A stretch of 64,000 nt of DNA from Variovorax boronicumulans (GTDB lineage: Bacteria > Pseudomonadota > Gammaproteobacteria > Burkholderiales > Burkholderiaceae_C). The position numbers were made by a program, and so were the translations under genes. The number at the start of each line of letters is the position of its first letter. Position 1 is the first letter of the stretch. Of the stretch, positions 1 through 64,000 are shown piece by piece. The notes beneath the pieces were generated by a model. That model did not search any database, was not told the origin of the DNA, and saw only the letters and a program-made list of their open reading frames with translations. The DNA is taken from NCBI RefSeq assembly GCF_019352895.1, contig NZ_JAAAFX010000007.1, positions 291,132 to 355,131 on the forward strand, written 5' to 3'.

Positions 1-116
1 TTCGGTGGTGCTGGATTCATGAGGATTCGAGCTTACGGCGCGCACCGCCGCCGCGCCCCACGGGAATGCCCGATGGCGCCGCGCGACTGTCCCGCGCGCG
101 ACGCGCTGCGCCGGCC

Positions 117-1406
117 TCAGGGGGCGCGCGGTCCGCGGGGTGCCGGCTTCTTCTTGTCGCCGCCGAACAGCCGCTCGACCTGCTGGCCGATGCGCGCGCC
201 GATGGCCGTGCCCACGCCCGGCAGCACGGCGGTGCCCACGGCCGCGCCGGTGAGCGCGCCGCCGGTCAGCGAGAGTTCCGGATCGTCGAGGGTGCCGCCG
301 AGCTTGAGCGGCACGCCGACCACGCCGTCGACGATGTCGACCGCCACCTCGCCATCGAGCTTGCGCAGGAAGATGCGTGCGCTGCCGGTGGCCGTGAGCG
401 CGCCGGAGCGCGCCTTGAGATCGCGGTACTGCAGCCGCGTGCCGTCGCCCGTGGCCTGGGTGTCGAGCGTGCCGGTGAGCGCATCGAGCGGCGTGCGCCC
501 GCCCCGGCTGGTGCCCGCGGTGCGGATCGCCTTGGCCAGGTCGAAACGGGTCAGCGTGGCCGGCTGCACCGTGAAACGCGTGCGGGTGTGGGCGCTGCGC
601 CAGAGCGCACCCGGGTCGGCGCCAGTGGCGCGCAGCTCGGTGCGCCCGTTGACCTTGCCGGCCACGGGCGTGGAGCGCCCGAAGCTCTTCATCAGCTGCT
701 CGATGTCGACGTTGCGCGGCTCGAGTTCGCCGGTCAGCAGCAGGCTGCCGTCCTGGGCGGTCTCGAGCGCGGTCTGGCCGTTCCACGTGCCGCCGCCCAC
801 GTCGATCAGCGTGCGCCAGCGGTCGGCCTGGCCCTCGCGTTCGAGGCGCAGGCGCACCGGGCTCGAGGCGTCGGCGGCCCGGCGCAGCTCGGCGCTGCGT
901 GGGCGCCAGTTCGGGTCGAAGTCGATCTGGCCGTCGTAGGCCAGCGCGATGTCGCGCCGGTCGACCCAGGTGACGTCGGTGAAGCGGACCTGCGCGACGG
1001 GCACGGTGTCCAGCGTCCAGGCGCCGCCCGCGGGCGTCGCCGCCGCATCGCCCTGGCCGCGGAAGGCCCGCACCGATTCACGCGGCAGCGCCACGCCATC
1101 GGCCTCGGCCCAATCGACGCGGATGCGTCGCTCGAGCAGCGCGCGCCAGGGCGCACGCACCTCGAGCCGGCGCACACGGATCGGCTCGTCCTGCACGGTG
1201 GCCACCTCCTCGAGCACGATCCGGGGTGCCGGCAGCACCGACCAATGCAGGCCCCCGATGCGCAGGCCGACGCCGGTGCGCTGCTCGAACTCGGCCTGCG
1301 CACGCGCGACCAGCTCGGCGTTGCTCGGCACCCACCACGCGAACAACCCAGCCGCCACCGCGAGCGCGGTCGCGCCACCTGCCAGCCAGAGCACCGAGCG
1401 TTTCAT
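117..1406 (-). CDS. AsmA-like inner-membrane-anchored protein
   Basis: This 429-residue protein starts with a positively charged, hydrophobic N-terminus (MKRSVLWLAGG, about residues 4-25) that looks like an uncleaved membrane anchor. A long beta-rich periplasmic region follows, with the pattern of AsmA/TamB-superfamily proteins: an early segment on residues like RTGVGLRIGGLHWSVLP and a C-terminal part reading LKLGGTLDDPELSLTGG. The last 50 residues are Gly/Ala-rich with a basic tail (GGDKKKPAPRGP). Family members are thought to act in outer-membrane lipid transport or biogenesis. The gene stands alone, divergent from the thioesterase gene at 1499. The family call is by pattern; the specific role is unknown. 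Confidence 0.75.
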   Translation of the reverse strand: MKRSVLWLAGGATALAVAAGLFAWWVPSNAELVARAQAEFEQRTGVGLRIGGLHWSVLPAPRIVLEEVATVQDEPIRVRRLEVRAPWRALLERRIRVDWAEADGVALPRESVRAFRGQGDAAATPAGGAWTLDTVPVAQVRFTDVTWVDRRDIALAYDGQIDFDPNWRPRSAELRRAADASSPVRLRLEREGQADRWRTLIDVGGGTWNGQTALETAQDGSLLLTGELEPRNVDIEQLMKSFGRSTPVAGKVNGRTELRATGADPGALWRSAHTRTRFTVQPATLTRFDLAKAIRTAGTSRGGRTPLDALTGTLDTQATGDGTRLQYRDLKARSGALTATGSARIFLRKLDGEVAVDIVDGVVGVPLKLGGTLDDPELSLTGGALTGAAVGTAVLPGVGTAIGARIGQQVERLFGGDKKKPAPRGPRAP

Positions 1407-1498
1407 GCGGCGAGCTTAGCCGCGCGGGGGCGACAGGCCGTGTAGTCGCGGGGCGCGTCCTGTCGCTATAGTTTTGACCATCTTTCTCTGGAGTCTCC

Positions 1499-1921
1499 AT
1501 GGCCATCTGGCAAAAACCCCTCTCGCTCGACATGATGGCGAAGGCCGCGGTCAACACCGCTTCCGCCCACCTGGGCATCGAATTCATCGAGATCGGCGAC
1601 GACTTCCTGCGCGGCCGCGTGCCCGTGGACCAGCGCACGGTCCAGCCCTTCGGCCTGCTGCACGGCGGCGTGTCGGTGGTGCTGGCCGAGACGCTGGGTT
1701 CGATGGGGGCCTACTACTCCTCGCCCGAAGGCCATTCCGCGGTGGGCCTGGACATCAACGCCAACCACCTGCGCTCGGCCCGCAGCGGCTGGGTCACGGG
1801 CACCGCCAGGCCGGTGCACCGCGGCCGCACGGTCCAGGTCTGGCAGATCGACCTGACCAACGAAGCCGGCGAGCTGACCTGCGTGTCGCGCATCACCATG
1901 TCCATGCTGCTCCCCAGGTAG
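1499..1921 (+). CDS. PaaI/YdiI-type hotdog thioesterase
   Basis: The 140-residue protein has the compact single hotdog fold of the PaaI/MenI group of acyl-CoA thioesterases. Visible marks are the signature LLHGGVSVVLAETLGS at about residues 53-68, containing the HGG segment and the acidic catalytic residue (Glu in LAET), and the later core strand GWVTGTARPVHRGRTVQVWQ. The length is normal for the family. The ATG lies about 10 bases after a GGAG run. It is divergent from the AsmA-like gene and probably hydrolyses aryl- or acyl-CoA. The substrate cannot be read from the sequence. Confidence 0.85.
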   Translation: MAIWQKPLSLDMMAKAAVNTASAHLGIEFIEIGDDFLRGRVPVDQRTVQPFGLLHGGVSVVLAETLGSMGAYYSSPEGHSAVGLDINANHLRSARSGWVTGTARPVHRGRTVQVWQIDLTNEAGELTCVSRITMSMLLPR

Positions 1922-2024
1922 GCGCGGCACGCGCCGTCCTCGCTGCGCCGATTCGCTCGATTCCAGGCCGCCAAAGCGCCTCGGAGCGGGCATCATCGGG
2001 CGCACTACAAACGAGGAGAAATCA

Positions 2025-3311
2025 ATGTCCGGAATCTTCCAATGGCGCGAGGTGCAGGCCACCGAGGGCGCGGTCGTCGCGCCCGACGAGCGGCTGCCCT
2101 GGCCGCAGACCGCCGCGATGGGCGTGCAGCACGTGATCGCGATGTTCGGCGCCACGGTGCTGGCGCCGATCCTGATGGGCTTCAACCCCAACATCGCGAT
2201 CCTGATGAGCGGTGTCGGCACGCTGCTGTTCTTTTTCATCACCGGCGGGCGCGTGCCCAGCTACCTGGGCTCGAGCTTCGCCTTCATCGGTGTGGTGATC
2301 GCGGCCAGCGGCTATGCGGGCTCGGGGCCCAACGCCAACCTCGCGGTGGCGCTGGGCGGCATCGTGGCCTGCGGCGTGCTCTACATCCTGATCGGCCTGC
2401 TGGTGCAGGCCATCGGCACCGGCTGGATCGAGCGCTTCATGCCGCCGGTGGTGACCGGCGCCGTGGTGGCGGTGATCGGGCTCAACCTGGCCAACGTGCC
2501 GATCAAGAACATGGCGGCGAACAACTTCGACGCCTGGATGCAGGCCGTGACCTTCCTCTGCGTGGGCCTGGTGGCGGTGTTCGCGCGCGGCATGGTGCAG
2601 CGGCTGCTGATCCTGGTCGGGCTGATCCTCGCAACCGTGGTCTATGCGGCGCTCACCAACGGCCTGGGCCTGGGCAAGCCGATGGACCTGAGCGGCATCG
2701 CCAACGCGGCCTGGTTCGGCCTGCCGGTGTTCACGGCGCCGGTGTTCACCGGCAGCGCGATGCTGCTGATCGCCCCGGTGGCGATCATCCTGGTGGCCGA
2801 GAACCTGGGCCACCTGAAGGCGGTGACGGCCATGACCGGGCGCAACCTCGACCCGCTGATGGGCCGCGCCTTCATCGCCGACGGCGTGGCGACGGTGGTC
2901 AGCGGCTCGGCCGGCGGCACCGGCGTGACCACCTATGCCGAGAACATCGGCGTGATGGCCGCCACCCGCATCTACTCCACGGCGGTGTTCGTGGTGGCCG
3001 CGCTGATCGCGCTGGTGCTGGGCTTCTCGCCCAAGTTCGGCGCGCTGATCCAGGCCATCCCGCTGCCGGTGATGGGCGGCGTGAGCATCGTGGTGTTCGG
3101 CCTGATCGCGGTCGCGGGCGCCAAGATCTGGGTCGACAACAAGGTGGACTTCTCGCAGAACCGCAACCTGATCGTCGCGGCGATCACGCTGATCATCGGC
3201 ACCGGCGACTTCACGCTCAAGTTCGGCCAGTTCGCGCTGGGCGGCATCGGGACCGCCACCTTCGGCGCGATCATCCTGTGGGCCCTGCTCGGGCGCGCAC
3301 GCAACGCCTGA
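2025..3311 (+). CDS. Uracil/xanthine permease (NCS2 family)
   Basis: This is a 428-residue polytopic membrane protein with about 12-14 hydrophobic segments. It begins with the cytosolic stretch WPQTAAMGVQHVIAMFGATVLAP typical of UraA/RutG-type nucleobase:proton symporters. The conserved AENLGHLKAV motif (about 258-267) and the GSAGGTGVTTYAENIGVM segment (about 290-307) carry the acidic and polar substrate-binding residues of the NCS2 family. A strong ribosome site (CGAGGAGA) precedes the ATG. It should import uracil or a related pyrimidine across the inner membrane. No pyrimidine catabolic genes are adjacent, so the exact substrate is open. Confidence 0.88.
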   Translation: MSGIFQWREVQATEGAVVAPDERLPWPQTAAMGVQHVIAMFGATVLAPILMGFNPNIAILMSGVGTLLFFFITGGRVPSYLGSSFAFIGVVIAASGYAGSGPNANLAVALGGIVACGVLYILIGLLVQAIGTGWIERFMPPVVTGAVVAVIGLNLANVPIKNMAANNFDAWMQAVTFLCVGLVAVFARGMVQRLLILVGLILATVVYAALTNGLGLGKPMDLSGIANAAWFGLPVFTAPVFTGSAMLLIAPVAIILVAENLGHLKAVTAMTGRNLDPLMGRAFIADGVATVVSGSAGGTGVTTYAENIGVMAATRIYSTAVFVVAALIALVLGFSPKFGALIQAIPLPVMGGVSIVVFGLIAVAGAKIWVDNKVDFSQNRNLIVAAITLIIGTGDFTLKFGQFALGGIGTATFGAIILWALLGRARNA

Positions 3312-3346
3312 ATCCCCGGCCTCGCGCCGTGGCGGGCGCGAGGCCC

Positions 3347-4093
3347 TCAGGTCGCAGGCTTCTCGCAGACCAGGATGTAGTGCCTGCAGAGCAGCGATCG
3401 AAACGGGTACATCCCGCGCTTCTCCGCCACCGGCATCGGGTTGCGCGCCAAGTGGATGTAGAGCCACTGCACCGGGTAGACCAGCAGGGCGAAGGGCAGC
3501 ATCAGCCAGTTCCTGCGCTCGATCGACACGTACTTCGGCTTTTCCCGCACCGTGAAACCGGCATCGCGCAGCAGCCGGATCATGTTCTGCAGCGGCAGCA
3601 CCTTCCAGGTCGGCTGGTTCTGGTCGACGAAGATCTGGAACTGCCGGGTCTTGCCCAGCAGGAGGTAGGAAAGCCGATCCCACATCGTCACGCCGCTGTC
3701 GTTGGTCACGATGAAGCGGCCACCTGGGCGCAGGTGCTTGTGGCAGCTCTCGAAGAACTGCAGCGTGTTGTCGAACTCCATGACGCCGCTCACCGAAAGG
3801 ATGCAATCGAAGGGCCGGTCCGGAAAGACCGAGAACGGCCGGCTGGCGTCGACCACGGCGAAGTCCTCCGCCGCAAGCCCCTCGGGCTTCTGAAGATCGC
3901 AGCCCCGCACCGCGGCCTCGGGAAAGAACGACCGCACCGTGCGAACCAGCTCCCCGTTTCCGCACGGGATATCGAGCACGTGGCTGCCGACCGCATGCCG
4001 ATCGTCCTCCAGCAGCAGTTCGACGACGGCCCGGTTGACGCCAGGGCAGGTCTGCCCGGTGGGAACGGTATCGAGCGCGTCGTTTCGATTCAT
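3347..4093 (-). CDS. Class I SAM-dependent methyltransferase
   Basis: From the ATG at 4093 the protein has 248 residues and a Rossmann-type methyltransferase core. The glycine-rich SAM-binding motif reads HVLDIPCGNGELVRTV at about residues 38-53. An acidic motif follows at the end of strand 2 (RGCDLQKP), then ADFAVVDASRPF and the post-motif FDCILSVSGVMEF. The C-terminal third has a hydrophobic stretch (MLPFALLVYPVQWLYIHL) that could touch the membrane. An in-frame extension upstream to 4324 looks unlike coding sequence and was not used. It converges on the permease gene. The substrate is unknown. Confidence 0.8.
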   Translation of the reverse strand: MNRNDALDTVPTGQTCPGVNRAVVELLLEDDRHAVGSHVLDIPCGNGELVRTVRSFFPEAAVRGCDLQKPEGLAAEDFAVVDASRPFSVFPDRPFDCILSVSGVMEFDNTLQFFESCHKHLRPGGRFIVTNDSGVTMWDRLSYLLLGKTRQFQIFVDQNQPTWKVLPLQNMIRLLRDAGFTVREKPKYVSIERRNWLMLPFALLVYPVQWLYIHLARNPMPVAEKRGMYPFRSLLCRHYILVCEKPAT

Positions 4094-4347
4094 GGGCTGT
4101 CCAGAAGGGGTCGGCGGAACACAGGGGTGCCGTCGGGGCGGCGCATAAAGTCTAGCGACAGCCTCTCGAATGAACTCAAAAGCCTTACAAACTCCGTGCT
4201 TGCGTTCTGATCGACCGCACGCGAGCCCTCCGGCGCAGGTGCAACCCATTGCAAGAAGTGTTGGGGCGGGTGAGCACAAACCCGAGCAGCGCCGACGCAG
4301 TTCCTTCCGCCCGTTAGACTTCAACGCTTTTCGGACGACCTTTTCAC

Positions 4348-5106
4348 ATGGCCGATGCTTCCGCCGCGCGCACCAAGGCGGTTTTCGAATTCAAGAGCGC
4401 CACGCTGCCGCTGGTGGCGCTGATCCTCAAGACGACGGACCTCGGCGTGCTGACGACGGCGCTCGACGCCCAGCTGGCCGACTCGCCCGACTTCTTCGAG
4501 CAGGAGCCGGTGGTCATCGACCTCTCCCTGCTGCCCGAGGATACCGGCGCGAACGCGCTCGATTTCACCGCGTTGCGCGACCTGCTGGCGCGCCACCAGA
4601 CCCAGCCGATCGCCGTGCGTGGCGGCAACGACGAGCAGAACGCCGCGGCCCGCGCCGCCGGCCTGTCGATCGCCGCGATGCCGGTCACGCCCACCCCGCG
4701 CGCGCCCGCGCCGCCGACCGCGGCCCCGGCCAGCGAGGCGCCGCAGATCGTGCGCGAGGTGCAGGTGCCCGCCAACGGCACGCTGGTCATCGACAAGCCG
4801 CTGCGCTCGGGCCAGCAGGTCTATGCCCGCGGCGGCGACGTGATCGTGATGGCGGTGGTGAACTTCGGCGCCGAAGTCATCGCCGACGGCAACGTCCACG
4901 TCTACGCCCCGCTGCGCGGCAAGGCCATCGCCGGCGCGCGCGGCAACACCGAGGCCCGGATCTTCACCACCTGCATGGAAGCGCAGCTGGTGGCGATCGC
5001 CGGCATCTATCGCACCTCCGAAATCGCGCTGCCGGCCAACCTGGCGGGCAAGGCGGTCCAGATCCATCTGGACGACAAGAAAATTCTCATGGAGCCGATC
5101 CTCTGA
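4348..5106 (+). CDS. minC: Septum site-determining protein MinC
   Basis: MinC (252 residues) is the FtsZ-assembly inhibitor of the Min system, recruited to the membrane by MinD to block division near the poles. The N-terminal domain (about 1-105, with LPLVALILKTTDLGVLTTAL) is the FtsZ-antagonist part. A Pro/Ala-rich linker occupies about 108-130. The C-terminal beta-helix (about 138-250) carries the RSGQQVYARGGDVIVM and NVHVYAPLRGKAIAGARG repeats that dimerise and bind MinD. It is first in a minC-minD-minE operon, 49 bases before minD. Confidence 0.97.
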   Translation: MADASAARTKAVFEFKSATLPLVALILKTTDLGVLTTALDAQLADSPDFFEQEPVVIDLSLLPEDTGANALDFTALRDLLARHQTQPIAVRGGNDEQNAAARAAGLSIAAMPVTPTPRAPAPPTAAPASEAPQIVREVQVPANGTLVIDKPLRSGQQVYARGGDVIVMAVVNFGAEVIADGNVHVYAPLRGKAIAGARGNTEARIFTTCMEAQLVAIAGIYRTSEIALPANLAGKAVQIHLDDKKILMEPIL

Positions 5107-5155
5107 TCGCCGCTTCGCAGCAACTGAACAACCGGATAACGAAAGAGGAACGGCA

Positions 5156-5971
5156 ATGGCCAAAATTGTGGTGGTGACCTCGGGCAAGGGCGGCGTCGGC
5201 AAGACGACCACGAGCGCAAGCTTTGCGTCGGGCCTGGCCCTGGCGGGCAAGAAGACAGCCGTGATCGACTTCGACGTCGGCCTGCGCAACCTCGACCTGA
5301 TCATGGGCTGCGAACGCCGCGTGGTGTACGACCTGATCAACGTGATCCAGGGCGAGGCCAACCTGAACCAGGCGCTGATCAAGGACAAGCAGTGCGACAA
5401 CCTGTTCGTGCTGGCCGCCTCGCAGACGCGCGACAAGGAAGCCCTCACCGAGGAAGGCGTCGAGAAGGTGCTCAAGGACCTGGCGGCGATGGACTTCGAC
5501 TACATCGTGTGCGACTCGCCCGCGGGCATCGAGACGGGCGCGATGATGGCCATGCACTTCGCCGATGAAGCGCTGATCGTGACCAACCCCGAAGTCTCCT
5601 CGGTGCGCGACTCCGACCGCATCCTGGGCATGCTGGGCAGCAAGACCCAGCGCGCCAAGAACGGCGGCGAGCCGATCAAGGAACACCTGCTGATCACCCG
5701 CTACAACCCGAACCGCGTGGCCGGCGGCCAGATGCTGTCGCTGGAGGACATCCAGGACATCCTGCGCATCAAGCTGATCGGCGTGATCCCGGAATCGGAA
5801 ACCGTGCTGAACGCCTCCAACCAGGGCATCCCCGCGATCCACGACAAGGGCACCGACGTCTCGGAAGCCTACAGCGACGTGGTGGCGCGCTTCCTCGGCG
5901 AAGACCGCCCGATGCGCTTCATCGATGCGGAGAAACCCGGCTTCTTCAAGCGCATCTTCGGAGGCAAATGA
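5156..5971 (+). CDS. minD: Septum site-determining ATPase MinD
   Basis: MinD is a 271-residue deviant-Walker ATPase that dimerises with ATP on the inner membrane, recruits MinC, and is released by MinE-stimulated hydrolysis. The deviant Walker [15 protein letters not shown] begins at residue 10. The switch region [15 protein letters not shown] and Walker [12 protein letters not shown] are intact. The C-terminal amphipathic membrane-targeting helix reads [11 protein letters not shown] ribosome site (AAAGAGGAAC) precedes the ATG. Its stop overlaps the minE start by four bases, so the two are translationally coupled. Confidence 0.98.
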
Positions 5972-6249
5972 GCATGTCCTTCCTTTCCTTTCTTCTCGGC
6001 GAAAAGAAGAAGACGGCCAGCGTCGCCAAGGAACGCCTGCAGATCATCCTGGCCCACGAACGCTCCAGCCTGAGCGCCAAGCGGCCCGAATACCTGGCCG
6101 ACCTGCAGCGCGAACTGGTGGCGGTGATCTCCAAGTACGTGTCGATCAGCCCCGAGGACATCAAGGTCCACCTGGAACGCCAGGACGACCTCGAAGTGCT
6201 GGACATCAAGATCGAACTGCCCGAAAGCACGGCCGTTCCGGCCCGCTGA
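5968..6249 (+). CDS. minE: Cell division topological specificity factor MinE
   Basis: MinE stimulates MinD ATPase and drives pole-to-pole oscillation. The protein is 93 residues, or 91 if the second ATG at 5974 is used. The N-terminal membrane-targeting and anti-MinCD helix ([30 protein letters not shown]) and the C-terminal dimerisation domain ([22 protein letters not shown]) are complete. The first ATG overlaps the minD stop as ATGA. Most homologues start MSFLSF, so 5974 may be the dominant start. Confidence 0.97.
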
Positions 6250-6357
6250 GGCTTTCTTCGCTTCGACGGCGCGCCTCCGCGCGCTAGAGTCGGGGGGACA
6301 GGGAGGGGCAAAGCCGCCACGGCACACGATGGCGCAGCACGACCGCTGGAGTTGCAG

Positions 6358-8805
6358 ATGACGACATTGAAGCCCCTCGAGTGGGACGCGCCGAAGAAGG
6401 CGACCTCGGCCGAATCGGCCGATGCCGAAGGTTTTTTGTGGCCCCGCCCACCCGGTGGCGCCTATCCGCCGCCCAGCGTGCAGACCGAACCGCTGCCCTG
6501 CGAGATCCGCGGCATCAACGGCCAGCATGCGGCCGGCCGCATGACTTTCTTCATTCCCGACCAGGCCGTGGCCCTGGTGCAGCTGCCACGCGCGCGCACC
6601 ACGGTGCCGCTGCGCTTCGACCAGTTCCGCTCGATCACGCTGACCACGCCGCTCGCACCGCTGGCCACGCCCGCGGTGGACCCGCAGTCCGGCGCACCGC
6701 GCGAACCGGCCAGCGCCGCCGTGCGCGTGATCATGAAGGACGGCACCGAGCGCCAGAGCCGTACGGTTGGCCATGTGGAGAGCCCGTTCGGCCTGTTCCT
6801 GTTCCCGCCGGCCGGTGAAGACGGCGGCGTGCTGCGCGAATTCCTGCCGCGTTCGGCCTTCGCCCGCTTCGAGGTCGACGCCCCCTCCGACGACGGCGAC
6901 CCGGCGCAGGCGCTGGCCACGCCGCTGCTGTCGCGCATCGTCACCACGGCCGCCGAGCTGGTGGACGCGCTGCAGCACCAGGCGCGCATGCCGATGGTGC
7001 GCATCGGCGAGGCGCTGATCTCGCTGGGCATGGTGAGCGCCGACGACCTGCGCGACGCACTGGCCCACCAGCAGAAGGACCGCGGCGTGCCGTTGGGCGA
7101 ACTGCTGGTGCGCCGCGGCGTGGTGTCGCGCGCCGACCTGCAGGTCGCGCTGACGCGCAAGATGGGCTACCCGCTGGTCGACCTCGACGTGTTCGTGCCC
7201 GAGCCCGAGGCGCTGCGCAAGATCGCCTATGCCGCGGCCCAGCGCCTGCAGGTCATGCCGCTGATGATGAGCGAGGGCCGGCTGGTGGTGGCGCTGGACG
7301 ATCCGGCCAACCGGCGCGCGGCGGTCGACGAGGTCGAGTTCATTGCGCAGATGAAGGTGGCGCCGGTGCTGGCGCAGTGCCGCGACATGGAGCGAGGCCT
7401 GCACGCGGCCTACGACAAGATCGGCGCGGCCTCGGACAGCCGCTTCTCGCAGGCGCTGCGCCCGATCGAGTTCGAGCCGGGCGACACCACGGCGCTGGTC
7501 GAGTCGCTCGAGAAGGAGGGCGAGGACCGGGTCGACGAGGACGCGCCGATCGAGCAGTCCGACAACTCGCTGGTCAAGCTGATCAACCGGATGATCCTCG
7601 AGGCGCACTCGGGCGGCGTCTCGGACATCCACATCGAGAGCTACCCCGGCCGCGAGAAGATCCGCATCCGCTTCCGCAAGGACGGCCTGCTGCGCACCTA
7701 CCTCGAGCTGCCCTCGAACTACCGCAACGCGATGATCGCGCGCATCAAGATCATGTGCGACCTCGACATCAGCGAGCGCCGCAAGCCGCAGGACGGCAAG
7801 ATCAACTTCGCCAAGTTCTCGCCCCAGCACCGCATCGAGCTGCGCGTGGCCACCATCCCCACCAACAGCGGCCTGGAAGACGTGGTGATGCGGATCCTGG
7901 CCTCGGCCAAGCCGATCGCGCTCGACCGGCTGGGCCTGTCGGAGCTCAACCTGGAGCGCCTGCGCCACGCGGTCGAGCGGCCCTACGGCATGGTGCTGTG
8001 CGTGGGCCCCACGGGCTCGGGCAAGACCACCACGCTGCACTCGGCGCTGAGCCACATCAACGTGCCCGAACGGAAGATCTGGACCGCCGAGGACCCGATC
8101 GAAATCACCCAGCCCGGCCTGCGCCAGGTGCAGGTGAACCCGCGCATCGACTGGACCTTCGCCAAGGCGCTGCGCGCCTTTCTGCGGGCCGACCCGGACG
8201 TGATCATGGTGGGCGAAATCCGCGACGAGGAGACGGCCAAGATGGCGGTCGAGGCCTCGCTCACGGGCCACCTGGTGCTGTCCACGCTGCACACCAACAG
8301 CGCGCCCGAGACCGTGACGCGCCTGCTCGACATGGGCATGGACCCGTTCAACTTCGCCGACTCGCTGCTGGCGGTGCTGGCCCAGCGGCTGGTGCGCCGG
8401 CTCTGCACGCACTGCCGCACGAACCGCGACGCGACCGACGCCGAGATCGAGGAGCTGATGGGCGACTACCTGCGCGCTTACGGCGAAACCGACCTGCCGG
8501 AGACCCGCGAGGACGTGCTGGCGCGCTGGACCGCACGCCACGGCCAGAACGGCCGGCTGCAGATGTTCGCCAGCCCGGGCTGCTCCTTCTGCGACCAGAC
8601 CGGTTTCAAGGGCCGGGCCGGGCTGCACGAATTGATGGTGATCTCGCGCGAACTGCGCCACCTGGTGCAGACCGGCGCGCGGGCCGAAGCCCTGCAGGCG
8701 ACCGCGTTGCGCGAGGGCATGCGCACGCTGCGTCAGGACGGCATCGACAAGGTGCTGGCGGGCCAGACGACCATCGAGGAAGTGCGCTCCACCAGCAACG
8801 TGTGA
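6358..8805 (+). CDS. GspE/PilB-family secretion ATPase, orphan
   Basis: This is an 815-residue type II/type IV-pilus assembly ATPase. An N-terminal extension of about 200 residues (CEIRGINGQHAAGRMTFFIP, then a TLTTPL strand) is not standard for GspE. It is followed by an MshEN-type domain at about 210-300 (MVRIGEALISLGMVSADDLRDAL). The ATPase core carries Walker A GPTGSGKTTT (about 549), an Asp box, Walker B DPDVIMVGEIRDEE and a His box. The zinc-binding cysteines CTHC (about 683) and CSFC (about 742) are typical of GspE. The ATG at 6358 is 6 bases after GGAG; an in-frame TTG lies two codons earlier. No other secretion or pilus gene is nearby. Confidence 0.9.
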   Translation: MTTLKPLEWDAPKKATSAESADAEGFLWPRPPGGAYPPPSVQTEPLPCEIRGINGQHAAGRMTFFIPDQAVALVQLPRARTTVPLRFDQFRSITLTTPLAPLATPAVDPQSGAPREPASAAVRVIMKDGTERQSRTVGHVESPFGLFLFPPAGEDGGVLREFLPRSAFARFEVDAPSDDGDPAQALATPLLSRIVTTAAELVDALQHQARMPMVRIGEALISLGMVSADDLRDALAHQQKDRGVPLGELLVRRGVVSRADLQVALTRKMGYPLVDLDVFVPEPEALRKIAYAAAQRLQVMPLMMSEGRLVVALDDPANRRAAVDEVEFIAQMKVAPVLAQCRDMERGLHAAYDKIGAASDSRFSQALRPIEFEPGDTTALVESLEKEGEDRVDEDAPIEQSDNSLVKLINRMILEAHSGGVSDIHIESYPGREKIRIRFRKDGLLRTYLELPSNYRNAMIARIKIMCDLDISERRKPQDGKINFAKFSPQHRIELRVATIPTNSGLEDVVMRILASAKPIALDRLGLSELNLERLRHAVERPYGMVLCVGPTGSGKTTTLHSALSHINVPERKIWTAEDPIEITQPGLRQVQVNPRIDWTFAKALRAFLRADPDVIMVGEIRDEETAKMAVEASLTGHLVLSTLHTNSAPETVTRLLDMGMDPFNFADSLLAVLAQRLVRRLCTHCRTNRDATDAEIEELMGDYLRAYGETDLPETREDVLARWTARHGQNGRLQMFASPGCSFCDQTGFKGRAGLHELMVISRELRHLVQTGARAEALQATALREGMRTLRQDGIDKVLAGQTTIEEVRSTSNV

Positions 8806-8918
8806 ATGCGCGGGCAATCCGTGTCGCAGGCCACACAGCGCGTCAAATAAGTTGAGGGGCCTGTCACCCGCAAGAGGTACATTGGAATCAATTCCTCAGC
8901 TTCCTGAACGGATCCGCC

Positions 8919-9170
8919 ATGGCATCGAACCAGCAGACGCGCGTTGAGTTGAAGGCGATCGCCGCCGCAGCGGTGCGCGAGCGATTGCGCCAGGCGCTGC
9001 CCCTCACGGTCGAGCGCCTGAACCAGCGTCAGGCCGACCTGATCGAGGACAGCGACATCGAGGCCTTCGTCGGCCTGAACTGGCTCGAGTGGCACGGCGG
9101 CGGCCTGCGCCTGACCATCACCGGGCGCAATGTGTGCGCCCAGATGACCGCCGCGCCGGCCTCCGTCTGA
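8919..9170 (+). CDS. Small conserved-looking hypothetical protein
   Basis: I do not recognise this 83-residue protein. It has a helical N-terminal half (VELKAIAAAAVRERLRQALPLTVERLNQRQADLIED), then a more beta-like segment (VGLNWLEWHGGGLRLTITGRNVCAQ). No signal peptide or membrane segment is visible. Codon use and third-position GC match the neighbouring genes, and a defined intergenic region precedes the ATG, so it is probably a real gene. It stands alone between gspE and a convergent RcnB-type gene. Confidence 0.6.
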   Translation: MASNQQTRVELKAIAAAAVRERLRQALPLTVERLNQRQADLIEDSDIEAFVGLNWLEWHGGGLRLTITGRNVCAQMTAAPASV

Positions 9171-9198
9171 GCGAAGGCCGCGGCGCTGGGCTGCGCGC

Positions 9199-9600
9199 TT
9201 ATTGCGAAGCGATGATCTGCGCGATCACACCGGTCGCGATGGCCGCGAGCACGAAGTCGCCGCCCACCCCGACCCACTGGTAGCCGCGCGGCGGCGCCTG
9301 CAGGCGGTAGCTGCGCCAGTCGTTCACCACGTAGTTGCGACCCCGGTACTCGGTCGGCACGCGGCCGCCGCGACGCCATTCGACGTGCGGCTGCGGGTAG
9401 CCACGGCGATCGGCGAATCGGCCGTCACGGTAGTCCTGGCGATCGTTGCGCTGGTTGTAGCGCTGGTCCTGGCGTTGATCGCGGTGCTGAGGCCCGCGGT
9501 CGTCCCACCGGCGATCCTGCGCAAAGGCGCTGCCCGCCATGCACAGTGCAAGGACACCGGCCACGATGGCGGTCACGCGCTTGGATGTGTTGTTGTTCAT
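9199..9600 (-). CDS. RcnB-family periplasmic protein
   Basis: The 133-residue protein has a clear signal peptide (KRVTAIVAGVLALCMAGSAFA, cleavage near residue 28). A very hydrophilic Asp/Arg/Gln-rich central stretch follows (about 30-80), then the RcnB-type C-terminal domain (NYVVNDWRSYRLQAPPRGYQWVGVGGDFVLAAIATGVI). RcnB in E. coli is a periplasmic protein linked to nickel/cobalt homeostasis, but the family is broad and many members have no known metal role. A good ribosome site (AGAAGGAG) precedes the ATG. No RcnA-type exporter is adjacent. Confidence 0.78.
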   Translation of the reverse strand: MNNNTSKRVTAIVAGVLALCMAGSAFAQDRRWDDRGPQHRDQRQDQRYNQRNDRQDYRDGRFADRRGYPQPHVEWRRGGRVPTEYRGRNYVVNDWRSYRLQAPPRGYQWVGVGGDFVLAAIATGVIAQIIASQ

Positions 9601-9730
9601 CTGGAACTCCTTCTGCGTTGGATGAGGGATTCAGTATCGGCAGGCCGCGTGTCGCGCAGCCACGGCGCAGGTGCGCATCGCGTGAAGGCGGTAAGCGCGC
9701 GTATCCGTACGCGAACACGCCTGCGGCGGC

Positions 9731-10105
9731 TCAGGACGGCGCCATCTGGGTGCTCTGCGGGCCCACGGGCGGCGGCGCCGGATGGCGCGTGCCGCCGGGC
9801 AGCTTGCGGCCCAGCGACTCACCGGCCCGGCGCACCGGCCGGCTGGCGCGCTCGGAGACGTTGTCGACGCCACGGCGGGTGGCGCCTGCCGCGCGGTCGA
9901 CGCCGCGGCCCGCCGCATCGGCGCCCCGCTTCGCGCCGCCCAGTGCGGTGCCGTCGCGTGGCGGCGGCGGTTGGAGCGTCTGCGCGCGCTGGGCGCGCGG
10001 CGGGTTGTCGGCGTTCTGGGCCTGGGCCGCGGCGGGCAGCCCCAGTGCAAGGCCCAGCATGGCGCCAAGAATCCAGGCGGGGGACAGTAAAGCTGAAGAG
10101 TTCAT
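9731..10105 (-). CDS. Hypothetical secreted Pro/Arg-rich protein
   Basis: This 124-residue protein is of unknown family. The start at 10105 is chosen because AAGGAGCG lies just before it and a signal peptide follows (ILGAMLGLALGLPAAAQAQ, cleavage near residue 29). The mature part is low-complexity, rich in Pro, Arg, Gly and Ala, with recurring RGVD/RGAD elements (AAGRGVDRAAGATRRGVDN), and is probably disordered. It lies 31 bases downstream of the adenosyltransferase gene on the same strand and may be cotranscribed with it. Confidence 0.55.
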   Translation of the reverse strand: MNSSALLSPAWILGAMLGLALGLPAAAQAQNADNPPRAQRAQTLQPPPPRDGTALGGAKRGADAAGRGVDRAAGATRRGVDNVSERASRPVRRAGESLGRKLPGGTRHPAPPPVGPQSTQMAPS

Positions 10106-10136
10106 CGGAACGCTCCTTGAGGGCAACGGGACAGGA

Positions 10137-10733
10137 TCAGGTCGGGGATTCCTTCGCATCCTGCACTTCCTCCGCCGCGGCGCGCGTCAGACGTTCGCTC
10201 TTCCAGTACACATCGTCGCCACCGTCGGTGCGGTTGAGCACCCGCGCCAGCACGAACAGCAGGTCGCTCAGGCGGTTGAGGTAGTGGCGCAGCGAGGCGT
10301 TGATCTGCTCGGACGCACCCAGCGCTACCACGGCCCGCTCGGCGCGCCGCGCCACGGTGCGGCACACATGGGCCAGCGAGGCCCCGCGCGTGCCCGCAGG
10401 CAGGATGAATTCGGCCAGCCGAGGCAGGGCCGCGTTGTGCGCGGCCAGCGCGTTGTCAAGCTGCAGCAGGGCCTCGTCCTTGAGCAGCGTGTAGCCGGGC
10501 ATCGAGAGCTCGCCGCCCAGGTTGAACAGCTGGTGCTGCACGTCGACCAGCAGCTCGCGCACGGCGTCCGGCATGGGCTCGCAGAGCAGCACGCCGATCT
10601 GCGAGTTGAGTTCGTCGACGTCGCCCATGGCCTGCACGCGCAGGTGGTCCTTGGGGACGCGGGTGTTGTCGCCCAGGCCGGTGGTGCCGTCGTCGCCGGT
10701 GCGCGTCGCGATCTGCGTGAGTCGATTGCCCAT
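10137..10733 (-). CDS. PduO-type cob(I)alamin adenosyltransferase
   Basis: This 198-residue enzyme transfers the 5'-deoxyadenosyl group from ATP to cob(I)alamin, making coenzyme B12. The N-terminal ATP-binding motif TRTGDDGTTGLGDNTRVPKD (residues 10-29) is diagnostic of the PduO/MMAB class. Later motifs CRTVARRAERAVVAL and INASLRHYLNRLSDLLFVLAR line the active site in this family. Length is normal. No B12 biosynthesis genes are adjacent, so it may serve salvage or a B12-dependent mutase elsewhere. Confidence 0.92.
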   Translation of the reverse strand: MGNRLTQIATRTGDDGTTGLGDNTRVPKDHLRVQAMGDVDELNSQIGVLLCEPMPDAVRELLVDVQHQLFNLGGELSMPGYTLLKDEALLQLDNALAAHNAALPRLAEFILPAGTRGASLAHVCRTVARRAERAVVALGASEQINASLRHYLNRLSDLLFVLARVLNRTDGGDDVYWKSERLTRAAAEEVQDAKESPT

Positions 10734-10792
10734 GGGAGGTCCGTTGAAAGAGTGCAGTTCTTAGAATGGTAGACCGCTCCTGGAGACCCACG

Positions 10793-12217
10793 ATGAATGC
10801 GCCCGCCACCGCCGACCAGCTCTTGCCCGAATTCCACCTGCGCACGGTGCCCGACGCGCTGGTCGACGCCCTGAAGACACGTTTCGCCGAGCGCTGCTCG
10901 ACCGCCCTGGCGGTGCGCACGCAGCACGGCCGCGACGAGTCCTCCTTCGAGGCGCCGCCGCCCGCGGCCGTGGTGTTCGCCGAGAGCACGCAGGACGTGG
11001 CCGATGCCGTGCGGCTGGCCGGCGAGCACAGCGTGCCGGTGATCCCCTTCGGCGTCGGTTCGTCGCTGGAAGGCCACCTGCTGGCCGTCCAGGGCGGCAT
11101 CAGCCTCGACCTGGGCCGCATGAGCCGCGTGCTGTCGATCAACGCCGACGACCTCACTGTCACGGTGCAGCCCGGCGTCACACGCAAGCAGCTCAACGAC
11201 GAGATCAAGAGCACCGGCCTGTTCTTCCCCATCGACCCGGGCGCCGACGCCTCCATCGGCGGCATGGTCGCCACCCGCGCCAGCGGCACGAACGCGGTGC
11301 GCTACGGCACCATGCGCGAGAACGTGCTGGGCCTGGAGGTGGTGACGGCCGCCGGCGAGACGATCCGCACCGGCACGCGCGCGCGCAAGTCCTCGGCCGG
11401 CTACGACCTGACGCGGCTGATGGTCGGCAGCGAAGGCACGCTGGGCGTGGTGACCGAGATCACGCTGCGCATCTACCCGCTGCCCGAGGCGGTGTCGGCC
11501 GCCATCTGCTCCTTCCCGAGCATCGAGGCGGCCGTGCGCACCACCATCGAGACGATCCAGCTGGGCGTGCCGATCGCGCGCGTCGAACTGATCGACGTGA
11601 ACACCGTGCGCATGGTCAACGCCTACGCCAAGCTGGGCCTGCGCGAGGAGCCGATGCTGCTGATGGAATTCCACGGCTCGCCCGCGGGCGTCAAGGAGCA
11701 GGCCGAAACCGTGCAGGAACTGGCCAGCGGCCATGGCGGCAACGCCTTCGAATGGGCCACCACGCCCGAGGAACGCACCCGCCTGTGGACCGCGCGGCAC
11801 AACGCCTACTTCGCGGCCATCCAGTCGCGCCCGGGCTGCCGCGCCATCTCGACCGACACCTGCGTGCCGATCTCGCGCCTGGCCGACTGCCTGCTCGACT
11901 CGGTGGCCGAGGCCGATGCCAGCGGCATTCCCTACTTCCTGGTAGGCCACGTGGGCGACGGCAACTTCCACTTCGGCTACCTGATCGACCCCAACGACGC
12001 CGAGGAGCGCGCCAAGGCCGAGGTGCTCAACCATGCGCTGGTCTCGCGCGCGATCGCGCTGGAAGGCACCTGCAGCGGCGAGCACGGCATCGGGCTGCAC
12101 AAGATGGGTTTCCTGGTCGACGAGGCCGGCGCGGGCGCGGTCGACATGATGCGCACCATCAAGCGCGCGCTGGACCCGAAGAACATCATGAACCCGGGCA
12201 AGATCTTCAGCCTCTAG
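10793..12217 (+). CDS. FAD-binding D-lactate/D-2-hydroxyacid dehydrogenase
   Basis: This 474-residue protein belongs to the GlcD/DLD oxidoreductases. The PCMH-type FAD domain (about 50-235) contains PVIPFGVGSSLEGHLLA and DASIGGMVATRASGTNAVRYG. The C-terminal FAD-oxidase domain carries the metal and substrate histidines in LVGHVGDGNFHFGYLID and the terminal GTCSGEHGIGLHKMGFL. It resembles eukaryotic mitochondrial D-lactate dehydrogenase more than E. coli Dld. The ATG at 10793 follows CTGGAG at good spacing; an in-frame ATG 27 bases upstream lacks a ribosome site. The true acceptor and substrate are inferred. Confidence 0.88.
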   Translation: MNAPATADQLLPEFHLRTVPDALVDALKTRFAERCSTALAVRTQHGRDESSFEAPPPAAVVFAESTQDVADAVRLAGEHSVPVIPFGVGSSLEGHLLAVQGGISLDLGRMSRVLSINADDLTVTVQPGVTRKQLNDEIKSTGLFFPIDPGADASIGGMVATRASGTNAVRYGTMRENVLGLEVVTAAGETIRTGTRARKSSAGYDLTRLMVGSEGTLGVVTEITLRIYPLPEAVSAAICSFPSIEAAVRTTIETIQLGVPIARVELIDVNTVRMVNAYAKLGLREEPMLLMEFHGSPAGVKEQAETVQELASGHGGNAFEWATTPEERTRLWTARHNAYFAAIQSRPGCRAISTDTCVPISRLADCLLDSVAEADASGIPYFLVGHVGDGNFHFGYLIDPNDAEERAKAEVLNHALVSRAIALEGTCSGEHGIGLHKMGFLVDEAGAGAVDMMRTIKRALDPKNIMNPGKIFSL

Positions 12218-12239
12218 TGCCTGCAGGCCTCCAAGAGAA

Positions 12240-12272
12240 AAGCCTGGCGCTCTCGCGAGCGCCAGGCTTTTT
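12240..12272. terminator. Bidirectional rho-independent terminator
   Basis: A perfect 13-bp stem (arms 12240-12252 and 12257-12269) with a 4-base loop is flanked by A-rich DNA on the left and a T run on the right. It sits between the convergent dehydrogenase and CsgG-like genes and can end transcription from both sides. Confidence 0.9.
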
Positions 12273-12285
12273 CCGTGGATTCAGA

Positions 12286-13182
12286 TCATTTTTTCCTGCG
12301 CGCTGGCGCCTTCGCCGCGCCAGGCGCGGAAGTCTGCGACGGTGCGGCACCGCCATCGACGCCGAGGCGCCCTCCCCCGCCCAGGCCCTGGCCCTGCACC
12401 GACTGGGCCTTGTAGCTGCGAAGCGAAACGACGAGCTGGTTGAATGCGTCCATGAACGCGGCGGCGATGACCTTGCCCTGCGGCGTGCGCGAGTAGCCGC
12501 CGATGCCGCCCGCTGCCGAGGCCCCGGCGAGCCCCAGGAAGCCACCGAAATCGGTCTTGGAGGCGCTGCCTTCCGAAACCCCGATCTGCACCCCCGAACG
12601 GTTGTCGATGAGCGTCAGCAAGGTGCTGGCTTCCTTGGTCTGCAAGCTGCCCCCCAGACCGGCCAGCAGCTGGCCGCGGCCGCCGCCGACCAGCCCGCCC
12701 AATGCGGCACCCATTCCACCGGCGTTGCTGTCGCTGAAGACGATCTCCGGCGAGATGCCGTAGTCCGAGGCGACCATCTGGCCGCCGCCGAAATTGCTGC
12801 CCTTGCGCATTTCGCCAGACTGCATGATGGCGCGTTCACGGGTCATGGCGTTCATTCCACTCGCACCGCGCTCGACCACGACGAAGCAGTTCGACTGCTG
12901 GATCAACAGGCGCAGCAATGTCGAGGTGGGCGGCAGCTTGTATTCGCCCGTGAGGATGGTGTACCAGCCGGCCGTCTGGTTCTCGATCAGCGAGACGGTG
13001 CCCAGCGGCGACGCACAGCGCTCGAGTTGGCTGCTGGCGTTGGTCGACGCCGCGCCGGCGGCACTGCCAGTGGCGACGGTCTTGGCCGACTGGCTGCCCA
13101 TCTGCATGTCGGTGGTCTGGCAGCCCGCCAGGAAAAGCATGCCAGCCGTGACAGCAGCCAGCGGAAATCCGATCTTTCTCAT
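12286..13182 (-). CDS. CsgG/HfaB-family outer-membrane lipoprotein
   Basis: The 298-residue protein has a lipoprotein signal peptide with a lipobox (LAAVTAGMLFLAGC, lipidated Cys at about residue 20) and a CsgG-type domain (about 60-265). Visible family-like segments are LLRLLIQQSNCFVVVERG and a glycine-rich putative pore segment (GGMGAALGGLVGGGRGQLLAG). The C-terminal tail is Gly/Pro/Ala-rich and ends in lysines. CsgG proteins form outer-membrane channels for curli or holdfast export, but no curlin genes are nearby, so the role is unassigned. An AAGGGAG ribosome site supports the start. Confidence 0.8.
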   Translation of the reverse strand: MRKIGFPLAAVTAGMLFLAGCQTTDMQMGSQSAKTVATGSAAGAASTNASSQLERCASPLGTVSLIENQTAGWYTILTGEYKLPPTSTLLRLLIQQSNCFVVVERGASGMNAMTRERAIMQSGEMRKGSNFGGGQMVASDYGISPEIVFSDSNAGGMGAALGGLVGGGRGQLLAGLGGSLQTKEASTLLTLIDNRSGVQIGVSEGSASKTDFGGFLGLAGASAAGGIGGYSRTPQGKVIAAAFMDAFNQLVVSLRSYKAQSVQGQGLGGGGRLGVDGGAAPSQTSAPGAAKAPARRKK

Positions 13183-13280
13183 TTTTTCAGCTCCCTTGAA
13201 TCCCAGTTGGAAAAAAATCCTAACTGGCAGGGGCCGAGAAGCCGGCAACCGTAGCGCCGGAAAGTCCGGCGTTCGGTGAT

Positions 13281-14234
13281 TTATGTCGCGCGACGGATGC
13301 GGTCGATCAGGCCGTTGAGCGCCTCCAGCGAGCCGAAGTGGATCGCCAGTTCACCGCTCTCCTCGATCTTGCCGCCGCGCTTGCTGCGCTTCTTGATGCG
13401 CACCTCGACCTCAGCGGTCAGCAGGTCTGCCAGCTCTTCCTCGACCCGCAGCAGGTCGCGCGACTTGTCGGCCGCGCCGTTGCGGCGTGGCGAGGGCGTG
13501 AGGCTGAAGTCGGCGGCGAGCTTCTTGACCAGCGCCTCGGCCTCGCGCACCGACATCTTCTTGCCCGCGATCTGGTTGGCGGCCGTGATCTGGGTGCCGC
13601 GGTCCAGCGACAGCAGCGCGCGCGCATGGCCCATGTCGATGTCGCCGGCCATCAGCATGGCCTGGGCGGGCTCGGCCAGGTTCAGCAGGCGCAGCAGGTT
13701 GCTGGCGGCGCTGCGCGAACGGCCCACGGCCTGGGCCGCGGCTTCGTGGGTGAGCCCGAACTCCGCGACCAGGCGCTGCAGGCCCTGCGCCTCTTCCAGC
13801 GGGTTCAGGTCCTCGCGCTGGATGTTCTCGATCAGCGACATGGCCGCGGCGGCCTCGTTGGGCACGTCGCGCACCAGCACCGGCACGCTGTCCAGGCCGG
13901 CCAATTTGGCGGCGCGGAAGCGGCGCTCGCCGGCGATGATCTCGAACTCGGCGTTCTTCGCGGCGGCCGATTCGGCGTCGAGCCGGCGCACCAGGATCGG
14001 CTGCATGATGCCCTGCACCTTGATGCTCTCGGCCAGCTCGTAGAGCGCGCCCTCGTCCATGCGGGTGCGCGGCTGGTAGACGCCAGCCACCATCTGCTCG
14101 AGCTTGAGCACCGTGGGCTGGGGCACCGGGGCGTTGGCGTCGGGGGCGGCCGGTTCGTCGGTGCTGCCGTTGAAGGTGGGGCCCAGCAGGGCTTCGAGTC
14201 CGCGGCCGAGGCCCTTGGGTTTCTTGGTGGCCAT
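13281..14234 (-). CDS. parB: Chromosome partitioning protein ParB
   Basis: ParB (317 residues) is the CTP-dependent DNA clamp that loads at parS and spreads around the origin region. The N-terminal domain contains the CTPase/arginine motif GERRFRAAKLAG (about 120-131) and the upstream VYQPRTRMDEGALYELAESI. A central helix-turn-helix region (FGLTHEAAAQAVGRSRSAASNLLRLLNL) reads parS. The C-terminal region (LAIHFGSLEALNGLIDRI) dimerises. Two parS sites lie 2-3 kb away in rsmG and mnmG. The gene is last in the mnmG-rsmG-lysE-parA-hydrolase-parB cluster. Confidence 0.96.
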   Translation of the reverse strand: MATKKPKGLGRGLEALLGPTFNGSTDEPAAPDANAPVPQPTVLKLEQMVAGVYQPRTRMDEGALYELAESIKVQGIMQPILVRRLDAESAAAKNAEFEIIAGERRFRAAKLAGLDSVPVLVRDVPNEAAAAMSLIENIQREDLNPLEEAQGLQRLVAEFGLTHEAAAQAVGRSRSAASNLLRLLNLAEPAQAMLMAGDIDMGHARALLSLDRGTQITAANQIAGKKMSVREAEALVKKLAADFSLTPSPRRNGAADKSRDLLRVEEELADLLTAEVEVRIKKRSKRGGKIEESGELAIHFGSLEALNGLIDRIRRAT

Positions 14235-14239
14235 CGAGG

Positions 14240-14797
14240 TCAGTCTTCTTTGTCTGTGGTCTTCAGGAGGTCGTCCAGCAGCGCCCGGCCCTGGGGCCAG
14301 TCGCCCAGGCCGGATTCGCCGTTGAGGTGGCCGGCGGTGCCGGCGTCGACGAAGCGTGCGCCCCAGTCGGCCGCCAGCTGGCGCGAGCGCGCGGCGTCGC
14401 AATAGGGATCGTCATTCGCCGCGATCAGCAGCGAAGGAAAAGGCAATCGCTGGCGCACGATGGGTGCCCAGCCGGGAATCATCTGGCGCAGGTCGTCGCG
14501 CTCCAGGTCGCCGGGCGCCACAAGCAGGGCCGCACGGACCTTGTCTGTGTTGCGCGAGTGCGCGGCCCAGGCTGCGACCAGGATGCAGCCCAGGCTGTGG
14601 GCCACGAGCGCCACCGGGCCGGGCGCGGCCAGCACTTCTTCCTCGAGCCGGGACAGCCAGTCGCCGCGGCGGGGATGCATCCACTCGTGCTGCTCGACCC
14701 GGTGGTCGCCATGCACGGCCTCCCAGCGGCTCTGCCAATGGGGCGCATCGCTGTTCTGCCAGCCGGGCAGCAGCAGGATGGGGGTAGGGATGCTCAT
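14240..14797 (-). CDS. RBBP9/YdeN-family alpha/beta hydrolase
   Basis: This 185-residue serine hydrolase starts with the family mark LLLPGWQNSDAPHWQSRWE. The nucleophile elbow is VAHSLGC (Ser at about residue 69), the acid is in ANDDPYC, and the catalytic His is in TAGHLNGESG. It lies between parA and parB: its ATG begins 4 bases after the parA stop, and parB begins 5 bases after its own stop. It is therefore cotranscribed with the partition genes. A role in partitioning is not known for this family. Confidence 0.9.
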   Translation of the reverse strand: MSIPTPILLLPGWQNSDAPHWQSRWEAVHGDHRVEQHEWMHPRRGDWLSRLEEEVLAAPGPVALVAHSLGCILVAAWAAHSRNTDKVRAALLVAPGDLERDDLRQMIPGWAPIVRQRLPFPSLLIAANDDPYCDAARSRQLAADWGARFVDAGTAGHLNGESGLGDWPQGRALLDDLLKTTDKED

Positions 14798-14801
14798 CGC
14801 A

Positions 14802-15656
14802 TCATTCCTCGGCCGTATCGGCTGCAGCGGCGTCCTGGGTCTCGGCCGGCAGCTCGACCGGCGGGGGCGCGGGCTGGGCCAGCGCACTGGCTGGCGGCAT
14901 CTTCTCGACCAGCTCCTGCGCGAAGGCGACGAAGGCCTGGCTGCCGCGCGCCGACGGGTCGAACACCACGCCCGGCAGGCCGTAGCTCGGGGCCTCGGCC
15001 AGCCGCACGTTGCGCGGGATCACGGTGTCGAACACCTTGTCGCCGAAATGGCCCTTGAGCTGCTCGCTCACCTGCTGCTGCAAGGTGATGCGCGGGTCGA
15101 ACATCACGCGCAGCAGGCCGATGATCTGCAGGTTCTTGTTGAGGTTGGCGTGCACCTGCTTGATGGTGTTGACCAGGTCGGTCAGGCCCTCGAGCGCGAA
15201 GTACTCGCACTGCATGGGCACGATCACGCCATGGGCCGCGCACAGGCCGTTGAGCGTCAGCATGCTCAGGCTGGGCGGGCAGTCGATCAGGATGAAGTCG
15301 TACTCGGCGCCCACGGCCGCCAGCGCGGTGCGCAGGCGCTTCTCGCGCCGGTCCAGCGCGACCATCTCGACCTCGGCGCCGGCCAGCTCGCGGTTGGCGC
15401 CCAGCACGTCGTAGTTGCATCGCTCGGCCCGCACGCGAGCCTCGGCCACCGTGGCCGACTCCAGCAGCACGTCGTACACCGTCAGTTCGAGCTGGCGCTT
15501 GTCGATGCCCGAACCCATGGTGGCGTTGCCCTGAGGGTCGAGGTCGATCATCAGCACCCGCTGGCCCACCTTGGCCAGGCCGGCGGCGAGGTTCACGGTG
15601 GTGGTGGTCTTGCCGACGCCACCCTTCTGGTTGGCAATGCAGAAAATCTTGGCCAT
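14802..15656 (-). CDS. parA: Chromosome partitioning ATPase ParA (Soj)
   Basis: ParA (284 residues) is the nucleoid-bound ATPase that moves ParB-parS complexes. It has the deviant Walker [20 protein letters not shown] (residues 9-27), the switch region MIDLDPQGNATMGSGI and the Walker B-type YDFILIDCPPSLSML. The VIPRNVRLAEAPSYG motif is also intact. The last 35 residues are a Pro/Ala/Glu-rich tail not needed for the fold. There is no N-terminal HTH extension, so this is the chromosomal type Ib-like form, not a plasmid type Ia ParA. Confidence 0.96.
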   Translation of the reverse strand: MAKIFCIANQKGGVGKTTTTVNLAAGLAKVGQRVLMIDLDPQGNATMGSGIDKRQLELTVYDVLLESATVAEARVRAERCNYDVLGANRELAGAEVEMVALDRREKRLRTALAAVGAEYDFILIDCPPSLSMLTLNGLCAAHGVIVPMQCEYFALEGLTDLVNTIKQVHANLNKNLQIIGLLRVMFDPRITLQQQVSEQLKGHFGDKVFDTVIPRNVRLAEAPSYGLPGVVFDPSARGSQAFVAFAQELVEKMPPASALAQPAPPPVELPAETQDAAAADTAEE

Positions 15657-15669
15657 CGTCTCTTCTCTC

Positions 15670-16284
15670 TCAGCGCGACACGGCGAGCTTGATGCCGAAG
15701 GCGATCAGGAAGACGCCCGCCAGCTTCTCCAGGGTCTGCGAAATGCGCGGGTTGGCACGCAGCCGCTCCGCCAGGAAATGGGTCAACAGCGTCGCCGCCA
15801 GGCCGTACAGGAAGGTCAACACCGCGATGGTCAGGGCCATGAAGGCGAAAGTGCGGAAGCCCTGGTGGCGCGCCGGATCGACGAACAAGGGGAAGAAAGC
15901 CATGTAGAAGACGATCGCCTTGGGGTTCAGCAAGGTGATGAACATCGCCTGGCGGAAGAACTGCCGCGGGCGGATGTTGAGGATCGGGGCGGCGCCGGGC
16001 TTGGCCAGCAGCATGCGGGCGCCCAGCCAGGCCAGGTAGGCCGCGCCCAGCCACTGCACCGCGTGGAAGGCCGTGGGATAGGCCGCCAGCAGCGCCGCCA
16101 CGCCGGCCACCGCCATCCACATCAGCACCTGGTCGCCGGCGATCACACCCAGCGTGGCGGCCAGGCCGCCGCGGATGCCGCCCTTCCCTGTCGAGGTGAT
16201 CAGGGCCAGGTTGCCTGGGCCTGGGATCGCGAGAAACAGGACGATGGCCGCAACGAATGCGCCGTAATCAGCGATGCCGAACAT
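15670..16284 (-). CDS. LysE/RhtB-family exporter
   Basis: This 204-residue inner-membrane protein has about six hydrophobic segments. The N-terminal family signature runs LFLAIPGPGNLALITSTGKGGIRGG at about 17-41, followed by GVIAGDQVLMWMAVAGVAALL. The LNPKAIVFYMAFFPLFVD motif at about 117-134 is typical of RhtB-type amino-acid or metabolite exporters. It stands between rsmG and parA on the same strand, 13 bases upstream of neither start overlap, so it may ride in the same transcript. The exported substrate is not evident. Confidence 0.88.
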   Translation of the reverse strand: MFGIADYGAFVAAIVLFLAIPGPGNLALITSTGKGGIRGGLAATLGVIAGDQVLMWMAVAGVAALLAAYPTAFHAVQWLGAAYLAWLGARMLLAKPGAAPILNIRPRQFFRQAMFITLLNPKAIVFYMAFFPLFVDPARHQGFRTFAFMALTIAVLTFLYGLAATLLTHFLAERLRANPRISQTLEKLAGVFLIAFGIKLAVSR

Positions 16285-16363
16285 GGGATGTGCCTGAGGC
16301 CGGAGGTGGGAGGGAGCTGCGAGTCTAAGCGAGCCATCCCTACCACCGACACCCCTGCAGCGT

Positions 16364-17011
16364 TCAGGACGCTGCTTTTCGTGCCCAGACGATGCAGCGC
16401 TCGGCGTCCAGGCCCGGTACCGTCAGTTGTTCCACGTGAAACACATCGACGAAGGACGGCAATTGCGCGAGTTCGTCCGAAGGCAGTTTGCCCTTCATCG
16501 CCAGCCAGATGCCCTGCGGGCCGAGCAGTTGCTGCGAGCCGTTGTAGAAGTCGGGCAGCGAGGCAAAGGCCCGGCAGCTGATCACGTCGTAGGCACCGCG
16601 CTGCGCCTCCACGCGCGCATGCAGCCCGCGCAGGTTGGGCAGGCGCAGCTCGGCCGCCACCTGCTGGACGAAGGCGGTCTTCTTGGCCACTGCGTCCAGG
16701 CAGGTCACGTCGATGTCCTCGCGCAGGATGGCGATCACCACGCCCGGCAGCCCTGCCCCGGCGCCGACGTCCAGCAGCTTGGTACCGACGGCGCTGGCTG
16801 GCCGCTCGCGCTGCAGCGGCGGCAGCACCGAGAGGCTGTCGAGCAGGTGATGGCTCAGCACCGCATCGGGCTCGCGCAAGGCCGTGAGGTTGTAGACCTT
16901 GTTCCACTTGAGGATCAGCGCACCGTAGGCCAGCAGCCGCTCGGCTTGCAGATCGCTCAGGTCGAGGCCGAGGGCCTTGGCGCCCTCTTGCAACTGAATC
17001 GACTGGCTCAT
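16364..17011 (-). CDS. rsmG: 16S rRNA (guanine527-N7)-methyltransferase RsmG
   Basis: RsmG (GidB, 215 residues) methylates N7 of G527 in 16S rRNA using SAM. Family marks are the N-terminal [14 protein letters not shown] segment, the [11 protein letters not shown] motif, and the SAM-binding [17 protein letters not shown] at about 74-90. Its ATG overlaps the mnmG stop as ATGA. Near the C-terminus, the codons for FHVEQ are formed by an embedded parS site. Confidence 0.96.
16428..16443. promoter_or_regulatory. parS site within rsmG
   Basis: TGTTCCACGTGAAACA matches the consensus TGTTNCACGTGAAACA at every defined position. It lies inside the rsmG coding sequence, about 2.2 kb from the parB gene, and should be a ParB loading site. 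Confidence 0.93.
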
Positions 17012-18966
17012 GCTTCGGCCACCGGCGCAGCGGTGTCGGCCACGGCATCGCGTGCGAAGGCGCGATGCCCGCCCTTGCGCAGGTGCACCATCAGCAAGGA
17101 GATGGCGGCCGGCGTTACGCCGGAAATGCGCGAGGCCAGGCCCAGGGTCTCGGGCCGCTGGCGTTCGAGCTTCTGCCGCACCTCGAAACTCAGCGCACTC
17201 ACCTGGCTGTAGTCGAAGTCCGCGGGCAGGCGCAGGTTCTCGTAATGCGCGGCACGCTCCACCTCGTCATGCTGGCGGTCGATGTAGCCTGAGTACTTAG
17301 CCGAGATCTCGACCTGTTCCACCTCGACGGGCGCCAGGGGCTCGGCCGGCGCGTACTTGCCGCCGTCCAGCGACATCAGCGCCGCGTAGTTAACATCGGG
17401 GCGACGCAGCAGGTCGCCCAGGTTGTATTCATGCTCGATGGCCTTGCCCAGCACCCGCTGCGACTCGCTGGCCGGCAGGTTGCGTGGATTGACCCAGACC
17501 GATTTGAGCCGCTGTGTTTCACGTGAAACAACGTCGCGCTTGCGCGAGAACGCATCCCAGCGCGCGTCGTCGACCAGGCCCAGCTTGCGCCCAGCCTCGG
17601 TCAGACGCATGTCGGCGTTGTCCTCGCGCAGCTGCAGCCGAAACTCGGCGCGGCTGGTGAACATGCGGTAGGGCTCGGTCACACCCTTGGTGATCAGGTC
17701 ATCGACCAGCACACCCAGGTAGGCCTCGTCGCGGCGCGGCAGCCAAGCGCCCTCGCCCCGGCATTGCAGCGCGGCATTGATGCCGGCGAACAGGCCCTGC
17801 GCCGCGGCTTCTTCGTAGCCGGTGGTGCCGTTGATCTGGCCGGCGAAGAACAGGCCCTGGATCGCGCGCGTCTCGAAGCTGCTCTTGAGTTCGCGTGGAT
17901 CGAAGTAGTCGTACTCGATCGCATAGCCCGGGCGCAGGATGTGCGCGTTCTCCAGGCCCACCATCGAGCGCACCAGTTGGTACTGGATGTCGAAAGGCAG
18001 GCTGGTCGAGATCCCGTTCGGGTAGTACTCGTTCGTCGTCAGGCCTTCGGGCTCGAGGAAGATCTGATGGCTTTCCTTGTCGGCGAAGCGGTTGATCTTG
18101 TCTTCCACGCTCGGGCAGTAGCGCGGGCCCACGCCTTCGATCTTGCCGGTGAACATCGGACTGCGGTCGAAGCCCGAACGGATGATGTCGTGCGTGCGCG
18201 CGTTGGTGTTGGTGATCCAGCAGGCCATCTGCCGCGGATGCATGTCCGCGCGGCCCATGGTGCTGAACACCGGCATGGTGGTCGTCTCGCCGCCGGGCAT
18301 GCCGTCACCGGGCTGCTCGATGCACTTCGAGAAGTCGATGCTGCGCCCATCGAGCCGCGGCGGCGTACCGGTCTTGAGCCGGCCCTGGGGCAGCTTCAGT
18401 TCCTTGAGCCGGGCCGACAGGCTGATGGCCGGCGGGTCCCCTGCCCGGCCGGCCTGGTAGTTGTCCAGGCCCACATGGATGCGGCCGTCGAGGAAGGTGC
18501 CGGCGGTCAGCACCACGGTGCGCGCCCGGAAGCGGATGCCCACCTGCGTGACCGCGCCCACCACGCGATCGCCCTCCACCATCAGGTCGTCCACGCCCTG
18601 CTGGAACAGGCTCAGGTTCGGCTGGTTCTCCAGCCGGTGGCGGATCGCCGCCTTGTAGAGCACGCGGTCGGCCTGGGCGCGCGTGGCGCGCACGGCCGGG
18701 CCCTTGCTCGAATTGAGGATACGGAACTGGATGCCCGATTCATCGGTGGCCAGCGCCATCGCGCCGCCCAACGCGTCGACCTCGCGCACCAGATGGCCCT
18801 TGCCGATGCCGCCGATCGAGGGGTTGCAGCTCATCTGGCCCAAGGTCTCGATGTTGTGGGTCAGCAGCAGCGTCTTGGCGCCCATGCGGGCGGAGGCCAG
18901 GGCAGCCTCGGTACCGGCGTGACCGCCGCCGACGACGATGACGTCGAATTCTTCAGGATAGAGCAT
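17008..18966 (-). CDS. mnmG: tRNA uridine-5-carboxymethylaminomethyl enzyme MnmG
   Basis: MnmG (GidA, 652 residues) works with MnmE to modify the wobble uridine of certain tRNAs, using FAD and methylenetetrahydrofolate. It starts [24 protein letters not shown], with the dinucleotide-binding GGGHAG at about 13-18. Family motifs [24 protein letters not shown] and [19 protein letters not shown] are intact, as is [17 protein letters not shown]. The start at 18966 matches homologues; an in-frame ATG five codons upstream is less likely. A parS site is embedded near codon 480. Confidence 0.97.
17515..17530. promoter_or_regulatory. parS site within mnmG
   Basis: TGTTTCACGTGAAACA is an exact, fully palindromic parS. 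It lies in mnmG where the codons read SRET on the coding strand. It is 1.09 kb from the rsmG parS and 3.3 kb from parB. Confidence 0.97.
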
Positions 18967-19114
18967 GAGATGGAGGCGCACTCTCGCGTGCGCGGCGTGG
19001 GAGTCTGCAGGGAGGGGGACCCCGATTTTAAGCGGCCTGCACGTTTCGCAGTGCTTGTGGGGGCTCCGAGCGATCCGGCATATGGGCCGGAAGGTCGCTC
19101 CATCCTGCGTTCAG

Positions 19115-19135
19115 TTGCTACTTATTTGATAGCAA
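19115..19135. repeat. Small inverted repeat downstream of the DUF1328 pair
   Basis: TTGCTA (19115-19120) and TAGCAA (19130-19135) flank a 9-base AT-rich centre containing CTTATTTGA. It lies between the end of the 63-residue reading frame and the mnmG promoter region. Short AT-rich TTGCTA...TAGCAA repeats are scattered in Comamonadaceae genomes to my knowledge. It may also act as a weak terminator. Confidence 0.4.
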
Positions 19136-19148
19136 TGACGAAAGAAGA

Positions 19149-19340
19149 TCAGGCGGCGAGTGCCTCTGCCCGGGCAGGCCGCGCGCGCGGCACCGGCATC
19201 GGATGCGCCGAGGCCATCGCATCGGCCGCCACCCATTGCGCCTGCGTGACCTGCAGCACCCGCAGCACGCGGTGCGCCGGCGTCTGCAGCAGCAGGCCCA
19301 GCCGACGCTCCACCGGCCATCGCAGCACGCGGTGGGACAT
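19149..19340 (-). CDS. Small hypothetical protein coupled to DUF1328 gene
   Basis: The 63-residue frame begins with the ATG of a TGATG overlap with the stop of the DUF1328 gene, which implies translational coupling. The product ([19 protein letters not shown]...) is basic and Ala/Arg-rich, with no signal peptide, membrane segment or recognised domain. It has no independent ribosome site. The overlap is the main support; high-GC sequence produces chance frames of this size, so it may not be real. Confidence 0.4.
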   Translation of the reverse strand: MSHRVLRWPVERRLGLLLQTPAHRVLRVLQVTQAQWVAADAMASAHPMPVPRARPARAEALAA

Positions 19341-19525
19341 CAGTCGATGGCCTTTCGCACGGCACCGACGCCCAGCGCTGCCAGCACCAGGAAGACCACG
19401 GCCAGCACCAGGAACAGCCCGAACAGGACCTTGGCAATGCCGGCTGCGCCGGCGGCGACGCCGCCGAAGCCAAGGGCGCCTGCGACCAGGGAAACAAGGG
19501 CAAAAATGATGGCGTACTTCAGCAT
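19340..19525 (-). CDS. DUF1328 small membrane protein (YtjA-type)
   Basis: This 61-residue protein has two hydrophobic segments ([28 protein letters not shown] and [19 protein letters not shown]), the layout of DUF1328/YtjA proteins. They are small integral inner-membrane proteins of unknown role, often stress-induced. AGGAGCC precedes the ATG. The length matches the family. Confidence 0.9.
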
Positions 19526-19739
19526 GAAAGGCTCCTCAGTGACGGCACTCGCCGCGATGGAGAGCAGCTTAAAAAGGGCCTTCGTCGAGACGGATAGTCG
19601 CGCTACGCAAGCCCCCGTAGGACAAAAACGCGAGGCCGAGCCGCTACGATCGGAGGCTGACCGGTGCACCCGAGCACCGGCGCCCGACGCGTGTGCGCCG
19701 GACGGTTTTCCCGTCACCCCCTACCTCCTGGAGCATTGC

Positions 19740-20348
19740 ATGAAGCTGTACTACTCGCCCGGCGCCTGTTCGCTGTCGCCCCACATCGCCCTGCACGAAG
19801 CCGGCCTCGCCTTCGAACCGGTGCTGGCCAGCACCAAGAGCCACAAGCTGCAGGATGGCACCGACTACTACGGCATCAACCCGCTAGGCTACGTGCCCAT
19901 GCTCGAGCTCGACGACGGCACGCGCCTGCGCGAAGGCCCGGCCATCGTGCAGTACATCGCCGACATGGTGCCGCTGAAGAACCTCGCGCCCGCCAACGGC
20001 ACGCTGCCGCGCTACCGCCTGCAGGAGTGGCTGACCTTCATCGGCACCGAAGTGCACAAGGGCTTCAGCCCGTTGTTCAACCCGGCCATGCCCGACGAAG
20101 CCAAGACCATCGCCAAGGACCGCCTCGCAACGCGCTTCACCTGGCTCGACAAGGAACTCGAAAGCAAGGCGTACCTGATGGGCGAGCACTTCACCGTGGC
20201 CGACGGCTACCTCTTCACCGTGGTCGGCTGGGCCAAGCCCTTGTCCATCGACCTCACGCCCTACCCTCACCTGCAGGCCTGGCATGCCCGCGTGGGCGCG
20301 CGCCCTGCGGTGCAGGCCGCCCTCAAGGCCGAAGGCCTGCTGAAGTAA
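19740..20348 (+). CDS. Beta-class glutathione S-transferase
   Basis: This 202-residue GST has the beta-class N-terminus MKLYYSPGACSLSPHIAL, in which Cys10 forms the mixed disulfide with glutathione. The thioredoxin-like domain (about 1-80) includes NPLGYVPMLELDDGTRLREGPAIVQYIAD with the cis-Pro. The helical domain (about 90-200) includes MGEHFTVADGYLFTVVGW, the N-capping box. CTCCTGGAG precedes the ATG. It acts in the cytosol on electrophiles or peroxides. Confidence 0.93.
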   Translation: MKLYYSPGACSLSPHIALHEAGLAFEPVLASTKSHKLQDGTDYYGINPLGYVPMLELDDGTRLREGPAIVQYIADMVPLKNLAPANGTLPRYRLQEWLTFIGTEVHKGFSPLFNPAMPDEAKTIAKDRLATRFTWLDKELESKAYLMGEHFTVADGYLFTVVGWAKPLSIDLTPYPHLQAWHARVGARPAVQAALKAEGLLK

Positions 20349-20488
20349 GCCGAGACCCGTCTCCCGGGGCCGATCGCGCAGGCGCAGCGCGGCGGCCCTG
20401 CCTAGCAGCAAAGCGACAACCTCACCGCAGCAGGGATGCGGCCCCCGGTTTACGCTGGGCGTCCTTTCCATCCCTGACAAGACGCACC

Positions 20489-21592
20489 GTGCCCACTCTC
20501 TTCGATCCCGTCCAGGCAGGCGACCTGCACCTCGCCAACCGCATCGTCATGGCGCCGCTGACGCGCAACCGTTCGCCTGGCGCCGTGCCGCTGCCCATCA
20601 CCGCCACCTACTACGCACAGCGCGCCAGCGCCGGCCTGCTGATCACCGAAGCCACGGCCATCAGCCACCAGGGCCAAGGCTACGCCGACGTGCCGGGCCT
20701 CTACGGCACCGAGCAGCTCGACGGCTGGAAGCGCGTGACCGACGCGGTGCACGCCAAGGGCGGCAAGATCGTGGTCCAGCTGTGGCACGTGGGCCGCATC
20801 TCGCACACCGATCTGCAGCCCGACGGCGGCCAGCCCGTCGCGCCCTCGGCCATCACGGCCAAGAGCAAGACCGTGCTGATCAAGGACGGCGTGGCGAGCT
20901 TCGTCGAGACCTCCGAGCCGCGCGCGCTCAAGGCCGAGGAACTGCCGGGCATCGTCCACAGCTACGCGGCCGCGGCACGCAATGCGGTCGAGACCGCGGG
21001 CTTCGACGGCGTCGAGGTGCATGGCGCCAACGGCTACCTGCTCGACCAGTTCCTCAAGCGCAACAGCAACCAACGCACCGACGACTACGGCGGCAGCATC
21101 GAGAACCGCGCCCGCCTGCTGCTCGAGGCCACGCGTGCCATCGCCGACGCCATCGGCGGCGGCAAGACCGGCATCCGCCTGTCGCCCGTCACGCCCGCCA
21201 ACGACGTGCACGACGAGGATCCGCAGCCGCTGTTCGAGTACGTGGTCAAGCAGCTCGCCAGCCTGAACCTGGCCTACATCCACATCATCGAAGGCGCCAC
21301 CGGCGGCCCGCGCGAAATCGAAGACCGTCCTTTCGACTACGAAGCCCTCAAGGCCGCGTACCGCCAGGCCGGCGGTAAGGGTGCCTGGATGGTCAACAAC
21401 AACTACGACAAGCCCCTGGCCGAGACGGCCGTCAAGGAAGGCGACGACCTGGTGGCCTTCGGCCGCCCCTACATCGCCAACCCGGACCTGGTGCGCCGCC
21501 TGCGCGACAACGCGCCGTTGAACCCGCTCGACAAGGCCACGCTCTACGGCGGCGGCGAGAAGGGCTACACCGACTACCCCGCACTGGCCTGA
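20489..21592 (+). CDS. NemA-type old yellow enzyme (alkene reductase)
   Basis: The 367-residue flavoprotein is an NAD(P)H-dependent ene-reductase of the NemA/XenB group. It starts TLFDPVQAGDLHLANRIVMAPLTRNRS. The FMN/substrate loop reads QLWHVGRISH, and the active-site pair is in VEVHGANGYLLDQFLKRNSNQRTDDYGG. It ends with the phosphate-binding VAFGRPYIANPDLV. The start is a GTG at 20489 beginning at the conserved N-terminus; no nearby ATG fits. It reduces activated C=C bonds, N-ethylmaleimide or nitroaromatics. It is adjacent to the GST, both being detoxification-type genes. Confidence 0.92.
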   Translation: MPTLFDPVQAGDLHLANRIVMAPLTRNRSPGAVPLPITATYYAQRASAGLLITEATAISHQGQGYADVPGLYGTEQLDGWKRVTDAVHAKGGKIVVQLWHVGRISHTDLQPDGGQPVAPSAITAKSKTVLIKDGVASFVETSEPRALKAEELPGIVHSYAAAARNAVETAGFDGVEVHGANGYLLDQFLKRNSNQRTDDYGGSIENRARLLLEATRAIADAIGGGKTGIRLSPVTPANDVHDEDPQPLFEYVVKQLASLNLAYIHIIEGATGGPREIEDRPFDYEALKAAYRQAGGKGAWMVNNNYDKPLAETAVKEGDDLVAFGRPYIANPDLVRRLRDNAPLNPLDKATLYGGGEKGYTDYPALA

Positions 21593-21660
21593 GCGGCCTG
21601 CCGCTAGGAGCCATGGCAAGATCCGGCGGACCATTCGTCCGCCCACAGGAGAGAACCGCC

Positions 21661-22197
21661 ATGGCCCGCATTGCGCAACCACAGGCCGCTGCAGGCCTCG
21701 TGCCCGCGCCCCCCGCCGCATCCCCCCTCACGCCGCCGTCCGGCATCCCCTGGACGCTGCGGCGCGCCATGGCCGCCGATGCCGCGGCCGTGAGGGCCTG
21801 CGTGCACGACGCCTTTCGCCTGTACGTTCCGCGCCTTGGCGTCGAGCCCCGGCCGATGCAGCGTGACTATGTCGAGGCCATCGCCAAGGTGCAGGTGTGG
21901 CTCGCCACGCTGCGGGACGAGACGGTGGCCACGCTGCTGCTCGACATGACCGACGAAGGCTTCCTCATCGACGTGATCGCCGTGCAGCCGGCGCACCAGG
22001 GCACCGGTGTCGGGCGCGTCCTGCTCGAACACGCGGAGCACGAGGCGGTGCGCCAGGGCCATGCGTCGATCTACCTCTACACCAACGAGAAGATGACCGA
22101 GAACCGCGCGCTCTACCAGCGCATCGGTTACGTCGAATACAGGCGCGAGACGCTCGACGGCCGCACGCGCGTGTTCCTGCGCAAGCGCTTGCGGTGA
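21661..22197 (+). CDS. GNAT-family N-acetyltransferase
   Basis: This 178-residue protein has a disordered Pro/Ala N-terminus (about 1-35) and one GNAT domain (about 38-178). The acetyl-CoA loop is VQPAHQGTGVGRVLLEHAE (Q/RxxGxG type), followed by YTNEKMTENRALYQRIGYVEYRRE, the usual motif B. The ATG at 21661 follows ACAGGAGAGA. Its stop overlaps or nearly abuts the downstream VOC gene, so they are probably cotranscribed. The acceptor substrate is unknown. Confidence 0.85.
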   Translation: MARIAQPQAAAGLVPAPPAASPLTPPSGIPWTLRRAMAADAAAVRACVHDAFRLYVPRLGVEPRPMQRDYVEAIAKVQVWLATLRDETVATLLLDMTDEGFLIDVIAVQPAHQGTGVGRVLLEHAEHEAVRQGHASIYLYTNEKMTENRALYQRIGYVEYRRETLDGRTRVFLRKRLR

Positions 22198-22202
22198 GCA
22201 CG

Positions 22203-22952
22203 ATGCAGCTCGAGCGCATCCACCATGTGGCCATCATCTGCGGCGACTACGCCGTGTCGAAGCGCTTCTACACCGAGCTGCTCGGGCTGCGCGTGATCGC
22301 GGAAAACCACCGCACCGCGCGCGACTCCTACAAGCTCGACCTCGCCCTGCCCGACGGCTCGCAGCTCGAGCTCTTTTCCTTTGCCGGCGCCCCCGCACGG
22401 CCTACGCGGCCCGAGGCACAGGGGCTGCGCCACCTGTGCTTCGAAGTGCCGGACGTGCAGGCCGCGGCCGATGAACTGGCAGCCCAGGGCGTTGCCGTCG
22501 AACCCTTGCGCGTCGACGAATTCACCGGTCGCCGCTTCGCCTTCTTCGCCGACCCCGACGGCCTTCCGCTCGAACTCTACGAAGCCGCGCCAGCCGGTGC
22601 GCTCGATGCGCTGCTGCTGAAACTCGAAGGGGCCTTGCATCTGCGCGAGGTGCGCGCAAGCGCCACGCGGCTGAAGGAACTGCTGGACGAGGATTTTCAT
22701 GAACTCGGCGCGTCCGGCGCCGCATGGACTCGCGAGGCCATTATCGATGCGTTGCGCAACGAAGCCTTCTCTTCGCGCGAGATGACGGATTTTCGCGTGA
22801 CCCGGGTGGCGAACGACGTGGCGCTGGCGACCTACCGGGTGCATCGCGACGCGAGCGCCGAACGCCCCGCGGCGGACTCGCTGCGCAGCTCGCTGTGGAA
22901 ATGCCGTCAGGGTCGGTGGCGCATGGTGTTTCACCAGGGCACGCCGCTGTAG
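22203..22952 (+). CDS. VOC-domain protein fused to DUF4440 (SnoaL-like) domain
   Basis: This 249-residue two-domain protein has an N-terminal VOC (glyoxalase-like) domain, about 1-125, of the YaeR/GloA2 type: LERIHHVAIICGDYAVSKRFYTELLG, LRHLCFEVPDV, DPDGLPLELYE. The metal-ligand His (HHVAI), His (RHLCFEV) and Glu (LELYE) are present. A C-terminal NTF2-like DUF4440 domain spans about 137-249 (LKELLDEDFHELGASGAAWTREAIIDAL, ending WRMVFHQGTPL). A GTG three codons upstream overlaps the GNAT stop and may be the real start. The substrate is unknown. Confidence 0.82.
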   Translation: MQLERIHHVAIICGDYAVSKRFYTELLGLRVIAENHRTARDSYKLDLALPDGSQLELFSFAGAPARPTRPEAQGLRHLCFEVPDVQAAADELAAQGVAVEPLRVDEFTGRRFAFFADPDGLPLELYEAAPAGALDALLLKLEGALHLREVRASATRLKELLDEDFHELGASGAAWTREAIIDALRNEAFSSREMTDFRVTRVANDVALATYRVHRDASAERPAADSLRSSLWKCRQGRWRMVFHQGTPL

Positions 22953-22969
22953 CGCCCTGTGCTGCGCCC

Positions 22970-24340
22970 TCAGGCCGCGTCGCCGAAGGCCACGCTGACC
23001 CGCAGCCCGGTCGGCTCCGCGGCCTCGAGCCGCAGCACCGCCCCCAGCAGCTCCGCATAGCGCGCCACGATCGACAGGCCCAGGCCCGCGCCCTGCCCCA
23101 GCTTCTGGCCATCGGGACCCTGGGCCCAGCGTTCCATCAGCGCACGCTGCGCCTCCGACGGAATGCCGGGACCATCGTCCACGACCGACAGCATAGTGCC
23201 CGCCAGCTCGACGGTGATGGTGCGGCCGCCGTAGCGCAGCGCGTTGTCGATCAGGTTGTCGAGGATGCCTTCGATCAGCGCGACGCTCGCCTGCACCGTC
23301 ACCGGCGTGCCCTCGAGGCCACGCGCGCCCAGGTCCACGCCTTGTGCATCGGCCTGTGCCAGGTGCCGCATCACGGCCTGCTCCACCAGGTCGTCCAGGC
23401 GCACCGGTTCGCGTCGCAGGGCCGTGCGTCCCTCGTCGGCCAGGGCCAGGCCCAGCAGCTGATCGACCAGATGGCTGGCGCGCGCCTGGCTGGCCGCGAT
23501 GCGGGTGAGCTGTTCGCGCCAGATGGCGGGCGTGGTCTGCGTGAGGCCGTAGTCGGCCAGCGCGCGGATGCCGGCCAGCGGCGTGCGCAGTTCGTGCGCC
23601 ACGTTGCCCGCGAACTCGCGCTGCGCACGCACGCTGTGCGCGACCCGCCCGAACAGCGAATTCATCGCGTCGCCCAGCCTTTCGAGTTCGCGTGAACTGT
23701 GTGCCACGGGCACGGGCGACAGGTCGTTGACATCGCGCCGCCCCAGCGTCCGCTCGAGCTCGCCCAGGGGGCGCAATTCGCGGTCGATGCGACGCCACAG
23801 CCAGGCCGCGAGCAGCGCGAGCAGCAGCAACTGCGGCACCAGCACGTAGGCCAGCAGGCGTTCGACCAGCGCGACGCGCGTGCGCGTGGTCTGCGCCACC
23901 AGCACGCGGTAGGGATTCGGTGCCTCGTGGTTGAGCACCACGGCGCGCACCCGCTGCCCCTGGAACACGATGTCGGAGAAGCGGTGATGCGCCTCGCCCT
24001 CAGGCACCGGCGCATGCAGGGTCTCGTCGCCGGCCAGCAGGCTGCCGTCGATCTTGCGCACCGCGAAGTGCACGCTCTCGATCTGGTCGAACAGCACCGC
24101 CGTGACCTCGCGCGGCGTCAGCAGCAGTTCGATGCCGCTCTCGGTGGCGCGCACGTTGGACGAGACCGCGTAGGCATCGTCGAGCAGCGTGCGGTCGAAG
24201 GCCTGCTCGGTGAAGCTGTTGGCCACGACCAGCGCGCTGCCGGTGCCGAGCAGCCAGGTCAGCGCCAGCGGCAGCAGCACGCCGCGCAGGACGCGCCGGG
24301 TCAGCGACGGCGCCACGGGCTGCGGCGTCGCCGGGTGCAC
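22970..24340 (-). CDS. Sensor histidine kinase (TctE/QseC-like)
   Basis: The 456-residue membrane kinase has an N-terminal transmembrane helix (GVLLPLALTWLLGTGSALVVA) and a periplasmic 2CSK_N-like sensor region, about 45-165. A second helix (LLAYVLVPQLLLLALLAAWLW) and a HAMP segment follow. The phosphoacceptor H-box is VAHELRTPLAGIRALADYG (about residue 248). N and G boxes ILDNLIDNALRYGG, VVDDGPGIPSEAQ and GAGLGLSIVARYA are complete. It starts at a GTG that overlaps the regulator stop (TAGTG), so expression is coupled. The signal is unknown. Confidence 0.9.
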   Translation of the reverse strand: MHPATPQPVAPSLTRRVLRGVLLPLALTWLLGTGSALVVANSFTEQAFDRTLLDDAYAVSSNVRATESGIELLLTPREVTAVLFDQIESVHFAVRKIDGSLLAGDETLHAPVPEGEAHHRFSDIVFQGQRVRAVVLNHEAPNPYRVLVAQTTRTRVALVERLLAYVLVPQLLLLALLAAWLWRRIDRELRPLGELERTLGRRDVNDLSPVPVAHSSRELERLGDAMNSLFGRVAHSVRAQREFAGNVAHELRTPLAGIRALADYGLTQTTPAIWREQLTRIAASQARASHLVDQLLGLALADEGRTALRREPVRLDDLVEQAVMRHLAQADAQGVDLGARGLEGTPVTVQASVALIEGILDNLIDNALRYGGRTITVELAGTMLSVVDDGPGIPSEAQRALMERWAQGPDGQKLGQGAGLGLSIVARYAELLGAVLRLEAAEPTGLRVSVAFGDAA

Positions 24341-25041
24341 TAGGCGTCTGCCTCGGTCTCGGCTTCGAGCAGGTAGCCCAGGCCGCGCAAAGTGCGGATG
24401 CTGGCGCCGCTGCCGGCCAGCTTCTTGCGCAGCCGCGAGATGAAGGCCTCGAGCGCGTTGTCGCCCAGCGACTCGTCGAAGGTGGACAGCTTGTCCGACA
24501 GCGCCCGCTTGCTCACCGTGCGGCCGGGCGGGCTCATGAGCTCCCACAGCACCTCGAACTCGCGTGCCGGCAGGTCGAGCGGCACGCCCGCCACGCCGAA
24601 GCGCCGCGCCTTGCGGTCCAGGCGCAGGCCACCCAGCGTGGAGACGTCCTCGGTGCCCTGTGCGCGGCGCACCAGGGCGCGCAGCCGCGCTTCCACCTCG
24701 GCCAGGTCGAAAGGCTTGCCGAGATAGTCGTCGGCCCCGGCATCGAGGCCGGCGATGCGTTCGTCGGTGCGGTCGCGCGCCGTCAGCACCAGCACCGGCG
24801 TGCGGTCGCCGCGGCCGCGCGCCTGGCGCAGCACGTGCAAGCCGCTGGCCAGGCCACTGGTGCGGCTGGCCGTCAGGGGCAGCGTGAGGTCCAGCAGGAC
24901 CGCGTCGAACAGCTGCACGCGCCACAGGTGGTCGGCATCTTCCACGTTGGTCGCCAGGTCGACACGGTGGTTGGCATCGCGCAGGCTGCGCAACATCATG
25001 TCGCTGAGCACGGCGTCGTCTTCGATCAACAGGATTCGCAT
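24340..25041 (-). CDS. OmpR-family response regulator
   Basis: The 233-residue regulator has a receiver domain (acidic pocket IEDD at residues 7-10, phosphoacceptor Asp in VLLDLTLP at about 55, Thr in LTARD, Lys in LGKPFD) and a winged-helix DNA-binding domain (about 135-230, ending RKKLAGSGASIRTLRGLGYLLE). The receiver holds a longer than usual insert after the phosphorylation site (TASRTSGLASGLH). It is cotranscribed with the overlapping histidine kinase gene. It lies next to copA but reads away from it, so a copper role is possible and unproven. Confidence 0.92.
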   Translation of the reverse strand: MRILLIEDDAVLSDMMLRSLRDANHRVDLATNVEDADHLWRVQLFDAVLLDLTLPLTASRTSGLASGLHVLRQARGRGDRTPVLVLTARDRTDERIAGLDAGADDYLGKPFDLAEVEARLRALVRRAQGTEDVSTLGGLRLDRKARRFGVAGVPLDLPAREFEVLWELMSPPGRTVSKRALSDKLSTFDESLGDNALEAFISRLRKKLAGSGASIRTLRGLGYLLEAETEADA

Positions 25042-25093
25042 GGGGGCAGAAAAGAAAAGGAGAGGCCGCAGGTGCTGCGTTTCTACACCAAGC

Positions 25094-27310
25094 CTAGCCC
25101 TTGTTCGGCCGCCAGCGGCGCAACAGCAACGCATTGGCCATCACGCTCACGCTCGAGGCCGCCATCGCGGCGCCCGCCACCACCGGGCTCAGCAGGCCGA
25201 AGGCCGCGAAGGGAATGCCGATCACGTTGTAGGCAAAGGCCCAGAACAGGTTCTGCCGGATCTTCGCCACGGTGCGCGCCGACAGGTCGAGCGCGTCGGC
25301 CACCAGGGCCAGGTCGCCGCGCATCAAGGTGATGCCGGCGGCCTCCATCGCCACGTCGGTGCCGTTGGCCATCGCGATGCCCACGTCGGCCGCGGCCAGT
25401 GCGGGCGCATCGTTGGCGCCGTCACCCACCATGGCCACCACATGCACCCCGCCCCTTGCGTCGGTGCGCAAGGCCGTCACCTGCGCGGCCTTGTCGGCCG
25501 GCAGCACCTCGGCGCGCACGTCCTCGGCCGCGATGCCCACGCGCGCGGCCATGGCCAATGCCGCATGCCGGTTGTCGCCCGAGATCATCACCACGCGCAG
25601 GCCGCGGGCCCGCAAGGCCGCCACCGCCTGCGCGGCCTGGGGCTTGGGCTCGTCGCTGAAGGCCAGCAAGGCCTTCACCTGCGGCGCGCCCTCGGCACCG
25701 AAGGCCAGCAGCGCCGACACCGTCGCGCCCTGCTGCTGCAGATGCCGGACCACCACGGCGTCGGGCAGCGCCCCCAGCTCCTCGCACCAGCGCAGGCTGG
25801 CGATGGCCCATTCCGATGCGCCGACGAAGCCGCGCACACCGCGGCCCGAGGTGGACTGCATGTCGCGCGCCGCCACCGCATCGATGCCCTGCTTTGCCGC
25901 TGCGGCGAGCACCGCCTTGGCCAACGGATGGCCACTGCCGCGCTGAAGGCTTGCGGCCACCGCGAGCAGTTCATGCACGTCGCTGCCCGCCGCCGGCACG
26001 AACTCGGTCAGCGTGGGCAGGCCGAGCGTCAACGTGCCGGTCTTGTCGAAGGCCACGGTGTCGACCCGGTGGGCGAGCTCCAGCGCACGCGCATCCTTGA
26101 TCAGGATGCCGCGCTTGGCCGCCACGCCGGTGCCGGCCATCACCGCCACCGGCGTCGCCAGGCCCAGCGCGCAGGGGCAGGCGATCACCAGCACCGCCAC
26201 CGCGTGGACCAGCGCGGCCTCGGCGCCCGCACCGGCCAGCAGCCAGCCGGCCAGCGTGAGCAGCGCGATCACCAGCACCGCCGGCACGAAGACCGCCGAC
26301 ACCTTGTCGACCAGGCGCTGGATCGGCGCCTTGGCCGCCTGCGCGTCTTCCACCAGCCGGATGATGCGGGCCAGCACGCTCTCGGCGCCGACCGCACGCA
26401 CCTCGACCACCAGCCGCCCTGCCCCGTTGACCGAGCCGCCGGTGAGCGCATCGCCCGGGCCCTTGGCCACGGGCAGCGGCTCGCCGGTGAGCATCGATTC
26501 GTCGACTTCGGACTGGCCTTCGATCACCTGGGCATCGGCCGGCACGCGTTCGCCCGGGCGCACCGCCAGCCGGTCGCCGGCCATGACTTCGGCCAGCGGC
26601 ACGTCGGTCTCGCTGCGCGGACCGACCAGGTGCGCCAGCTCCGGCCGCAGCTGCTGCAATGCGCGGATGGCCGACGTGGCCTGCCGTTTGGCCCGCGTCT
26701 CGAGCCACTTGCCGAGCAACACCAGCGAGATCACCACCGCCGAGGCCTCGAAATAGAGATGCGGCATCTCGCCCGGCCCGGCGCGCCACCAGAGCCACAG
26801 CGACAGGCCGAAGGCCGCGCTGGTGCCCAGCGCCACCAGCAGGTCCATGTTGCCGGTGAGCGCGCGCGCCGCATGCCAGCCCGCGCGGTAGAAGCGCGCG
26901 CCCAGCCAGAACTGCACGGGCGCGGCCAGCAGCAACTGCCACAGCGGCGGCAGCATCGCATGGATGCCGAAGGGCTCCAGCAGCATCGGCGCGAGCAATG
27001 GCGTCGACAGGAGCAGGCCGGCCGCGACCGGGCCGAAGCCCTGCCAGGCCGAATCGCCGGCGGACGCGGCCTGTACCGACTCGGCGCTGCGTGGCTCGTA
27101 GCCCGCGCTGCGCACGGCCCGCCGCAGGCGCGCATCGACTTCTACCGACGCGCCCGCATCCAGCGTGATGCGCGCACTCTCGGTGGCCAGATTGACGCTG
27201 GCGTCCTTCACGCCGGCCACCTGCTTCAATGCGCGTTCGACGCGCATCACACAGGAGGCGCAGGTCATGCCGCCAACGGCGATGTCCAGGGTTTGCAATG
27301 CAGTGTTCAT
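25094..27310 (-). CDS. copA: Copper-exporting P1B-type ATPase CopA
   Basis: This 738-residue inner-membrane Cu(I) exporter has one N-terminal metal-binding domain (GMTCASC, about 14-20) where many CopA proteins have two. Eight predicted membrane helices follow, with the ion-binding CPC motif in [16 protein letters not shown] (about 377). The actuator loop has LTGEPLPV, the phosphorylation motif is FDKTGTLT (Asp at about 422), the N-domain has SGHPLAKAV and the hinge is [13 protein letters not shown]. Divergent copZ-cueR and a MerR-type promoter upstream support copper control. Confidence 0.94.
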
Positions 27311-27316
27311 GAGGCA

Positions 27317-27347
27317 AGACTAAAGGCTCACACCATGGCAAGGTCAA
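27317..27347 (-). promoter_or_regulatory. MerR/CueR-type promoter of copA
   Basis: On the minus strand, a -35 TTGACC (27342-27347) and a -10 TAGTCT (27317-27322) are separated by 19 bp, the long spacer typical of MerR-family activated promoters. The spacer holds an imperfect dyad starting ACCTT. The sequence around it resembles the copZ promoter in inverted form. Confidence 0.7.
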
Positions 27348-27360
27348 GCATCGAATTCGC

Positions 27361-27391
27361 TTGACCTTTTCATGGTGTCAAGGTTCACACT
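27361..27391 (+). promoter_or_regulatory. MerR/CueR-type promoter of copZ-cueR
   Basis: A -35 TTGACC (27361-27366) and a weak -10 CACACT (27386-27391) are 19 bp apart. Within the spacer, ACCTT (27364-27368) and AAGGT (27380-27384) form a dyad with an 11-bp gap. This matches the outer half-sites and spacing of CueR operators (ACCTTCC-N7-GGAAGGT). Confidence 0.72.
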
Positions 27392-27428
27392 GAGGCCTCA
27401 TTCCATTCATTTCCACAAGGAACACACC

Positions 27429-27623
27429 ATGAGCCAGAAATTCGAAGTCACCGGCATGACCTGCGGCCATTGCGCCAGCACCGTGAAGAACGCACTGCAG
27501 AGTGTCGACCCCGAAGCACAGGTCACGATCGACCTGCCGACCGGTCATGTCGACGTGCTGAGCGAACAGCCGCGAACCGACCTGGTGGCCGCGATCGAAA
27601 ACGCCGGCTACGCGGTGAAGTGA
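27429..27623 (+). CDS. CopZ-like copper chaperone
   Basis: The 64-residue ferredoxin-fold metal-binding protein has one heavy-metal-associated motif, GMTCGHCASTV, at residues 9-19. Its two cysteines should bind Cu(I) and pass it to CopA. The sequence ends ENAGYAVK, as usual for the family. ACAAGGAACA precedes the ATG. Its stop overlaps the cueR GTG start (GTGA), so both are translated from one message opposite copA. Confidence 0.93.
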   Translation: MSQKFEVTGMTCGHCASTVKNALQSVDPEAQVTIDLPTGHVDVLSEQPRTDLVAAIENAGYAVK

Positions 27624-28048
27624 GCAGCGCAGCGTCGGTCGCCGGCAGCGGCGGCCCGTGGAACATCGGCGCGGCGTCCGAGCGCTCGGGCGTGTCGGCG
27701 CGCATGGTGCGGCATTACGAAGGCCTGGGCCTGCTCCCCGACGTGGCGCGCACCGAGAGCGGCTACCGCCAGTACACCGAGGCCGACATCCACAGCCTGC
27801 AGTTCATCAAGCGCTCGCGCGACCTGGGCTTCTCAATGGAAGAGATCGCCGAACTGGTGGGCCTCTGGCACAACCGCCGGCGTGCCAGCGCGAGCGTGAA
27901 GAAGATTGCGCAACGCCACCTCGACGACCTCGAGGAACGCATCGCCAGCATGCAGGCGATGCAGCGCACGCTGTCGCACCTGGTGCATTGCTGCCACGGA
28001 GACGGGCGACCCGACTGCCCGATCCTGGATGACCTGGCCGGCCGCTGA
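27620..28048 (+). CDS. cueR: CueR-type MerR-family copper regulator
   Basis: The 142-residue protein begins at a GTG overlapping the copZ stop. The winged-helix region reads WNIGAASERSGVSARMVRHYEGLGLLP, and the dimerisation coiled coil spans about 90-125. The C-terminal metal-binding loop has Cys residues in CCHGDGRPDCPIL, matching the CueR pattern of two cysteines about eight residues apart. It probably activates both divergent promoters upstream when Cu(I) binds. An N-terminal Ser/Ala/Gly extension of about 15 residues is unusual for CueR. Confidence 0.88.
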   Translation: MSSAASVAGSGGPWNIGAASERSGVSARMVRHYEGLGLLPDVARTESGYRQYTEADIHSLQFIKRSRDLGFSMEEIAELVGLWHNRRRASASVKKIAQRHLDDLEERIASMQAMQRTLSHLVHCCHGDGRPDCPILDDLAGR

Positions 28049-28163
28049 GACGAGGCGGAGCCAGAAAGGAGACGGCGTTGCCACACAATCTATTACAAAA
28101 CAGCCATTGCCGAGGTACGGCCATATTTCTAGTATTTAAGTACTAAAACTTACAACCACTGCC

Positions 28164-29198
28164 ATGGCACACGACGGTCCTTTCGCTACCGACATGGCGC
28201 CGTGCCGTGTTGCCGCGGTCTGGCAGCCGATCGAGAAGATCGATGCCGATGACCTGAGTTACGAGCATTTCCTGGAGAAATACATGCGGCCCGGCCGGCC
28301 GGTGGTGATCTCCAACGTCGGAAGGCAGTGGGCCGCCATGCGCCAGTGGACACCGGCCTACTTCCAGCAGCGCTTCGGCAGCAAGCCCATGCCGATCGCC
28401 TACGACGAGACCCTCCCTTTCGACGAATTCATCGACCGCGTCATCGCCTCGAGTGCCGATGCGCCGGGCCCGTACATGCACCGGTCCTTCCTGCACGAGG
28501 TGCTGCCGGAGGTGCTGCCCGACCTGATTCCGCAGAATCCGTATGCCTTCCCCCGCCGCTATGCCAGCCCGCTCATGCCCACGCGCTGGCAGCGGCCCGA
28601 CGGGTACCTCAAGCTGCTGGTGGGTGGCGTGGGCAGCAAGTTTCCGGTGATGCACTACGACGGCGAAGCCGCGCACGCGGCGATCACCGAGATCTACGGC
28701 GACAAGGAATTCATCATGTACGCACCGGAAGACGGGCCGAAGCTTTATCCCAAGCCGGAAAGGCCCAACCAGTCGTCGGTCGACGATCCCGCGATGCAGG
28801 ATCTCGTGCGCTTCCCCTTGCTGGCGGCTGCGGTCCAGTACCGCACGGTCCTGAAACCGGGCGACATGATCTTCGTGCCTGCAGGCTGGTGGCATGCCGC
28901 CCGCGCGCTGTCGGTGTCGATCTCGGTCTGCACCAACATGCTCGACGGCATGCATTGGAACGGACTGACCGCCGACGCCTATGGCACCCCGGACAGCCAT
29001 CCGGACATGAAGTCACGGCTCAAGCGCTCGTGGATGCGGGGCCTGGGCGTGCTGCTCGACACATTGGAACGGCTGCAGGTCGAAAAGCCGGGCCTGGCTC
29101 ACAAGCTCGTCTTTCCGGAATGGCTCGCGCCCATGTCCGCGGCCGTCGCGCCCGAACCCTCGCGCCGGCAGATCCACCTTCGTCGACCGACGGACTGA
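28164..29198 (+). CDS. Cupin_8/JmjC-type Fe(II)-dependent oxygenase-like protein
   Basis: The 344-residue protein resembles bacterial JmjC/cupin-8 2-oxoglutarate oxygenases. The N-terminal half begins IDADDLSYEHFLEKYMRPGRPVVISNV, a common opening for the group. The Fe(II)-binding HxD is in VMHYDGEAAHAAI (about residue 163) and the distal His in FVPAGWWHAARAL (about 242). The substrate is unknown; relatives hydroxylate proteins. No clear ribosome site precedes the ATG, and the 70 bases upstream are markedly AT-richer than the surroundings. It converges on the TerB-type gene. Confidence 0.8.
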   Translation: MAHDGPFATDMAPCRVAAVWQPIEKIDADDLSYEHFLEKYMRPGRPVVISNVGRQWAAMRQWTPAYFQQRFGSKPMPIAYDETLPFDEFIDRVIASSADAPGPYMHRSFLHEVLPEVLPDLIPQNPYAFPRRYASPLMPTRWQRPDGYLKLLVGGVGSKFPVMHYDGEAAHAAITEIYGDKEFIMYAPEDGPKLYPKPERPNQSSVDDPAMQDLVRFPLLAAAVQYRTVLKPGDMIFVPAGWWHAARALSVSISVCTNMLDGMHWNGLTADAYGTPDSHPDMKSRLKRSWMRGLGVLLDTLERLQVEKPGLAHKLVFPEWLAPMSAAVAPEPSRRQIHLRRPTD

Positions 29199-29211
29199 CG
29201 CGCCCTCCGGA

Positions 29212-30153
29212 TCAGGCCCCGCGCACCATCGAAAGAATCTGTGTGGGGTCGAGGGTGCGCGCCTTCTCCTGGATGGCCGGCAGGTAGCGCACCTGCAGGC
29301 CCTGCCCTTCCTTCGTGACGCTGGCATAGGCGTCCTTGAGCATCTGCGTCGACAGGGTCCGGCCCCCCCCGTAGTACCGCTTGGCGACATGGCCCAGTGC
29401 ATAGGTCGTGGCAAAGCTCATGCCCGAACTCACGGCCTGCTGGCCCACGCCGCGCAGCAGGCCACCGCCCACCTTGCCGAGCAGGCCACCCAGCAACTTG
29501 CGGCCGGCCTGCTCGAGGTACTGCGAGGTCAGGCCCACACCCACTGTGGCGATGAAATCCTTCACATGGCCGCTGTCGAGCGCGTAACCATGCGCCTGGC
29601 CGATGCGATAGACCAGTTTCATCTGCAGCGGGATGATCGCCATGGTCGAAAGCGTCTCGGGCAGCAGTTCGAGCGCGCCGTTGAGGATCGCGGCATTCAG
29701 GATCGACTGGTCGAGCGCGGCCTCGTCCACCGTGGACGTTGCGGCCGGCGTGGCTGTCGGCGCAGTGGATGCGACCGATGCCGTGGCCAATGCCTCAGCC
29801 TGCGCCGTGAACTGCGTGGCCTGCTCGGCGTCCAGCCCCAGCGATGAGCGGACGTCCGCGAGGAAAAGACGCTCTGCGTCCGATTGCGCACCATCGGCAT
29901 CGCACACACAGACCGCCATCTCGTAAGCCAGTTGCCGTGACTCGCTGCTGAGCAGTGCCGCGCTCACGTCCGGCAAGGACACACGCTTCATCAGCACATC
30001 CTGGTAGAGCGTGGGCAAGTGCACGCCATCGGCCTGCGACAGGCCCTCGGCGATGCGCTTGATCTCGGCGCGTTCGCGCTCGTGCTTGTCGCCATCGACA
30101 AAGGCGGCCAGCAGGCTCAGGGTGACGATGGCGCGGGTTTCGGACGGGTTCAC
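29212..30153 (-). CDS. TerB-domain protein with DUF697-like membrane region
   Basis: The 313-residue protein has an N-terminal TerB-type acidic helical domain (about 1-125: LSLLAAFVDGDKHERERAEIKRIAEGLS and AVCVCDADGAQSDAERLFL). An Ala/Thr-rich linker follows (about 127-150), then a hydrophobic, glycine-rich domain (about 160-270) resembling DUF697 (TMAIIPLQMKLVYRIGQAHGY, DFIATVGVGLTSQYLEQ). TerB proteins are metal- or phage-stress-linked, but function here is unknown. It directly borders the left end of the origin-like repeat array and reads away from it. Confidence 0.78.
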   Translation of the reverse strand: MNPSETRAIVTLSLLAAFVDGDKHERERAEIKRIAEGLSQADGVHLPTLYQDVLMKRVSLPDVSAALLSSESRQLAYEMAVCVCDADGAQSDAERLFLADVRSSLGLDAEQATQFTAQAEALATASVASTAPTATPAATSTVDEAALDQSILNAAILNGALELLPETLSTMAIIPLQMKLVYRIGQAHGYALDSGHVKDFIATVGVGLTSQYLEQAGRKLLGGLLGKVGGGLLRGVGQQAVSSGMSFATTYALGHVAKRYYGGGRTLSTQMLKDAYASVTKEGQGLQVRYLPAIQEKARTLDPTQILSMVRGA

Positions 30154-30271
30154 GGTGCTTTCTTTCCTCGGGGATGGGAGACGGGGCGGCGACGTTCAGA
30201 AGCCTGGTCGGTCAATGCTGAGGCCGAAGGCGCCTGTTGCCCGCTTTCTCCCCACAAATCTTGGGTAACTC

Positions 30272-30280
30272 TGTGAATAA
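30272..30280 (-). promoter_or_regulatory. DnaA box TTATTCACA (module 1)
   Basis: The minus strand reads TTATTCACA, an exact match to TTATNCACA. It is at the start of module 1. Confidence 0.75.
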
Positions 30281-30421
30281 CTCAGGTGCTTTCTTGTAAG
30301 AGCATCGCAAGTCATTGATTTCAAAAGAAAAACAACAGAATGCTCAATCTCTGAGCAGTGGATGTCTTTTTTTTGGAAAAGCGCTTTTCCAGATTTTTCA
30401 CCCCCTGTCAAAGGACAACCC

Positions 30422-30430
30422 TGTGGATAA
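30422..30430 (-). promoter_or_regulatory. DnaA box TTATCCACA (module 1)
   Basis: The minus strand reads TTATCCACA, the strongest consensus DnaA box. It is the only such copy in the array; equivalent positions in other modules read TCTCCACAG or TTTCCCCAG. Confidence 0.8.
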
Positions 30431-30922
30431 TTCGTGCACAACCGGCCTGCCGCTGGCAGTCACCGCCGCGCCAGAGCACTTTTTCTTCCCGCCGACACCG
30501 CGCCGCCAGGACGATGCCCACAAGAATTCATGCGCTGCAAGTCCTTGTCACACCAAGGAAATATGGCGCTGTCCACAGACTTGGACTACCACGCTGTTCG
30601 AACAATTCGAATGGAAGAAAGAAGAGGCGAGAAAAGGACGAATTTTTTCGCATAAAAACCGCCCGAAGTTCATCCTTCGCCCTGCGATATGCGCGGCCAA
30701 CGCATTGCGGGCGAAAGCTCGCCAAAGTTTGATCGACTCGCTCACGCCTCGCCACCGTTCCTGGCCGCTGTGCCTCCTCGGATGGTCGTCGTTCCTCAAA
30801 ACCGATCGCGAGGTCGGCGCCAAGCCTCGGCACCCGGTCCGGGGGGATTCCAGCCCTGGGTCGCCGGCGCCCATCGCGCGCGCACAAGTTATCCGCAGCG
30901 CGCCTCAGCCCTCACCTCTTCT

Positions 30923-31330
30923 CCCCACAAACACTGGGTAACTCTGTGCACAACTCAAGCACTGTCTTGTAAAGCCCCCGCAAGTCCTTGTTTTCAAAGA
31001 GAAATACTTAGCTTGCTCTATTTTTAAGCAGTGGATGTCTTTTTCCGGAAAAGTCCTTTCACAGATTTTTCCGGTGCTGTCAAAGGACAACTCTGGGGAA
31101 AATTGCGGCACAAGATGACAGTTGTCCACAGACGTCTCGGCACAAGCGAAGTTGTTCGCCGGCGCGGGACACCACCGACGCAGGGCTGCCCACACGCATC
31201 GAGAGGGTCCAAGTCCTTGTCACCAAAGAGAAATAGCGGCCTGTCCACAGAAAAGCGGTGCCCTTATCTACTACTACTAATTTAAATAGAAGAAATAAGA
31301 GATAGAGACAAGGCGAAATTTTTTTGTTTT
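30923..31330 (+). repeat. Origin-array module 2 (complete)
   Basis: All elements are present: box-like TGTGCACAAC at the front, TTGTCCACA at 31122-31130, CTGTCCACAG at 31241-31250, then a GC-rich run and a trio tract. A one-mismatch box TTATCCGCA (30889-30897) lies just upstream in the spacer. Confidence 0.85.
31241..31330 (+). other. Basal-unwinding-like unit with DnaA-trio tract (module 2)
   Basis: CTGTCCACAG is followed after a few bases by GCGGTGCCC and then CTACTACTACTAA (31268-31280) and an A/T-rich stretch with TTTAAATAG. The layout box, GC-rich, trios, AT-rich fits the DnaA-trio unwinding element first described in Bacillus subtilis oriC. Confidence 0.7.
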
Positions 31331-31623
31331 TAAAAGGGCCCAGGCTACGCCCTCCTCCTTGCAGGGAGCCAGGGCATCGCCTCGCCGTGACATGGAACGA
31401 TCACTGGTCGTCAGAGGCTCGTTCTCTCATCGCATCGCGCGCCAGCGCTCCCGTTGGACCGATGGCGGCGCGAAAACCTGCCAACCACCACGGCCACTTG
31501 CCCGCCATCCCAGGTCCGGGCCCCCATCAACGTCCGCGCCCTGGAGACGGTCCGTCGTCGGCGCACCGCTCGAAGGGGCCGAGTGCCGAGTTGTTCGCAC
31601 GCTGCCTGTAAAAGCGGTGTTTC

Positions 31624-31945
31624 CCCCACAAACACTGGATAACTCTGTTCATAACTCAGGCACTGCTTTGTAAGGGTCTTGCAAGCTGTTGTTTTTAAAG
31701 AGAAATCCTTAGGGTGCCTAACAATTGAGCAGTGGATGTCTTTGTGTCGAAAAGTGCTTTCCCAGATTTTTTGGGGGCTGTCAAAGGACAACTCTGTGGA
31801 GAATTCCGGCATAAGCCCAAAGTTGTCCACAGACGCTTGTCGCGCGATGGGCAGCGAAGCGATGTCTCCATGGCGTCGTACCCGGGGATCGAGGGGCCTC
31901 AAGTCCTTGTCATGGAACAGGAATAGCCGGCTGGCCGCCACAAGA
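31624..31945 (+). repeat. Origin-array module 3 (trio lost)
   Basis: The front half is well conserved, including TTGTCCACA at 31823-31831. The last box has decayed to CTGGCCGCCAC, and the trio and AT-rich tract are missing, so this copy ends early. Confidence 0.82.
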
Positions 31946-32123
31946 TCTCGCCTCTTTTCCGCGCCGGAGCTGACCGAGAGAAGTGAGGGTTGGAGACGTG
32001 GCGGCGTCAGGTTCGTTTTTTTGGGCTTTTTTTTGCCTGCGGCACCGGAGCAGCCCCGATGGCTTTCGAGGTACCCACAGCCACCAGGCCGGTCTGCCGA
32101 TGTGCCGAACAACACAGCGTTTT

Positions 32124-32523
32124 CCCCACAAAACCTGCGTAACGCTGTGAACAACTCAAGCACTGTTCTGTAGGGAGTTTCTAAGTCGTTGTTTTCAAAA
32201 GGAAAACAACAGACTGCTCAAGAATTGAGCAGTGGATGTCTTGAACTCGAAACGACAAATCCCACCCATTTCCCGGCCTTGTCAAAGGATAACTCTGGGG
32301 AAAATTCCGGCACAAGAGAGCACTTGTCCACAGAGGCAGCGCCGCTGGCGAAGTTGTTCCTCTGCGCGAGACAGTGCCGAAGCAGGGCTGCGCACATGCT
32401 TCGGAGCACCGCAAGTCCTTGTCGTGAAAGGAAAAGAAGGGCCTGTCCACAGAACGGTCGGACCCTCTACTACTACTACTAATTTAAATAAGAGAAATTA
32501 GAGATAGAGAGCGCGAAAAATTT
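32124..32523 (+). repeat. Origin-array module 4 (complete)
   Basis: The module has TTGTCCACA at 32324-32332, CTGTCCACAG at 32443-32452 and the longest trio tract. The middle block after GTGGATGTC is diverged from the other copies. Confidence 0.85.
32443..32523 (+). other. Basal-unwinding-like unit with DnaA-trio tract (module 4)
   Basis: CTGTCCACAG, a GC-rich run (CGGTCGGACCC) and CTACTACTACTACTAA (32467-32482) are followed by TTTAAATAAGAGAAATTAG. This is the longest uninterrupted trio run of the array. Confidence 0.72.
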
Positions 32524-32778
32524 CGCCAGAATTTCGTCTTCTGCACGGCAGGGCACGGCGCGCACGGGGTTGCATGAACCATTCGATCGTGGGCGCATCT
32601 TTCGGCTCGCTCATGCATCGCGACGGTCGCCTCGGCCGTCGCGCCGGACCCGGCGCTCCTGAGGGTGACAAAGCGCAGCCGAATGCACACTGACACATGA
32701 AAAGCGCCCAGAACGACCTGCCGCGGCGACGTGCGGGTCCGAAAAGACGTATTTCTCCCCACAAACGCTGGGTAACAC

Positions 32779-32787
32779 TGTGAATAA
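32779..32787 (-). promoter_or_regulatory. DnaA box TTATTCACA (module 5)
   Basis: The minus strand reads TTATTCACA, an exact TTATNCACA match, at the same place in the module as the box at 30272. Confidence 0.75.
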
Positions 32788-33074
32788 CTTAGGTGCTTTC
32801 TTGTAAGGCCGACGCAAGTCCTTGTTTTCAAAGGAAAAACAACAGAATGCTCAATCCTTGAGCAGGGATGTCCCGGCCACCGCATCGCCCTTTCCCAGAA
32901 TTTTCGGGCGCTGTCAAAGGACAAAGTTGGGGAAAATTTCATGGTGAAGGCGCGGTTGTGCACAGCGCGGCCGCAGCGGCCCAAGTTGTCCCTGCGGCCG
33001 CGACAGCACCGGCACCCAGCTGCACACATGCATGGCCGAACCGCAAGTCCTTGTCACATCACGAAAATAAAGAC

Positions 33075-33155
33075 CTGTCCACAGACAGCGTGCGGCCCTT
33101 ATCTACTACTATTAATTTGAATTAAAGAAATAAAAGAGAAGACAAGGGGCAACTT
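33075..33155 (+). other. Basal-unwinding-like unit with DnaA-trio tract (module 5)
   Basis: CTGTCCACAG, GC-rich GCGTGCGGCCC, then CTACTACTATTAA (33103-33115) and an A-rich tail (TTTGAATTAAAGAAATAAAA). The third trio is changed to TAT, still within the trio consensus. Confidence 0.7.
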
Positions 33156-33258
33156 GCAACGCAAAAAATCACGCGTTTCGCCGTGCGGCGCCGCCATCGG
33201 CCGCAAAAAACCTCGTTGCCGAGCCTGGGCGGCCCGGTGCATCGCTACCATTCCCCGC

Positions 33259-34011
33259 ATGAACGCCGCTCCCCTCGCCTTCAACTCCCGCATCTTGATC
33301 GCGGAAGACGAGCCGGGCATCGCCGACACGCTGCAGTACGTGCTGCGCAGCGACGGTTTTGCGCCCATCTGGTGCCCGACGGCCCAGGAAGCCATCGCGC
33401 AATTCAGCCGCGAGGCCCCGGCGCTGGCCATCCTGGACGTGGGTCTGCCCGATCTCAACGGCTTCGAACTCTTCAAGCGCCTGCAGGCGCTGCCGGGCGG
33501 CTCGGCCGTTCCGATGATCTTTCTGACGGCGCGCAGCGACGAGATCGACCGGGTGGTCGGCCTGGAGTTGGGTGCCGACGACTACATTGCCAAGCCCTTT
33601 TCGCCTCGCGAGCTCGTGGCACGGGTCAGAACGGTGCTCAGACGCAGCGCGCGGGGGTCAAACGCGACGCCCGCACCCCCGCCTGCCCCAGGGGCTTCCA
33701 GCGCGCCACAGCCCTTCCTGCTCGATGGGGAGCGCCGCCAGATCCGTTACTACGGTCGTGCGCTGGACCTCTCGCGCTACGAATACGGCCTGCTGTGCCT
33801 GTTCGTGCAGCGGCCGGGACGCGTCTACACCCGCGACGAACTGCTGGAGATGGTCTGGGACGACCCGGGCGACAGCTTCGACCGCACGGTCGACGCCCAC
33901 ATCAAGACCCTGCGCGCCAAGCTCAAGGCGATCGCGCCCGAGGTCGAGCCGATCCGCACGCTGCGCGGCACCGGCTATGCGCTGAACGAAGAATTGCCGG
34001 CGACGCCTTGA
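33259..34011 (+). CDS. creB: Response regulator CreB
   Basis: The 250-residue OmpR-type regulator has a receiver domain (acidic AEDEPG at about residues 13-18, phosphoacceptor in AILDVGLPDLNGFELF near 60, switch LTARSDE, Lys in IAKPFSPREL). An unusual Pro/Ala-rich linker of about 20 residues follows, then a winged-helix domain (YEYGLLCLFVQRPGRVYTRDELLE, ending IRTLRGTGYALNEE). The creB-creC-creD neighbourhood and an exact CreB box upstream of creD support the name. The ATG at 33259 starts the conserved region. Its promoter must lie in the 100 bases after module 5 or inside it. Confidence 0.9.
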   Translation: MNAAPLAFNSRILIAEDEPGIADTLQYVLRSDGFAPIWCPTAQEAIAQFSREAPALAILDVGLPDLNGFELFKRLQALPGGSAVPMIFLTARSDEIDRVVGLELGADDYIAKPFSPRELVARVRTVLRRSARGSNATPAPPPAPGASSAPQPFLLDGERRQIRYYGRALDLSRYEYGLLCLFVQRPGRVYTRDELLEMVWDDPGDSFDRTVDAHIKTLRAKLKAIAPEVEPIRTLRGTGYALNEELPATP

Positions 34012-34019
34012 GCCTGCGC

Positions 34020-35459
34020 ATGAGCCGACGCAGCCGCATCTTTCTCGGCATCCTCCTGATCTACGCCGCAGGCATCGCCTTCCTGCTCTACCGCGTGGTC
34101 GGCGACATCGATCCGCGCTACCGCGAGTCGGCCGAGGAGTCGCTGGTCGACACCTCGCAGTTCATGGCCAGCCTGATCGAGCAGGACGTGATCGCCGGCG
34201 CCATCAACACCGCGCGGCTCGAACCGCTGTTCCGCTCGGTCTATGCGCGCCAGTTCTCGGCGCAGATCTACAACCTGCACAAGAACCGCGTCGAGTTGCG
34301 CGTCTATGTGACCGACCGCACCGGCCGGGTGCTCTTCGACTCGCTGGGCCGTGCCACCGGCGCCGACTACTCGCGCTGGATCGACGTCAGCCGCGCGCTG
34401 GCCGGCGTCTACGGCGCACGCACCTCGCGCGACGTCGAGGTCGATCCGCGCACCTCGGTGATGTACGCGGGCGCGCCGATCCGCTGGAACAACGAGATCG
34501 TCGGCATGGTCAGCGTGGGCAAGCCGGTGCAGAGCTTCGGCCAGTTCGTCGAGGATGCGCGCGCCCGCACGCTGTGGGTCGGCGTCGGCTCGGCCTTCGC
34601 GCTGCTGGTGCTGGCGATCATCGTGTCGGTCTGGCTGGTGCGGCCCTTCGGGCTGATCTCCGACTACGTGCGCTGGACCCGCGCGCAGAAGAGCCTGAGC
34701 CTGACCCGCATGGCGCGGCGCGCGCTCGACGCGCTGCGCGGCGGCTTCGGCGAGATGCGCGACGCGCTCACCGGCCGCAACTACGTGGCCGACTACGTGC
34801 AGACCTTCACGCATGAAGTGAAGAGCCCGCTGTCGGCGATCCGCGGCGCGGCCGAACTGCTACAGGAGCCGTCGATGCCGCAGCACGAACGCGAGCACTT
34901 CCTGGCCAACATCGAACGCGAGACCCGGCGCATCCAGGAGATCGTCGACCGCATGATGGAACTCACCGCGCTGGAAACGCGCCGCACGCTCGAACGCACG
35001 CAACCCGTGGCACTCGCCACGCTGCTCGACGAACTCGTGGCCAGCGCGCAGGGTGCGGCCACGGCGCGCGGCGTGCGCGTAGCGCTCGACCTGCGCGCCA
35101 CGCCACTGACGGAAGGCGACCCCTTCCTGCTGCGCCGCGCGGTGAGCAACCTGCTCGACAACGCCATCGATTTCTCGCCGGCCGGCAGCACCGTGCTGCT
35201 GAGCCTCGAAGCTGACGCCAAACAGGCGCGCGTCGCCGTGCGCGACCACGGCCCGGGCATTCCCGACTACGCGCGCGACAAGGTGTTCGAGAAGTTCTAT
35301 TCGCTGGCCCGCCCCAACGGCCAGAAGAAGAGCACCGGCCTGGGCCTGGCTTTCGTCAAGGAGATCGCGGCATTGCACCGCGGGCGCATCGAGCTGGCCA
35401 ACGCCAAGGGCGGCGGGGCGATCGCGGTGCTGACGCTGCCGCTGAGTTCAGGGCACTGA
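34020..35459 (+). CDS. creC: Sensor histidine kinase CreC
   Basis: The 479-residue kinase has two membrane helices (IFLGILLIYAAGIAFLLYRVV near the start; about 190-213) around a periplasmic CreC-type sensor with ELRVYVTDRTGRVLFDSLG and DVEVDPRTSVMYAGAPI. A HAMP region, the H-box FTHEVKSPLSAIRGAAELLQ (about 264) and a complete ATPase domain (NLLDNAIDFSPAGS, DHGPGIPDYA, GLGLAFVKEIAALH) follow. It begins 8 bases after creB. CreBC respond in enterics to carbon state and, in pseudomonads, to beta-lactam damage to the cell wall. Confidence 0.92.
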   Translation: MSRRSRIFLGILLIYAAGIAFLLYRVVGDIDPRYRESAEESLVDTSQFMASLIEQDVIAGAINTARLEPLFRSVYARQFSAQIYNLHKNRVELRVYVTDRTGRVLFDSLGRATGADYSRWIDVSRALAGVYGARTSRDVEVDPRTSVMYAGAPIRWNNEIVGMVSVGKPVQSFGQFVEDARARTLWVGVGSAFALLVLAIIVSVWLVRPFGLISDYVRWTRAQKSLSLTRMARRALDALRGGFGEMRDALTGRNYVADYVQTFTHEVKSPLSAIRGAAELLQEPSMPQHEREHFLANIERETRRIQEIVDRMMELTALETRRTLERTQPVALATLLDELVASAQGAATARGVRVALDLRATPLTEGDPFLLRRAVSNLLDNAIDFSPAGSTVLLSLEADAKQARVAVRDHGPGIPDYARDKVFEKFYSLARPNGQKKSTGLGLAFVKEIAALHRGRIELANAKGGGAIAVLTLPLSSGH

Positions 35460-35474
35460 ACTCGGCGGCAAACG

Positions 35475-37850
35475 CTAGCGGAACATGTCGAGGATGCTCT
35501 TGCGTTCCTCGTTCGACGGTGGCGTGCCGATCGGCGCGCCCGTGAGCGTTTCGGCCGGTGGCGTGTCGCCGTCGTCCATGCCCAGCGTCGCCACGCTGTG
35601 GCCAGGCGTGAAGTCGTCGAAGTACCAGGTGCCGTCGATCTGCACCAGGCCCTCGGGCGCGGTCGGCTCGACCACCGGCGTGCCCTGTAGCGCAGTCTTC
35701 ATGAAACCGGTCCACACCGGCAGGCTCAGGCTGCCGCCGGTCTCGCCGCGCACGCCCAGGCGGCGCGGCATGTCGTAGCCGATCCAGGCCACGCCCACCA
35801 GGCCGGGCTGGAAGCCGGCGAACCAGGTGTCGAGCGAATCGTTGGTGGTGCCGGTCTTGCCGTAGAGGTCGTCGCGGCGCAGCGCCTGCCAGGCCTTGCT
35901 GCCGGTGCCGCCCTTCATCACGCTGTTGAGCAGCGTGTTCATCACGAAGGCGTTGCGCGCCGGGATGGCGCGCGTCGATTCGTCCAGCACCGGTGGCGCG
36001 TTCTCGGTGAGCACGCGGTCGCGGGCATCGGTGACGCGCGTGATGAGCTGCGGGCTCACGCGGTAGCCGCCGTTGGCGAACACCGCATAGGCCGCGGCCA
36101 TCTGCATCGGCGTCACCGAACCCGCGCCCAGGGCCATCGGCAGGTTGGCCGGCTGCTTCTCGCGCTCGAAGCCGAAGCGCGTGACCCAGTCCTGTGCGTA
36201 GGAAGGGCTGATCGACTGCATCACGCGCAAGGTCACCATGTTCTTGGAAGCCATCAACGCACTGCGCAGACTCATCGGCCCTTCGAAGGTGCCTTCGAAG
36301 TTCTTCGGCTCCCAGGCCTGCCCGCCATTGGCCGCCGCATCGAAGGCCAGCGGCGCGTCGTTCACCACGGTGGTGGGCGTGAAGCCCTTCTCCAGCGCGG
36401 CCGAATAGATGAAGGGCTTGAAGCTCGAACCTGGCTGGCGCCAGGCCTGCGTCACGTGGTCGAACTTGCTCTTGCCGAAATCGAAGCCGCCCACCAGCGC
36501 CTTGACCGCGCCGTTGCGCGGGTCGAGCGCCACGAACGCGCCTTCGACTTCGGGCAACTGCGTGATCTCCCAATCGTCCTTCGCGCCCTTGGCGACGCGG
36601 ATCACCGCGCCACGCACCAGCCGCAGCGTTGCAGGCGCCTTGTCCGAGAGCGCGGCGCGCGCGGGCTGAAGGCCCTCGCCCGAGAGGGTCAGCAGGTCGC
36701 CGTTGGCACGCACCGCCACCAGGTTCTTGGCACTGGCCGACAGCACCACGGCGGCGATCACGTCACCGTTGTCGGGATGGTCGGCCAGGGCGTCCTCGAC
36801 CGCCTCGTCGAGCGCATTGGCTTCGGTCGGCAGGTCGACGAAGGCCTCGGGGCCGCGGTAGGGCTGGCGCCGCTCGTAGTCGAGGATGCCCTTGCGCAAG
36901 GAGCGGTAGGCGGCCGTCTGGTCGGCCGCGACCAGCGTGGTGTAGGCCTTGAGTCCGCGCGTGTAGGTGCTGTCGCCGTACTGCGCGAACAGCGTGCGCC
37001 GCACCGACTCGGCCACGTATTCGGCGTGCAGTTGCCGCGGGTCGGCGGCGTCGCGCAGCTGCAGCGGCTCCGTGGCTGCCTCGCTGGCTTGCGCGGCGGT
37101 GATCGCGCCGGTCTCCTGCATGCGCGCGAGCACGTGCAATTGGCGCGTGCGTGCTCGGCGCGGATTGCTCATCGGGTTGGCGCTGCGCGGCGCCTTCGGC
37201 AGGCCGGCCAGCATCGCGGCTTCGGCGATCGTGATGTCCTTGAGCGGCTTGCCGAAGTAGGCCTCGGATGCGGCGGCAAAGCCGTAGGACCGTTGGCCCA
37301 GGTAGATCTGGTTCAGGTAGATCTCGAGGATCTGGCCCTTGCTCAGCTGCCGCTCCAGCCGCAGGGCCAGCAGGGCTTCGGAAACCTTGCGGGTGTAGGT
37401 CTGTTCCGAGCTCAGGTAGACGTTGCGCGCCACCTGCTGTGTGATGGTCGATGCACCCTGGCGTGTGCCGTGGCGCAGGTTCGACAGCAGCGCGCGTGCG
37501 ATGCCCTTGGCGTCGATGCCGCCGTGCTCGTAGAAGCGCGCATCCTCGACGGCCAGCACCGCGTCCTTGAGCACCTTGGGCACGGCATCGATGGGCACCA
37601 GCTGGCGTCGTTCTTCACCGAACTCGCCGATCAGCTGGCCATCGGCCGTGTAGACCCGCAACGGCAGCTTGGGTTGGTAGTCGGCCAGGGCCGAGACGTC
37701 GGGCAGCTTCGCGTCGATGGTGCGCAAGGCGATGCCGCCCGCGGCGAGCAGCACCACGACGGCCGCCGCGCCGGCGATGGCACCGATGCGCAGCGTGCGG
37801 CGGCGCCGTGCCGCGCGATCGGAGGGAATGGGAGAAGGAAGAGAAGCCAT
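35475..37850 (-). CDS. Class A penicillin-binding protein (PBP1A-type)
   Basis: This bifunctional peptidoglycan synthase of 791 residues has an N-terminal membrane anchor (AIAGAAAVVVLLAAGGIAL). The GT51 glycosyltransferase domain includes EDARFYEHGGID with the catalytic Glu, GASTITQQVARN and RKVSEALLALRLE. The transpeptidase domain has the motifs SSFK (about 473), SKN (about 535) and KTGT (about 663). An insert between the domains (about 330-400) resembles the OB/ODD region of PBP1A. It is 15 bases downstream of creD, so the two likely form a creD-pbp operon. It converges on creC. Confidence 0.95.
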   Translation of the reverse strand: MASLPSPIPSDRAARRRRTLRIGAIAGAAAVVVLLAAGGIALRTIDAKLPDVSALADYQPKLPLRVYTADGQLIGEFGEERRQLVPIDAVPKVLKDAVLAVEDARFYEHGGIDAKGIARALLSNLRHGTRQGASTITQQVARNVYLSSEQTYTRKVSEALLALRLERQLSKGQILEIYLNQIYLGQRSYGFAAASEAYFGKPLKDITIAEAAMLAGLPKAPRSANPMSNPRRARTRQLHVLARMQETGAITAAQASEAATEPLQLRDAADPRQLHAEYVAESVRRTLFAQYGDSTYTRGLKAYTTLVAADQTAAYRSLRKGILDYERRQPYRGPEAFVDLPTEANALDEAVEDALADHPDNGDVIAAVVLSASAKNLVAVRANGDLLTLSGEGLQPARAALSDKAPATLRLVRGAVIRVAKGAKDDWEITQLPEVEGAFVALDPRNGAVKALVGGFDFGKSKFDHVTQAWRQPGSSFKPFIYSAALEKGFTPTTVVNDAPLAFDAAANGGQAWEPKNFEGTFEGPMSLRSALMASKNMVTLRVMQSISPSYAQDWVTRFGFEREKQPANLPMALGAGSVTPMQMAAAYAVFANGGYRVSPQLITRVTDARDRVLTENAPPVLDESTRAIPARNAFVMNTLLNSVMKGGTGSKAWQALRRDDLYGKTGTTNDSLDTWFAGFQPGLVGVAWIGYDMPRRLGVRGETGGSLSLPVWTGFMKTALQGTPVVEPTAPEGLVQIDGTWYFDDFTPGHSVATLGMDDGDTPPAETLTGAPIGTPPSNEERKSILDMFR

Positions 37851-37865
37851 CGGGAGTTCGGGAGA

Positions 37866-39407
37866 TCAGCGCGGGGTCGGCTCGGTCGGAGTCGCCGCGG
37901 GGCGCATCGGTTCCTGGCTTTCCGGGAGTACCTGGGTATTGCTGCGCGAAAGCGCATACCAGTCGACCTTGCGGGTTGCAAGCATCAGGGCGGCCAGCAT
38001 ACCGAAGGTCAGCAGGGCGCCCAGTAACAGCGCGTTGCTTTCCGAGGCCAGCAGGCCGTAGAGCGCGGCGTAGAGCACCGCCACATAGGCGCCGAAGCCC
38101 GCGCCGCGCCGCCAGCCGCCCAGTGCGGCGCTGAAGTAGATGGCCAGCAGCGCCACGCTCGCGCCCGCCGCGGCCGCATACGCGAGGCCGAACGCGAGCT
38201 TCTCGGACAAGGCGAGCAGCAGCAGGAAGAACAGCGCGATCGACAGGCCGACCAGGCCGTACTGCACCGTGTGCAGGCGCAGCCGGCCGAACAGCTCGGC
38301 CATGAAGGCGGCCATCAGCACCAGGCCGATGAACAGCGCGCCGTATTTGCCGGCGCGCGTGGACATCGCATAGACGTTCAGCGGCTGGGCCAGCGAGACG
38401 TCGAAGGTCTGCAGCGGGCCGGCCGGCGGCGCGGCATGCGTGGTCGATGCCATGGCCTCGACCGAGACCGAATCCCCGCGGGCCGGCGCGGCGCGCGCCA
38501 CCTCGACCGCCGAAGCGCTGGCCGTGGCACGGTCGTCGAGCCAGCCCGCGCGCACCTGCTCGCGCGCCGAGCTCACCAGCGAAGACACGCGCCAGCGTGC
38601 ATCGAAGCCCTTGGCGTCGACGCTGCGTTCGGCCGCGAGGAAGCGGCCGCCGAAGCGCGGATGCGCCCAGGGCGACTGCAGGTGCGCGGTGGTCTCGTCG
38701 GCGATGGGCACCAGCGACAGCGTCTCCTGCCCGACCACGCCGATCTTCATCTCGAAGGGCAGCGGCTTGCCGTCGAGCCAGGCCGTGAGCGCCGCGCCGC
38801 CGAGCGGTGCGTGGATGCCGGCGCCGAAGGCCTGCTCCGACAGGCCGGGCATGCGCTGCGCGAAGCGCAGCGTCTCGCCCTGCATGGTGAGCGTTGGCGA
38901 GCCGTCGAGGCCGCGCAGGTCGCTCAGGTTGAACACCACGTAGGGCGTGCGGAACTCCAGGTTGGTGTTCGGACCCAGGCGCTGCACCTTGCGCGATTCA
39001 AAGGGCGCGAAGCCGCCGCTCAGCGTGGCGTCGAGGGCATAGAACGGGATCTTGAAGATGCCCCGGTAGCGTTCCTGCGGCGCGAGCGCGCCTTCGATGT
39101 GCAGCTTGTCGGGGAACACCAGGTGCACGCGCTGGGCGCTGCGCTGCACGGTGCCGATCTCCTTGCCGCTGCTGTTGCGCTGCAGTTCGTTCCAGCGTTC
39201 GGTGTAGGGCACCACCAGTACCGGGCCGATCACGGTCTGCGGGCCGGTGTAGGTGCTCGCGAGTTCCTCGGCGGCCTCGCGCTGGCTGTCGCCACGGCCG
39301 CGGTTGAGCGTGTCGATCTCGCTGAGCGGAATGCACAGCAGCAAGGTCAGCACGATCAGCCCGAGCACCTTGGTCAGGATGGAGTTGCGGAGCATCTGAA
39401 AGAACAT
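37866..39407 (-). CDS. creD: CreD family inner-membrane protein
   Basis: CreD (513 residues) is the main CreBC-regulated membrane protein. It begins with a membrane helix (VLGLIVLTLLLCIPLSEI) and the signature GPQTVIGPVLVVPYTERW at about 54-71. A large periplasmic region follows, with RVHLVFPDKLHIEGALAPQERYRGIF and LRGLDGSPTLTMQGE. It ends with at least five C-terminal helices (from about 360). CreD is inducible by cell-wall damage, and its loss alters envelope stability in several species. A CreB box lies 94 bases upstream of its ATG. An AGGGGA ribosome site precedes the start. Confidence 0.93.
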   Translation of the reverse strand: MFFQMLRNSILTKVLGLIVLTLLLCIPLSEIDTLNRGRGDSQREAAEELASTYTGPQTVIGPVLVVPYTERWNELQRNSSGKEIGTVQRSAQRVHLVFPDKLHIEGALAPQERYRGIFKIPFYALDATLSGGFAPFESRKVQRLGPNTNLEFRTPYVVFNLSDLRGLDGSPTLTMQGETLRFAQRMPGLSEQAFGAGIHAPLGGAALTAWLDGKPLPFEMKIGVVGQETLSLVPIADETTAHLQSPWAHPRFGGRFLAAERSVDAKGFDARWRVSSLVSSAREQVRAGWLDDRATASASAVEVARAAPARGDSVSVEAMASTTHAAPPAGPLQTFDVSLAQPLNVYAMSTRAGKYGALFIGLVLMAAFMAELFGRLRLHTVQYGLVGLSIALFFLLLLALSEKLAFGLAYAAAAGASVALLAIYFSAALGGWRRGAGFGAYVAVLYAALYGLLASESNALLLGALLTFGMLAALMLATRKVDWYALSRSNTQVLPESQEPMRPAATPTEPTPR

Positions 39408-39500
39408 GTTGTTGTCCCCTGGGGGCGAAGGCCTTGGTGGCGATGCACCGATGCTCGCTTCGGCGTTGGAAGGCCGTATGAAGGCGTCGCGCACGCAGAC

Positions 39501-39516
39501 TTCACGCAGACTTCAC
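39501..39516. promoter_or_regulatory. CreB-binding site (cre/blr tag)
   Basis: TTCAC-GCAGAC-TTCAC matches the CreB recognition direct repeat TTCACnnnnnnTTCAC exactly. It forms part of a tandem GCAGACTTCAC repeat (39495-39516). It lies midway between the divergent creD and VIT/VWA genes and could serve both. Confidence 0.82.
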
Positions 39517-39623
39517 ACAGCACGCCGTCCCTTCGCACCGCCTTCCCCTGCGCGTCCGACAGTCCTTCCTGTGCCCCCGCCAAGGGGATCGCAGCAAGCA
39601 AGCATTCAAGAAGGAACGACGCC

Positions 39624-41690
39624 ATGCAACACCACACTTCGCGACCCGGACGCTGGCTCTGGGCCGGCACCCTGGCCCTGGCCACCACCGCTTTCGTGGC
39701 GCTCACCGCGCAGCCGCTGCATGCGCAGGAGGCCGCGCCGCGCGAGAAGACCGAGAGCCCGTATTTCTTCGTCAAGAGCGATGACCCGGCGGTCGACCAG
39801 CTGCCGCTGAAGAACACCGCGGTCGACGTGAAGATATCCGGCGTGATCGCCGATGTGACGGTCACGCAGACCTACCGCAACGAAGGCCAGCGTGCGATCG
39901 AGGCGCGCTATGTGTTCCCCGGTTCGACCAAGGCCGCGGTCAACGGACTCAACGTGCGACTGGGTGATCGCCTGATCACCGCGCAGATCCGCGAGAAGCA
40001 GCAGGCGCGCATCGAGTACGACGCGGCCAAGAAGGAAGGCAAGACCGCGGCGCTGCTCGAACAGCACCTGCCCAACGTGTTCCAGATGAACGTGGCCAAC
40101 ATCCTGCCCAACGACGAGGTCAAGGTCGAACTGCGCTACACCGAACTGCTGGTGCCCAACGCCGGCAACTACCAGTTCGTGTTTCCCACCGTGGTGGGCC
40201 CGCGCTACCGCAGCCCGGCGGCGGCGGAAAGCTCGCCGTTGCGCAACGTCGCGCAGCCCGTGCTGCATGCGGGCGTGCCGTCGAGCGCAGGCTTCCAGCT
40301 CAAGGTCGCGCTCGACACGCCCATGGGCTTGAAGGAAGTGCGCTCGGCCACGCATGCGATCGATGTGAAGAAGAGCGATGCCGACCGCCATGCGAGTGTC
40401 GCGCTCACTGCCACGCCGGAGTCCGCCTCGAACCGCGACTTCGTGCTCGACTACCGGTTGGCTGGCGAGAAGATCGAATCGGGCCTGATGCTCTACAAGG
40501 GCCAGGGCGAAGGCGCGGAGAACTTCTTCCTCGCAATGGTCGAGCCGCCCAAGTCGGTGGCGGCCAGCGCGATCTCGCCGCGCGACTACATCTTCGTGGT
40601 CGACATCTCGGGCTCGATGCACGGCTTTCCGCTGGACACCGCCAAGACCGTGCTCGAACGCCTGATCGGCGGCCTGCGCCCGAGCGACACCTTCAACGTG
40701 ATGCTGTTCTCGGGCAGCAACAAAATGCTGTCGCCGAAGTCGGTGCCGGCCTCGCGCGCCAACATCGAGCAGGCGCTGGCCACCATCAAGAACTACAGCG
40801 GCAGCGGCAGCACCGAGCTGATCCCGGCCCTCAAGCGCGTCTATGCCGAACCCAAGGCACCCAATGTGTCGCGCACCGTGGTGGTGGTGACCGACGGCTA
40901 TGTCGACGTCGAACGCGAGGCCTTCGACCTCGTGCGCCGCAACCTCTCCAAGGCCAACCTGTTCGCCTTCGGCATCGGTTCTTCCGTGAACCGCCACCTG
41001 ATGGAAGGCCTGGCACGCGCCGGCATGGGCGAGCCCTTCATCATCACCGACCCGATCCAGGCGCCCGAGCAGGCCGCGCGCTTCCGCCGCATGGTCGAGT
41101 CGCCGGTGCTGACCAATGTGCGTGCCACCTTCGGCGGCCTCGACGTGTACGACGTCGAGCCGAGCGTGTTGCCCGACGTGCTGGGCGAGCGTCCGGTGAT
41201 CGTGTTCGGCAAGTGGCGCGGCGAAGCCCGCGGCCGCGTGGTGATCGAAGGCCAGAGCGCCAGCGGACCCTACCGCGAAGAGGTCGAGATCGATGGCCGA
41301 ACGCCGCAGAACGCCGCCGCGCTGCGCTCCTTGTGGGCACGCCACCGCATCGCGGCGCTCAGCGACCAGGAATCGCTCGAAGGCGGCGACGCCTTCGCCA
41401 AGCGCATCACCGAGCTGGGCCTGAAGTACAGCCTGCTCACGCAGTACACCAGCTTCATCGCGGTCGACAAGGTGGTGCGCAACCCGGCGCCGCAGAACGC
41501 GGCCGGCGTCGACCAGCCTTCGCCGCTGTCCAAGGGCGTGGAAGACAGCGCGGTGGGCCAGGCCCTGGGCGCCGAGGTGCCCAGCACGCCCGAACCCGAG
41601 ATGCTGGGCGCGGTGGCCGTGGTGCTCGCGATGCTGGCCATGCTGCGCCGCCGCGCGCGCCGCAACGACACGCGTCGTTTCACATCCTGA
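39624..41690 (+). CDS. VIT/VWA-domain protein with exosortase-type C-terminal sorting signal
   Basis: The 688-residue secreted protein has a signal peptide (ALATTAFVALTAQPLHA, cleavage near 37). A VIT domain (about 60-190: GVIADVTVTQTYRNEGQRAIEARYVFPGS) and a VWA domain (about 318-490) follow. The MIDAS metal motif is FVVDISGSMHG (Asp at about 325), with the later VVVVTDGYVD. The C-terminus is a sorting signal: TPEPE (about 655), a 14-residue hydrophobic stretch and RRRARRN. This is what an exosortase cleaves. It is followed by the exosortase gene 14 bases later. An AAGGAACG site precedes the ATG. Confidence 0.88.
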   Translation: MQHHTSRPGRWLWAGTLALATTAFVALTAQPLHAQEAAPREKTESPYFFVKSDDPAVDQLPLKNTAVDVKISGVIADVTVTQTYRNEGQRAIEARYVFPGSTKAAVNGLNVRLGDRLITAQIREKQQARIEYDAAKKEGKTAALLEQHLPNVFQMNVANILPNDEVKVELRYTELLVPNAGNYQFVFPTVVGPRYRSPAAAESSPLRNVAQPVLHAGVPSSAGFQLKVALDTPMGLKEVRSATHAIDVKKSDADRHASVALTATPESASNRDFVLDYRLAGEKIESGLMLYKGQGEGAENFFLAMVEPPKSVAASAISPRDYIFVVDISGSMHGFPLDTAKTVLERLIGGLRPSDTFNVMLFSGSNKMLSPKSVPASRANIEQALATIKNYSGSGSTELIPALKRVYAEPKAPNVSRTVVVVTDGYVDVEREAFDLVRRNLSKANLFAFGIGSSVNRHLMEGLARAGMGEPFIITDPIQAPEQAARFRRMVESPVLTNVRATFGGLDVYDVEPSVLPDVLGERPVIVFGKWRGEARGRVVIEGQSASGPYREEVEIDGRTPQNAAALRSLWARHRIAALSDQESLEGGDAFAKRITELGLKYSLLTQYTSFIAVDKVVRNPAPQNAAGVDQPSPLSKGVEDSAVGQALGAEVPSTPEPEMLGAVAVVLAMLAMLRRRARRNDTRRFTS

Positions 41691-41704
41691 GCAGGAGTCC
41701 AGAG

Positions 41705-43141
41705 ATGTCGCTGGCTTCCATCGCCTCCACCCACCCACGCTTCATCGAGGGTGGCATCCGGCTCGACCGCGTGCCCGCCACCGCCTGGCTGGCGCTGCAG
41801 GGCCTGGCGCTCTGGCCGACCTGGACCTGGATGGTCGAGCGCATGCGTGACGGCTCCGACGATCCGCTGGGCCTGCTCGCGATCGCCGCGCTGGCGGCCC
41901 TGGTCTGGCAGGCGCGGCGCGAGCTGCGCGCCGCGCCGCGGCTGGGCTGGCTGCTGAGCGCGTCGCTGGGCACGCTGGCCGCCACGGTGCTGCATCCGGT
42001 GCTGCCGCCGCTGGCTGCGGGCCTGCTCGCGGTGCTGGCCTGGGCCTGCGGCCTGCTGGCCTTCCTGCCGCGCCGCATGGCCGCGGCCCCGGTGGCGGGG
42101 CTGGCGGTGCTGGCATTGCCGTTGCTGTCGTCGCTGCAGTTCTATGCCGGCTATCCCTTGCGCGTGCTCACCGCCGAGGCCAGCCGCTGGCTGCTGATGC
42201 CGGGCTTCGACGTGTCGCGCGAAGGCAGCACGCTGCTGGTCGACGGCCGGCTGGTGATCGTCGATGCACCCTGCTCGGGCGTGCAGATGGTGTGGCTGGG
42301 CTACTTCACCGCCTGTGTCGTCGCGCTGTGGGCGCGCCGCAGCGACCGCAGCTTCTTCGCGCGGCTGCCGCTGGTGGGTTTGCTGGTGCTGGCCGGCAAC
42401 ATCGTGCGCAACGCGATCCTCGTGGCCTTCGAGGGCGCGGACCAGCCGCTCGGACCATGGGCGCATGGCGCGCTGGGCCTGGTGCTGCTGGCCATCGTGT
42501 GCGGCGGCATCGCCGTGGCCATGGCGCGGCCCTCGGCCGCGCCGGCTGCAGGCCCGCAACCCAACCTGTCGGCGCTGCCCTGGCTCGACCGCTGGCTGGC
42601 CAACCGCTTCGTGCATCGTATCGCGCACAAGAGCCTGTTCGCCGCGGCGATGGGGCTGTGCACGCTGTTCTCGCTGGCCCAGGCGCTGCAAGCGCCGGCG
42701 GTGCCGTCGACGGTGTCGAGCTCGTTTCACGAATGGCCCGCCGAATGGGACGGCGCGCCGCTGCGGCCGCTGGCGTTGAGCGAGGTCGAGCACCGCTTCG
42801 CACAGCAATTTCCCGGCGCGATCGCGCGCCGCACCGATGGCGAATCGATGTTCGTGCTGCGCCAGGTGAAGGCGCCGACGCGCATGCTGCATCCGGCGGT
42901 CGACTGCTACCGCGCGCTGGGTTACCGTGTCGAGCAGGTACGGTTGGAAGAGGATGCGCAGCAGCGGCTCTGGCGCTGTTTTTCCGCCCAGCGCAAGCAA
43001 GGGCAGACTTTGCGTGTCTGCGAGCGCATCGTCGATGCCGACGGCCGCGCTTTCACCGACACTTCGGCCTGGTACTGGGCGGCGGCGGGTGGTCGGTCGC
43101 ACGGTCCCTGGCAGGCCGTGACCGTGGCGCGGCCGATGTGA
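41705..43141 (+). CDS. Exosortase with C-terminal EpsI-like domain
   Basis: The 478-residue inner-membrane transpeptidase-like protein has about eight helices in its N-terminal exosortase part. The catalytic triad is visible as Cys in VDAPCSGVQMVWLGYF (about 190), Arg in GNIVRNAILVAFEG (about 235) and His in GPWAHGALGLV (about 254). The C-terminal 150 residues (about 325-478) look like an EpsI/DUF3485-type periplasmic domain. The upstream VIT/VWA protein is the only local substrate, so this is a dedicated-target type. It may be the form called XrtQ, but I cannot confirm that name. Confidence 0.87.
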   Translation: MSLASIASTHPRFIEGGIRLDRVPATAWLALQGLALWPTWTWMVERMRDGSDDPLGLLAIAALAALVWQARRELRAAPRLGWLLSASLGTLAATVLHPVLPPLAAGLLAVLAWACGLLAFLPRRMAAAPVAGLAVLALPLLSSLQFYAGYPLRVLTAEASRWLLMPGFDVSREGSTLLVDGRLVIVDAPCSGVQMVWLGYFTACVVALWARRSDRSFFARLPLVGLLVLAGNIVRNAILVAFEGADQPLGPWAHGALGLVLLAIVCGGIAVAMARPSAAPAAGPQPNLSALPWLDRWLANRFVHRIAHKSLFAAAMGLCTLFSLAQALQAPAVPSTVSSSFHEWPAEWDGAPLRPLALSEVEHRFAQQFPGAIARRTDGESMFVLRQVKAPTRMLHPAVDCYRALGYRVEQVRLEEDAQQRLWRCFSAQRKQGQTLRVCERIVDADGRAFTDTSAWYWAAAGGRSHGPWQAVTVARPM

Positions 43142-43162
43142 GGATTTCGTGAGTCATTTGAT

Positions 43163-44446
43163 GTGAAGAAAACATTGCGTTTCGTGTTGCTGGGTTTGCT
43201 GGCGCTGGGCCTGACGGCCCTTGTCGCCCTGGTGCTGATCGTCCGGCTGGTGCTGGCCCCGGCCAGCGGCGAATGGGCGGCGCCGATCGCGCTCGGCCCG
43301 CTGCGCTTCGAGGTCGGGGTGCCGACCGCCATCCGGCTGGCGACCTCGAGCTGGTTCGCACCGCACCTGGCCGGCCATTCGATCAACACCTCGAGCGGCA
43401 CGCTGCAACTGGGCTGGAACGAAGCCGGCCAGAACCTCGAGATGCGCTGCGCGCCCTGCAGCGTCAACGTGCCCGCGCTGGGCGCGCAGCCGGTGCGTGT
43501 GGCGCAGCTGTTCGCCACGGTGCGGCGCGACGGCAACCAGCTGGCGGGTCGCTTCGAGGCCCAGCCCGAGGGGGCCGAAGGTGCGCAGGGCAATGCCCCG
43601 GCCACCCCCGACGCGCTCAAGGGCCACTGGGATGGCCGCCTCACGCAGCAGGCGCTGCATCTCACGGTGGACGCCGAGGACGCCCCGATCGCGCGCTGGT
43701 ATGCGGTGATGGTGCCGACGCTGCCCGAGCTCAAGCAGGCGCGCATCGCGGGCACGCTGGGCCTGCGCGCCCAGCTGGGCCTGCCCGAGGGTGCGCTCGC
43801 GCTGCAGCCGCGCATCGCGGGCTTCAGCGTGGACGGCCTGGGCTCCGAGGCCCTGCTGGGCGCGCGCAGCAGCTGCGGCGCCAGCGCCAAGCTGACCAAG
43901 GACAGCTGGCTGGCGCGCGCCGTGATCTCGGCCGAGGACCAGCGCTTCTTCACGCACCCGGGCTACGATCTGGAGGAACTGGGCGCGGCGCTGGCGGCCA
44001 ACCAGAAGCGCGGCGGCATCGAACGCGGCGGCAGCACGCTCACGCAGCAGCTGGCCAAGCTGGCGATCACCGGCAGCGAGCGCAGCGGCGAACGCAAGCT
44101 GCGCGAGCTGCTCTATGCGGTGGAAATGGAGCAGACGCTGGGCAAGGCGCGCATCCTGCAGCTCTACCTCGACAACGCCCCCTGGGGCGGCGCGCTGTGC
44201 GGTGCCGAGGCCGCGGCCAAGCGCTACTTCAACCGCAGCGCGCGCACGCTCGAACCCGCACAGGCGGCCTGGCTCGCGGCCATGCTGCACAAGCCTTCGG
44301 CCGAACTGGTGCAGTGGCAGACCACCGGCAGCATCGATGCCGCGCGTTTCAAGCGCGTGGCCGAAGGCATCCGGGGCATCAGCCGCGCCCAGCGCGAGGC
44401 CCTGCTCAAGGGCGTGGCGGCCGCGCGCTTCGTGGCGCCGTCCTGA
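43163..44446 (+). CDS. Stand-alone GT51 peptidoglycan glycosyltransferase
   Basis: The 427-residue protein has one N-terminal anchor (FVLLGLLALGLTALVALVLIV) and a 200-residue AsmA-like beta-rich region (about 40-235). A GT51 domain follows, with SAEDQRFFTHPGYD (catalytic Glu at about 256), GGSTLTQQLAK (about 289), the ILQLYLDNAPWG motif and AAWLAAMLHKP. It lacks a transpeptidase domain. This differs from typical MtgA, which has no such N-terminal region. It starts at GTG 43163, 21 bases after the exosortase stop, and closes the VIT/VWA-exosortase operon. Confidence 0.87.
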   Translation: MKKTLRFVLLGLLALGLTALVALVLIVRLVLAPASGEWAAPIALGPLRFEVGVPTAIRLATSSWFAPHLAGHSINTSSGTLQLGWNEAGQNLEMRCAPCSVNVPALGAQPVRVAQLFATVRRDGNQLAGRFEAQPEGAEGAQGNAPATPDALKGHWDGRLTQQALHLTVDAEDAPIARWYAVMVPTLPELKQARIAGTLGLRAQLGLPEGALALQPRIAGFSVDGLGSEALLGARSSCGASAKLTKDSWLARAVISAEDQRFFTHPGYDLEELGAALAANQKRGGIERGGSTLTQQLAKLAITGSERSGERKLRELLYAVEMEQTLGKARILQLYLDNAPWGGALCGAEAAAKRYFNRSARTLEPAQAAWLAAMLHKPSAELVQWQTTGSIDAARFKRVAEGIRGISRAQREALLKGVAAARFVAPS

Positions 44447-44452
44447 AGCCGG

Positions 44453-44608
44453 TCAAGTGCCGAGCTTCGAGACGATGTAGGCCAGCGTCGTGACCACCGT
44501 GATGTGGATCGCGTACGGTATGCGGTTCTCCGGCTGTGTGCCGGCCATGGCGATGACTGCGCCCACCAGCGTCAGCAAGCCGAGTCCGATCGTCGTCTGA
44601 AGGTCCAT
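44453..44608 (-). CDS. Small two-helix membrane protein
   Basis: This 51-residue frame is too short for routine detection. It encodes two hydrophobic segments (TIGLGLLTLVGAVIAMAGT and YAIHITVVTTLAYIVSKL) joined by QPENRIP. The hydrophobic pattern and coding-like codon use make it a plausible gene, though no strong ribosome site precedes the ATG. It ends 7 bases from the convergent GT51 gene. The purine-rich DNA at 44610-44700 (GGAAGG runs) upstream shows nothing else. Family unknown. Confidence 0.45.
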   Translation of the reverse strand: MDLQTTIGLGLLTLVGAVIAMAGTQPENRIPYAIHITVVTTLAYIVSKLGT

Positions 44609-44787
44609 GGTCTCGGGGGCGTCGAAGCGTCGCGGCGGCCCTTGACGGGGCCGCGGGGAGGAAGGAAGGGAAGGAGGGGTGAAGGAAGGGGGAAGCCGGG
44701 GCAGCAGGCGCCGATGTTAACGAGGCCGCTGCCAGATGCACGAAAGTGGTGCGGCCGGCGTGGCACATGTCTTGCGAAGCGGCTTCC

Positions 44788-45894
<1,107 letters not shown>

Positions 45895-45928
45895 ACCCCG
45901 ATTTCCCCAGCAACCGGAGACCTTCCCC

Positions 45929-47209
45929 ATGTCCGAACCCCTCGACATTTCGACTTCCGGCCTCCAGCGCCGCACCCTGATCCAGGGCGGCGCCGGCCTG
46001 GCCGGCATCCTGGCCGCCGGCATGGCGCCCTTCGTCCATGCGCAGGAGAAGATCGTGCTGCGCTACCTGGGCACCGCGGTGAACCAGGACAAGGCCATCG
46101 CCGAGAAGTTCAAGGCCGACACCGGCATCGAGATCCAGTACGTGGCCGTGACCACCGACGACGTGACCAAGCGCGCCGTCACCGCGCCCAACAGCTTCGA
46201 CCTGATCGACACCGAGTACTTCTCGCTGAAGAAGATCGTGCCCACGGGCAACCTGAAGGGCATCGACAGCAAGCGCGTGAAGAACGCCGACAAGATCACC
46301 TCGCTGTTCACCAAGGGCGAGGTCGCGGGCAAGAAGGTCGGCGACCAGGGCACGGCGCCGATCAAGGTGATCTACCTCGAGGGCGAGAAGAGCAAGGTGT
46401 TCGCCAAGTCGCCCACGCAGTTCATGTCGCTGATCCCGACCACCTACAACGCCGACACGCTGGGCATCCGCCCCGACCTGATCAAGCGCCCGATTGCCTC
46501 GTGGGCCGAGCTGCTCAACCCGGAGTTCAAGGGCAAGACCGCGATCCTGAACATCCCCTCGATCGGCATCATGGACGCCGCGATGGTGGTGGAGGCCAAG
46601 GGCATCCACAAGTACGCCGACAAGGGCAACATGACCAAGGCCGAGATCGACCTCACGATCAAGACCCTGATCGAGGCCAAGAAGGCCGGCCAGTTCCGCG
46701 CGCTGTGGAAGGACTTCAACGAGTCGGTCAACCTGATGGCCTCGGGCGAGGTGGTGATCCAGTCGATGTGGTCGCCGGCCGTCACGGCCGTGCGCAGCAA
46801 GGGCATCGACTGCACCTTCCAGCCGCTCAAGGAAGGCTATCGCGCCTGGGCCTCGGGCTTCGGCCTGCCGGCCACGCTCTCGGGCAAGAAGCTCGACGGT
46901 GCCTACGAATTCATCAACTGGTTCCTCGACGGCTGGGCCGGTGCCTACCTCAACCGCCAGGGCTACTACAGCGCGGTGCTCGAGACCGCCAAGGCCAAGA
47001 TGGAAGCCTACGAGTGGGCCTACTGGATGGAGGGCAAGCCCGCCACGCAGGACATCAAGAGCCCCGGTGGCGACGTGATCGCCAAGGCCGGTTCGGTGCG
47101 CGACGGCGGCAGCTATGAGCAGCGCATGGGCGGCATCGCGTGCTGGAACGCGGTGATGGACGAGAACGAATACATGGTGAGGAAGTGGAACGAATTTGTG
47201 GCTGCCTGA
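45929..47209 (+). CDS. Tat-type periplasmic binding protein of polyamine-like ABC importer
   Basis: The 426-residue protein has an N-terminal twin-arginine-type signal (LQRRTLIQGGAGLAGILAAG, cleavage near 38), which suggests it folds before export. The mature protein is an extracellular solute-binding protein of the PotD/family-1 kind: IVLRYLGTAVNQDKAIAEKF, FDLIDTEYFSL, GEVVIQSMWSPAVTAV and a hydrophobic ligand-side stretch WFLDGWAGAYLNRQGYY. The ligand is unknown. AACCGGAGA precedes the ATG. It lies 34 bases after the ATPase gene. Confidence 0.9.
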   Translation: MSEPLDISTSGLQRRTLIQGGAGLAGILAAGMAPFVHAQEKIVLRYLGTAVNQDKAIAEKFKADTGIEIQYVAVTTDDVTKRAVTAPNSFDLIDTEYFSLKKIVPTGNLKGIDSKRVKNADKITSLFTKGEVAGKKVGDQGTAPIKVIYLEGEKSKVFAKSPTQFMSLIPTTYNADTLGIRPDLIKRPIASWAELLNPEFKGKTAILNIPSIGIMDAAMVVEAKGIHKYADKGNMTKAEIDLTIKTLIEAKKAGQFRALWKDFNESVNLMASGEVVIQSMWSPAVTAVRSKGIDCTFQPLKEGYRAWASGFGLPATLSGKKLDGAYEFINWFLDGWAGAYLNRQGYYSAVLETAKAKMEAYEWAYWMEGKPATQDIKSPGGDVIAKAGSVRDGGSYEQRMGGIACWNAVMDENEYMVRKWNEFVAA

Positions 47210-47227
47210 AGGCAATCCACCAATTCG

Positions 47228-47311
47228 ACCCCCAGGCTGCGCTTCGCTTCGCCCTCCCCCTGTAAGGGGGCGACACCAGCGGCCCGGCAAAGCCGGTTCC
47301 GCGGTGTCTCA
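47228..47311. repeat. Dispersed Comamonadaceae-type repeat between binding protein and permease
   Basis: The stretch contains CCAGGCTGCGCTTCGCTTCG, then a hairpin (CCCCCTGTAAGGGGG) and a second hairpin around GCGGCCCGGCAAAGCCGG, ending near CGCGGTGTC. This composition is one I know as a common intergenic repeat of Variovorax and relatives. It does not encode protein. Confidence 0.7.
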
Positions 47312-47361
47312 CGAACGGGCTTCGCGCTGCTTGCCCCGGAAGAAAAATCACCAGCGCTTCC

Positions 47362-48279
47362 ATGAGCACACCTGTCGCCTCCAGCCACGCCGCCTCCCCG
47401 CCCACGCACGCGCTCAAGGCCTGGTGGCAGGCCGCGCCCTTCGCGCTGGTGTTCCTGCTGTTCTTCCTGGTCCCGCTGGCGCTGGTGGCGATGGTGAGCC
47501 TGTGGAACTTCAACGAGTACGAGCTGATCCCGGCCATCACGCTGCGCAACTACCTGAGCCTGTTCGAGGGCTGTTCGCGGCTCACCGACAACGGCGACCT
47601 CTGCGTCACGCTCAGCACGTACCTCAGCACGCTCAAGTTCTGCCTGCTGGTCTGGGGCCTCACGCTGCTGATCGGCTTCGCGGTGGCCTACTTCCTGGCC
47701 TTCCACGTGCGCTCGTCGACGATGCAGACGGTGTTGTTCGTGCTGTGCACCGTGCCCTTCTGGACCTCCAACGTGATCCGCATGATCTCGTGGGTGCCGC
47801 TGCTGGGGCGCAACGGATTGGTCAACCAGGGACTGATGGGCATGGGCCTGGTGAACCAGCCGGTCGAGTGGCTGCTGTTCTCCGACTTCTCGGTGGTGCT
47901 GGCCTTCGTGCACCTCTACACGATGTTCATGATCGTGCCGATCTTCAACTCGATGATGCGCATCGACCGCTCGCTGCTCGAGGCCGCGAGCGACGCGGGC
48001 GCCTCGGCCTGGCAGACGCTGTGGAACGTGGTGGTGCCGCTGTCGCGCACCGGCATCCTGATCGGCTCGATCTTCGTGATCACCATCGTGATGGGCGACT
48101 TCGTCACCATCGGCGTGATGGGCGGCCAGCAGATCGCGTCCATCGGCAAGATCATCCAGGTGCAGACCTCGTACCTGCAGTTTCCCCTGGCCGCGGCCAA
48201 CGCGATGATCCTGCTGGCCGTGGTGCTGATGATCATCTGGGGGCTCACACGGCTCGTCGACATCCGGAAGGAGCTGTGA
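47362..48279 (+). CDS. ABC transporter permease (PotB-like)
   Basis: This 305-residue inner-membrane permease has six helices. It opens FALVFLLFFLVPLALVAMVSLWNF and ends with the cytosolic EAA loop (LLEAASDAGASAWQTLWNVVVPLSRTG), which contacts the ATPase. A 25-residue insert after the first helix contains two Cys (FEGCSRLTDNGDLC), which could form a periplasmic disulfide. It partners the ATPase at 44788 and the permease at 48446. A 152-base gap holding a repeat precedes it. Confidence 0.93.
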   Translation: MSTPVASSHAASPPTHALKAWWQAAPFALVFLLFFLVPLALVAMVSLWNFNEYELIPAITLRNYLSLFEGCSRLTDNGDLCVTLSTYLSTLKFCLLVWGLTLLIGFAVAYFLAFHVRSSTMQTVLFVLCTVPFWTSNVIRMISWVPLLGRNGLVNQGLMGMGLVNQPVEWLLFSDFSVVLAFVHLYTMFMIVPIFNSMMRIDRSLLEAASDAGASAWQTLWNVVVPLSRTGILIGSIFVITIVMGDFVTIGVMGGQQIASIGKIIQVQTSYLQFPLAAANAMILLAVVLMIIWGLTRLVDIRKEL

Positions 48280-48300
48280 TGCAGACAAGAATACGGGCAT

Positions 48301-48412
48301 CCGGACGCAGAGGACGCGGAGGTTTTGCAGAGGACGCAAAAGAGAGACTTCGAATCTTTCTTCGTTTGAATCTTTTGCGTCCTTCGCGTTTCTTTGCGTC
48401 CTCTGCGTCCGG
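48301..48412. repeat. Large hairpin repeat between two permease genes
   Basis: A perfect 17-bp inverted repeat (48301-48317 and 48396-48412, arms CCGGACGCAGAGGACGC and its complement) encloses further near-complementary arms (GAGGACGCAAAAGA / TCTTTTGCGTCC). The whole 112 bp folds into one long hairpin. GGACGC/GCGTCC repeats of this kind are scattered through Comamonadaceae genomes. Confidence 0.8.
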
Positions 48413-48445
48413 TCAAGTCCATCTTGCATTCGGAGGCTTGCGCAC

Positions 48446-49339
48446 ATGAGCGCCCGCATCGGCGAACGACGCGCCGCCGGCTTCTGGCCGCTGGCCGCCG
48501 TGTTCGCGCTGTTCGTGCTGTTCCTCTACGGGCCGATGCTGACCATCGTGGTGCTGAGCTTCCAGGGCCCCGAAGGCGGCCTGACCTTTCCGCTGCGCGG
48601 CGTGTCGCTGCACTGGTTCCACAAGCTGGCCGAAGGCCTGGGCACGGTCGACATCGGCGCGGCCTTCCGCCGTTCGCTGATGCTGGGCGCGGTGGTGATG
48701 GGCTTCACGGTGGTGCTGTCGGTGCTCGCCGGCCTGGCCTTCCGCAAGAAGCTCGCGGGCGGCAACCTGCTGTTCTTCGTCACCGTGGCCAGCCTGATCA
48801 TGCCGTCGATCATCGTGTCGCTGGGCATCGGGCTGCAGTTCCGCCTGCTCGACACCGGCATCAAGGACGCACTCACCGCGATGGGCGCGACCGCCACGCT
48901 CGAGAACTACGGCACCGCGCTGGGGCTGCTCACCTCCGCGCTCGGCGCGCATCTGACCTGGACGCTGCCCTTCGGCCTCCTGATCATGTTCGCGGTGTTC
49001 AACCGCTTCAATCCCGCGTACGAGGAAGCCGCGCGCGACCTCGGCGCCACGCCATGGCAGACCTTCCGCCATGTGGTGCTGCCGCTGATCGGTCCCTCGA
49101 TCGTCGGCGTGGGCATGTTCGGCTTCACGCTGAGCTGGGACGAGATCGCGCGCACCTCGCAGGCCATCGGCGACGTCAACACGCTGCCGCTCGAGCTGCA
49201 GGCCCTGACCTCGACCGTGACCACGCCCTCGATCTACGCGCTGGGCACGGTCACCACGCTCGTCTCGCTGGTGGTGATGGCCGTCGCGCTGGGTGGCGTG
49301 GCCTGGCTGCGCCGCCGCTCCTCCCACCCCCGCCGCTGA
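48446..49339 (+). CDS. ABC transporter permease (PotC-like)
   Basis: The 297-residue second permease has six helices. It begins FWPLAAVFALFVLFLYGPMLTIVVLSF and carries the EAA loop YEEAARDLGATPWQTFRHVVLPLIGPS. It lies after the large hairpin repeat, 166 bases from the first permease, so the two may be expressed at different levels. Its stop is 8 bases from the racemase gene. Confidence 0.92.
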   Translation: MSARIGERRAAGFWPLAAVFALFVLFLYGPMLTIVVLSFQGPEGGLTFPLRGVSLHWFHKLAEGLGTVDIGAAFRRSLMLGAVVMGFTVVLSVLAGLAFRKKLAGGNLLFFVTVASLIMPSIIVSLGIGLQFRLLDTGIKDALTAMGATATLENYGTALGLLTSALGAHLTWTLPFGLLIMFAVFNRFNPAYEEAARDLGATPWQTFRHVVLPLIGPSIVGVGMFGFTLSWDEIARTSQAIGDVNTLPLELQALTSTVTTPSIYALGTVTTLVSLVVMAVALGGVAWLRRRSSHPRR

Positions 49340-49347
49340 GGTCCCCG

Positions 49348-50073
49348 ATGCCGCGCCTGCTCGTGATCAACCCCAACACCTCGAGCGCGGTGTCGGCGCT
49401 GCTGCAGCGGCACGTGCAGGCCGGTGTCGGCGATGCGCTGGCCGTGCAGACCCTCACCGCCCGCTTCGGCGCGCCCTACATCGCCTCCGAGGCCGGCTAT
49501 GCGGTGGCCAACCATGCGGTGCTCGACGCCTGGGCCGCCGACGTCGCCAAGAACGGCCGGCCCGATGCGGTGCTGATCGGCTGCTTCGGCGACCCCGGCC
49601 TGTTCGCCTTGCGCGAAGGCGCGGGCGTGCCCGTGGGCGGCTTGGCCGAAGCCGCGTTCTCGGCGGCGGCCTGGCATGGCCGTTTCGCCATCGTGACCGG
49701 CGGCGACCGCTGGCGCCCGATGCTCGCGCGCCTGGCCCATGCACTGGGCCACACGCAGACGCTGGCCGGCATCCACACGGTGGCGCCCACCGGCGCGCAG
49801 CTGGCCGCCGACCCGGTGGGTGCGCGCCAGTTGCTGGCCGACGCCTGCCGGCAGGCGGCCGAGCGCTTCGGTGCGCAGGCCGTGATCCTGGGCGGCGCCG
49901 GGCTGGCCGGCATGGCGGCGGACATCGCGTCGCAGGTGCCGGTGCCGCTGATCGACAGCGTGCAGGCCGGCGCGCAATGGGCCGTCGAGGCGCTCAAGCG
50001 CAAGGAAGCCCTCGACAGCGGTTTCGGCGTCGACTGGCAGAACGTCTCCTGGGAACTCGCGGCCCTCGACTGA
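49348..50073 (+). CDS. Asp/Glu/hydantoin racemase-family protein
   Basis: The 241-residue protein begins LLVINPNTSSAVSALLQRH, the standard opening of hydantoin racemases. It carries the two catalytic-type sites: Cys in VLIGCFGDPGLFALREG (about 78) and, where a second Cys is usual, GGAGLAGMAADI with no Cys. The missing second cysteine suggests altered chemistry or a non-racemase role. It is directly coupled to the ABC importer, which may bring in its substrate (a hydantoin, allantoin or amino acid derivative). Confidence 0.83.
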   Translation: MPRLLVINPNTSSAVSALLQRHVQAGVGDALAVQTLTARFGAPYIASEAGYAVANHAVLDAWAADVAKNGRPDAVLIGCFGDPGLFALREGAGVPVGGLAEAAFSAAAWHGRFAIVTGGDRWRPMLARLAHALGHTQTLAGIHTVAPTGAQLAADPVGARQLLADACRQAAERFGAQAVILGGAGLAGMAADIASQVPVPLIDSVQAGAQWAVEALKRKEALDSGFGVDWQNVSWELAALD

Positions 50074-50150
50074 CGGCGGGTTTTGGCACCGGCTGACGAC
50101 GGCAGCGTGGCCGCCATGCCACCATCGCGGCAGATCGGAGCCACGAAGAC

Positions 50151-50477
50151 ATGACCCAGCCCTACCTCCCCGAAACCCAGACCCGCGCGCAGGTCGACGC
50201 CCTGTCAGGCGCCGCCGTGATCGACTTCGGCACCAACTGGTGCGGCCACTGCCAGGCCGCGCAGCCGCTGGTGGACCGCGCCTTTGATGCCCATCCGGGG
50301 CTGGCGCATCACAAGGTCGAGGACGGCAGCGGCCGTGCGCTGGGCCGCTCGTTCAAGGTCAAGCTCTGGCCGACGCTGGTGTTCCTGCGCGATGGGCAGG
50401 AGGTGGCGCGGCTGGTGCGGCCCACCGACCCCGCCGCCATCGACGCGGCGCTGGCCGCGCTCGAACCCGCTGCCTGA
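50151..50477 (+). CDS. Thioredoxin-like protein
   Basis: The 108-residue thioredoxin-fold protein has the redox motif NWCGHC (about residues 30-35) in place of the standard WCGPC. The cis-Pro region is KLWPTLVFLRDGQEVARLV. There is no signal peptide, so it is cytosolic. The GH dipeptide is more like PDI than thioredoxin. It may reduce disulfides or cope with oxidative stress. Confidence 0.87.
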   Translation: MTQPYLPETQTRAQVDALSGAAVIDFGTNWCGHCQAAQPLVDRAFDAHPGLAHHKVEDGSGRALGRSFKVKLWPTLVFLRDGQEVARLVRPTDPAAIDAALAALEPAA

Positions 50478-50554
50478 GGCTGTCGGCGCCCGCCTACCGC
50501 ATCTTGCGCCGTGGCGATGCGCGGCGCAGGCGGCGGCGCTTCTAGATTGCGGAC

Positions 50555-51625
50555 ATGACCGACATCCGCAAAGGCCAGGCGCCGGCCCCTCTCGCGCGCG
50601 AAGCATTCCATGCCCGCTTCATGCAGGACTTCCAGGACCCGGCCTTCGGGGCCGAGCAGGAGGCGCTGAAGCGGCTCGAGGACATCGCCTGGAGCGCCTA
50701 TGACGAGGGTCGCAAGGCGCCGGTCACGCGGCCGGCCGGCGAGGGCTTCGCCGATCCCACCTACGAGATCTCGGTCGAGTGGCTCGAGGCCAGCAGCCGC
50801 CTTCGGCGCGCCCAGAAAGCCTGGGGCGAGGCGACGACGCCTTCGCGCGTGCTGCTGGTCAACGGCTCGCCGCGCAACGACGGCAGCTGCCCTGGCGAGA
50901 TCTCCAAGACGCACCGCATGGTGCAGCTGGCGCAGGCCGAGTTCGCGGCCGCGGGCATCGAGGCCGAAGTGCTCGACCTGAGCCGGCTGACCTCCGACTA
51001 CGACCGCCACATCCACCCCTGCAAGGGCTGCGTCTCGACCGCCATGCCGCTGTGCCACTGGCCCTGCAGCTGCTATCCCAACCATTCGCTGCGCCAGACC
51101 GGCGACTGGATGAACGAGATCTACGAGCAGTGGGTCTCGGCCCATGGCGTGATCCTGTTCACGCCCACCCACTGGTACCAGGCGCCCAGCGTGCTCAAGC
51201 TCATGATCGACCGGCTGGTCTGTGCCGACGGCGGCAACCCCGACCCGAGCAGCACGCACGGCAAGAAGCCGGCCGAAGCCAAGGCGCTGGAACTCGAGGG
51301 CTGGGACTATCCCAAGCATCTCGAAGGCCGCGTCTACGGCCTGGTGGTGCACGGCGACGTGGCCGGCATCGAGAGCCTGCGCCGCAACCTCAGCGACTGG
51401 CTCGACTGGATGGGCCTGGTCGATGCCGGCTTCAAGGCGCGGCTCGATCGCTACCTTGGCTACTACGAGCCCTATGCCACCAGCCACGAGGCGCTCGATG
51501 CCGACGAAGCGCTGCAGGAGGAAGTGCGCAACGTGGCACGGGCGGTGGCTGCCGGCGTCAAGGCGCTGCGCGCCGGCACCCTGGTGCCACCGGACCGAGG
51601 GCTGAAGCCGGCGCGCACCAAGTGA
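50555..51625 (+). CDS. Flavodoxin/NADPH-dependent FMN reductase-family protein
   Basis: The 356-residue protein has a 95-residue N-terminal helical extension followed by a flavodoxin-like fold (about 97-330). The FMN phosphate loop reads VLLVNGSPRNDGSCPGEISKT. A cysteine-rich segment, HIHPCKGCVSTAMPLCHWPCSCYPN (about 151-175), is unusual and could bind a metal or be redox-active. The later FTPTHWYQAPSVLKLMIDRLVCADGG is typical of NADPH-dependent FMN reductases. The function is not assigned. Confidence 0.82.
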   Translation: MTDIRKGQAPAPLAREAFHARFMQDFQDPAFGAEQEALKRLEDIAWSAYDEGRKAPVTRPAGEGFADPTYEISVEWLEASSRLRRAQKAWGEATTPSRVLLVNGSPRNDGSCPGEISKTHRMVQLAQAEFAAAGIEAEVLDLSRLTSDYDRHIHPCKGCVSTAMPLCHWPCSCYPNHSLRQTGDWMNEIYEQWVSAHGVILFTPTHWYQAPSVLKLMIDRLVCADGGNPDPSSTHGKKPAEAKALELEGWDYPKHLEGRVYGLVVHGDVAGIESLRRNLSDWLDWMGLVDAGFKARLDRYLGYYEPYATSHEALDADEALQEEVRNVARAVAAGVKALRAGTLVPPDRGLKPARTK

Positions 51626-51680
51626 GACCGCGTCGTCGGTCTGCGCCGCTTAACGCTTCTTTACGCACGCTCACGCGGCG

Positions 51681-51709
51681 TTGACTTGAAGACCGAGGCC
51701 CCGATACAT
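51681..51709 (+). promoter_or_regulatory. Possible sigma-70-like promoter of the Spy-like gene
   Basis: TTGACT (51681-51686) and ATACAT (51704-51709) are 17 bp apart, about 120 bases upstream of the Spy-like ATG. Support is by match to the consensus only. Confidence 0.35.
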
Positions 51710-51832
51710 GGCGGCGCCAAACTTCGCTTCACCTGCTGCCGAGAGGCGACAGGCAGGACACCGGCCCGATCCCTCTTGCGAGGACATGCATCGGCAGGCC
51801 GGTGCCCTCACCCCTTGAAAGGAAATGCTCTC

Positions 51833-52378
51833 ATGATCACCGCACGTCAACGCATCCTGTGGGCCAGCCTGCTGGCCTCGGCCACCTTCGCCGCAGCGGC
51901 GCAGACGCCCCCGCCCGCCGCCCCTGCCGGCCCCGATGCACGCACCGAACAGCGCATGCACAAGCCGCGCGACGGCAAGTTCGCCGAACGCATGCAGGAG
52001 CGCCGCGTCAAGCACCTGGCCGATCTCAAGGCCAAGCTCAAGCTCGACGCGTCGCAGGAAAGCGCCTGGACCACCTTCACCAGCGCCACGCAGCCACCGC
52101 CCCCGCCCCCGCGCGCCGACCGCGAGGCCGCACGCGCCGAGTTCGCCCAGCTGACCACGCCGCAGCGCCTCGACCGCATGCAGGCCCGCCAAAGCGAACG
52201 CGCCGCACGCTTCGCCCAGCGTGCCGATGCCACGCGCACCTTCTATGCGGCGCTGCGGCCGGAGCAGCAGAAGACCTTCGACACCGAAGCCGTGAAGCAC
52301 GGTCCGCCCGGCCATGGTCACGGCCCGCGCGGCGGCGGCCCCGAGGGCCATCGCGCGCCGCCCCCGCCCAAGGGCTGA
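51833..52378 (+). CDS. Spy/CpxP-type periplasmic LTXXQ-family protein
   Basis: This 181-residue protein has a signal peptide (ILWASLLASATFAAAAQ) and a helical middle resembling Spy/CpxP chaperones (MQERRVKHLADLKAKLKLDASQESAWTTF and LTTPQRLDRMQARQSERAARFAQ, where LTTPQ is the LTXXQ motif). The C-terminus is Gly/His/Pro-rich (HGPPGHGHGPRGGG), which could bind metal ions. AAAGGA lies before the ATG. It is probably an envelope-stress protein. A strong terminator follows. Confidence 0.82.
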   Translation: MITARQRILWASLLASATFAAAAQTPPPAAPAGPDARTEQRMHKPRDGKFAERMQERRVKHLADLKAKLKLDASQESAWTTFTSATQPPPPPPRADREAARAEFAQLTTPQRLDRMQARQSERAARFAQRADATRTFYAALRPEQQKTFDTEAVKHGPPGHGHGPRGGGPEGHRAPPPPKG

Positions 52379-52397
52379 TCGCACCGGACCCATGAAA

Positions 52398-52429
52398 AAG
52401 CCCGCGGCATCGTGAGATGCCGCGGGCTT
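52398..52429. terminator. Rho-independent terminator between convergent genes
   Basis: A perfect 14-bp stem (52398-52411 and 52416-52429) with a GTGA loop is preceded by an A run and followed by TTCTTG. It lies between the Spy-like gene and the convergent secreted-protein gene, and serves at least the leftward gene, whose T run would be the A run read in reverse. Confidence 0.85.
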
Positions 52430-52450
52430 CTTGCCGTCGGGCGCAGGATG

Positions 52451-52864
52451 TTACTTGGGCGTGCCGGTCGACGTCTTGGGATTGGTCGGCACTTCCGGGC
52501 GCTCGCCCTTTTCGCCGAACTGTGGCTTGGTCTTGAGCGCATCCTGACGCACCTCGGCGCGCGTGGTGCCGCTCATCACCTGGGGCATCGCGTTCGGCTG
52601 GTTGTTGGTCATGGTGCTGGGCTCACCGCCGGGCGTGGTGGTGTTGGCCGGGTTGCGATTGTTCACGCGGGCCTCGGACTTCACGGCCTCGCGCGACGCC
52701 GGCATGCTGCCGTCCGGGCGCTGTGTCGGGTTGGGCACGCCGGCACGTGATTCGGTGCTGGGCTGGCCGGAGGTGGCGGGTGTGGTCACGCTCTGGGCGT
52801 TGACGGCACCGGCGGCCATCAGGCCGGCCAGCAGGGTGGCTTGGATCAGTGAAGTGGTGCGCAT
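52451..52864 (-). CDS. Hypothetical secreted protein
   Basis: The 137-residue protein has a signal peptide (LIQATLLAGLMAAGAVNAQ, cleavage near 23). The mature part is hydrophilic, Thr/Pro/Asn-rich and probably disordered (QPSTESRAGVPNPTQRPDGS, RVNNRNPANTTTPGGEPSTM), ending TSTGTPK. No family recognised. The leader upstream has an odd hairpin with a U run. Confidence 0.65.
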   Translation of the reverse strand: MRTTSLIQATLLAGLMAAGAVNAQSVTTPATSGQPSTESRAGVPNPTQRPDGSMPASREAVKSEARVNNRNPANTTTPGGEPSTMTNNQPNAMPQVMSGTTRAEVRQDALKTKPQFGEKGERPEVPTNPKTSTGTPK

Positions 52865-52890
52865 GTTGTCTTCCTTGAAGTATTGAGATC

Positions 52891-52923
52891 AAAAAATTCG
52901 GGCTTCTCGTGAAGCCCTGAATT
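52891..52923 (-). terminator. Terminator-like hairpin in the leader of the 52451-52864 gene
   Basis: Read on the minus strand, GGGCTTC-ACGA-GAAGCCC (arms 52900-52906 and 52911-52917) is followed by a GAATTTTTT run. It lies just 27 bases upstream of the ATG of the secreted-protein gene, in its 5' leader. An intrinsic terminator in this place would act as an attenuator or block incoming transcription. Confidence 0.55.
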
Positions 52924-53111
52924 CACCGTAGGAGCCACTTCGGTGCGCTCTTGTGGGGCGTGGGCACGGCCGGCTGTAGGACGTGGCGGGCCATGGGTCG
53001 AAGAAGGTGAGGCGTCCTACAGCGCGCACGCGCGCCGGGCCCTACAACCGTCCCGATGCTTTCTCTTTCCTTCTTCCTGCCGTGAGCGCCATTCCCTCCA
53101 CCGAGGCCACG

Positions 53112-53888
53112 ATGCCGCTTTCCACGCCGCTGGCGCGGGCGCCTGCATCGCTCAAGGTCATGACCGTGAACACCCACAAGGGCTTCACGGCGCTCAACCG
53201 CAAGTTCATCCTGCCGGAGCTGCGCGATGCGGTGCGCACCGTGGGTGCCGACGTGGTCTTCCTGCAGGAGGTGCAGGGCACGCACGACCGCCATGCGCGC
53301 AAGCACAGCAACTGGCCCGAGGCGCCGCACTACGAATTCTTGGCCGACACCATGTGGCCGCAGTTCGCCTACGGCCGCAACGCGGTCTATCCCAAGGGGC
53401 ATCACGGCAATGCGGTGCTGTCGAAATTCCCGATCGTCAGCCACACCAACCATGACGTCTCGATCGCCGGGCCCGAGAAACGCGGGCTGCTGCACTGCGC
53501 CTTGCGCGTGCCGGGCCGCGTCGGCGAGGTGCACGTGATCTGCGCCCACCTCGGGCTGGCCGAGTCGCATCGCCAGCAGCAGCTCGAGCTGCTCTGCTAC
53601 ATCGTGCGCGACGAGGTGCCGCCCGATGCGCCGCTGGTGGTGGCCGGCGATTTCAACGACTGGCGTGGCCGCGCGCATGCGGTGCTGGCCGACGGTGCCG
53701 GCCTGCGGGAAGTCTTCGTGCAGGCCAACGGCGCCGCGGCCCGGACCTTTCCCGCGCGCTTTCCGCTGCTGCCGCTCGACCGCATCTATGTGCGCAACGC
53801 CGGCGTGCATTCCCCCGTGGTGTTGCCGCGGCGCCCCTGGTCCCATCTCTCGGACCACGCACCGCTGGTGGCGGAGATCGCGCTGTGA
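53112..53888 (+). CDS. YbhP-type endonuclease/exonuclease/phosphatase-family protein
   Basis: The 258-residue cytosolic protein has the EEP fold: [24 protein letters not shown] (Glu), [31 protein letters not shown] (Asp/Asn) and the end [11 protein letters not shown] (catalytic Asp-His). The gene order EEP protein - ClsB - YbhN is the same as the E. coli ybhP-clsB-ybhN operon. It may process phosphoester headgroups in lipid metabolism. Its stop overlaps the clsB GTG start by four bases. Confidence 0.88.
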
Positions 53889-55120
53889 ACGCGCGCCACT
53901 GGAGTGAGGGCAACAAGCTCGAACTGCTCGAGAACGGCGAGCAGTTCTTTCCGCGCGTGTTCGACGCCATCCGCGAGGCGCAGCGCGAGGTGATCGTCGA
54001 GACCTTCATCCTGTTCGAGGACAAGGTCGGCGAGGGCCTGCATGCGGCCCTGCGTGCGGCCGCGCAGCGCGGCGTCAAGGTCGACCTGATGATCGACGGC
54101 TTCGGCTCGCCCGACCTGTCGCCCGGATTCATCGGCGGCCTGACCTCGGTGGGCGTCAAGGTGCGGGTGTTCGACCCGGGCCGGCGCGTGTTCGGCCAGC
54201 GCCTCAACGTGTTCCGCCGCATGCACCGCAAGATCGTGGTGGTCGACGGCCAACGGGCCTTCGTGGGCGGCATCAACTACTCGGCCGACCACCTGCTGGA
54301 TTTCGGCCCGCAGGCCAAGCAGGACTATGCGGTCGAGATCGGCGGGCCGATCGTCTCGGAGATCCATCGCTTCGTGCTGCATGCGATCGCGGTGGGCGGC
54401 AAGGGGCCGAGCTGGTTCCGGCGCCGGCTGCGCGCGGCCCACCACGACCAGGTCAATGCGCCCGCGGGCGAGGCGCAGGTGCAGTTCGTCACGCGCGACA
54501 ACCGCCACCACACCAACGACATCGAGCGCCACTACCGCGCCGCGATCCGCACCGCGCGCGAGCGCATCGTGATCGCCAACGCCTACTTCTTCCCGGGCTA
54601 CCGGCTCATCAAGGAGCTGCGGCGTGCGGCCCGGCGTGGCGTGGACGTGCGGCTGATCCTGCAGGGCGAGCCCGACATGCCGATCGTCAAGACCGCGGCC
54701 AGCCTGCTCTACCACCACCTGCTGCATGCGGGCGTGCGCATCTACGAGTACTGCGAGCGGCCCTTGCACGGCAAGGTCGCGGTGATGGACGACCGCTGGA
54801 GCACCGTCGGCTCGAGCAACCTCGACCCGCTGAGCCTGTCGCTCAACCTCGAGGCCAACGTGATCGTGCGCGACGCCGAATTCAACCGCACGCTGAGCGA
54901 GCGGCTCGACCACCTGATGGCGCACAGCTGCAAGCAGATCGAGGCCAAGGACCTGACCGAATGGAGCGGCTGGCGCCTGGTGCGCAGCTTCTTCATCTTC
55001 CACGTGCTGCGCTGGTATCCCTCGCTCACCGGCTGGCTGCCGCGCCATGCACCGCGCCTGAAGCCGCTCGACCCGCCGCCGATCCCCCCGGCCGGCGCGA
55101 CGCCGACCGAGGTCGCGTGA
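53885..55120 (+). CDS. clsB: Cardiolipin synthase ClsB
   Basis: ClsB is a 411-residue phospholipase D-superfamily enzyme that joins two phosphatidylglycerol molecules, or PG and PE in some forms, into cardiolipin at the inner membrane. The two HKD motifs are [18 protein letters not shown] (about 113) and [21 protein letters not shown] (about 294). It lacks the N-terminal transmembrane helices of ClsA, which places it in the ClsB class. The start is a GTG overlapping the ybhP-type stop, and its stop overlaps the ybhN-type ATG (ATGA). Confidence 0.94.
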
Positions 55121-56109
55121 TGGCCACGGTGCCTGCGGACACCGCGCAGGCAGTGCCGGCGAGCACCTGGCGCCGTGCCTGGCCCTGGATCCAGCGCATC
55201 GGCACCTGGGTGTTCTTCGCCGGGGTCGTGTGGTTGCTGGTGCGGCAGGCGCGCGGCATCGACTGGGACGAAGTGATGGCCGCGTTCTCGCGCCTGCCCG
55301 CGGCCACCTTGGGAATGGCGGGCGGCCTGGTCGCGCTGAGCTTCCTGCTCTACAGCACCTTCGACCTGCTGGGCCGGCACATCACCGGCCACGGCCTGCG
55401 CGCCGGCACCGTGATGGCCGTGACCTTCGTGAGCTATGCCTTCAACCTGAACCTCGGTTCGCTGGTCGGCGGCGTGGCCTTCCGCTACCGGCTGTACACG
55501 CGGCTGGGCCTGGACAACGAGACCGTCACGCGCGTGCTCGGCTTCAGCATGCTCACCAACTGGCTCGGCTACCTGGTGGTGGCGGGCACGGCCTTCTGCT
55601 TCTGGCCGCTGGAGCTGCCGGCCGACTGGAAGATCGGCAACGGCGGCCTGCGCATCCTCGGCGCGACGCTGCTGGTGCTGGCCGCCGCCTACCTCGCGCT
55701 GTGCGCCTTCGCGAGCGACCGCACCTGGCATCTGCGCGGCCATGCCTGGCAGCCGCCCGCGCTGCGGCTGGCCTTGCTGCAGCTGGTGATGTCGTGCGCC
55801 AACTGGAGCCTGATGGGCGGCGTGGTGTGGCTGTTGCTGCAACGGCAGGCACCCTACCCCGAGGTGCTGGCCGTGCTGATGGTGGGCGCGGTGGCCGGCG
55901 TGATCACGCATGTGCCGGCGGGGCTGGGCGTGCTCGAGGCCGTCTTTGTGGCGCTGCTCTCGCACCGGTTGCCGCCGGGCCAGATCCTCGCGGGCCTGAT
56001 CGGCTACCGCGCGCTCTACTACCTGGCGCCGCTGGCCATGGCCACCTTGGGCTACCTCGCGATGGAGGCGCGTGCGAAGCGGCTCTCGGCGGGCACGCCG
56101 GTCGCTTGA
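55120..56109 (+). CDS. YbhN-type lysylphosphatidylglycerol synthase TM-domain protein
   Basis: The 329-residue inner-membrane protein has about eight hydrophobic segments. It belongs to the UPF0104 family, related to the flippase part of MprF. Marks are FVSYAFNLNLGSLVGGVAFRYRLY and HVPAGLGVLEAVFVALLSHR. It is translated through an ATGA overlap with clsB and may flip or regulate phospholipid movement with it. Confidence 0.88.
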   Translation: MATVPADTAQAVPASTWRRAWPWIQRIGTWVFFAGVVWLLVRQARGIDWDEVMAAFSRLPAATLGMAGGLVALSFLLYSTFDLLGRHITGHGLRAGTVMAVTFVSYAFNLNLGSLVGGVAFRYRLYTRLGLDNETVTRVLGFSMLTNWLGYLVVAGTAFCFWPLELPADWKIGNGGLRILGATLLVLAAAYLALCAFASDRTWHLRGHAWQPPALRLALLQLVMSCANWSLMGGVVWLLLQRQAPYPEVLAVLMVGAVAGVITHVPAGLGVLEAVFVALLSHRLPPGQILAGLIGYRALYYLAPLAMATLGYLAMEARAKRLSAGTPVA

Positions 56110-56154
56110 GCCGACCCGCGACAAGGGTTGTTTGCATAACTGTATATTCATACA

Positions 56155-57453
56155 GTGAACATCGATCGCAAGCTCGCCATCCTGGCCGACGCCGCCAAGT
56201 ACGACGCCTCGTGCGCCTCCAGCGGCACGGGCGCGCGCAACTCGGTGGGCGGGCGCGGCATCGGCTCGACCGAGGGCGCGGGCATCTGCCACAGCTATGC
56301 GCCCGACGGCCGTTGCATCTCGCTGCTCAAGATCCTGCTGACCAACTTCTGCCAGTACGACTGCCTCTACTGCGTGAACCGCGTGAGCAGCAACGTGCCG
56401 CGCGCCCGCTTCACGACCGACGAGGTGGTGCAGCTCACGCTCGACTTCTATCGCCGCAACTGCATCGAGGGCCTGTTCCTGTCGAGCGGCATCATCCAGA
56501 GCCCCGACCACACGATGGAGCAGGTGGTCGAGGTGGCGCGTGCGCTGCGTGAAGACCACGACTTCCGCGGCTACATCCACCTCAAGACCATCCCCGAGGC
56601 CTCGCCCGAACTGCTGCAGCGCGCCGGCCGCTATGCCGACCGGCTCAGCATCAACGTCGAGCTGCCCACGAGCGACGGCCTGGCCGCGCTGGCGCCCGAG
56701 AAGGACGGCGCCGGCATCCGGCGCGCGATGGCGCGCATGCGGGTGCACATCGACGATGCCAAGGGCGCACGGCGCGATGCGGACGCGGGCACGGTGATGT
56801 CCATGCCCGGGGCCGCGCCACGCCGCGCGCCCGCACCGGTCTTCGCGCCCGCCGGCCAGAGCACGCAGATGATCGTGGGCGCCGATGCGGCCGACGACCG
56901 CACCCTGCTCGCGACCAGCGCGCAGCTCTACGGCGCCTACCGGCTGCGCCGCGTCTACTACTCGGCCTTCAGCCCGATCCCCGATGCGTCGTCCTCGCTG
57001 CCATTGGCCGCGCCGCCGCTGGTGCGCGAGCACCGGCTCTATCAGGCCGACTGGCTGATGCGCTTCTATGGCTTCACGCACGACGAGATCGTGCCGGCCG
57101 CTGCCAACACCGACACCGGCGCGGCCGGCGGCATGCTCTCGCTCGACGTCGACCCCAAGCTGGCCTGGGCGCTGGCGCACCGCGAGCGCTTTCCGGTCGA
57201 CCTCAACACCGCGCCGCGCGAGATGCTGCTGCGCGTGCCGGGCCTGGGCGTGAAGGCGGTCGAGCGGCTGCTCATCGCCCGGCGCGTGCGGCAGGTTCGC
57301 AGCGCCGACCTGGGCCGGCTGCATGTGCCCCTGAAGAAGGTGCTGCCCTTCGTGCTGCTGGCCGACCATCGGCCGGGCCGCGCACTCGACGCCGCCGGCT
57401 TCGCCGCGCGCTTCCGGCCCGCGCCGGTGCAGGCCTCGCTCTTTTCCGCCTGA
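56155..57453 (+). CDS. Radical SAM protein paired with UdgX (putative DNA modification/repair)
   Basis: The 432-residue protein has the radical SAM cluster motif CxxxCxxC in NFCQYDCLYCVNR (about 66-73) and a typical TIM-barrel continuation (LDFYRRNCIEGLFLSSGII). The C-terminal 100 residues hold a helix-hairpin-helix, NTAPREMLLRVPGLGVKAVERLL, a DNA-binding element. It opens with KYDASCASSGTGARN. The family is a recognised partner of UdgX-type proteins, and the next gene encodes one. The start is a GTG at 56155 beginning at the conserved N-terminus. A fitting role is radical-based modification or repair of DNA. Confidence 0.88.
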   Translation: MNIDRKLAILADAAKYDASCASSGTGARNSVGGRGIGSTEGAGICHSYAPDGRCISLLKILLTNFCQYDCLYCVNRVSSNVPRARFTTDEVVQLTLDFYRRNCIEGLFLSSGIIQSPDHTMEQVVEVARALREDHDFRGYIHLKTIPEASPELLQRAGRYADRLSINVELPTSDGLAALAPEKDGAGIRRAMARMRVHIDDAKGARRDADAGTVMSMPGAAPRRAPAPVFAPAGQSTQMIVGADAADDRTLLATSAQLYGAYRLRRVYYSAFSPIPDASSSLPLAAPPLVREHRLYQADWLMRFYGFTHDEIVPAAANTDTGAAGGMLSLDVDPKLAWALAHRERFPVDLNTAPREMLLRVPGLGVKAVERLLIARRVRQVRSADLGRLHVPLKKVLPFVLLADHRPGRALDAAGFAARFRPAPVQASLFSA

Positions 57454-57495
57454 ATGCCTACAACGCGTGCGCCCTGCGCGCGCGACATTGCCTGC

Positions 57496-59031
57496 ATGGC
57501 AACCCACACCGTCACGCTTTCCAGCGACACCGACTGGCCCGGCTTTCGCGGCGAGGCGCGTGCACTGCTGGCGCGCCAGGTGCCGCCGGAAGACGTGGTC
57601 TGGCACACGCGGGCCAGTGCCGAGAGCGACCTGTTCGCGGCGCTCGAGACGCCGCGCGCGCAGGGCGTGGGCAGCGCCTCGGCGATCGTGCCGCCGGCCT
57701 TCGTGCGGCTGTGCGAGACCGTGGTGCTGCACGACGACCCCGATCGCTTCGGCCTGCTCTACCGCCTGCTCTGGCGGCTGGTGCACGAGCCCACGCTGCG
57801 CCGCGATCCGCTCGATGCCGACCGCGTGCGTGCGCAGCACATGGCGCAGGCGGTGCGGCGCGACATGCACAAGATGAAGGCCTTCGTGCGGTTCCGGCCG
57901 CTGCCGCAGGACGATGGCGAGCCGACGCTGCACGTCGCCTGGTTCGAGCCCGACCACCACATCGTCGAGGCCGTCGCGCCCTTCTTCGTGCGGCGCTTCG
58001 CCACGATGCGCTGGGCCATCCTCACGCCCGAGCGTTCGGTGCAATGGCATCCCGGGGCTACCGCTGACGCGGATGGCGGCGAGGCGTTGCCCACCGAAGG
58101 CCGGCTCGACTTCGGCCCCGGCGCGCGCCGCGAGGATGCGCCGCCCGCCGACGCCGGCGAGGCGCTGTGGCTCACCTACTATCGCCACATCTTCAATCCG
58201 GCGCGGCTCAAGCTCGCGATGATGCAGAAGGAGATGCCGCGCCGCTATTGGCAGAACCTGCCCGAGGCGGTGCTGATCGCGCCGCTCGCGGCCGACGCCG
58301 CGGCGCGCAGCGATCGCATGGTCGACGCGCCGGCCACGGTGCCGGCGCGGCGCATCGTGCCCATCGTCCGGCCGCTGCTGGCCGAAGAAGACACGTCCGC
58401 CGATCCGGCCGCCGCGCTGGCCCAGCTGCAGCGCGCCACCGATCGCTGCCGCGAATGCCCGATCGGTGCGCACGCCACCCAGTCCGTGTTCGGCGAAGGC
58501 CCTGTGGGCGCGGCGCTGATGGTGGTGGGCGAACAGCCGGGCGACCAGGAAGACCTGCGCGGCCGTCCCTTCGTGGGCCCGGCGGGCCAGCTCTTCGACC
58601 GTGCGCTGCACGACCTGGGCTGGTCGCGTGAGGCGCTCTACGTGACCAACGCGGTCAAGCACTTCAAGTACGAGCTGCGCGGCAAGCGGCGCATCCACAA
58701 GACGCCTACGCAGCACGAGGCCCAGGCCTGTCTGCATTGGCTCGAAAGCGAGATGGCCCAGGTGCGTCCGCAGGCGGTGCTGGCGCTGGGGGCCACGGCC
58801 GCCCGTGCGGTGCTCGGCCGGCCGGTGGCGGTGATGCGCGAACGTGGCCAGTGGCAGACCGGGCCGCGCGGCGAACCCGTGCTCGTCACGCTGCATCCCT
58901 CGGCCCTGTTGCGCGGCGATCCGCAGCAACGCGACGAGGCCTATGCCGCGTGGCTGGAGGATCTGTCCAAGGCCACGGCCATGCTGCACGCGGCCGCCGG
59001 CTCGATGCAGCGCGAGACGGCCGCTCGCTGA
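57496..59031 (+). CDS. UdgX-family uracil-DNA-binding protein with DUF4130 domain
   Basis: The 511-residue protein has an N-terminal DUF4130-type domain (about 1-235: PPAFVRLCETVVLHDDPDRFGLLYRLLWRL, HHIVEAVAPFFVRRF). A C-terminal family 4-like uracil-DNA glycosylase domain follows from about 300: CRECPIGAHA with Fe-S-type cysteines, GEQPGDQEDLRGRPFVGPAG, YVTNAVKHFKYE and LHPSALLRG. The R-loop is KRRIHKTPT (about 398). In Mycobacterium UdgX the His of KRRIH bonds covalently to the abasic site after uracil removal. Starts at 57454 (right after the upstream stop) or 57496 are both possible. Confidence 0.93.
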   Translation: MATHTVTLSSDTDWPGFRGEARALLARQVPPEDVVWHTRASAESDLFAALETPRAQGVGSASAIVPPAFVRLCETVVLHDDPDRFGLLYRLLWRLVHEPTLRRDPLDADRVRAQHMAQAVRRDMHKMKAFVRFRPLPQDDGEPTLHVAWFEPDHHIVEAVAPFFVRRFATMRWAILTPERSVQWHPGATADADGGEALPTEGRLDFGPGARREDAPPADAGEALWLTYYRHIFNPARLKLAMMQKEMPRRYWQNLPEAVLIAPLAADAAARSDRMVDAPATVPARRIVPIVRPLLAEEDTSADPAAALAQLQRATDRCRECPIGAHATQSVFGEGPVGAALMVVGEQPGDQEDLRGRPFVGPAGQLFDRALHDLGWSREALYVTNAVKHFKYELRGKRRIHKTPTQHEAQACLHWLESEMAQVRPQAVLALGATAARAVLGRPVAVMRERGQWQTGPRGEPVLVTLHPSALLRGDPQQRDEAYAAWLEDLSKATAMLHAAAGSMQRETAAR

Positions 59032-59037
59032 AGCCGC

Positions 59038-59610
59038 TCAGAAGCGGTAGAGGTAGCGCAGGCGCACGAAGTTTGCCCCGGGGTTGGGCTTCTTGATGCC
59101 GCCGTTGGAGACGTGCTGCAACCGCACGGACAGTTCATGCTCGCCCCGTTCGCCGAAGCTGCGGCCCAGGCCCAGCACTTCGGTGAATTGAAAGGCCGTG
59201 CTGAAGGAGCGCTCGGGCGTGCGGTAGACATGGTTCATCACCGTGCCGCCGATGCCGGCTTCGGCGAACCACGGCGAGCTGCCCTGGTCGAAGCGGTAGC
59301 GCCAGGTGGCGATGGCGCCCAGTTGCACATAGTTGCGGCGGCCGTCGCCCGCTTCGTGGGGCGCACGCCATTGGCTGGCGAACAGGTCCCAGGCAAAGGA
59401 GCGGCCGTTGACCACCCCGGCGCCGCCGGGGGACCAGGGCAGCACCGCGCCGAGCGCCCAGGCATCGGTGTCGGCGCCGCCGTGCAAGGCCTTCCCACCT
59501 TCCACGTAGAAGCCCGGTGTGGCGTCCCCATAGGCGAGGGCCTGGGTGGCGCAGACCAGCAGCGCGCCGAGTCCGAGCGCCACGCGGACGCCGGAGAACT
59601 TTGTTGTCAT
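59038..59610 (-). CDS. pagL: PagL-type lipid A 3-O-deacylase
   Basis: The 190-residue outer-membrane beta-barrel enzyme removes the 3-O acyl chain from lipid A. It has a signal peptide (VALGLGALLVCATQALA, cleavage near 26) and alternating aromatic strands. The catalytic His and Ser are in the C-terminal LQHVSNGGIKKPNPGANFV. The residue after NPG, where I expected the active-site Glu in many relatives, is Ala here. The protein ends with aromatic YLYRF, the outer-membrane insertion signal. It converges on the UdgX gene. Confidence 0.85.
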   Translation of the reverse strand: MTTKFSGVRVALGLGALLVCATQALAYGDATPGFYVEGGKALHGGADTDAWALGAVLPWSPGGAGVVNGRSFAWDLFASQWRAPHEAGDGRRNYVQLGAIATWRYRFDQGSSPWFAEAGIGGTVMNHVYRTPERSFSTAFQFTEVLGLGRSFGERGEHELSVRLQHVSNGGIKKPNPGANFVRLRYLYRF

Positions 59611-59782
59611 GGTTCTTGTTCGAGGGTGGATACAAATGTCACTGTCGCGCAGCGAGAAAAACCTAGATGCCGGTCATTTGTCTCTCCGTGGAGTAGGACG
59701 CGCCCCTGTGGAATTGCTGCACTGCAGCATGAAGTGCGCCACAGGCCTATAGTGGGTGCTTTCCCAACGTCGAAGTGCCTGC

Positions 59783-60277
59783 ATGTCCCCCACCTTCTCC
59801 TCGCGGTTCTTCAATCCGCTGATGCTGTGGGCCGACGTCGCCCTCACGACCCAGGAGATGCTGTGGAGCGCTGCCGCCGTGATCCAGTTGCGCACCGAGC
59901 GCATGGCCCGGGCCGGGCTGGCACCCAGTGCCGCCGACCAGGTCGAGTTCCAGCTGATGGGCCAGGAGAAGCTGGCCGCCGCCAGCGAATCGGGCGCCGC
60001 CATCGTCCAGCAACTGCACACCACCGGCCATGCGCTCACGCAGCGCACGGTGCGCGACTGGCTGAGCGCCACCACGGCCTGGCTGGGCCTGGCCACCAGC
60101 CTGACGCCCGCCCAGGCCGCGGCGCACAGCCACGCGCTGCTGAACGCCGGCAACCGCAGCCTCGCCAATGCGACGCAGATCGGGAGCGCCGGCGCGCGCG
60201 TGGTGCAGCGCGGCCTCAAGCCGATTCATGCGCGGGCCACGGCCAACGCACGCCGGCTGGCGCACGCCGAGGCCTGA
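59783..60277 (+). CDS. Phasin-like polyhydroxyalkanoate granule protein
   Basis: The 164-residue helical, Ala-rich protein resembles phasins: NPLMLWADVALTTQEMLWSAAAVIQLRTERMARAGLAP, with the LTTQEM and later amphipathic helices (RSLANATQIGSAGARVVQRGLKP). It has no signal peptide. Phasins coat PHA granules in the cytosol. PHA synthesis genes are not nearby, so the assignment rests on composition and pattern. It ends next to the convergent metallophosphoesterase gene. Confidence 0.62.
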   Translation: MSPTFSSRFFNPLMLWADVALTTQEMLWSAAAVIQLRTERMARAGLAPSAADQVEFQLMGQEKLAAASESGAAIVQQLHTTGHALTQRTVRDWLSATTAWLGLATSLTPAQAAAHSHALLNAGNRSLANATQIGSAGARVVQRGLKPIHARATANARRLAHAEA

Positions 60278-61519
60278 TCAGCCAGCCACCAGCCGCAGCA
60301 GCGTGATCTCCGAAGGCGCGCCGAAGCGCTTGGGCGGGCCCCAATAACCGGTGCCCCGGCTGGTGTAGACCCACATGTCGCGCAGCCGGTGCAGGCCGGC
60401 CGTGAAGGGCTGCTGCAGCGGCACGAACAGGTTCCAGGGGAAGAACTGGCCGCCGTGCGTGTGGCCCGAGAGCTGCAGCTGGAAGCCCGCGTCGGCGGCC
60501 GCCGGTGCACTGCGCGGCTGGTGCGCGAGCAGCACGCGCGTGGTGGCGGATGCAGGCGCGCCGGCCAGCGCCGCGTGCGGATCGCTGGCCTGCGCGGCAT
60601 CGAAGTGGCCGGCGGTGAAATCGGTCACGCCGGCCAGCACCAGGGTGGCGTCGCCGCTTTCCTCGTCGGTCTGCGCGCCCGCGGCGCCGCGCGCATCGAG
60701 CAGCACGTGTTCGTTGAGCAGCACCCGCAGCCCGAGCCGGCGCAACTCGACGATCCATGCCGGGGCGCCCGCGTAGTACTCGTGGTTGCCGGTCACCACG
60801 AAGGTGCCGTGCCGCGCACGCAGCTCGGCCAGCGGCGCGATGTGCTCGCGCAGTTCGGCCACGCTGCCGTCGACCAGGTCGCCCGTGATGGCGATCGCAT
60901 CGGCCTCGAGCCGGTTGACCACCTCGACGATGCGCTGGATGTAGCCGCGCTTGATGGTCGGGCCGACATGGATGTCGCTGAGCTGCACGATCGAGAAGCC
61001 GACCAGCGCGGCCGGCAGGTCGCGGATCGGCACGTCGACGCGTTGCACCGGCGCGGTGCGGCGGGCGTTGAAGAAGCCGACCGCCGTCACCGCCGTGGCC
61101 AGCAGCGGCACCGCGGCTGCGCTCCACTGGCGGACCGCTGCGCCATCGAAGCGCAGCACGCCGGCCCATTGCGCGACCCAGCCGACCAGCAGGCCTGCAT
61201 CGCGCACCAGCGTGAGCACGAACAGCGAGGAGAACCAGCCCATGCACAGCAGGCCGATCCAGCGCCAGGCGTCATGCAGCGGCGGCCGCGGCGAGCGCAG
61301 GCCCACGAAAGGCAGCGGGATGGTGGCGGCGGAGACGACCAGGGCCAGCAGCAGTGCGGCGGCGCCGACGGGGCTCAGGACCCACAGCGCGGGCAGCAGG
61401 CGCAGGCCGATGTAGGCATGCAGCAGCGCGGACAGGATGGACAAGGGGCGAAGCGGCATGCGGATCCGGAAGAGACGGGCGATGCCCGGCAGCGCATCTG
61501 TGAGCCGGTCGGCGCGCAT
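60278..61519 (-). CDS. Membrane-bound metallophosphoesterase (YkuE/YaeI-like)
   Basis: The 413-residue protein has four N-terminal membrane helices (about 25-155) and a calcineurin-like phosphoesterase domain (about 165-410). The metal ligands are in QLSDIHVG, AITGDLVDG, VVTGNHEYY, LAHQPR and SGHTHGGQFFPWN. A linker with VQRVDVPIRDLPAALVGF precedes the catalytic domain. Relatives may cleave lipid-linked phosphates, for example UDP-diacylglucosamine. Substrate unknown. Confidence 0.87.
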   Translation of the reverse strand: MRADRLTDALPGIARLFRIRMPLRPLSILSALLHAYIGLRLLPALWVLSPVGAAALLLALVVSAATIPLPFVGLRSPRPPLHDAWRWIGLLCMGWFSSLFVLTLVRDAGLLVGWVAQWAGVLRFDGAAVRQWSAAAVPLLATAVTAVGFFNARRTAPVQRVDVPIRDLPAALVGFSIVQLSDIHVGPTIKRGYIQRIVEVVNRLEADAIAITGDLVDGSVAELREHIAPLAELRARHGTFVVTGNHEYYAGAPAWIVELRRLGLRVLLNEHVLLDARGAAGAQTDEESGDATLVLAGVTDFTAGHFDAAQASDPHAALAGAPASATTRVLLAHQPRSAPAAADAGFQLQLSGHTHGGQFFPWNLFVPLQQPFTAGLHRLRDMWVYTSRGTGYWGPPKRFGAPSEITLLRLVAG

Positions 61520-61588
61520 TCAAGGCCCGCGGGGCCGCGCAGGAAGGGAAATCGGCGCGCGCGGCGCCGCAGGGGCGTCAGGCCCCGT

Positions 61589-62095
61589 TCAGTGGCTCGA
61601 GGTGCTGACGCCCTGCGTCAGCATGGTGCGCCCGCTCAGCGGTGGCACATCGATGTTGGACGGCCAGACGAAGCGCGCCGTGGTCGGCATGCCGTTGAAC
61701 ACCGTCAGCTCCTGCGTGAGCGTGACGCCGCCGACCGTGGCCTCGACCGCGTACTCGCCCGGCTCCAGCCGCGCCAGCATCATCGGCCCGGTGGCGGTGG
61801 CTTCCATCACGGGCTTGCCGGTGTATTTGTTGAGAACCAGCACCTGCACATCACCCGGTGCTGCGCCGCGGGCCGTCTGCCCCAGCGCGAACTCCAGCGT
61901 GGCGGCCCAGCGTGGTGCCACCATCTTGAGGAAACTGGCCTCGTCCTTGTTCGCGCCGCCGCACATGTATTCCACGCCATCGGCCATGCGGATGGGTGGA
62001 TTCGCGGAAGCGTGCACTGACATCACGCTGCAGAAAAGGAGGGCGGCGCCAGCCAGGAGGGGCGCTGCGCGATGCGAAGTACGGATGAAGTTCAT
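61589..62095 (-). CDS. Hypothetical secreted protein with carboxypeptidase-regulatory-like fold
   Basis: The 168-residue protein has a signal peptide (AAPLLAGAALLFCSVMSVHASA) and a region MADGVEYMCGGANKDEASFLKM with one Cys. A beta-sandwich-like stretch follows: GDVQVLVLNKYTGKPVMEATATGPMMLARLEPGEYAVEATVGGVT, a layout seen in carboxypeptidase regulatory-like domains. Family unassigned. Confidence 0.65.
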   Translation of the reverse strand: MNFIRTSHRAAPLLAGAALLFCSVMSVHASANPPIRMADGVEYMCGGANKDEASFLKMVAPRWAATLEFALGQTARGAAPGDVQVLVLNKYTGKPVMEATATGPMMLARLEPGEYAVEATVGGVTLTQELTVFNGMPTTARFVWPSNIDVPPLSGRTMLTQGVSTSSH

Positions 62096-62209
62096 GCTGT
62101 GCCGTCGTTCCAGGGTTGCGTCAGGAATTCTTCCCTAGCAAGAGTCGGGCAAGGTACAGCGTTTACGCTTAGAAACCGTGACATGCGGGGGAGTGCAAAC
62201 CCCCACCGG

Positions 62210-63184
62210 TCACGGATCCGTGCGCCGGTAGCGGCTCGGATTGCCGCCTGCAACCTTGCGCATCAGGCGCCGCAACGCGGTCGCGTCTTCGTAACCGACC
62301 TGCGCGGCAACCTGTTCCAGCGTCATCCGGCTGGACTCGATCAGCATCCGGGCGCGGTTGGACCGCACGCTCTGCAGCAGGGCCATGGTGCTCTTGCCGG
62401 TCGCCTGCTGCACGTGCCGCGACAGGGTCCGGGTCGACATCGCGAATTCCTGCGCCAGGTCTTCCACGGTCGGTGGATTCGGCAGCGCGGCCTCGATGCG
62501 GCGCACCAGGCGCGCGACCAGCGCATTGCCGTTGGCCCGCATCGCCGGCACCACGAAATCCGCCTGCGCCTGCCGGCCGTCGATCAGCAGGTTGCGACCG
62601 ACCGCATCGGCCATGGCCACGCCGAAGCGGCGCCGCAGCAGATGCAGCATCAGGTCGGTCTGCGCGAAGGCCGCACCGGCGGTGCTCACCGGGCCGTCCT
62701 CGCAGACCATGCGATCGGCGTCCACCGTGCAGCGCGGCTCGAGGTCACGCAGGGCCGGGGCCAGCCACCAGGAGGTGGTGACCGTGCGCTCGGCCAGCAG
62801 GCCCGCAGCCTGCAGCAGGAACACCGCCGAACACGAGGCTGCGACCGCCCCGCCTCGGCCCGCATGCGCGGCCAGCGCGGCGGCCGCGCGCTGCATGTCG
62901 TCATCGGCCAGCCGGCTCTGCAGCGTTTCCAGGCTGGCCAGGTTCAGGCCCGGCACGATCCAGCACGAGGCATCGGCGCGCGGGCGCTGCGGCAGGGGCG
63001 CGGCCTCGACATGCATGCCGCTGCTCAAGGGCACCGCGGTCCCGCCGACCGACACCACGCGCCAGCGCGGGCGGCCCAGCTTCATGGGCGGCGCCAGCAT
63101 CGACGCAGCCTCGAGCAGGGCCAGCGTCACGGCCACGCTGCTCGCATAGCTTCCCGGCAGCACCAGGATCGTGAAATCGTTCAT
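62210..63184 (-). CDS. GlxA-family AraC-type transcription regulator
   Basis: The 324-residue protein joins a DJ-1/PfpI-like N-terminal domain (about 1-180: FTILVLPGSYASSVAVTLALLEAASML; nucleophile-type Cys in AASCSAVFLLQAAGLL) to a C-terminal AraC DNA-binding domain (about 218-320: EDLAQEFAMSTRTLSRHVQQATGKSTMALLQ, MTLEQVAAQVGYEDATALRRLMRK). Members respond to small molecules. It is divergent from the tautomerase-dienelactone hydrolase pair and may control it. Confidence 0.88.
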   Translation of the reverse strand: MNDFTILVLPGSYASSVAVTLALLEAASMLAPPMKLGRPRWRVVSVGGTAVPLSSGMHVEAAPLPQRPRADASCWIVPGLNLASLETLQSRLADDDMQRAAAALAAHAGRGGAVAASCSAVFLLQAAGLLAERTVTTSWWLAPALRDLEPRCTVDADRMVCEDGPVSTAGAAFAQTDLMLHLLRRRFGVAMADAVGRNLLIDGRQAQADFVVPAMRANGNALVARLVRRIEAALPNPPTVEDLAQEFAMSTRTLSRHVQQATGKSTMALLQSVRSNRARMLIESSRMTLEQVAAQVGYEDATALRRLMRKVAGGNPSRYRRTDP

Positions 63185-63276
63185 TGTCTGAAAGCGCTTG
63201 AAAGATGTCGAAGTGGACACTCGAAGTCTAGGGGCACAAACGCTTCAATGGCCGCTCGACACCAACGAAAGAGGCC

Positions 63277-63741
63277 ATGCCCAACATCCTTGTCAAGATT
63301 CCCCGCGGCGCCTTCCCCGGCGGCGCGCGCGCGCAGCTCGCGCACAACATCGAGAAAGCCGCTGCCAGAGCGGAACAGATGCCAGAAGACCCGCGCCACC
63401 GTGCGCTGTGCTGGGTGCTGGTCGAGGAGATCGATGCAGGCCTGTGGACCTGCGGCGGCCGCGACGTCGGCGCGCAGGTGCTCACCTGCTTTGCTTTGGC
63501 CCTGGTGCCTGCCGGCGTGCTCGATGCGCCGTCGCGCGCACTCTGCGTGCGGTCGATGCACGACGCCTTCGTGCATGCGATGCCCGCCGACGACACGCGC
63601 CGGCTCCACAGCTCGGTGATCGTGCAGGAGGTGGCCGAAGGGCACTGGGGTGGCGACGGCGCGCTCTGGACCCTGCCTGCGCTGGCGCAGGCGGCCGGCT
63701 ACGTGCACCTGCAGCACCTGGTGGCAGAGGTCGCGGCATGA
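63277..63741 (+). CDS. Tautomerase-family protein
   Basis: The 154-residue protein opens PNILVKIPRGAFPGGARAQLAHNIEKAAARAEQ. Pro after the initiator Met is the catalytic base of the tautomerase superfamily. The length is about twice that of a 4-OT monomer. The central HRALCWVLVEEIDAGLWTCGGRDV region is family-like. Its stop overlaps the downstream gene by four bases. A role in breaking down aromatic or keto compounds fits the neighbours. Confidence 0.75.
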   Translation: MPNILVKIPRGAFPGGARAQLAHNIEKAAARAEQMPEDPRHRALCWVLVEEIDAGLWTCGGRDVGAQVLTCFALALVPAGVLDAPSRALCVRSMHDAFVHAMPADDTRRLHSSVIVQEVAEGHWGGDGALWTLPALAQAAGYVHLQHLVAEVAA

Positions 63742-64000
63742 GCGCGCACGACGTGAATCAGGACGACACGCTCGAGGACTTCACGCGCCGCGAGATCACG
63801 CTCGACGGTGCGACGAAGGGGGTGTGGGTGTCGGGCACCGGGCCGGCGGTGATCGTGATGACCGAGATGCCCGGCATCAGCCCGCAGGTCGCGCGCTTCG
63901 CCCGCTGGGTGCGCGCGGCCGGCTTCACCGTCTACATGCCTTCGCTGTTCGGCCGCGACGGCGCGATATCCAGCGCGGAGGAAGGCGCGGCGGTCTTCCG
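63738..64000 (+). CDS. Dienelactone hydrolase-family protein (5' part)
   Basis: The reading frame runs off the end of the window after about 87 codons. The start overlaps the tautomerase stop as ATGA. The visible protein has REITLDGATKGVWVSGTGPA, VIVMTEMPGISPQVARFARWVRAAGFTVYMPSLFGRDG, a beta-strand and the conserved E/PGI region of dienelactone hydrolases. The nucleophile Cys/Ser lies beyond the edge. It should hydrolyse a lactone or ester. Confidence 0.8.
   Translation, partial: MSAHDVNQDDTLEDFTRREITLDGATKGVWVSGTGPAVIVMTEMPGISPQVARFARWVRAAGFTVYMPSLFGRDGAISSAEEGAAVF

Follow-up and report, generated by a model that had tools for sequence, protein, structure and literature searches.

Five tandem copies of an origin-like unit form a predicted composite chromosomal origin in a Variovorax species

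The array and its surroundings

The window (the whole stretch of 64,000 nucleotides analysed) contains, between a TerB-domain gene and a response regulator gene, an array at positions 30246-33150 in which a repeat search identified five direct, diverged copies of one unit of about 390 bp. The first-pass annotation had proposed five copies, and their start-to-start periods were indeed found to be exactly 673, 701, 500 and 633; the kinship of the copies was also evident from a BLAST search of the own genome, in which module 2 recovered the four other modules with E values from 5e-34 to 8e-64. Two halves make up each unit. The left one (LH) carries a DnaA box; the right one, when complete, combines DnaA boxes, DnaA-trios and an AT-rich tract and corresponds to the published BUS (basal unwinding system) module. 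The features are as follows.

13281-14402, minus strand: parB
14802-15656, minus strand: parA
16364-17011, minus strand: rsmG (gidB)
16428: second parS, one mismatch
17008-18981, minus strand: mnmG (gidA)
17515-17530, strand not assigned: perfect parS TGTTTCACGTGAAACA
29212-30153, minus strand: TerB-domain gene, left border of the array locus
30246-30636, plus strand: module 1; LH and last DnaA box retained, trios gone
30272-30280, minus strand: LH DnaA box TTATTCACA of module 1; equivalents at 30945, 31646 (weak), 32146 and 32779
30422-30430, minus strand: perfect DnaA box TTATCCACA of module 1
30919-31314, plus strand: module 2; LH and BUS both intact
31122-31130, plus strand: right-half DnaA box TTGTCCACA of module 2; equivalents at 31823 and 32324
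31241-31279, plus strand: BUS of module 2; DnaA box CTGTCCACA, 18-bp spacer, four trios
31268-31327, plus strand: module 2 trios with the AT-rich tract; 73% AT in a scaffold of 68% GC
31621-32018, plus strand: module 3; LH retained, BUS box and trios gone (right end placed by hand, as the profile match stops earlier)
32120-32515, plus strand: module 4; LH and BUS both intact, best conserved with respect to its partner in Variovorax sp. UMC13
32443-32481, plus strand: BUS of module 4; DnaA box CTGTCCACA, 15-bp spacer, five trios
32467-32526: module 4 equivalent of the module 2 trios and AT-rich tract
32753-33149, plus strand: module 5; LH and BUS both intact
32956: right-half DnaA box TTGTGCACA of module 5, counterpart of TTGTCCACA in module 2
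33075-33114, plus strand: BUS of module 5; DnaA box CTGTCCACA, 19-bp spacer, four trios
33103-33162: module 5 equivalent of the module 2 trios and AT-rich tract
33259-34011, plus strand: response regulator gene, right border of the array locus

Within the array the copies diverge by 22-35% in LH; for the right half the figure is 24-47%. The assembly is admittedly imperfect, as a 10-N join directly precedes the window start, but collapsed or duplicated reads would not yield such divergence, and the separate genome of UMC13 shows the same five modules, so that an assembly artefact, or a plain repeat devoid of function, is a highly improbable explanation of the array.

The parABS system noted nearby was found at 13.3-17.5 kb of the window as ParA, ParB and two parS sites, and the whole mnmG-rsmG-parA-parB group with parS (13.3-19.0 kb) sits 11-17 kb left of the array. 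The vicinity of mnmG/rsmG/parAB and parS is usual for an origin, not defining. The dnaA gene is 56 kb from the array. A rightward orientation had also been claimed for 21 of the 29 genes on the right; a rough check with a crude GC3-based gene caller gave 14 of 21 within the window, and out to +116 kb the count was 39 of 74, and therefore there is no lasting strand bias.

DnaA boxes, DnaA-trios and unwinding tracts

The clustering of DnaA boxes was confirmed by counting 9-mers like TTATNCACA, with at most one mismatch, on the 726-kb scaffold: 12 of the 74 boxes lie in the 2.9-kb array against 0.3 expected, and no 3-kb windows elsewhere on the scaffold are as dense. CAAGTCCTTG is present seven times in the window, always inside the array, where shuffled sequences predict 0.06 occurrences; seven of its nine occurrences on the scaffold are in the array, and five of these seven are the full 11-mer GCAAGTCCTTG. 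Scaffold counts of DnaA boxes, CAAGTCCTTG and parS include the part left of position 291132.

Unwinding tracts had been noticed in three copies, which could be identified as modules 2, 4 and 5. In these modules CTA/TTA trios, repeated four, five and four times, respectively, are followed by AT-rich DNA, with an AT content of 67-73% across the 60 bp from the first trio. No DnaA-trios were found in modules 1 and 3, and module 1 yielded no equivalent of the right-half box TTGTCCACA. The published BUS search, as set out in PMC8287927, takes a DnaA box with at most two mismatches to TTATCCACA and at least three DnaA-trios, with a spacer of at most 16 bp or longer where a weaker box sits between. 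The box CTGTCCACA, present in modules 1, 2, 4 and 5, has two mismatches to TTATCCACA, and the number of trios is above three in modules 2, 4 and 5; the spacer is within the 16-bp limit in module 4 (15 bp) and exceeds it in modules 2 and 5 (18 and 19 bp). An RNA structure in LH was rejected (seven pairs, covariation term −0.11), as was an Rfam element, for which no match came up to E 0.1.

Conservation of the array in a sister species

Five-copy arrays were found solely in the own genome and in Variovorax sp. UMC13. The order of the copies is identical, and four of the five modules match one-to-one across the two species, the UMC13 partners of modules 1, 3, 4 and 5 joining their counterparts at 99-100% bootstrap; both module 2 copies sit with module 3 in a starred set that the tree does not separate. 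All five modules retain LH in both species, with an identity of 0.79-0.87, and trios are retained in the same three modules (2, 4 and 5), of which the right halves are 0.77-0.87 identical. With the ends of the degenerate modules placed by hand, the right halves of modules 1 and 3 are 0.70 and 0.67 identical, no better than the spacers. The latter are at 0.67 in three of the four cases (shuffled sequences, 0.63-0.64), and the short spacer between modules 3 and 4 is at 0.76 (shuffled, 0.59).

These values bear on the possibility that the locus is an origin in which one module works (4 or 5, or else 2), the others being leftovers of unequal crossing-over kept by drift. The decay of the right halves of modules 1 and 3, the lack of trios in these modules in both species, and the finding of exactly one BUS match in 63 of the 98 BUS-bearing Variovorax genomes (candidates partly scored) are in its favour. 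However, drift accords poorly with five LH and three BUS that are 0.77-0.87 identical across species while three of the four spacers come close to shuffled sequence, and with a five-copy order that is the same in both. We consider this explanation unlikely; it also overlaps the reading preferred here, since both make the array an origin.

The unit in Variovorax and in the wider family

A BLAST search found the unit in 97 of 101 Variovorax genomes, and the BUS profile matches 98 of the 101, as well as 222 of 250 genomes of the family. Profile searches scored at most 15 (family BUS), 37 (Variovorax BUS) and 33 (LH) first-look candidates per genome and copy numbers are, therefore, lower bounds. 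In the own genome, where 37 of 616 candidates were scored, all four BUS matches at E up to 0.001 fall in the array, the sole place of BUS-profile matches in the 726-kb scaffold.

Most relatives carry a single unit at the TerB/response-regulator locus. Excluding UMC13, 21 of 28 best-match loci of other Variovorax adjoin genes of the window flanks (TerB, MerR, kinase), and 96 of the 101 genomes have no tandem neighbour within 1 kb. Two tandem units are present in G022 and G086, near the TerB/response-regulator locus or a contig end, and in G066 at a different locus. Two-BUS tandem forms occur in ten other genera; a further comparison covered seven of the ten tandem-pair loci. The sharing of the locus across the genus also bears on the idea that the array is the replication origin of a mobile element such as an integrated plasmid or phage, which the direct repeats, iteron-like at first sight, might bring to mind: a search of 72,556 plasmid records gave no match at E 1e-5, by which a plasmid origin was rejected, nor was a replication-initiator domain detected in the neighbouring ORFs tested, and a mobile-element origin is thus very improbable.

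Among the matches listed, BUS was present in 121 and dnaA in 149 of the 250 family genomes, with both in 87 and both on one contig in 69. In 33 of these 69, again among the matches listed, BUS is in the dnaA-dnaN position, as called from distance and strand, dnaN itself not being part of the call; in the others it lies within 10 kb of dnaA (2 genomes), at 10-100 kb (27) or farther (7), and 18 more genomes have BUS and dnaA on different contigs. Homology thus supports the reading as an origin: the unit is the origin-like element of the genus, and its BUS occupies the dnaA-dnaN position in many relatives, whose own origins are putative.

Halves of the unit are also present at other loci in the own genome and in relatives. 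LH, in particular, occurs alone as a separate element distant from the origin unit: at least two LH matches were found in 56 of 69 LH-bearing Variovorax genomes (three of them, G022, G086 and G066, owing to tandem units), and by hand calculation the relative distance between the stand-alone LH and the origin unit is about 0.37-0.41 in seven of eight single-contig genomes.

Strand polarity

A strand-asymmetry switch is a usual, not a defining, correlate of an origin. The GC-skew check proposed in the first-pass annotation did not place the switch at the array. In the own genome (array, 321-324 kb; dnaA, 381 kb) the skew change point is at 407 kb and the KOPS change points at 426-445 kb; in UMC13 (array, 130-132 kb; dnaA, 176 kb) the change points are at 251-267 kb, and KOPS has another optimum, almost as likely, at 347-363 kb. 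The switch is thus approximately 83-135 kb right of the array, beyond dnaA, in both five-copy genomes. Between the array and 440 kb the own genome has no plus and six minus KOPS, and UMC13 has no plus and 14 minus from its array to 251.5 kb. Across the whole scaffold the change in GC-skew slope is weak and away from the array, and GC3 skew and gene orientation were noisy, without a clear inflection. A 10-N run joins the scaffold part left of position 291132 to the window start, and this part was set aside because of the join and because nothing corresponding to it flanks the UMC13 array.

KOPS bias is the sole clear signal in two complete relatives, flipping within about 0.2 Mb of the unit in G067 and about 0.45 Mb in G035, which favours an origin at the unit; in G033, two KOPS between dnaA and the unit are also compatible with a switch at or beyond dnaA. 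The signs named beforehand as speaking against an origin are, in part, present, namely the polarity switch off the array and the unit halves at other loci. Both would suit a DnaA-binding control locus, used for titration or recharging like datA/DARS, with replication starting near dnaA or at 407-445 kb of the scaffold. Against it, the array holds the only BUS-profile matches and the densest DnaA boxes of the scaffold, the dnaA-dnaN gap of the own genome is about 70 bp, no trios were found in its rpmH-dnaA gap, and relatives carry the same BUS in the canonical dnaA-dnaN position. This alternative seems to us improbable, slightly more so than a single working module.

The displaced switch could be explained if the unit moved away from dnaA, beside which it probably sat originally, to the array locus. 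The weak match to a decayed BUS that G067 carries in the dnaA-dnaN position (25 bits, E 7e-5), 1.04 kb past the start of the DnaA domain, is as would be expected of a relic of an older origin. Another genus (G171 and G276) carries the unit at the same locus, and any move would therefore predate Variovorax, which weakens the appeal to a recent one.

Proposed function of the array

The array is best read as a chromosomal oriC amplified into a composite origin. With a probability of roughly 0.7 we predict that it is the oriC of this Variovorax species, built of five tandem copies of the origin unit of the genus. The origin proposed in the first-pass annotation is partly supported: unit homology, DnaA-trios, the sole BUS matches of the scaffold and the nearby mnmG-rsmG-parA-parB and parS are in its favour, and the position of the polarity switch, the unit halves at other loci and the 56 kb to dnaA speak against it. 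DnaA would load on the boxes in either half of any module. In modules 2, 4 and 5 the DnaA filament would then extend onto the trios, open the AT-rich tract and admit the helicase, while modules 1 and 3 may merely gather DnaA. With five copies, opening sites would be redundant and a large amount of DnaA would be stored locally. A bolder version, which we put forward tentatively and rate below even odds, is that selection acts on all of the three complete unwinding modules, each able to open the chromosome, and of the five modules that gather DnaA in support of them; the array would then represent the extreme of a recurrent family trend in which oriC modules are set in tandem, move between loci and have their LH reused as a DnaA-control locus.

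Comparison with known systems

The general view is that replication of a bacterial chromosome starts at a single compact origin, which has a single site of unwinding. If correctly interpreted, the array would be a naturally occurring start site of unusual design for a bacterium: a five-fold origin with three unwinding sites in two species would allow one to ask how many sites fire, and would also probe the once-per-cycle control and the reasons why origins are normally single. Moreover, the Variovorax unit occurs at varied loci, singly or as two or five tandem copies, and offers a ready series in which origin evolution could be studied. Among the papers listed in searches of an open-access collection, none mentions a tandem multi-module oriC or a Variovorax origin in its title or abstract opening.

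Bipartite origins are made of unlike parts that flank a gene, with one unwinding site, whereas the array repeats whole modules in tandem, the unwinding site included. The bipartite origins of B. subtilis and Helicobacter pylori, as mentioned in PMC4403523, resemble it in having more than one DnaA-box cluster for one origin. The putative double origins tabulated by Gao (2015, PMC4403523), at separate loci or beside a duplicated dnaA, share with it more than one oriC-like region per chromosome; the table has no tandem multi-module array and no Variovorax entry. The BUS-type oriC of Bacillus subtilis, as described in Pelliciari et al. (2021, PMC8287927), has in common with the array the DnaA box, a short spacer, at least three DnaA-trios and the AT-rich tract beyond; in contrast, the array has three complete and two decayed BUS in tandem rather than one, spacers of 15-19 bp, and dnaA 56 kb away. 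The stand-alone LH of other Variovorax recalls E. coli datA and DARS2, as presented in PMC5010248, in its DnaA-box-like sites and fairly constant relative distance from the origin unit, but it has sequence in common with one half of that unit, and its control role is putative. Finally, the single Variovorax unit at the TerB/response-regulator locus is the same approximately 390-bp unit, with the same flanking genes, as that repeated in the array.

The array and the anatomy of its unit

Repeat searches resolved window 30246-33150 into one unit in five direct copies (modules 1-5, left to right), in exact agreement with the five-copy array and start-to-start spacings of the first-pass annotation. 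With module 2 as the BLAST query against its own 6.5-Mb genome (the window being scaffold C1:291132-355131), the four sister modules were matched with E values of 5e-34 to 8e-64. Two shorter matches were also found, one covering 49 bp of module 3 (E 0.05) and the other a partial copy of 117 bp on another scaffold (C13:576809-576925).

The unit profile, about 390 positions long, splits into two halves, left (about 1-163) and right (about 165-396). A single minus-strand DnaA box lies about 26 bp into the left half and is weak in module 3. In the right half, modules 2-5 have a TTGTCCACA-like box about 203 bp from the start of the unit, and modules 1, 2, 4 and 5 have the box CTGTCCACA. In modules 2, 4 and 5, CTGTCCACA is followed after 18, 15 and 19 bp by 4, 5 and 4 DnaA-trios, respectively, and then by an AT-rich tract, the whole being referred to as BUS. 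Module 1 has retained this last box and lost the trios, and module 3 has lost both. Measured against the rules for box, trios and spacer in Pelliciari et al. 2021 (PMC8287927), boxes and trios conform, and the spacer does so strictly in module 4 only.

Twelve of the 74 DnaA-box-like sites of the 726-kb scaffold lie inside the array, where 0.3 would be expected. Within the scaffold, CTACTACTANT is confined to the array, as are the matches of R1, a BUS profile built from 39 Variovorax sequences (modules 1, 2, 4 and 5 among them), and seven of nine CAAGTCCTTG occurrences fall there.

Window 30538, 30981, 31210, 31900, 32412, 32815 and 33044: CAAGTCCTTG sites

CAAGTCCTTG is a near-palindrome, the position of which repeats in the left and right halves in genus-wide alignments.

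Comparison with Variovorax sp. UMC13

Module order is identical in V. boronicumulans (G000) and UMC13 (G001, array on G001:C36), with trios in modules 2, 4 and 5 and none in 1 and 3 in both species. Partners 1/1, 3/3, 4/4 and 5/5 join with 99-100% bootstrap in a tree built from 38 full units, where both module 2 copies fall in an unresolved starred set with module 3. This makes it most likely that all five copies were already in place before the two species diverged.

In global alignments whole modules are 0.75-0.85 identical between the two species (z 31-43 versus shuffles), left halves 0.79-0.87 in all five modules, and right halves 0.77, 0.87 and 0.83 in modules 2, 4 and 5 and 0.70 and 0.67 in modules 1 and 3. 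Spacers 1-2, 2-3 and 4-5 reach 0.67 (shuffled, 0.63-0.64; z 3.1, 4.5 and 9.3), and the short spacer 3-4 reaches 0.76 (shuffled, 0.59; z 8.7), so that some similarity is retained also ahead of module 4. Such a pattern is what selection on five left halves and three BUS would give. The array-flanking blocks are 87-98% identical (mostly >92%) and the two bordering genes 89-91%; thus, the array, and its spacers above all, evolves unusually fast. Across window 30637-32752, three of the four spacers are close to shuffled identity, a very fast turnover.

Distribution of the unit

The unit was found by BLAST (module 2 query) in 97/101 Variovorax and by R1 in 98/101, 63 of the latter with a single BUS match and 35 with two or more, these copy numbers being lower bounds. 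TerB, MerR and kinase genes, which flank the array, adjoin the unit at 21 of the 28 best-match loci of other species (the UMC13 locus left out). Some other Variovorax species carry a right half where the dnaA-dnaN gap is expected, some have both placements, and additional right halves occur elsewhere in some. In 5/101 Variovorax genomes, BUS matches lie no more than 1 kb apart: R1 detects four of the five modules in each of G000 and G001, and a pair of BUS in each of G022, G086 and G066.

In the wider family R1 matched 222/250 genomes and 130/141 genera. In 69 genomes, BUS and dnaA are both among the matches listed and share a contig; of these, 33 have their nearest BUS in dnaA-dnaN position, and it is otherwise within 10 kb in 2, at 10-100 kb in 27 and farther in 7; 18 more genomes have them on different contigs. 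The element thus behaves like an origin with variable distance from dnaA. Two same-orientation BUS 333-636 bp apart, both members confirmed, occur in 10 of 121 listed genomes, from ten different other genera; repeat searches at seven of these loci gave direct repeats of 55-222 nt in five and none in two.

Stand-alone half units are also observed. Both five-copy species have a left half without BUS (G000:C13:576808-576934, loci L006 and L010; G001:C10:332763-332888, L059), flanked by PAP2-phosphatase and SulP permease genes. In ten other Variovorax examined (G043, G042, G073, G068, G091, G098, G048, G038, G067 and G077) stand-alone left halves occupy one mutually homologous locus, unlike that of G000 (L269-L283); five of these genomes have two left halves there in tandem, separated by 242-267 bp. 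The locus lies about 0.37-0.41 of the chromosome from the origin unit in seven of eight single-contig genomes and 0.24 in G042 (distances worked out by hand, four lengths rounded), and looks like a datA/DARS-type DnaA-control locus sharing half of oriC. Right-half/BUS copies without a left half (L132-L138) lie away from the main unit in G038, G067, G048, G046 and, three times, G091; they are 0.36-0.40 Mb from it with partly common flanks in the first four, and the three G091 copies occupy loci unrelated to one another. These may be second origins or DnaA sinks.

Neighbourhood, strand polarity and the site of initiation

Window 13281-18981: mnmG, rsmG, LysE-type gene, parA, parB
Window 16428 and 17515: parS, two sites
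Scaffold 380571-381053: DnaA domain, to the right of the array at a distance of about 56 kb

No other parS-like site occurs in the scaffold with up to 3 mismatches allowed. The dnaA-dnaN gap of G000 is about 70 bp, and no trios were seen in the sequence upstream of dnaA. A 10-N scaffold join (G000:C1:291122-291131) lies directly left of the window; it may be wrong because the DNA to its left is of opposite strand polarity and is not matched by anything next to the array in UMC13.

A switch in strand polarity at the array was not seen by GC skew or KOPS in either species, which counts against an origin there. With GGGNAGGG, which we take to be a KOPS-like pattern (counts as plus/minus strand), G000 gives 1/15 between 291132 and 426 kb and 18/10 past that point, with a skew change point at 407 kb of the scaffold; UMC13, with its array at 130-132 kb, gives 5/37 as far as 251 kb and 9/7 from there on (another optimum, at 347-363 kb, being nearly as likely), with a skew minimum at 253 kb and a change point at 267 kb. 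With the array as the dividing point, G000 has 1/9 and 18/16, and UMC13 has 5/23 and 9/21. In G033, two KOPS between dnaA and the unit are consistent with a switch at or beyond dnaA. At 20 sampled points per genome, counts left and right of the zone holding unit and dnaA are 7/28 (two samples beyond 6.3 Mb included) and 16/5 in G067, and 0/15 and 14/4 in G035, with samples set apart at 2.40 Mb (G067, 1/2) and at 1.86, 2.04 and 4.11 Mb (G035, 2/0, 0/1 and 1/4).

That replication still starts on the dnaA side is, in our estimate, improbable. In our reading of these data, the unit has instead left the neighbourhood of dnaA, and the slow-changing polarity still marks the older start. In favour of relocation we count a weak BUS match of G067 in dnaA-dnaN position (G067:C1:2437814-2437899; 25 bits, E 7e-5), possibly a relic origin, the full unit lying 39 kb away. 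Against it we count the unit at the same locus in another genus (G171 and G276), which would make the move old. G002, G023, G024, G027, G044 and G055, and likewise G019, G021, G074 and G076, have a BUS unit in dnaA-dnaN position and another 29-34 kb from it at a different locus, as expected of intermediates of such a relocation.

Proposed mechanism and comparison with known origins

In BUS origins, as established in PMC8287927, DnaA binds the boxes and extends onto the trios, and the adjacent tract opens. By this scheme modules 2, 4 and 5 could each open, and modules 1 and 3 would only bind DnaA; the sequence features and their conservation are observed, and the firing of any or all of these modules is inferred. 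Copies may be retained for redundancy, or as a larger local DnaA store sharpening timing. Among the matches listed in the open-access literature searched, neither a tandem multi-module oriC nor a description of a Variovorax origin was found. A DnaA-dependent BUS origin is of an already known kind; what is new, as judged from sequence, is its five-fold tandem multiplication with three apparently intact BUS, maintained in two species.
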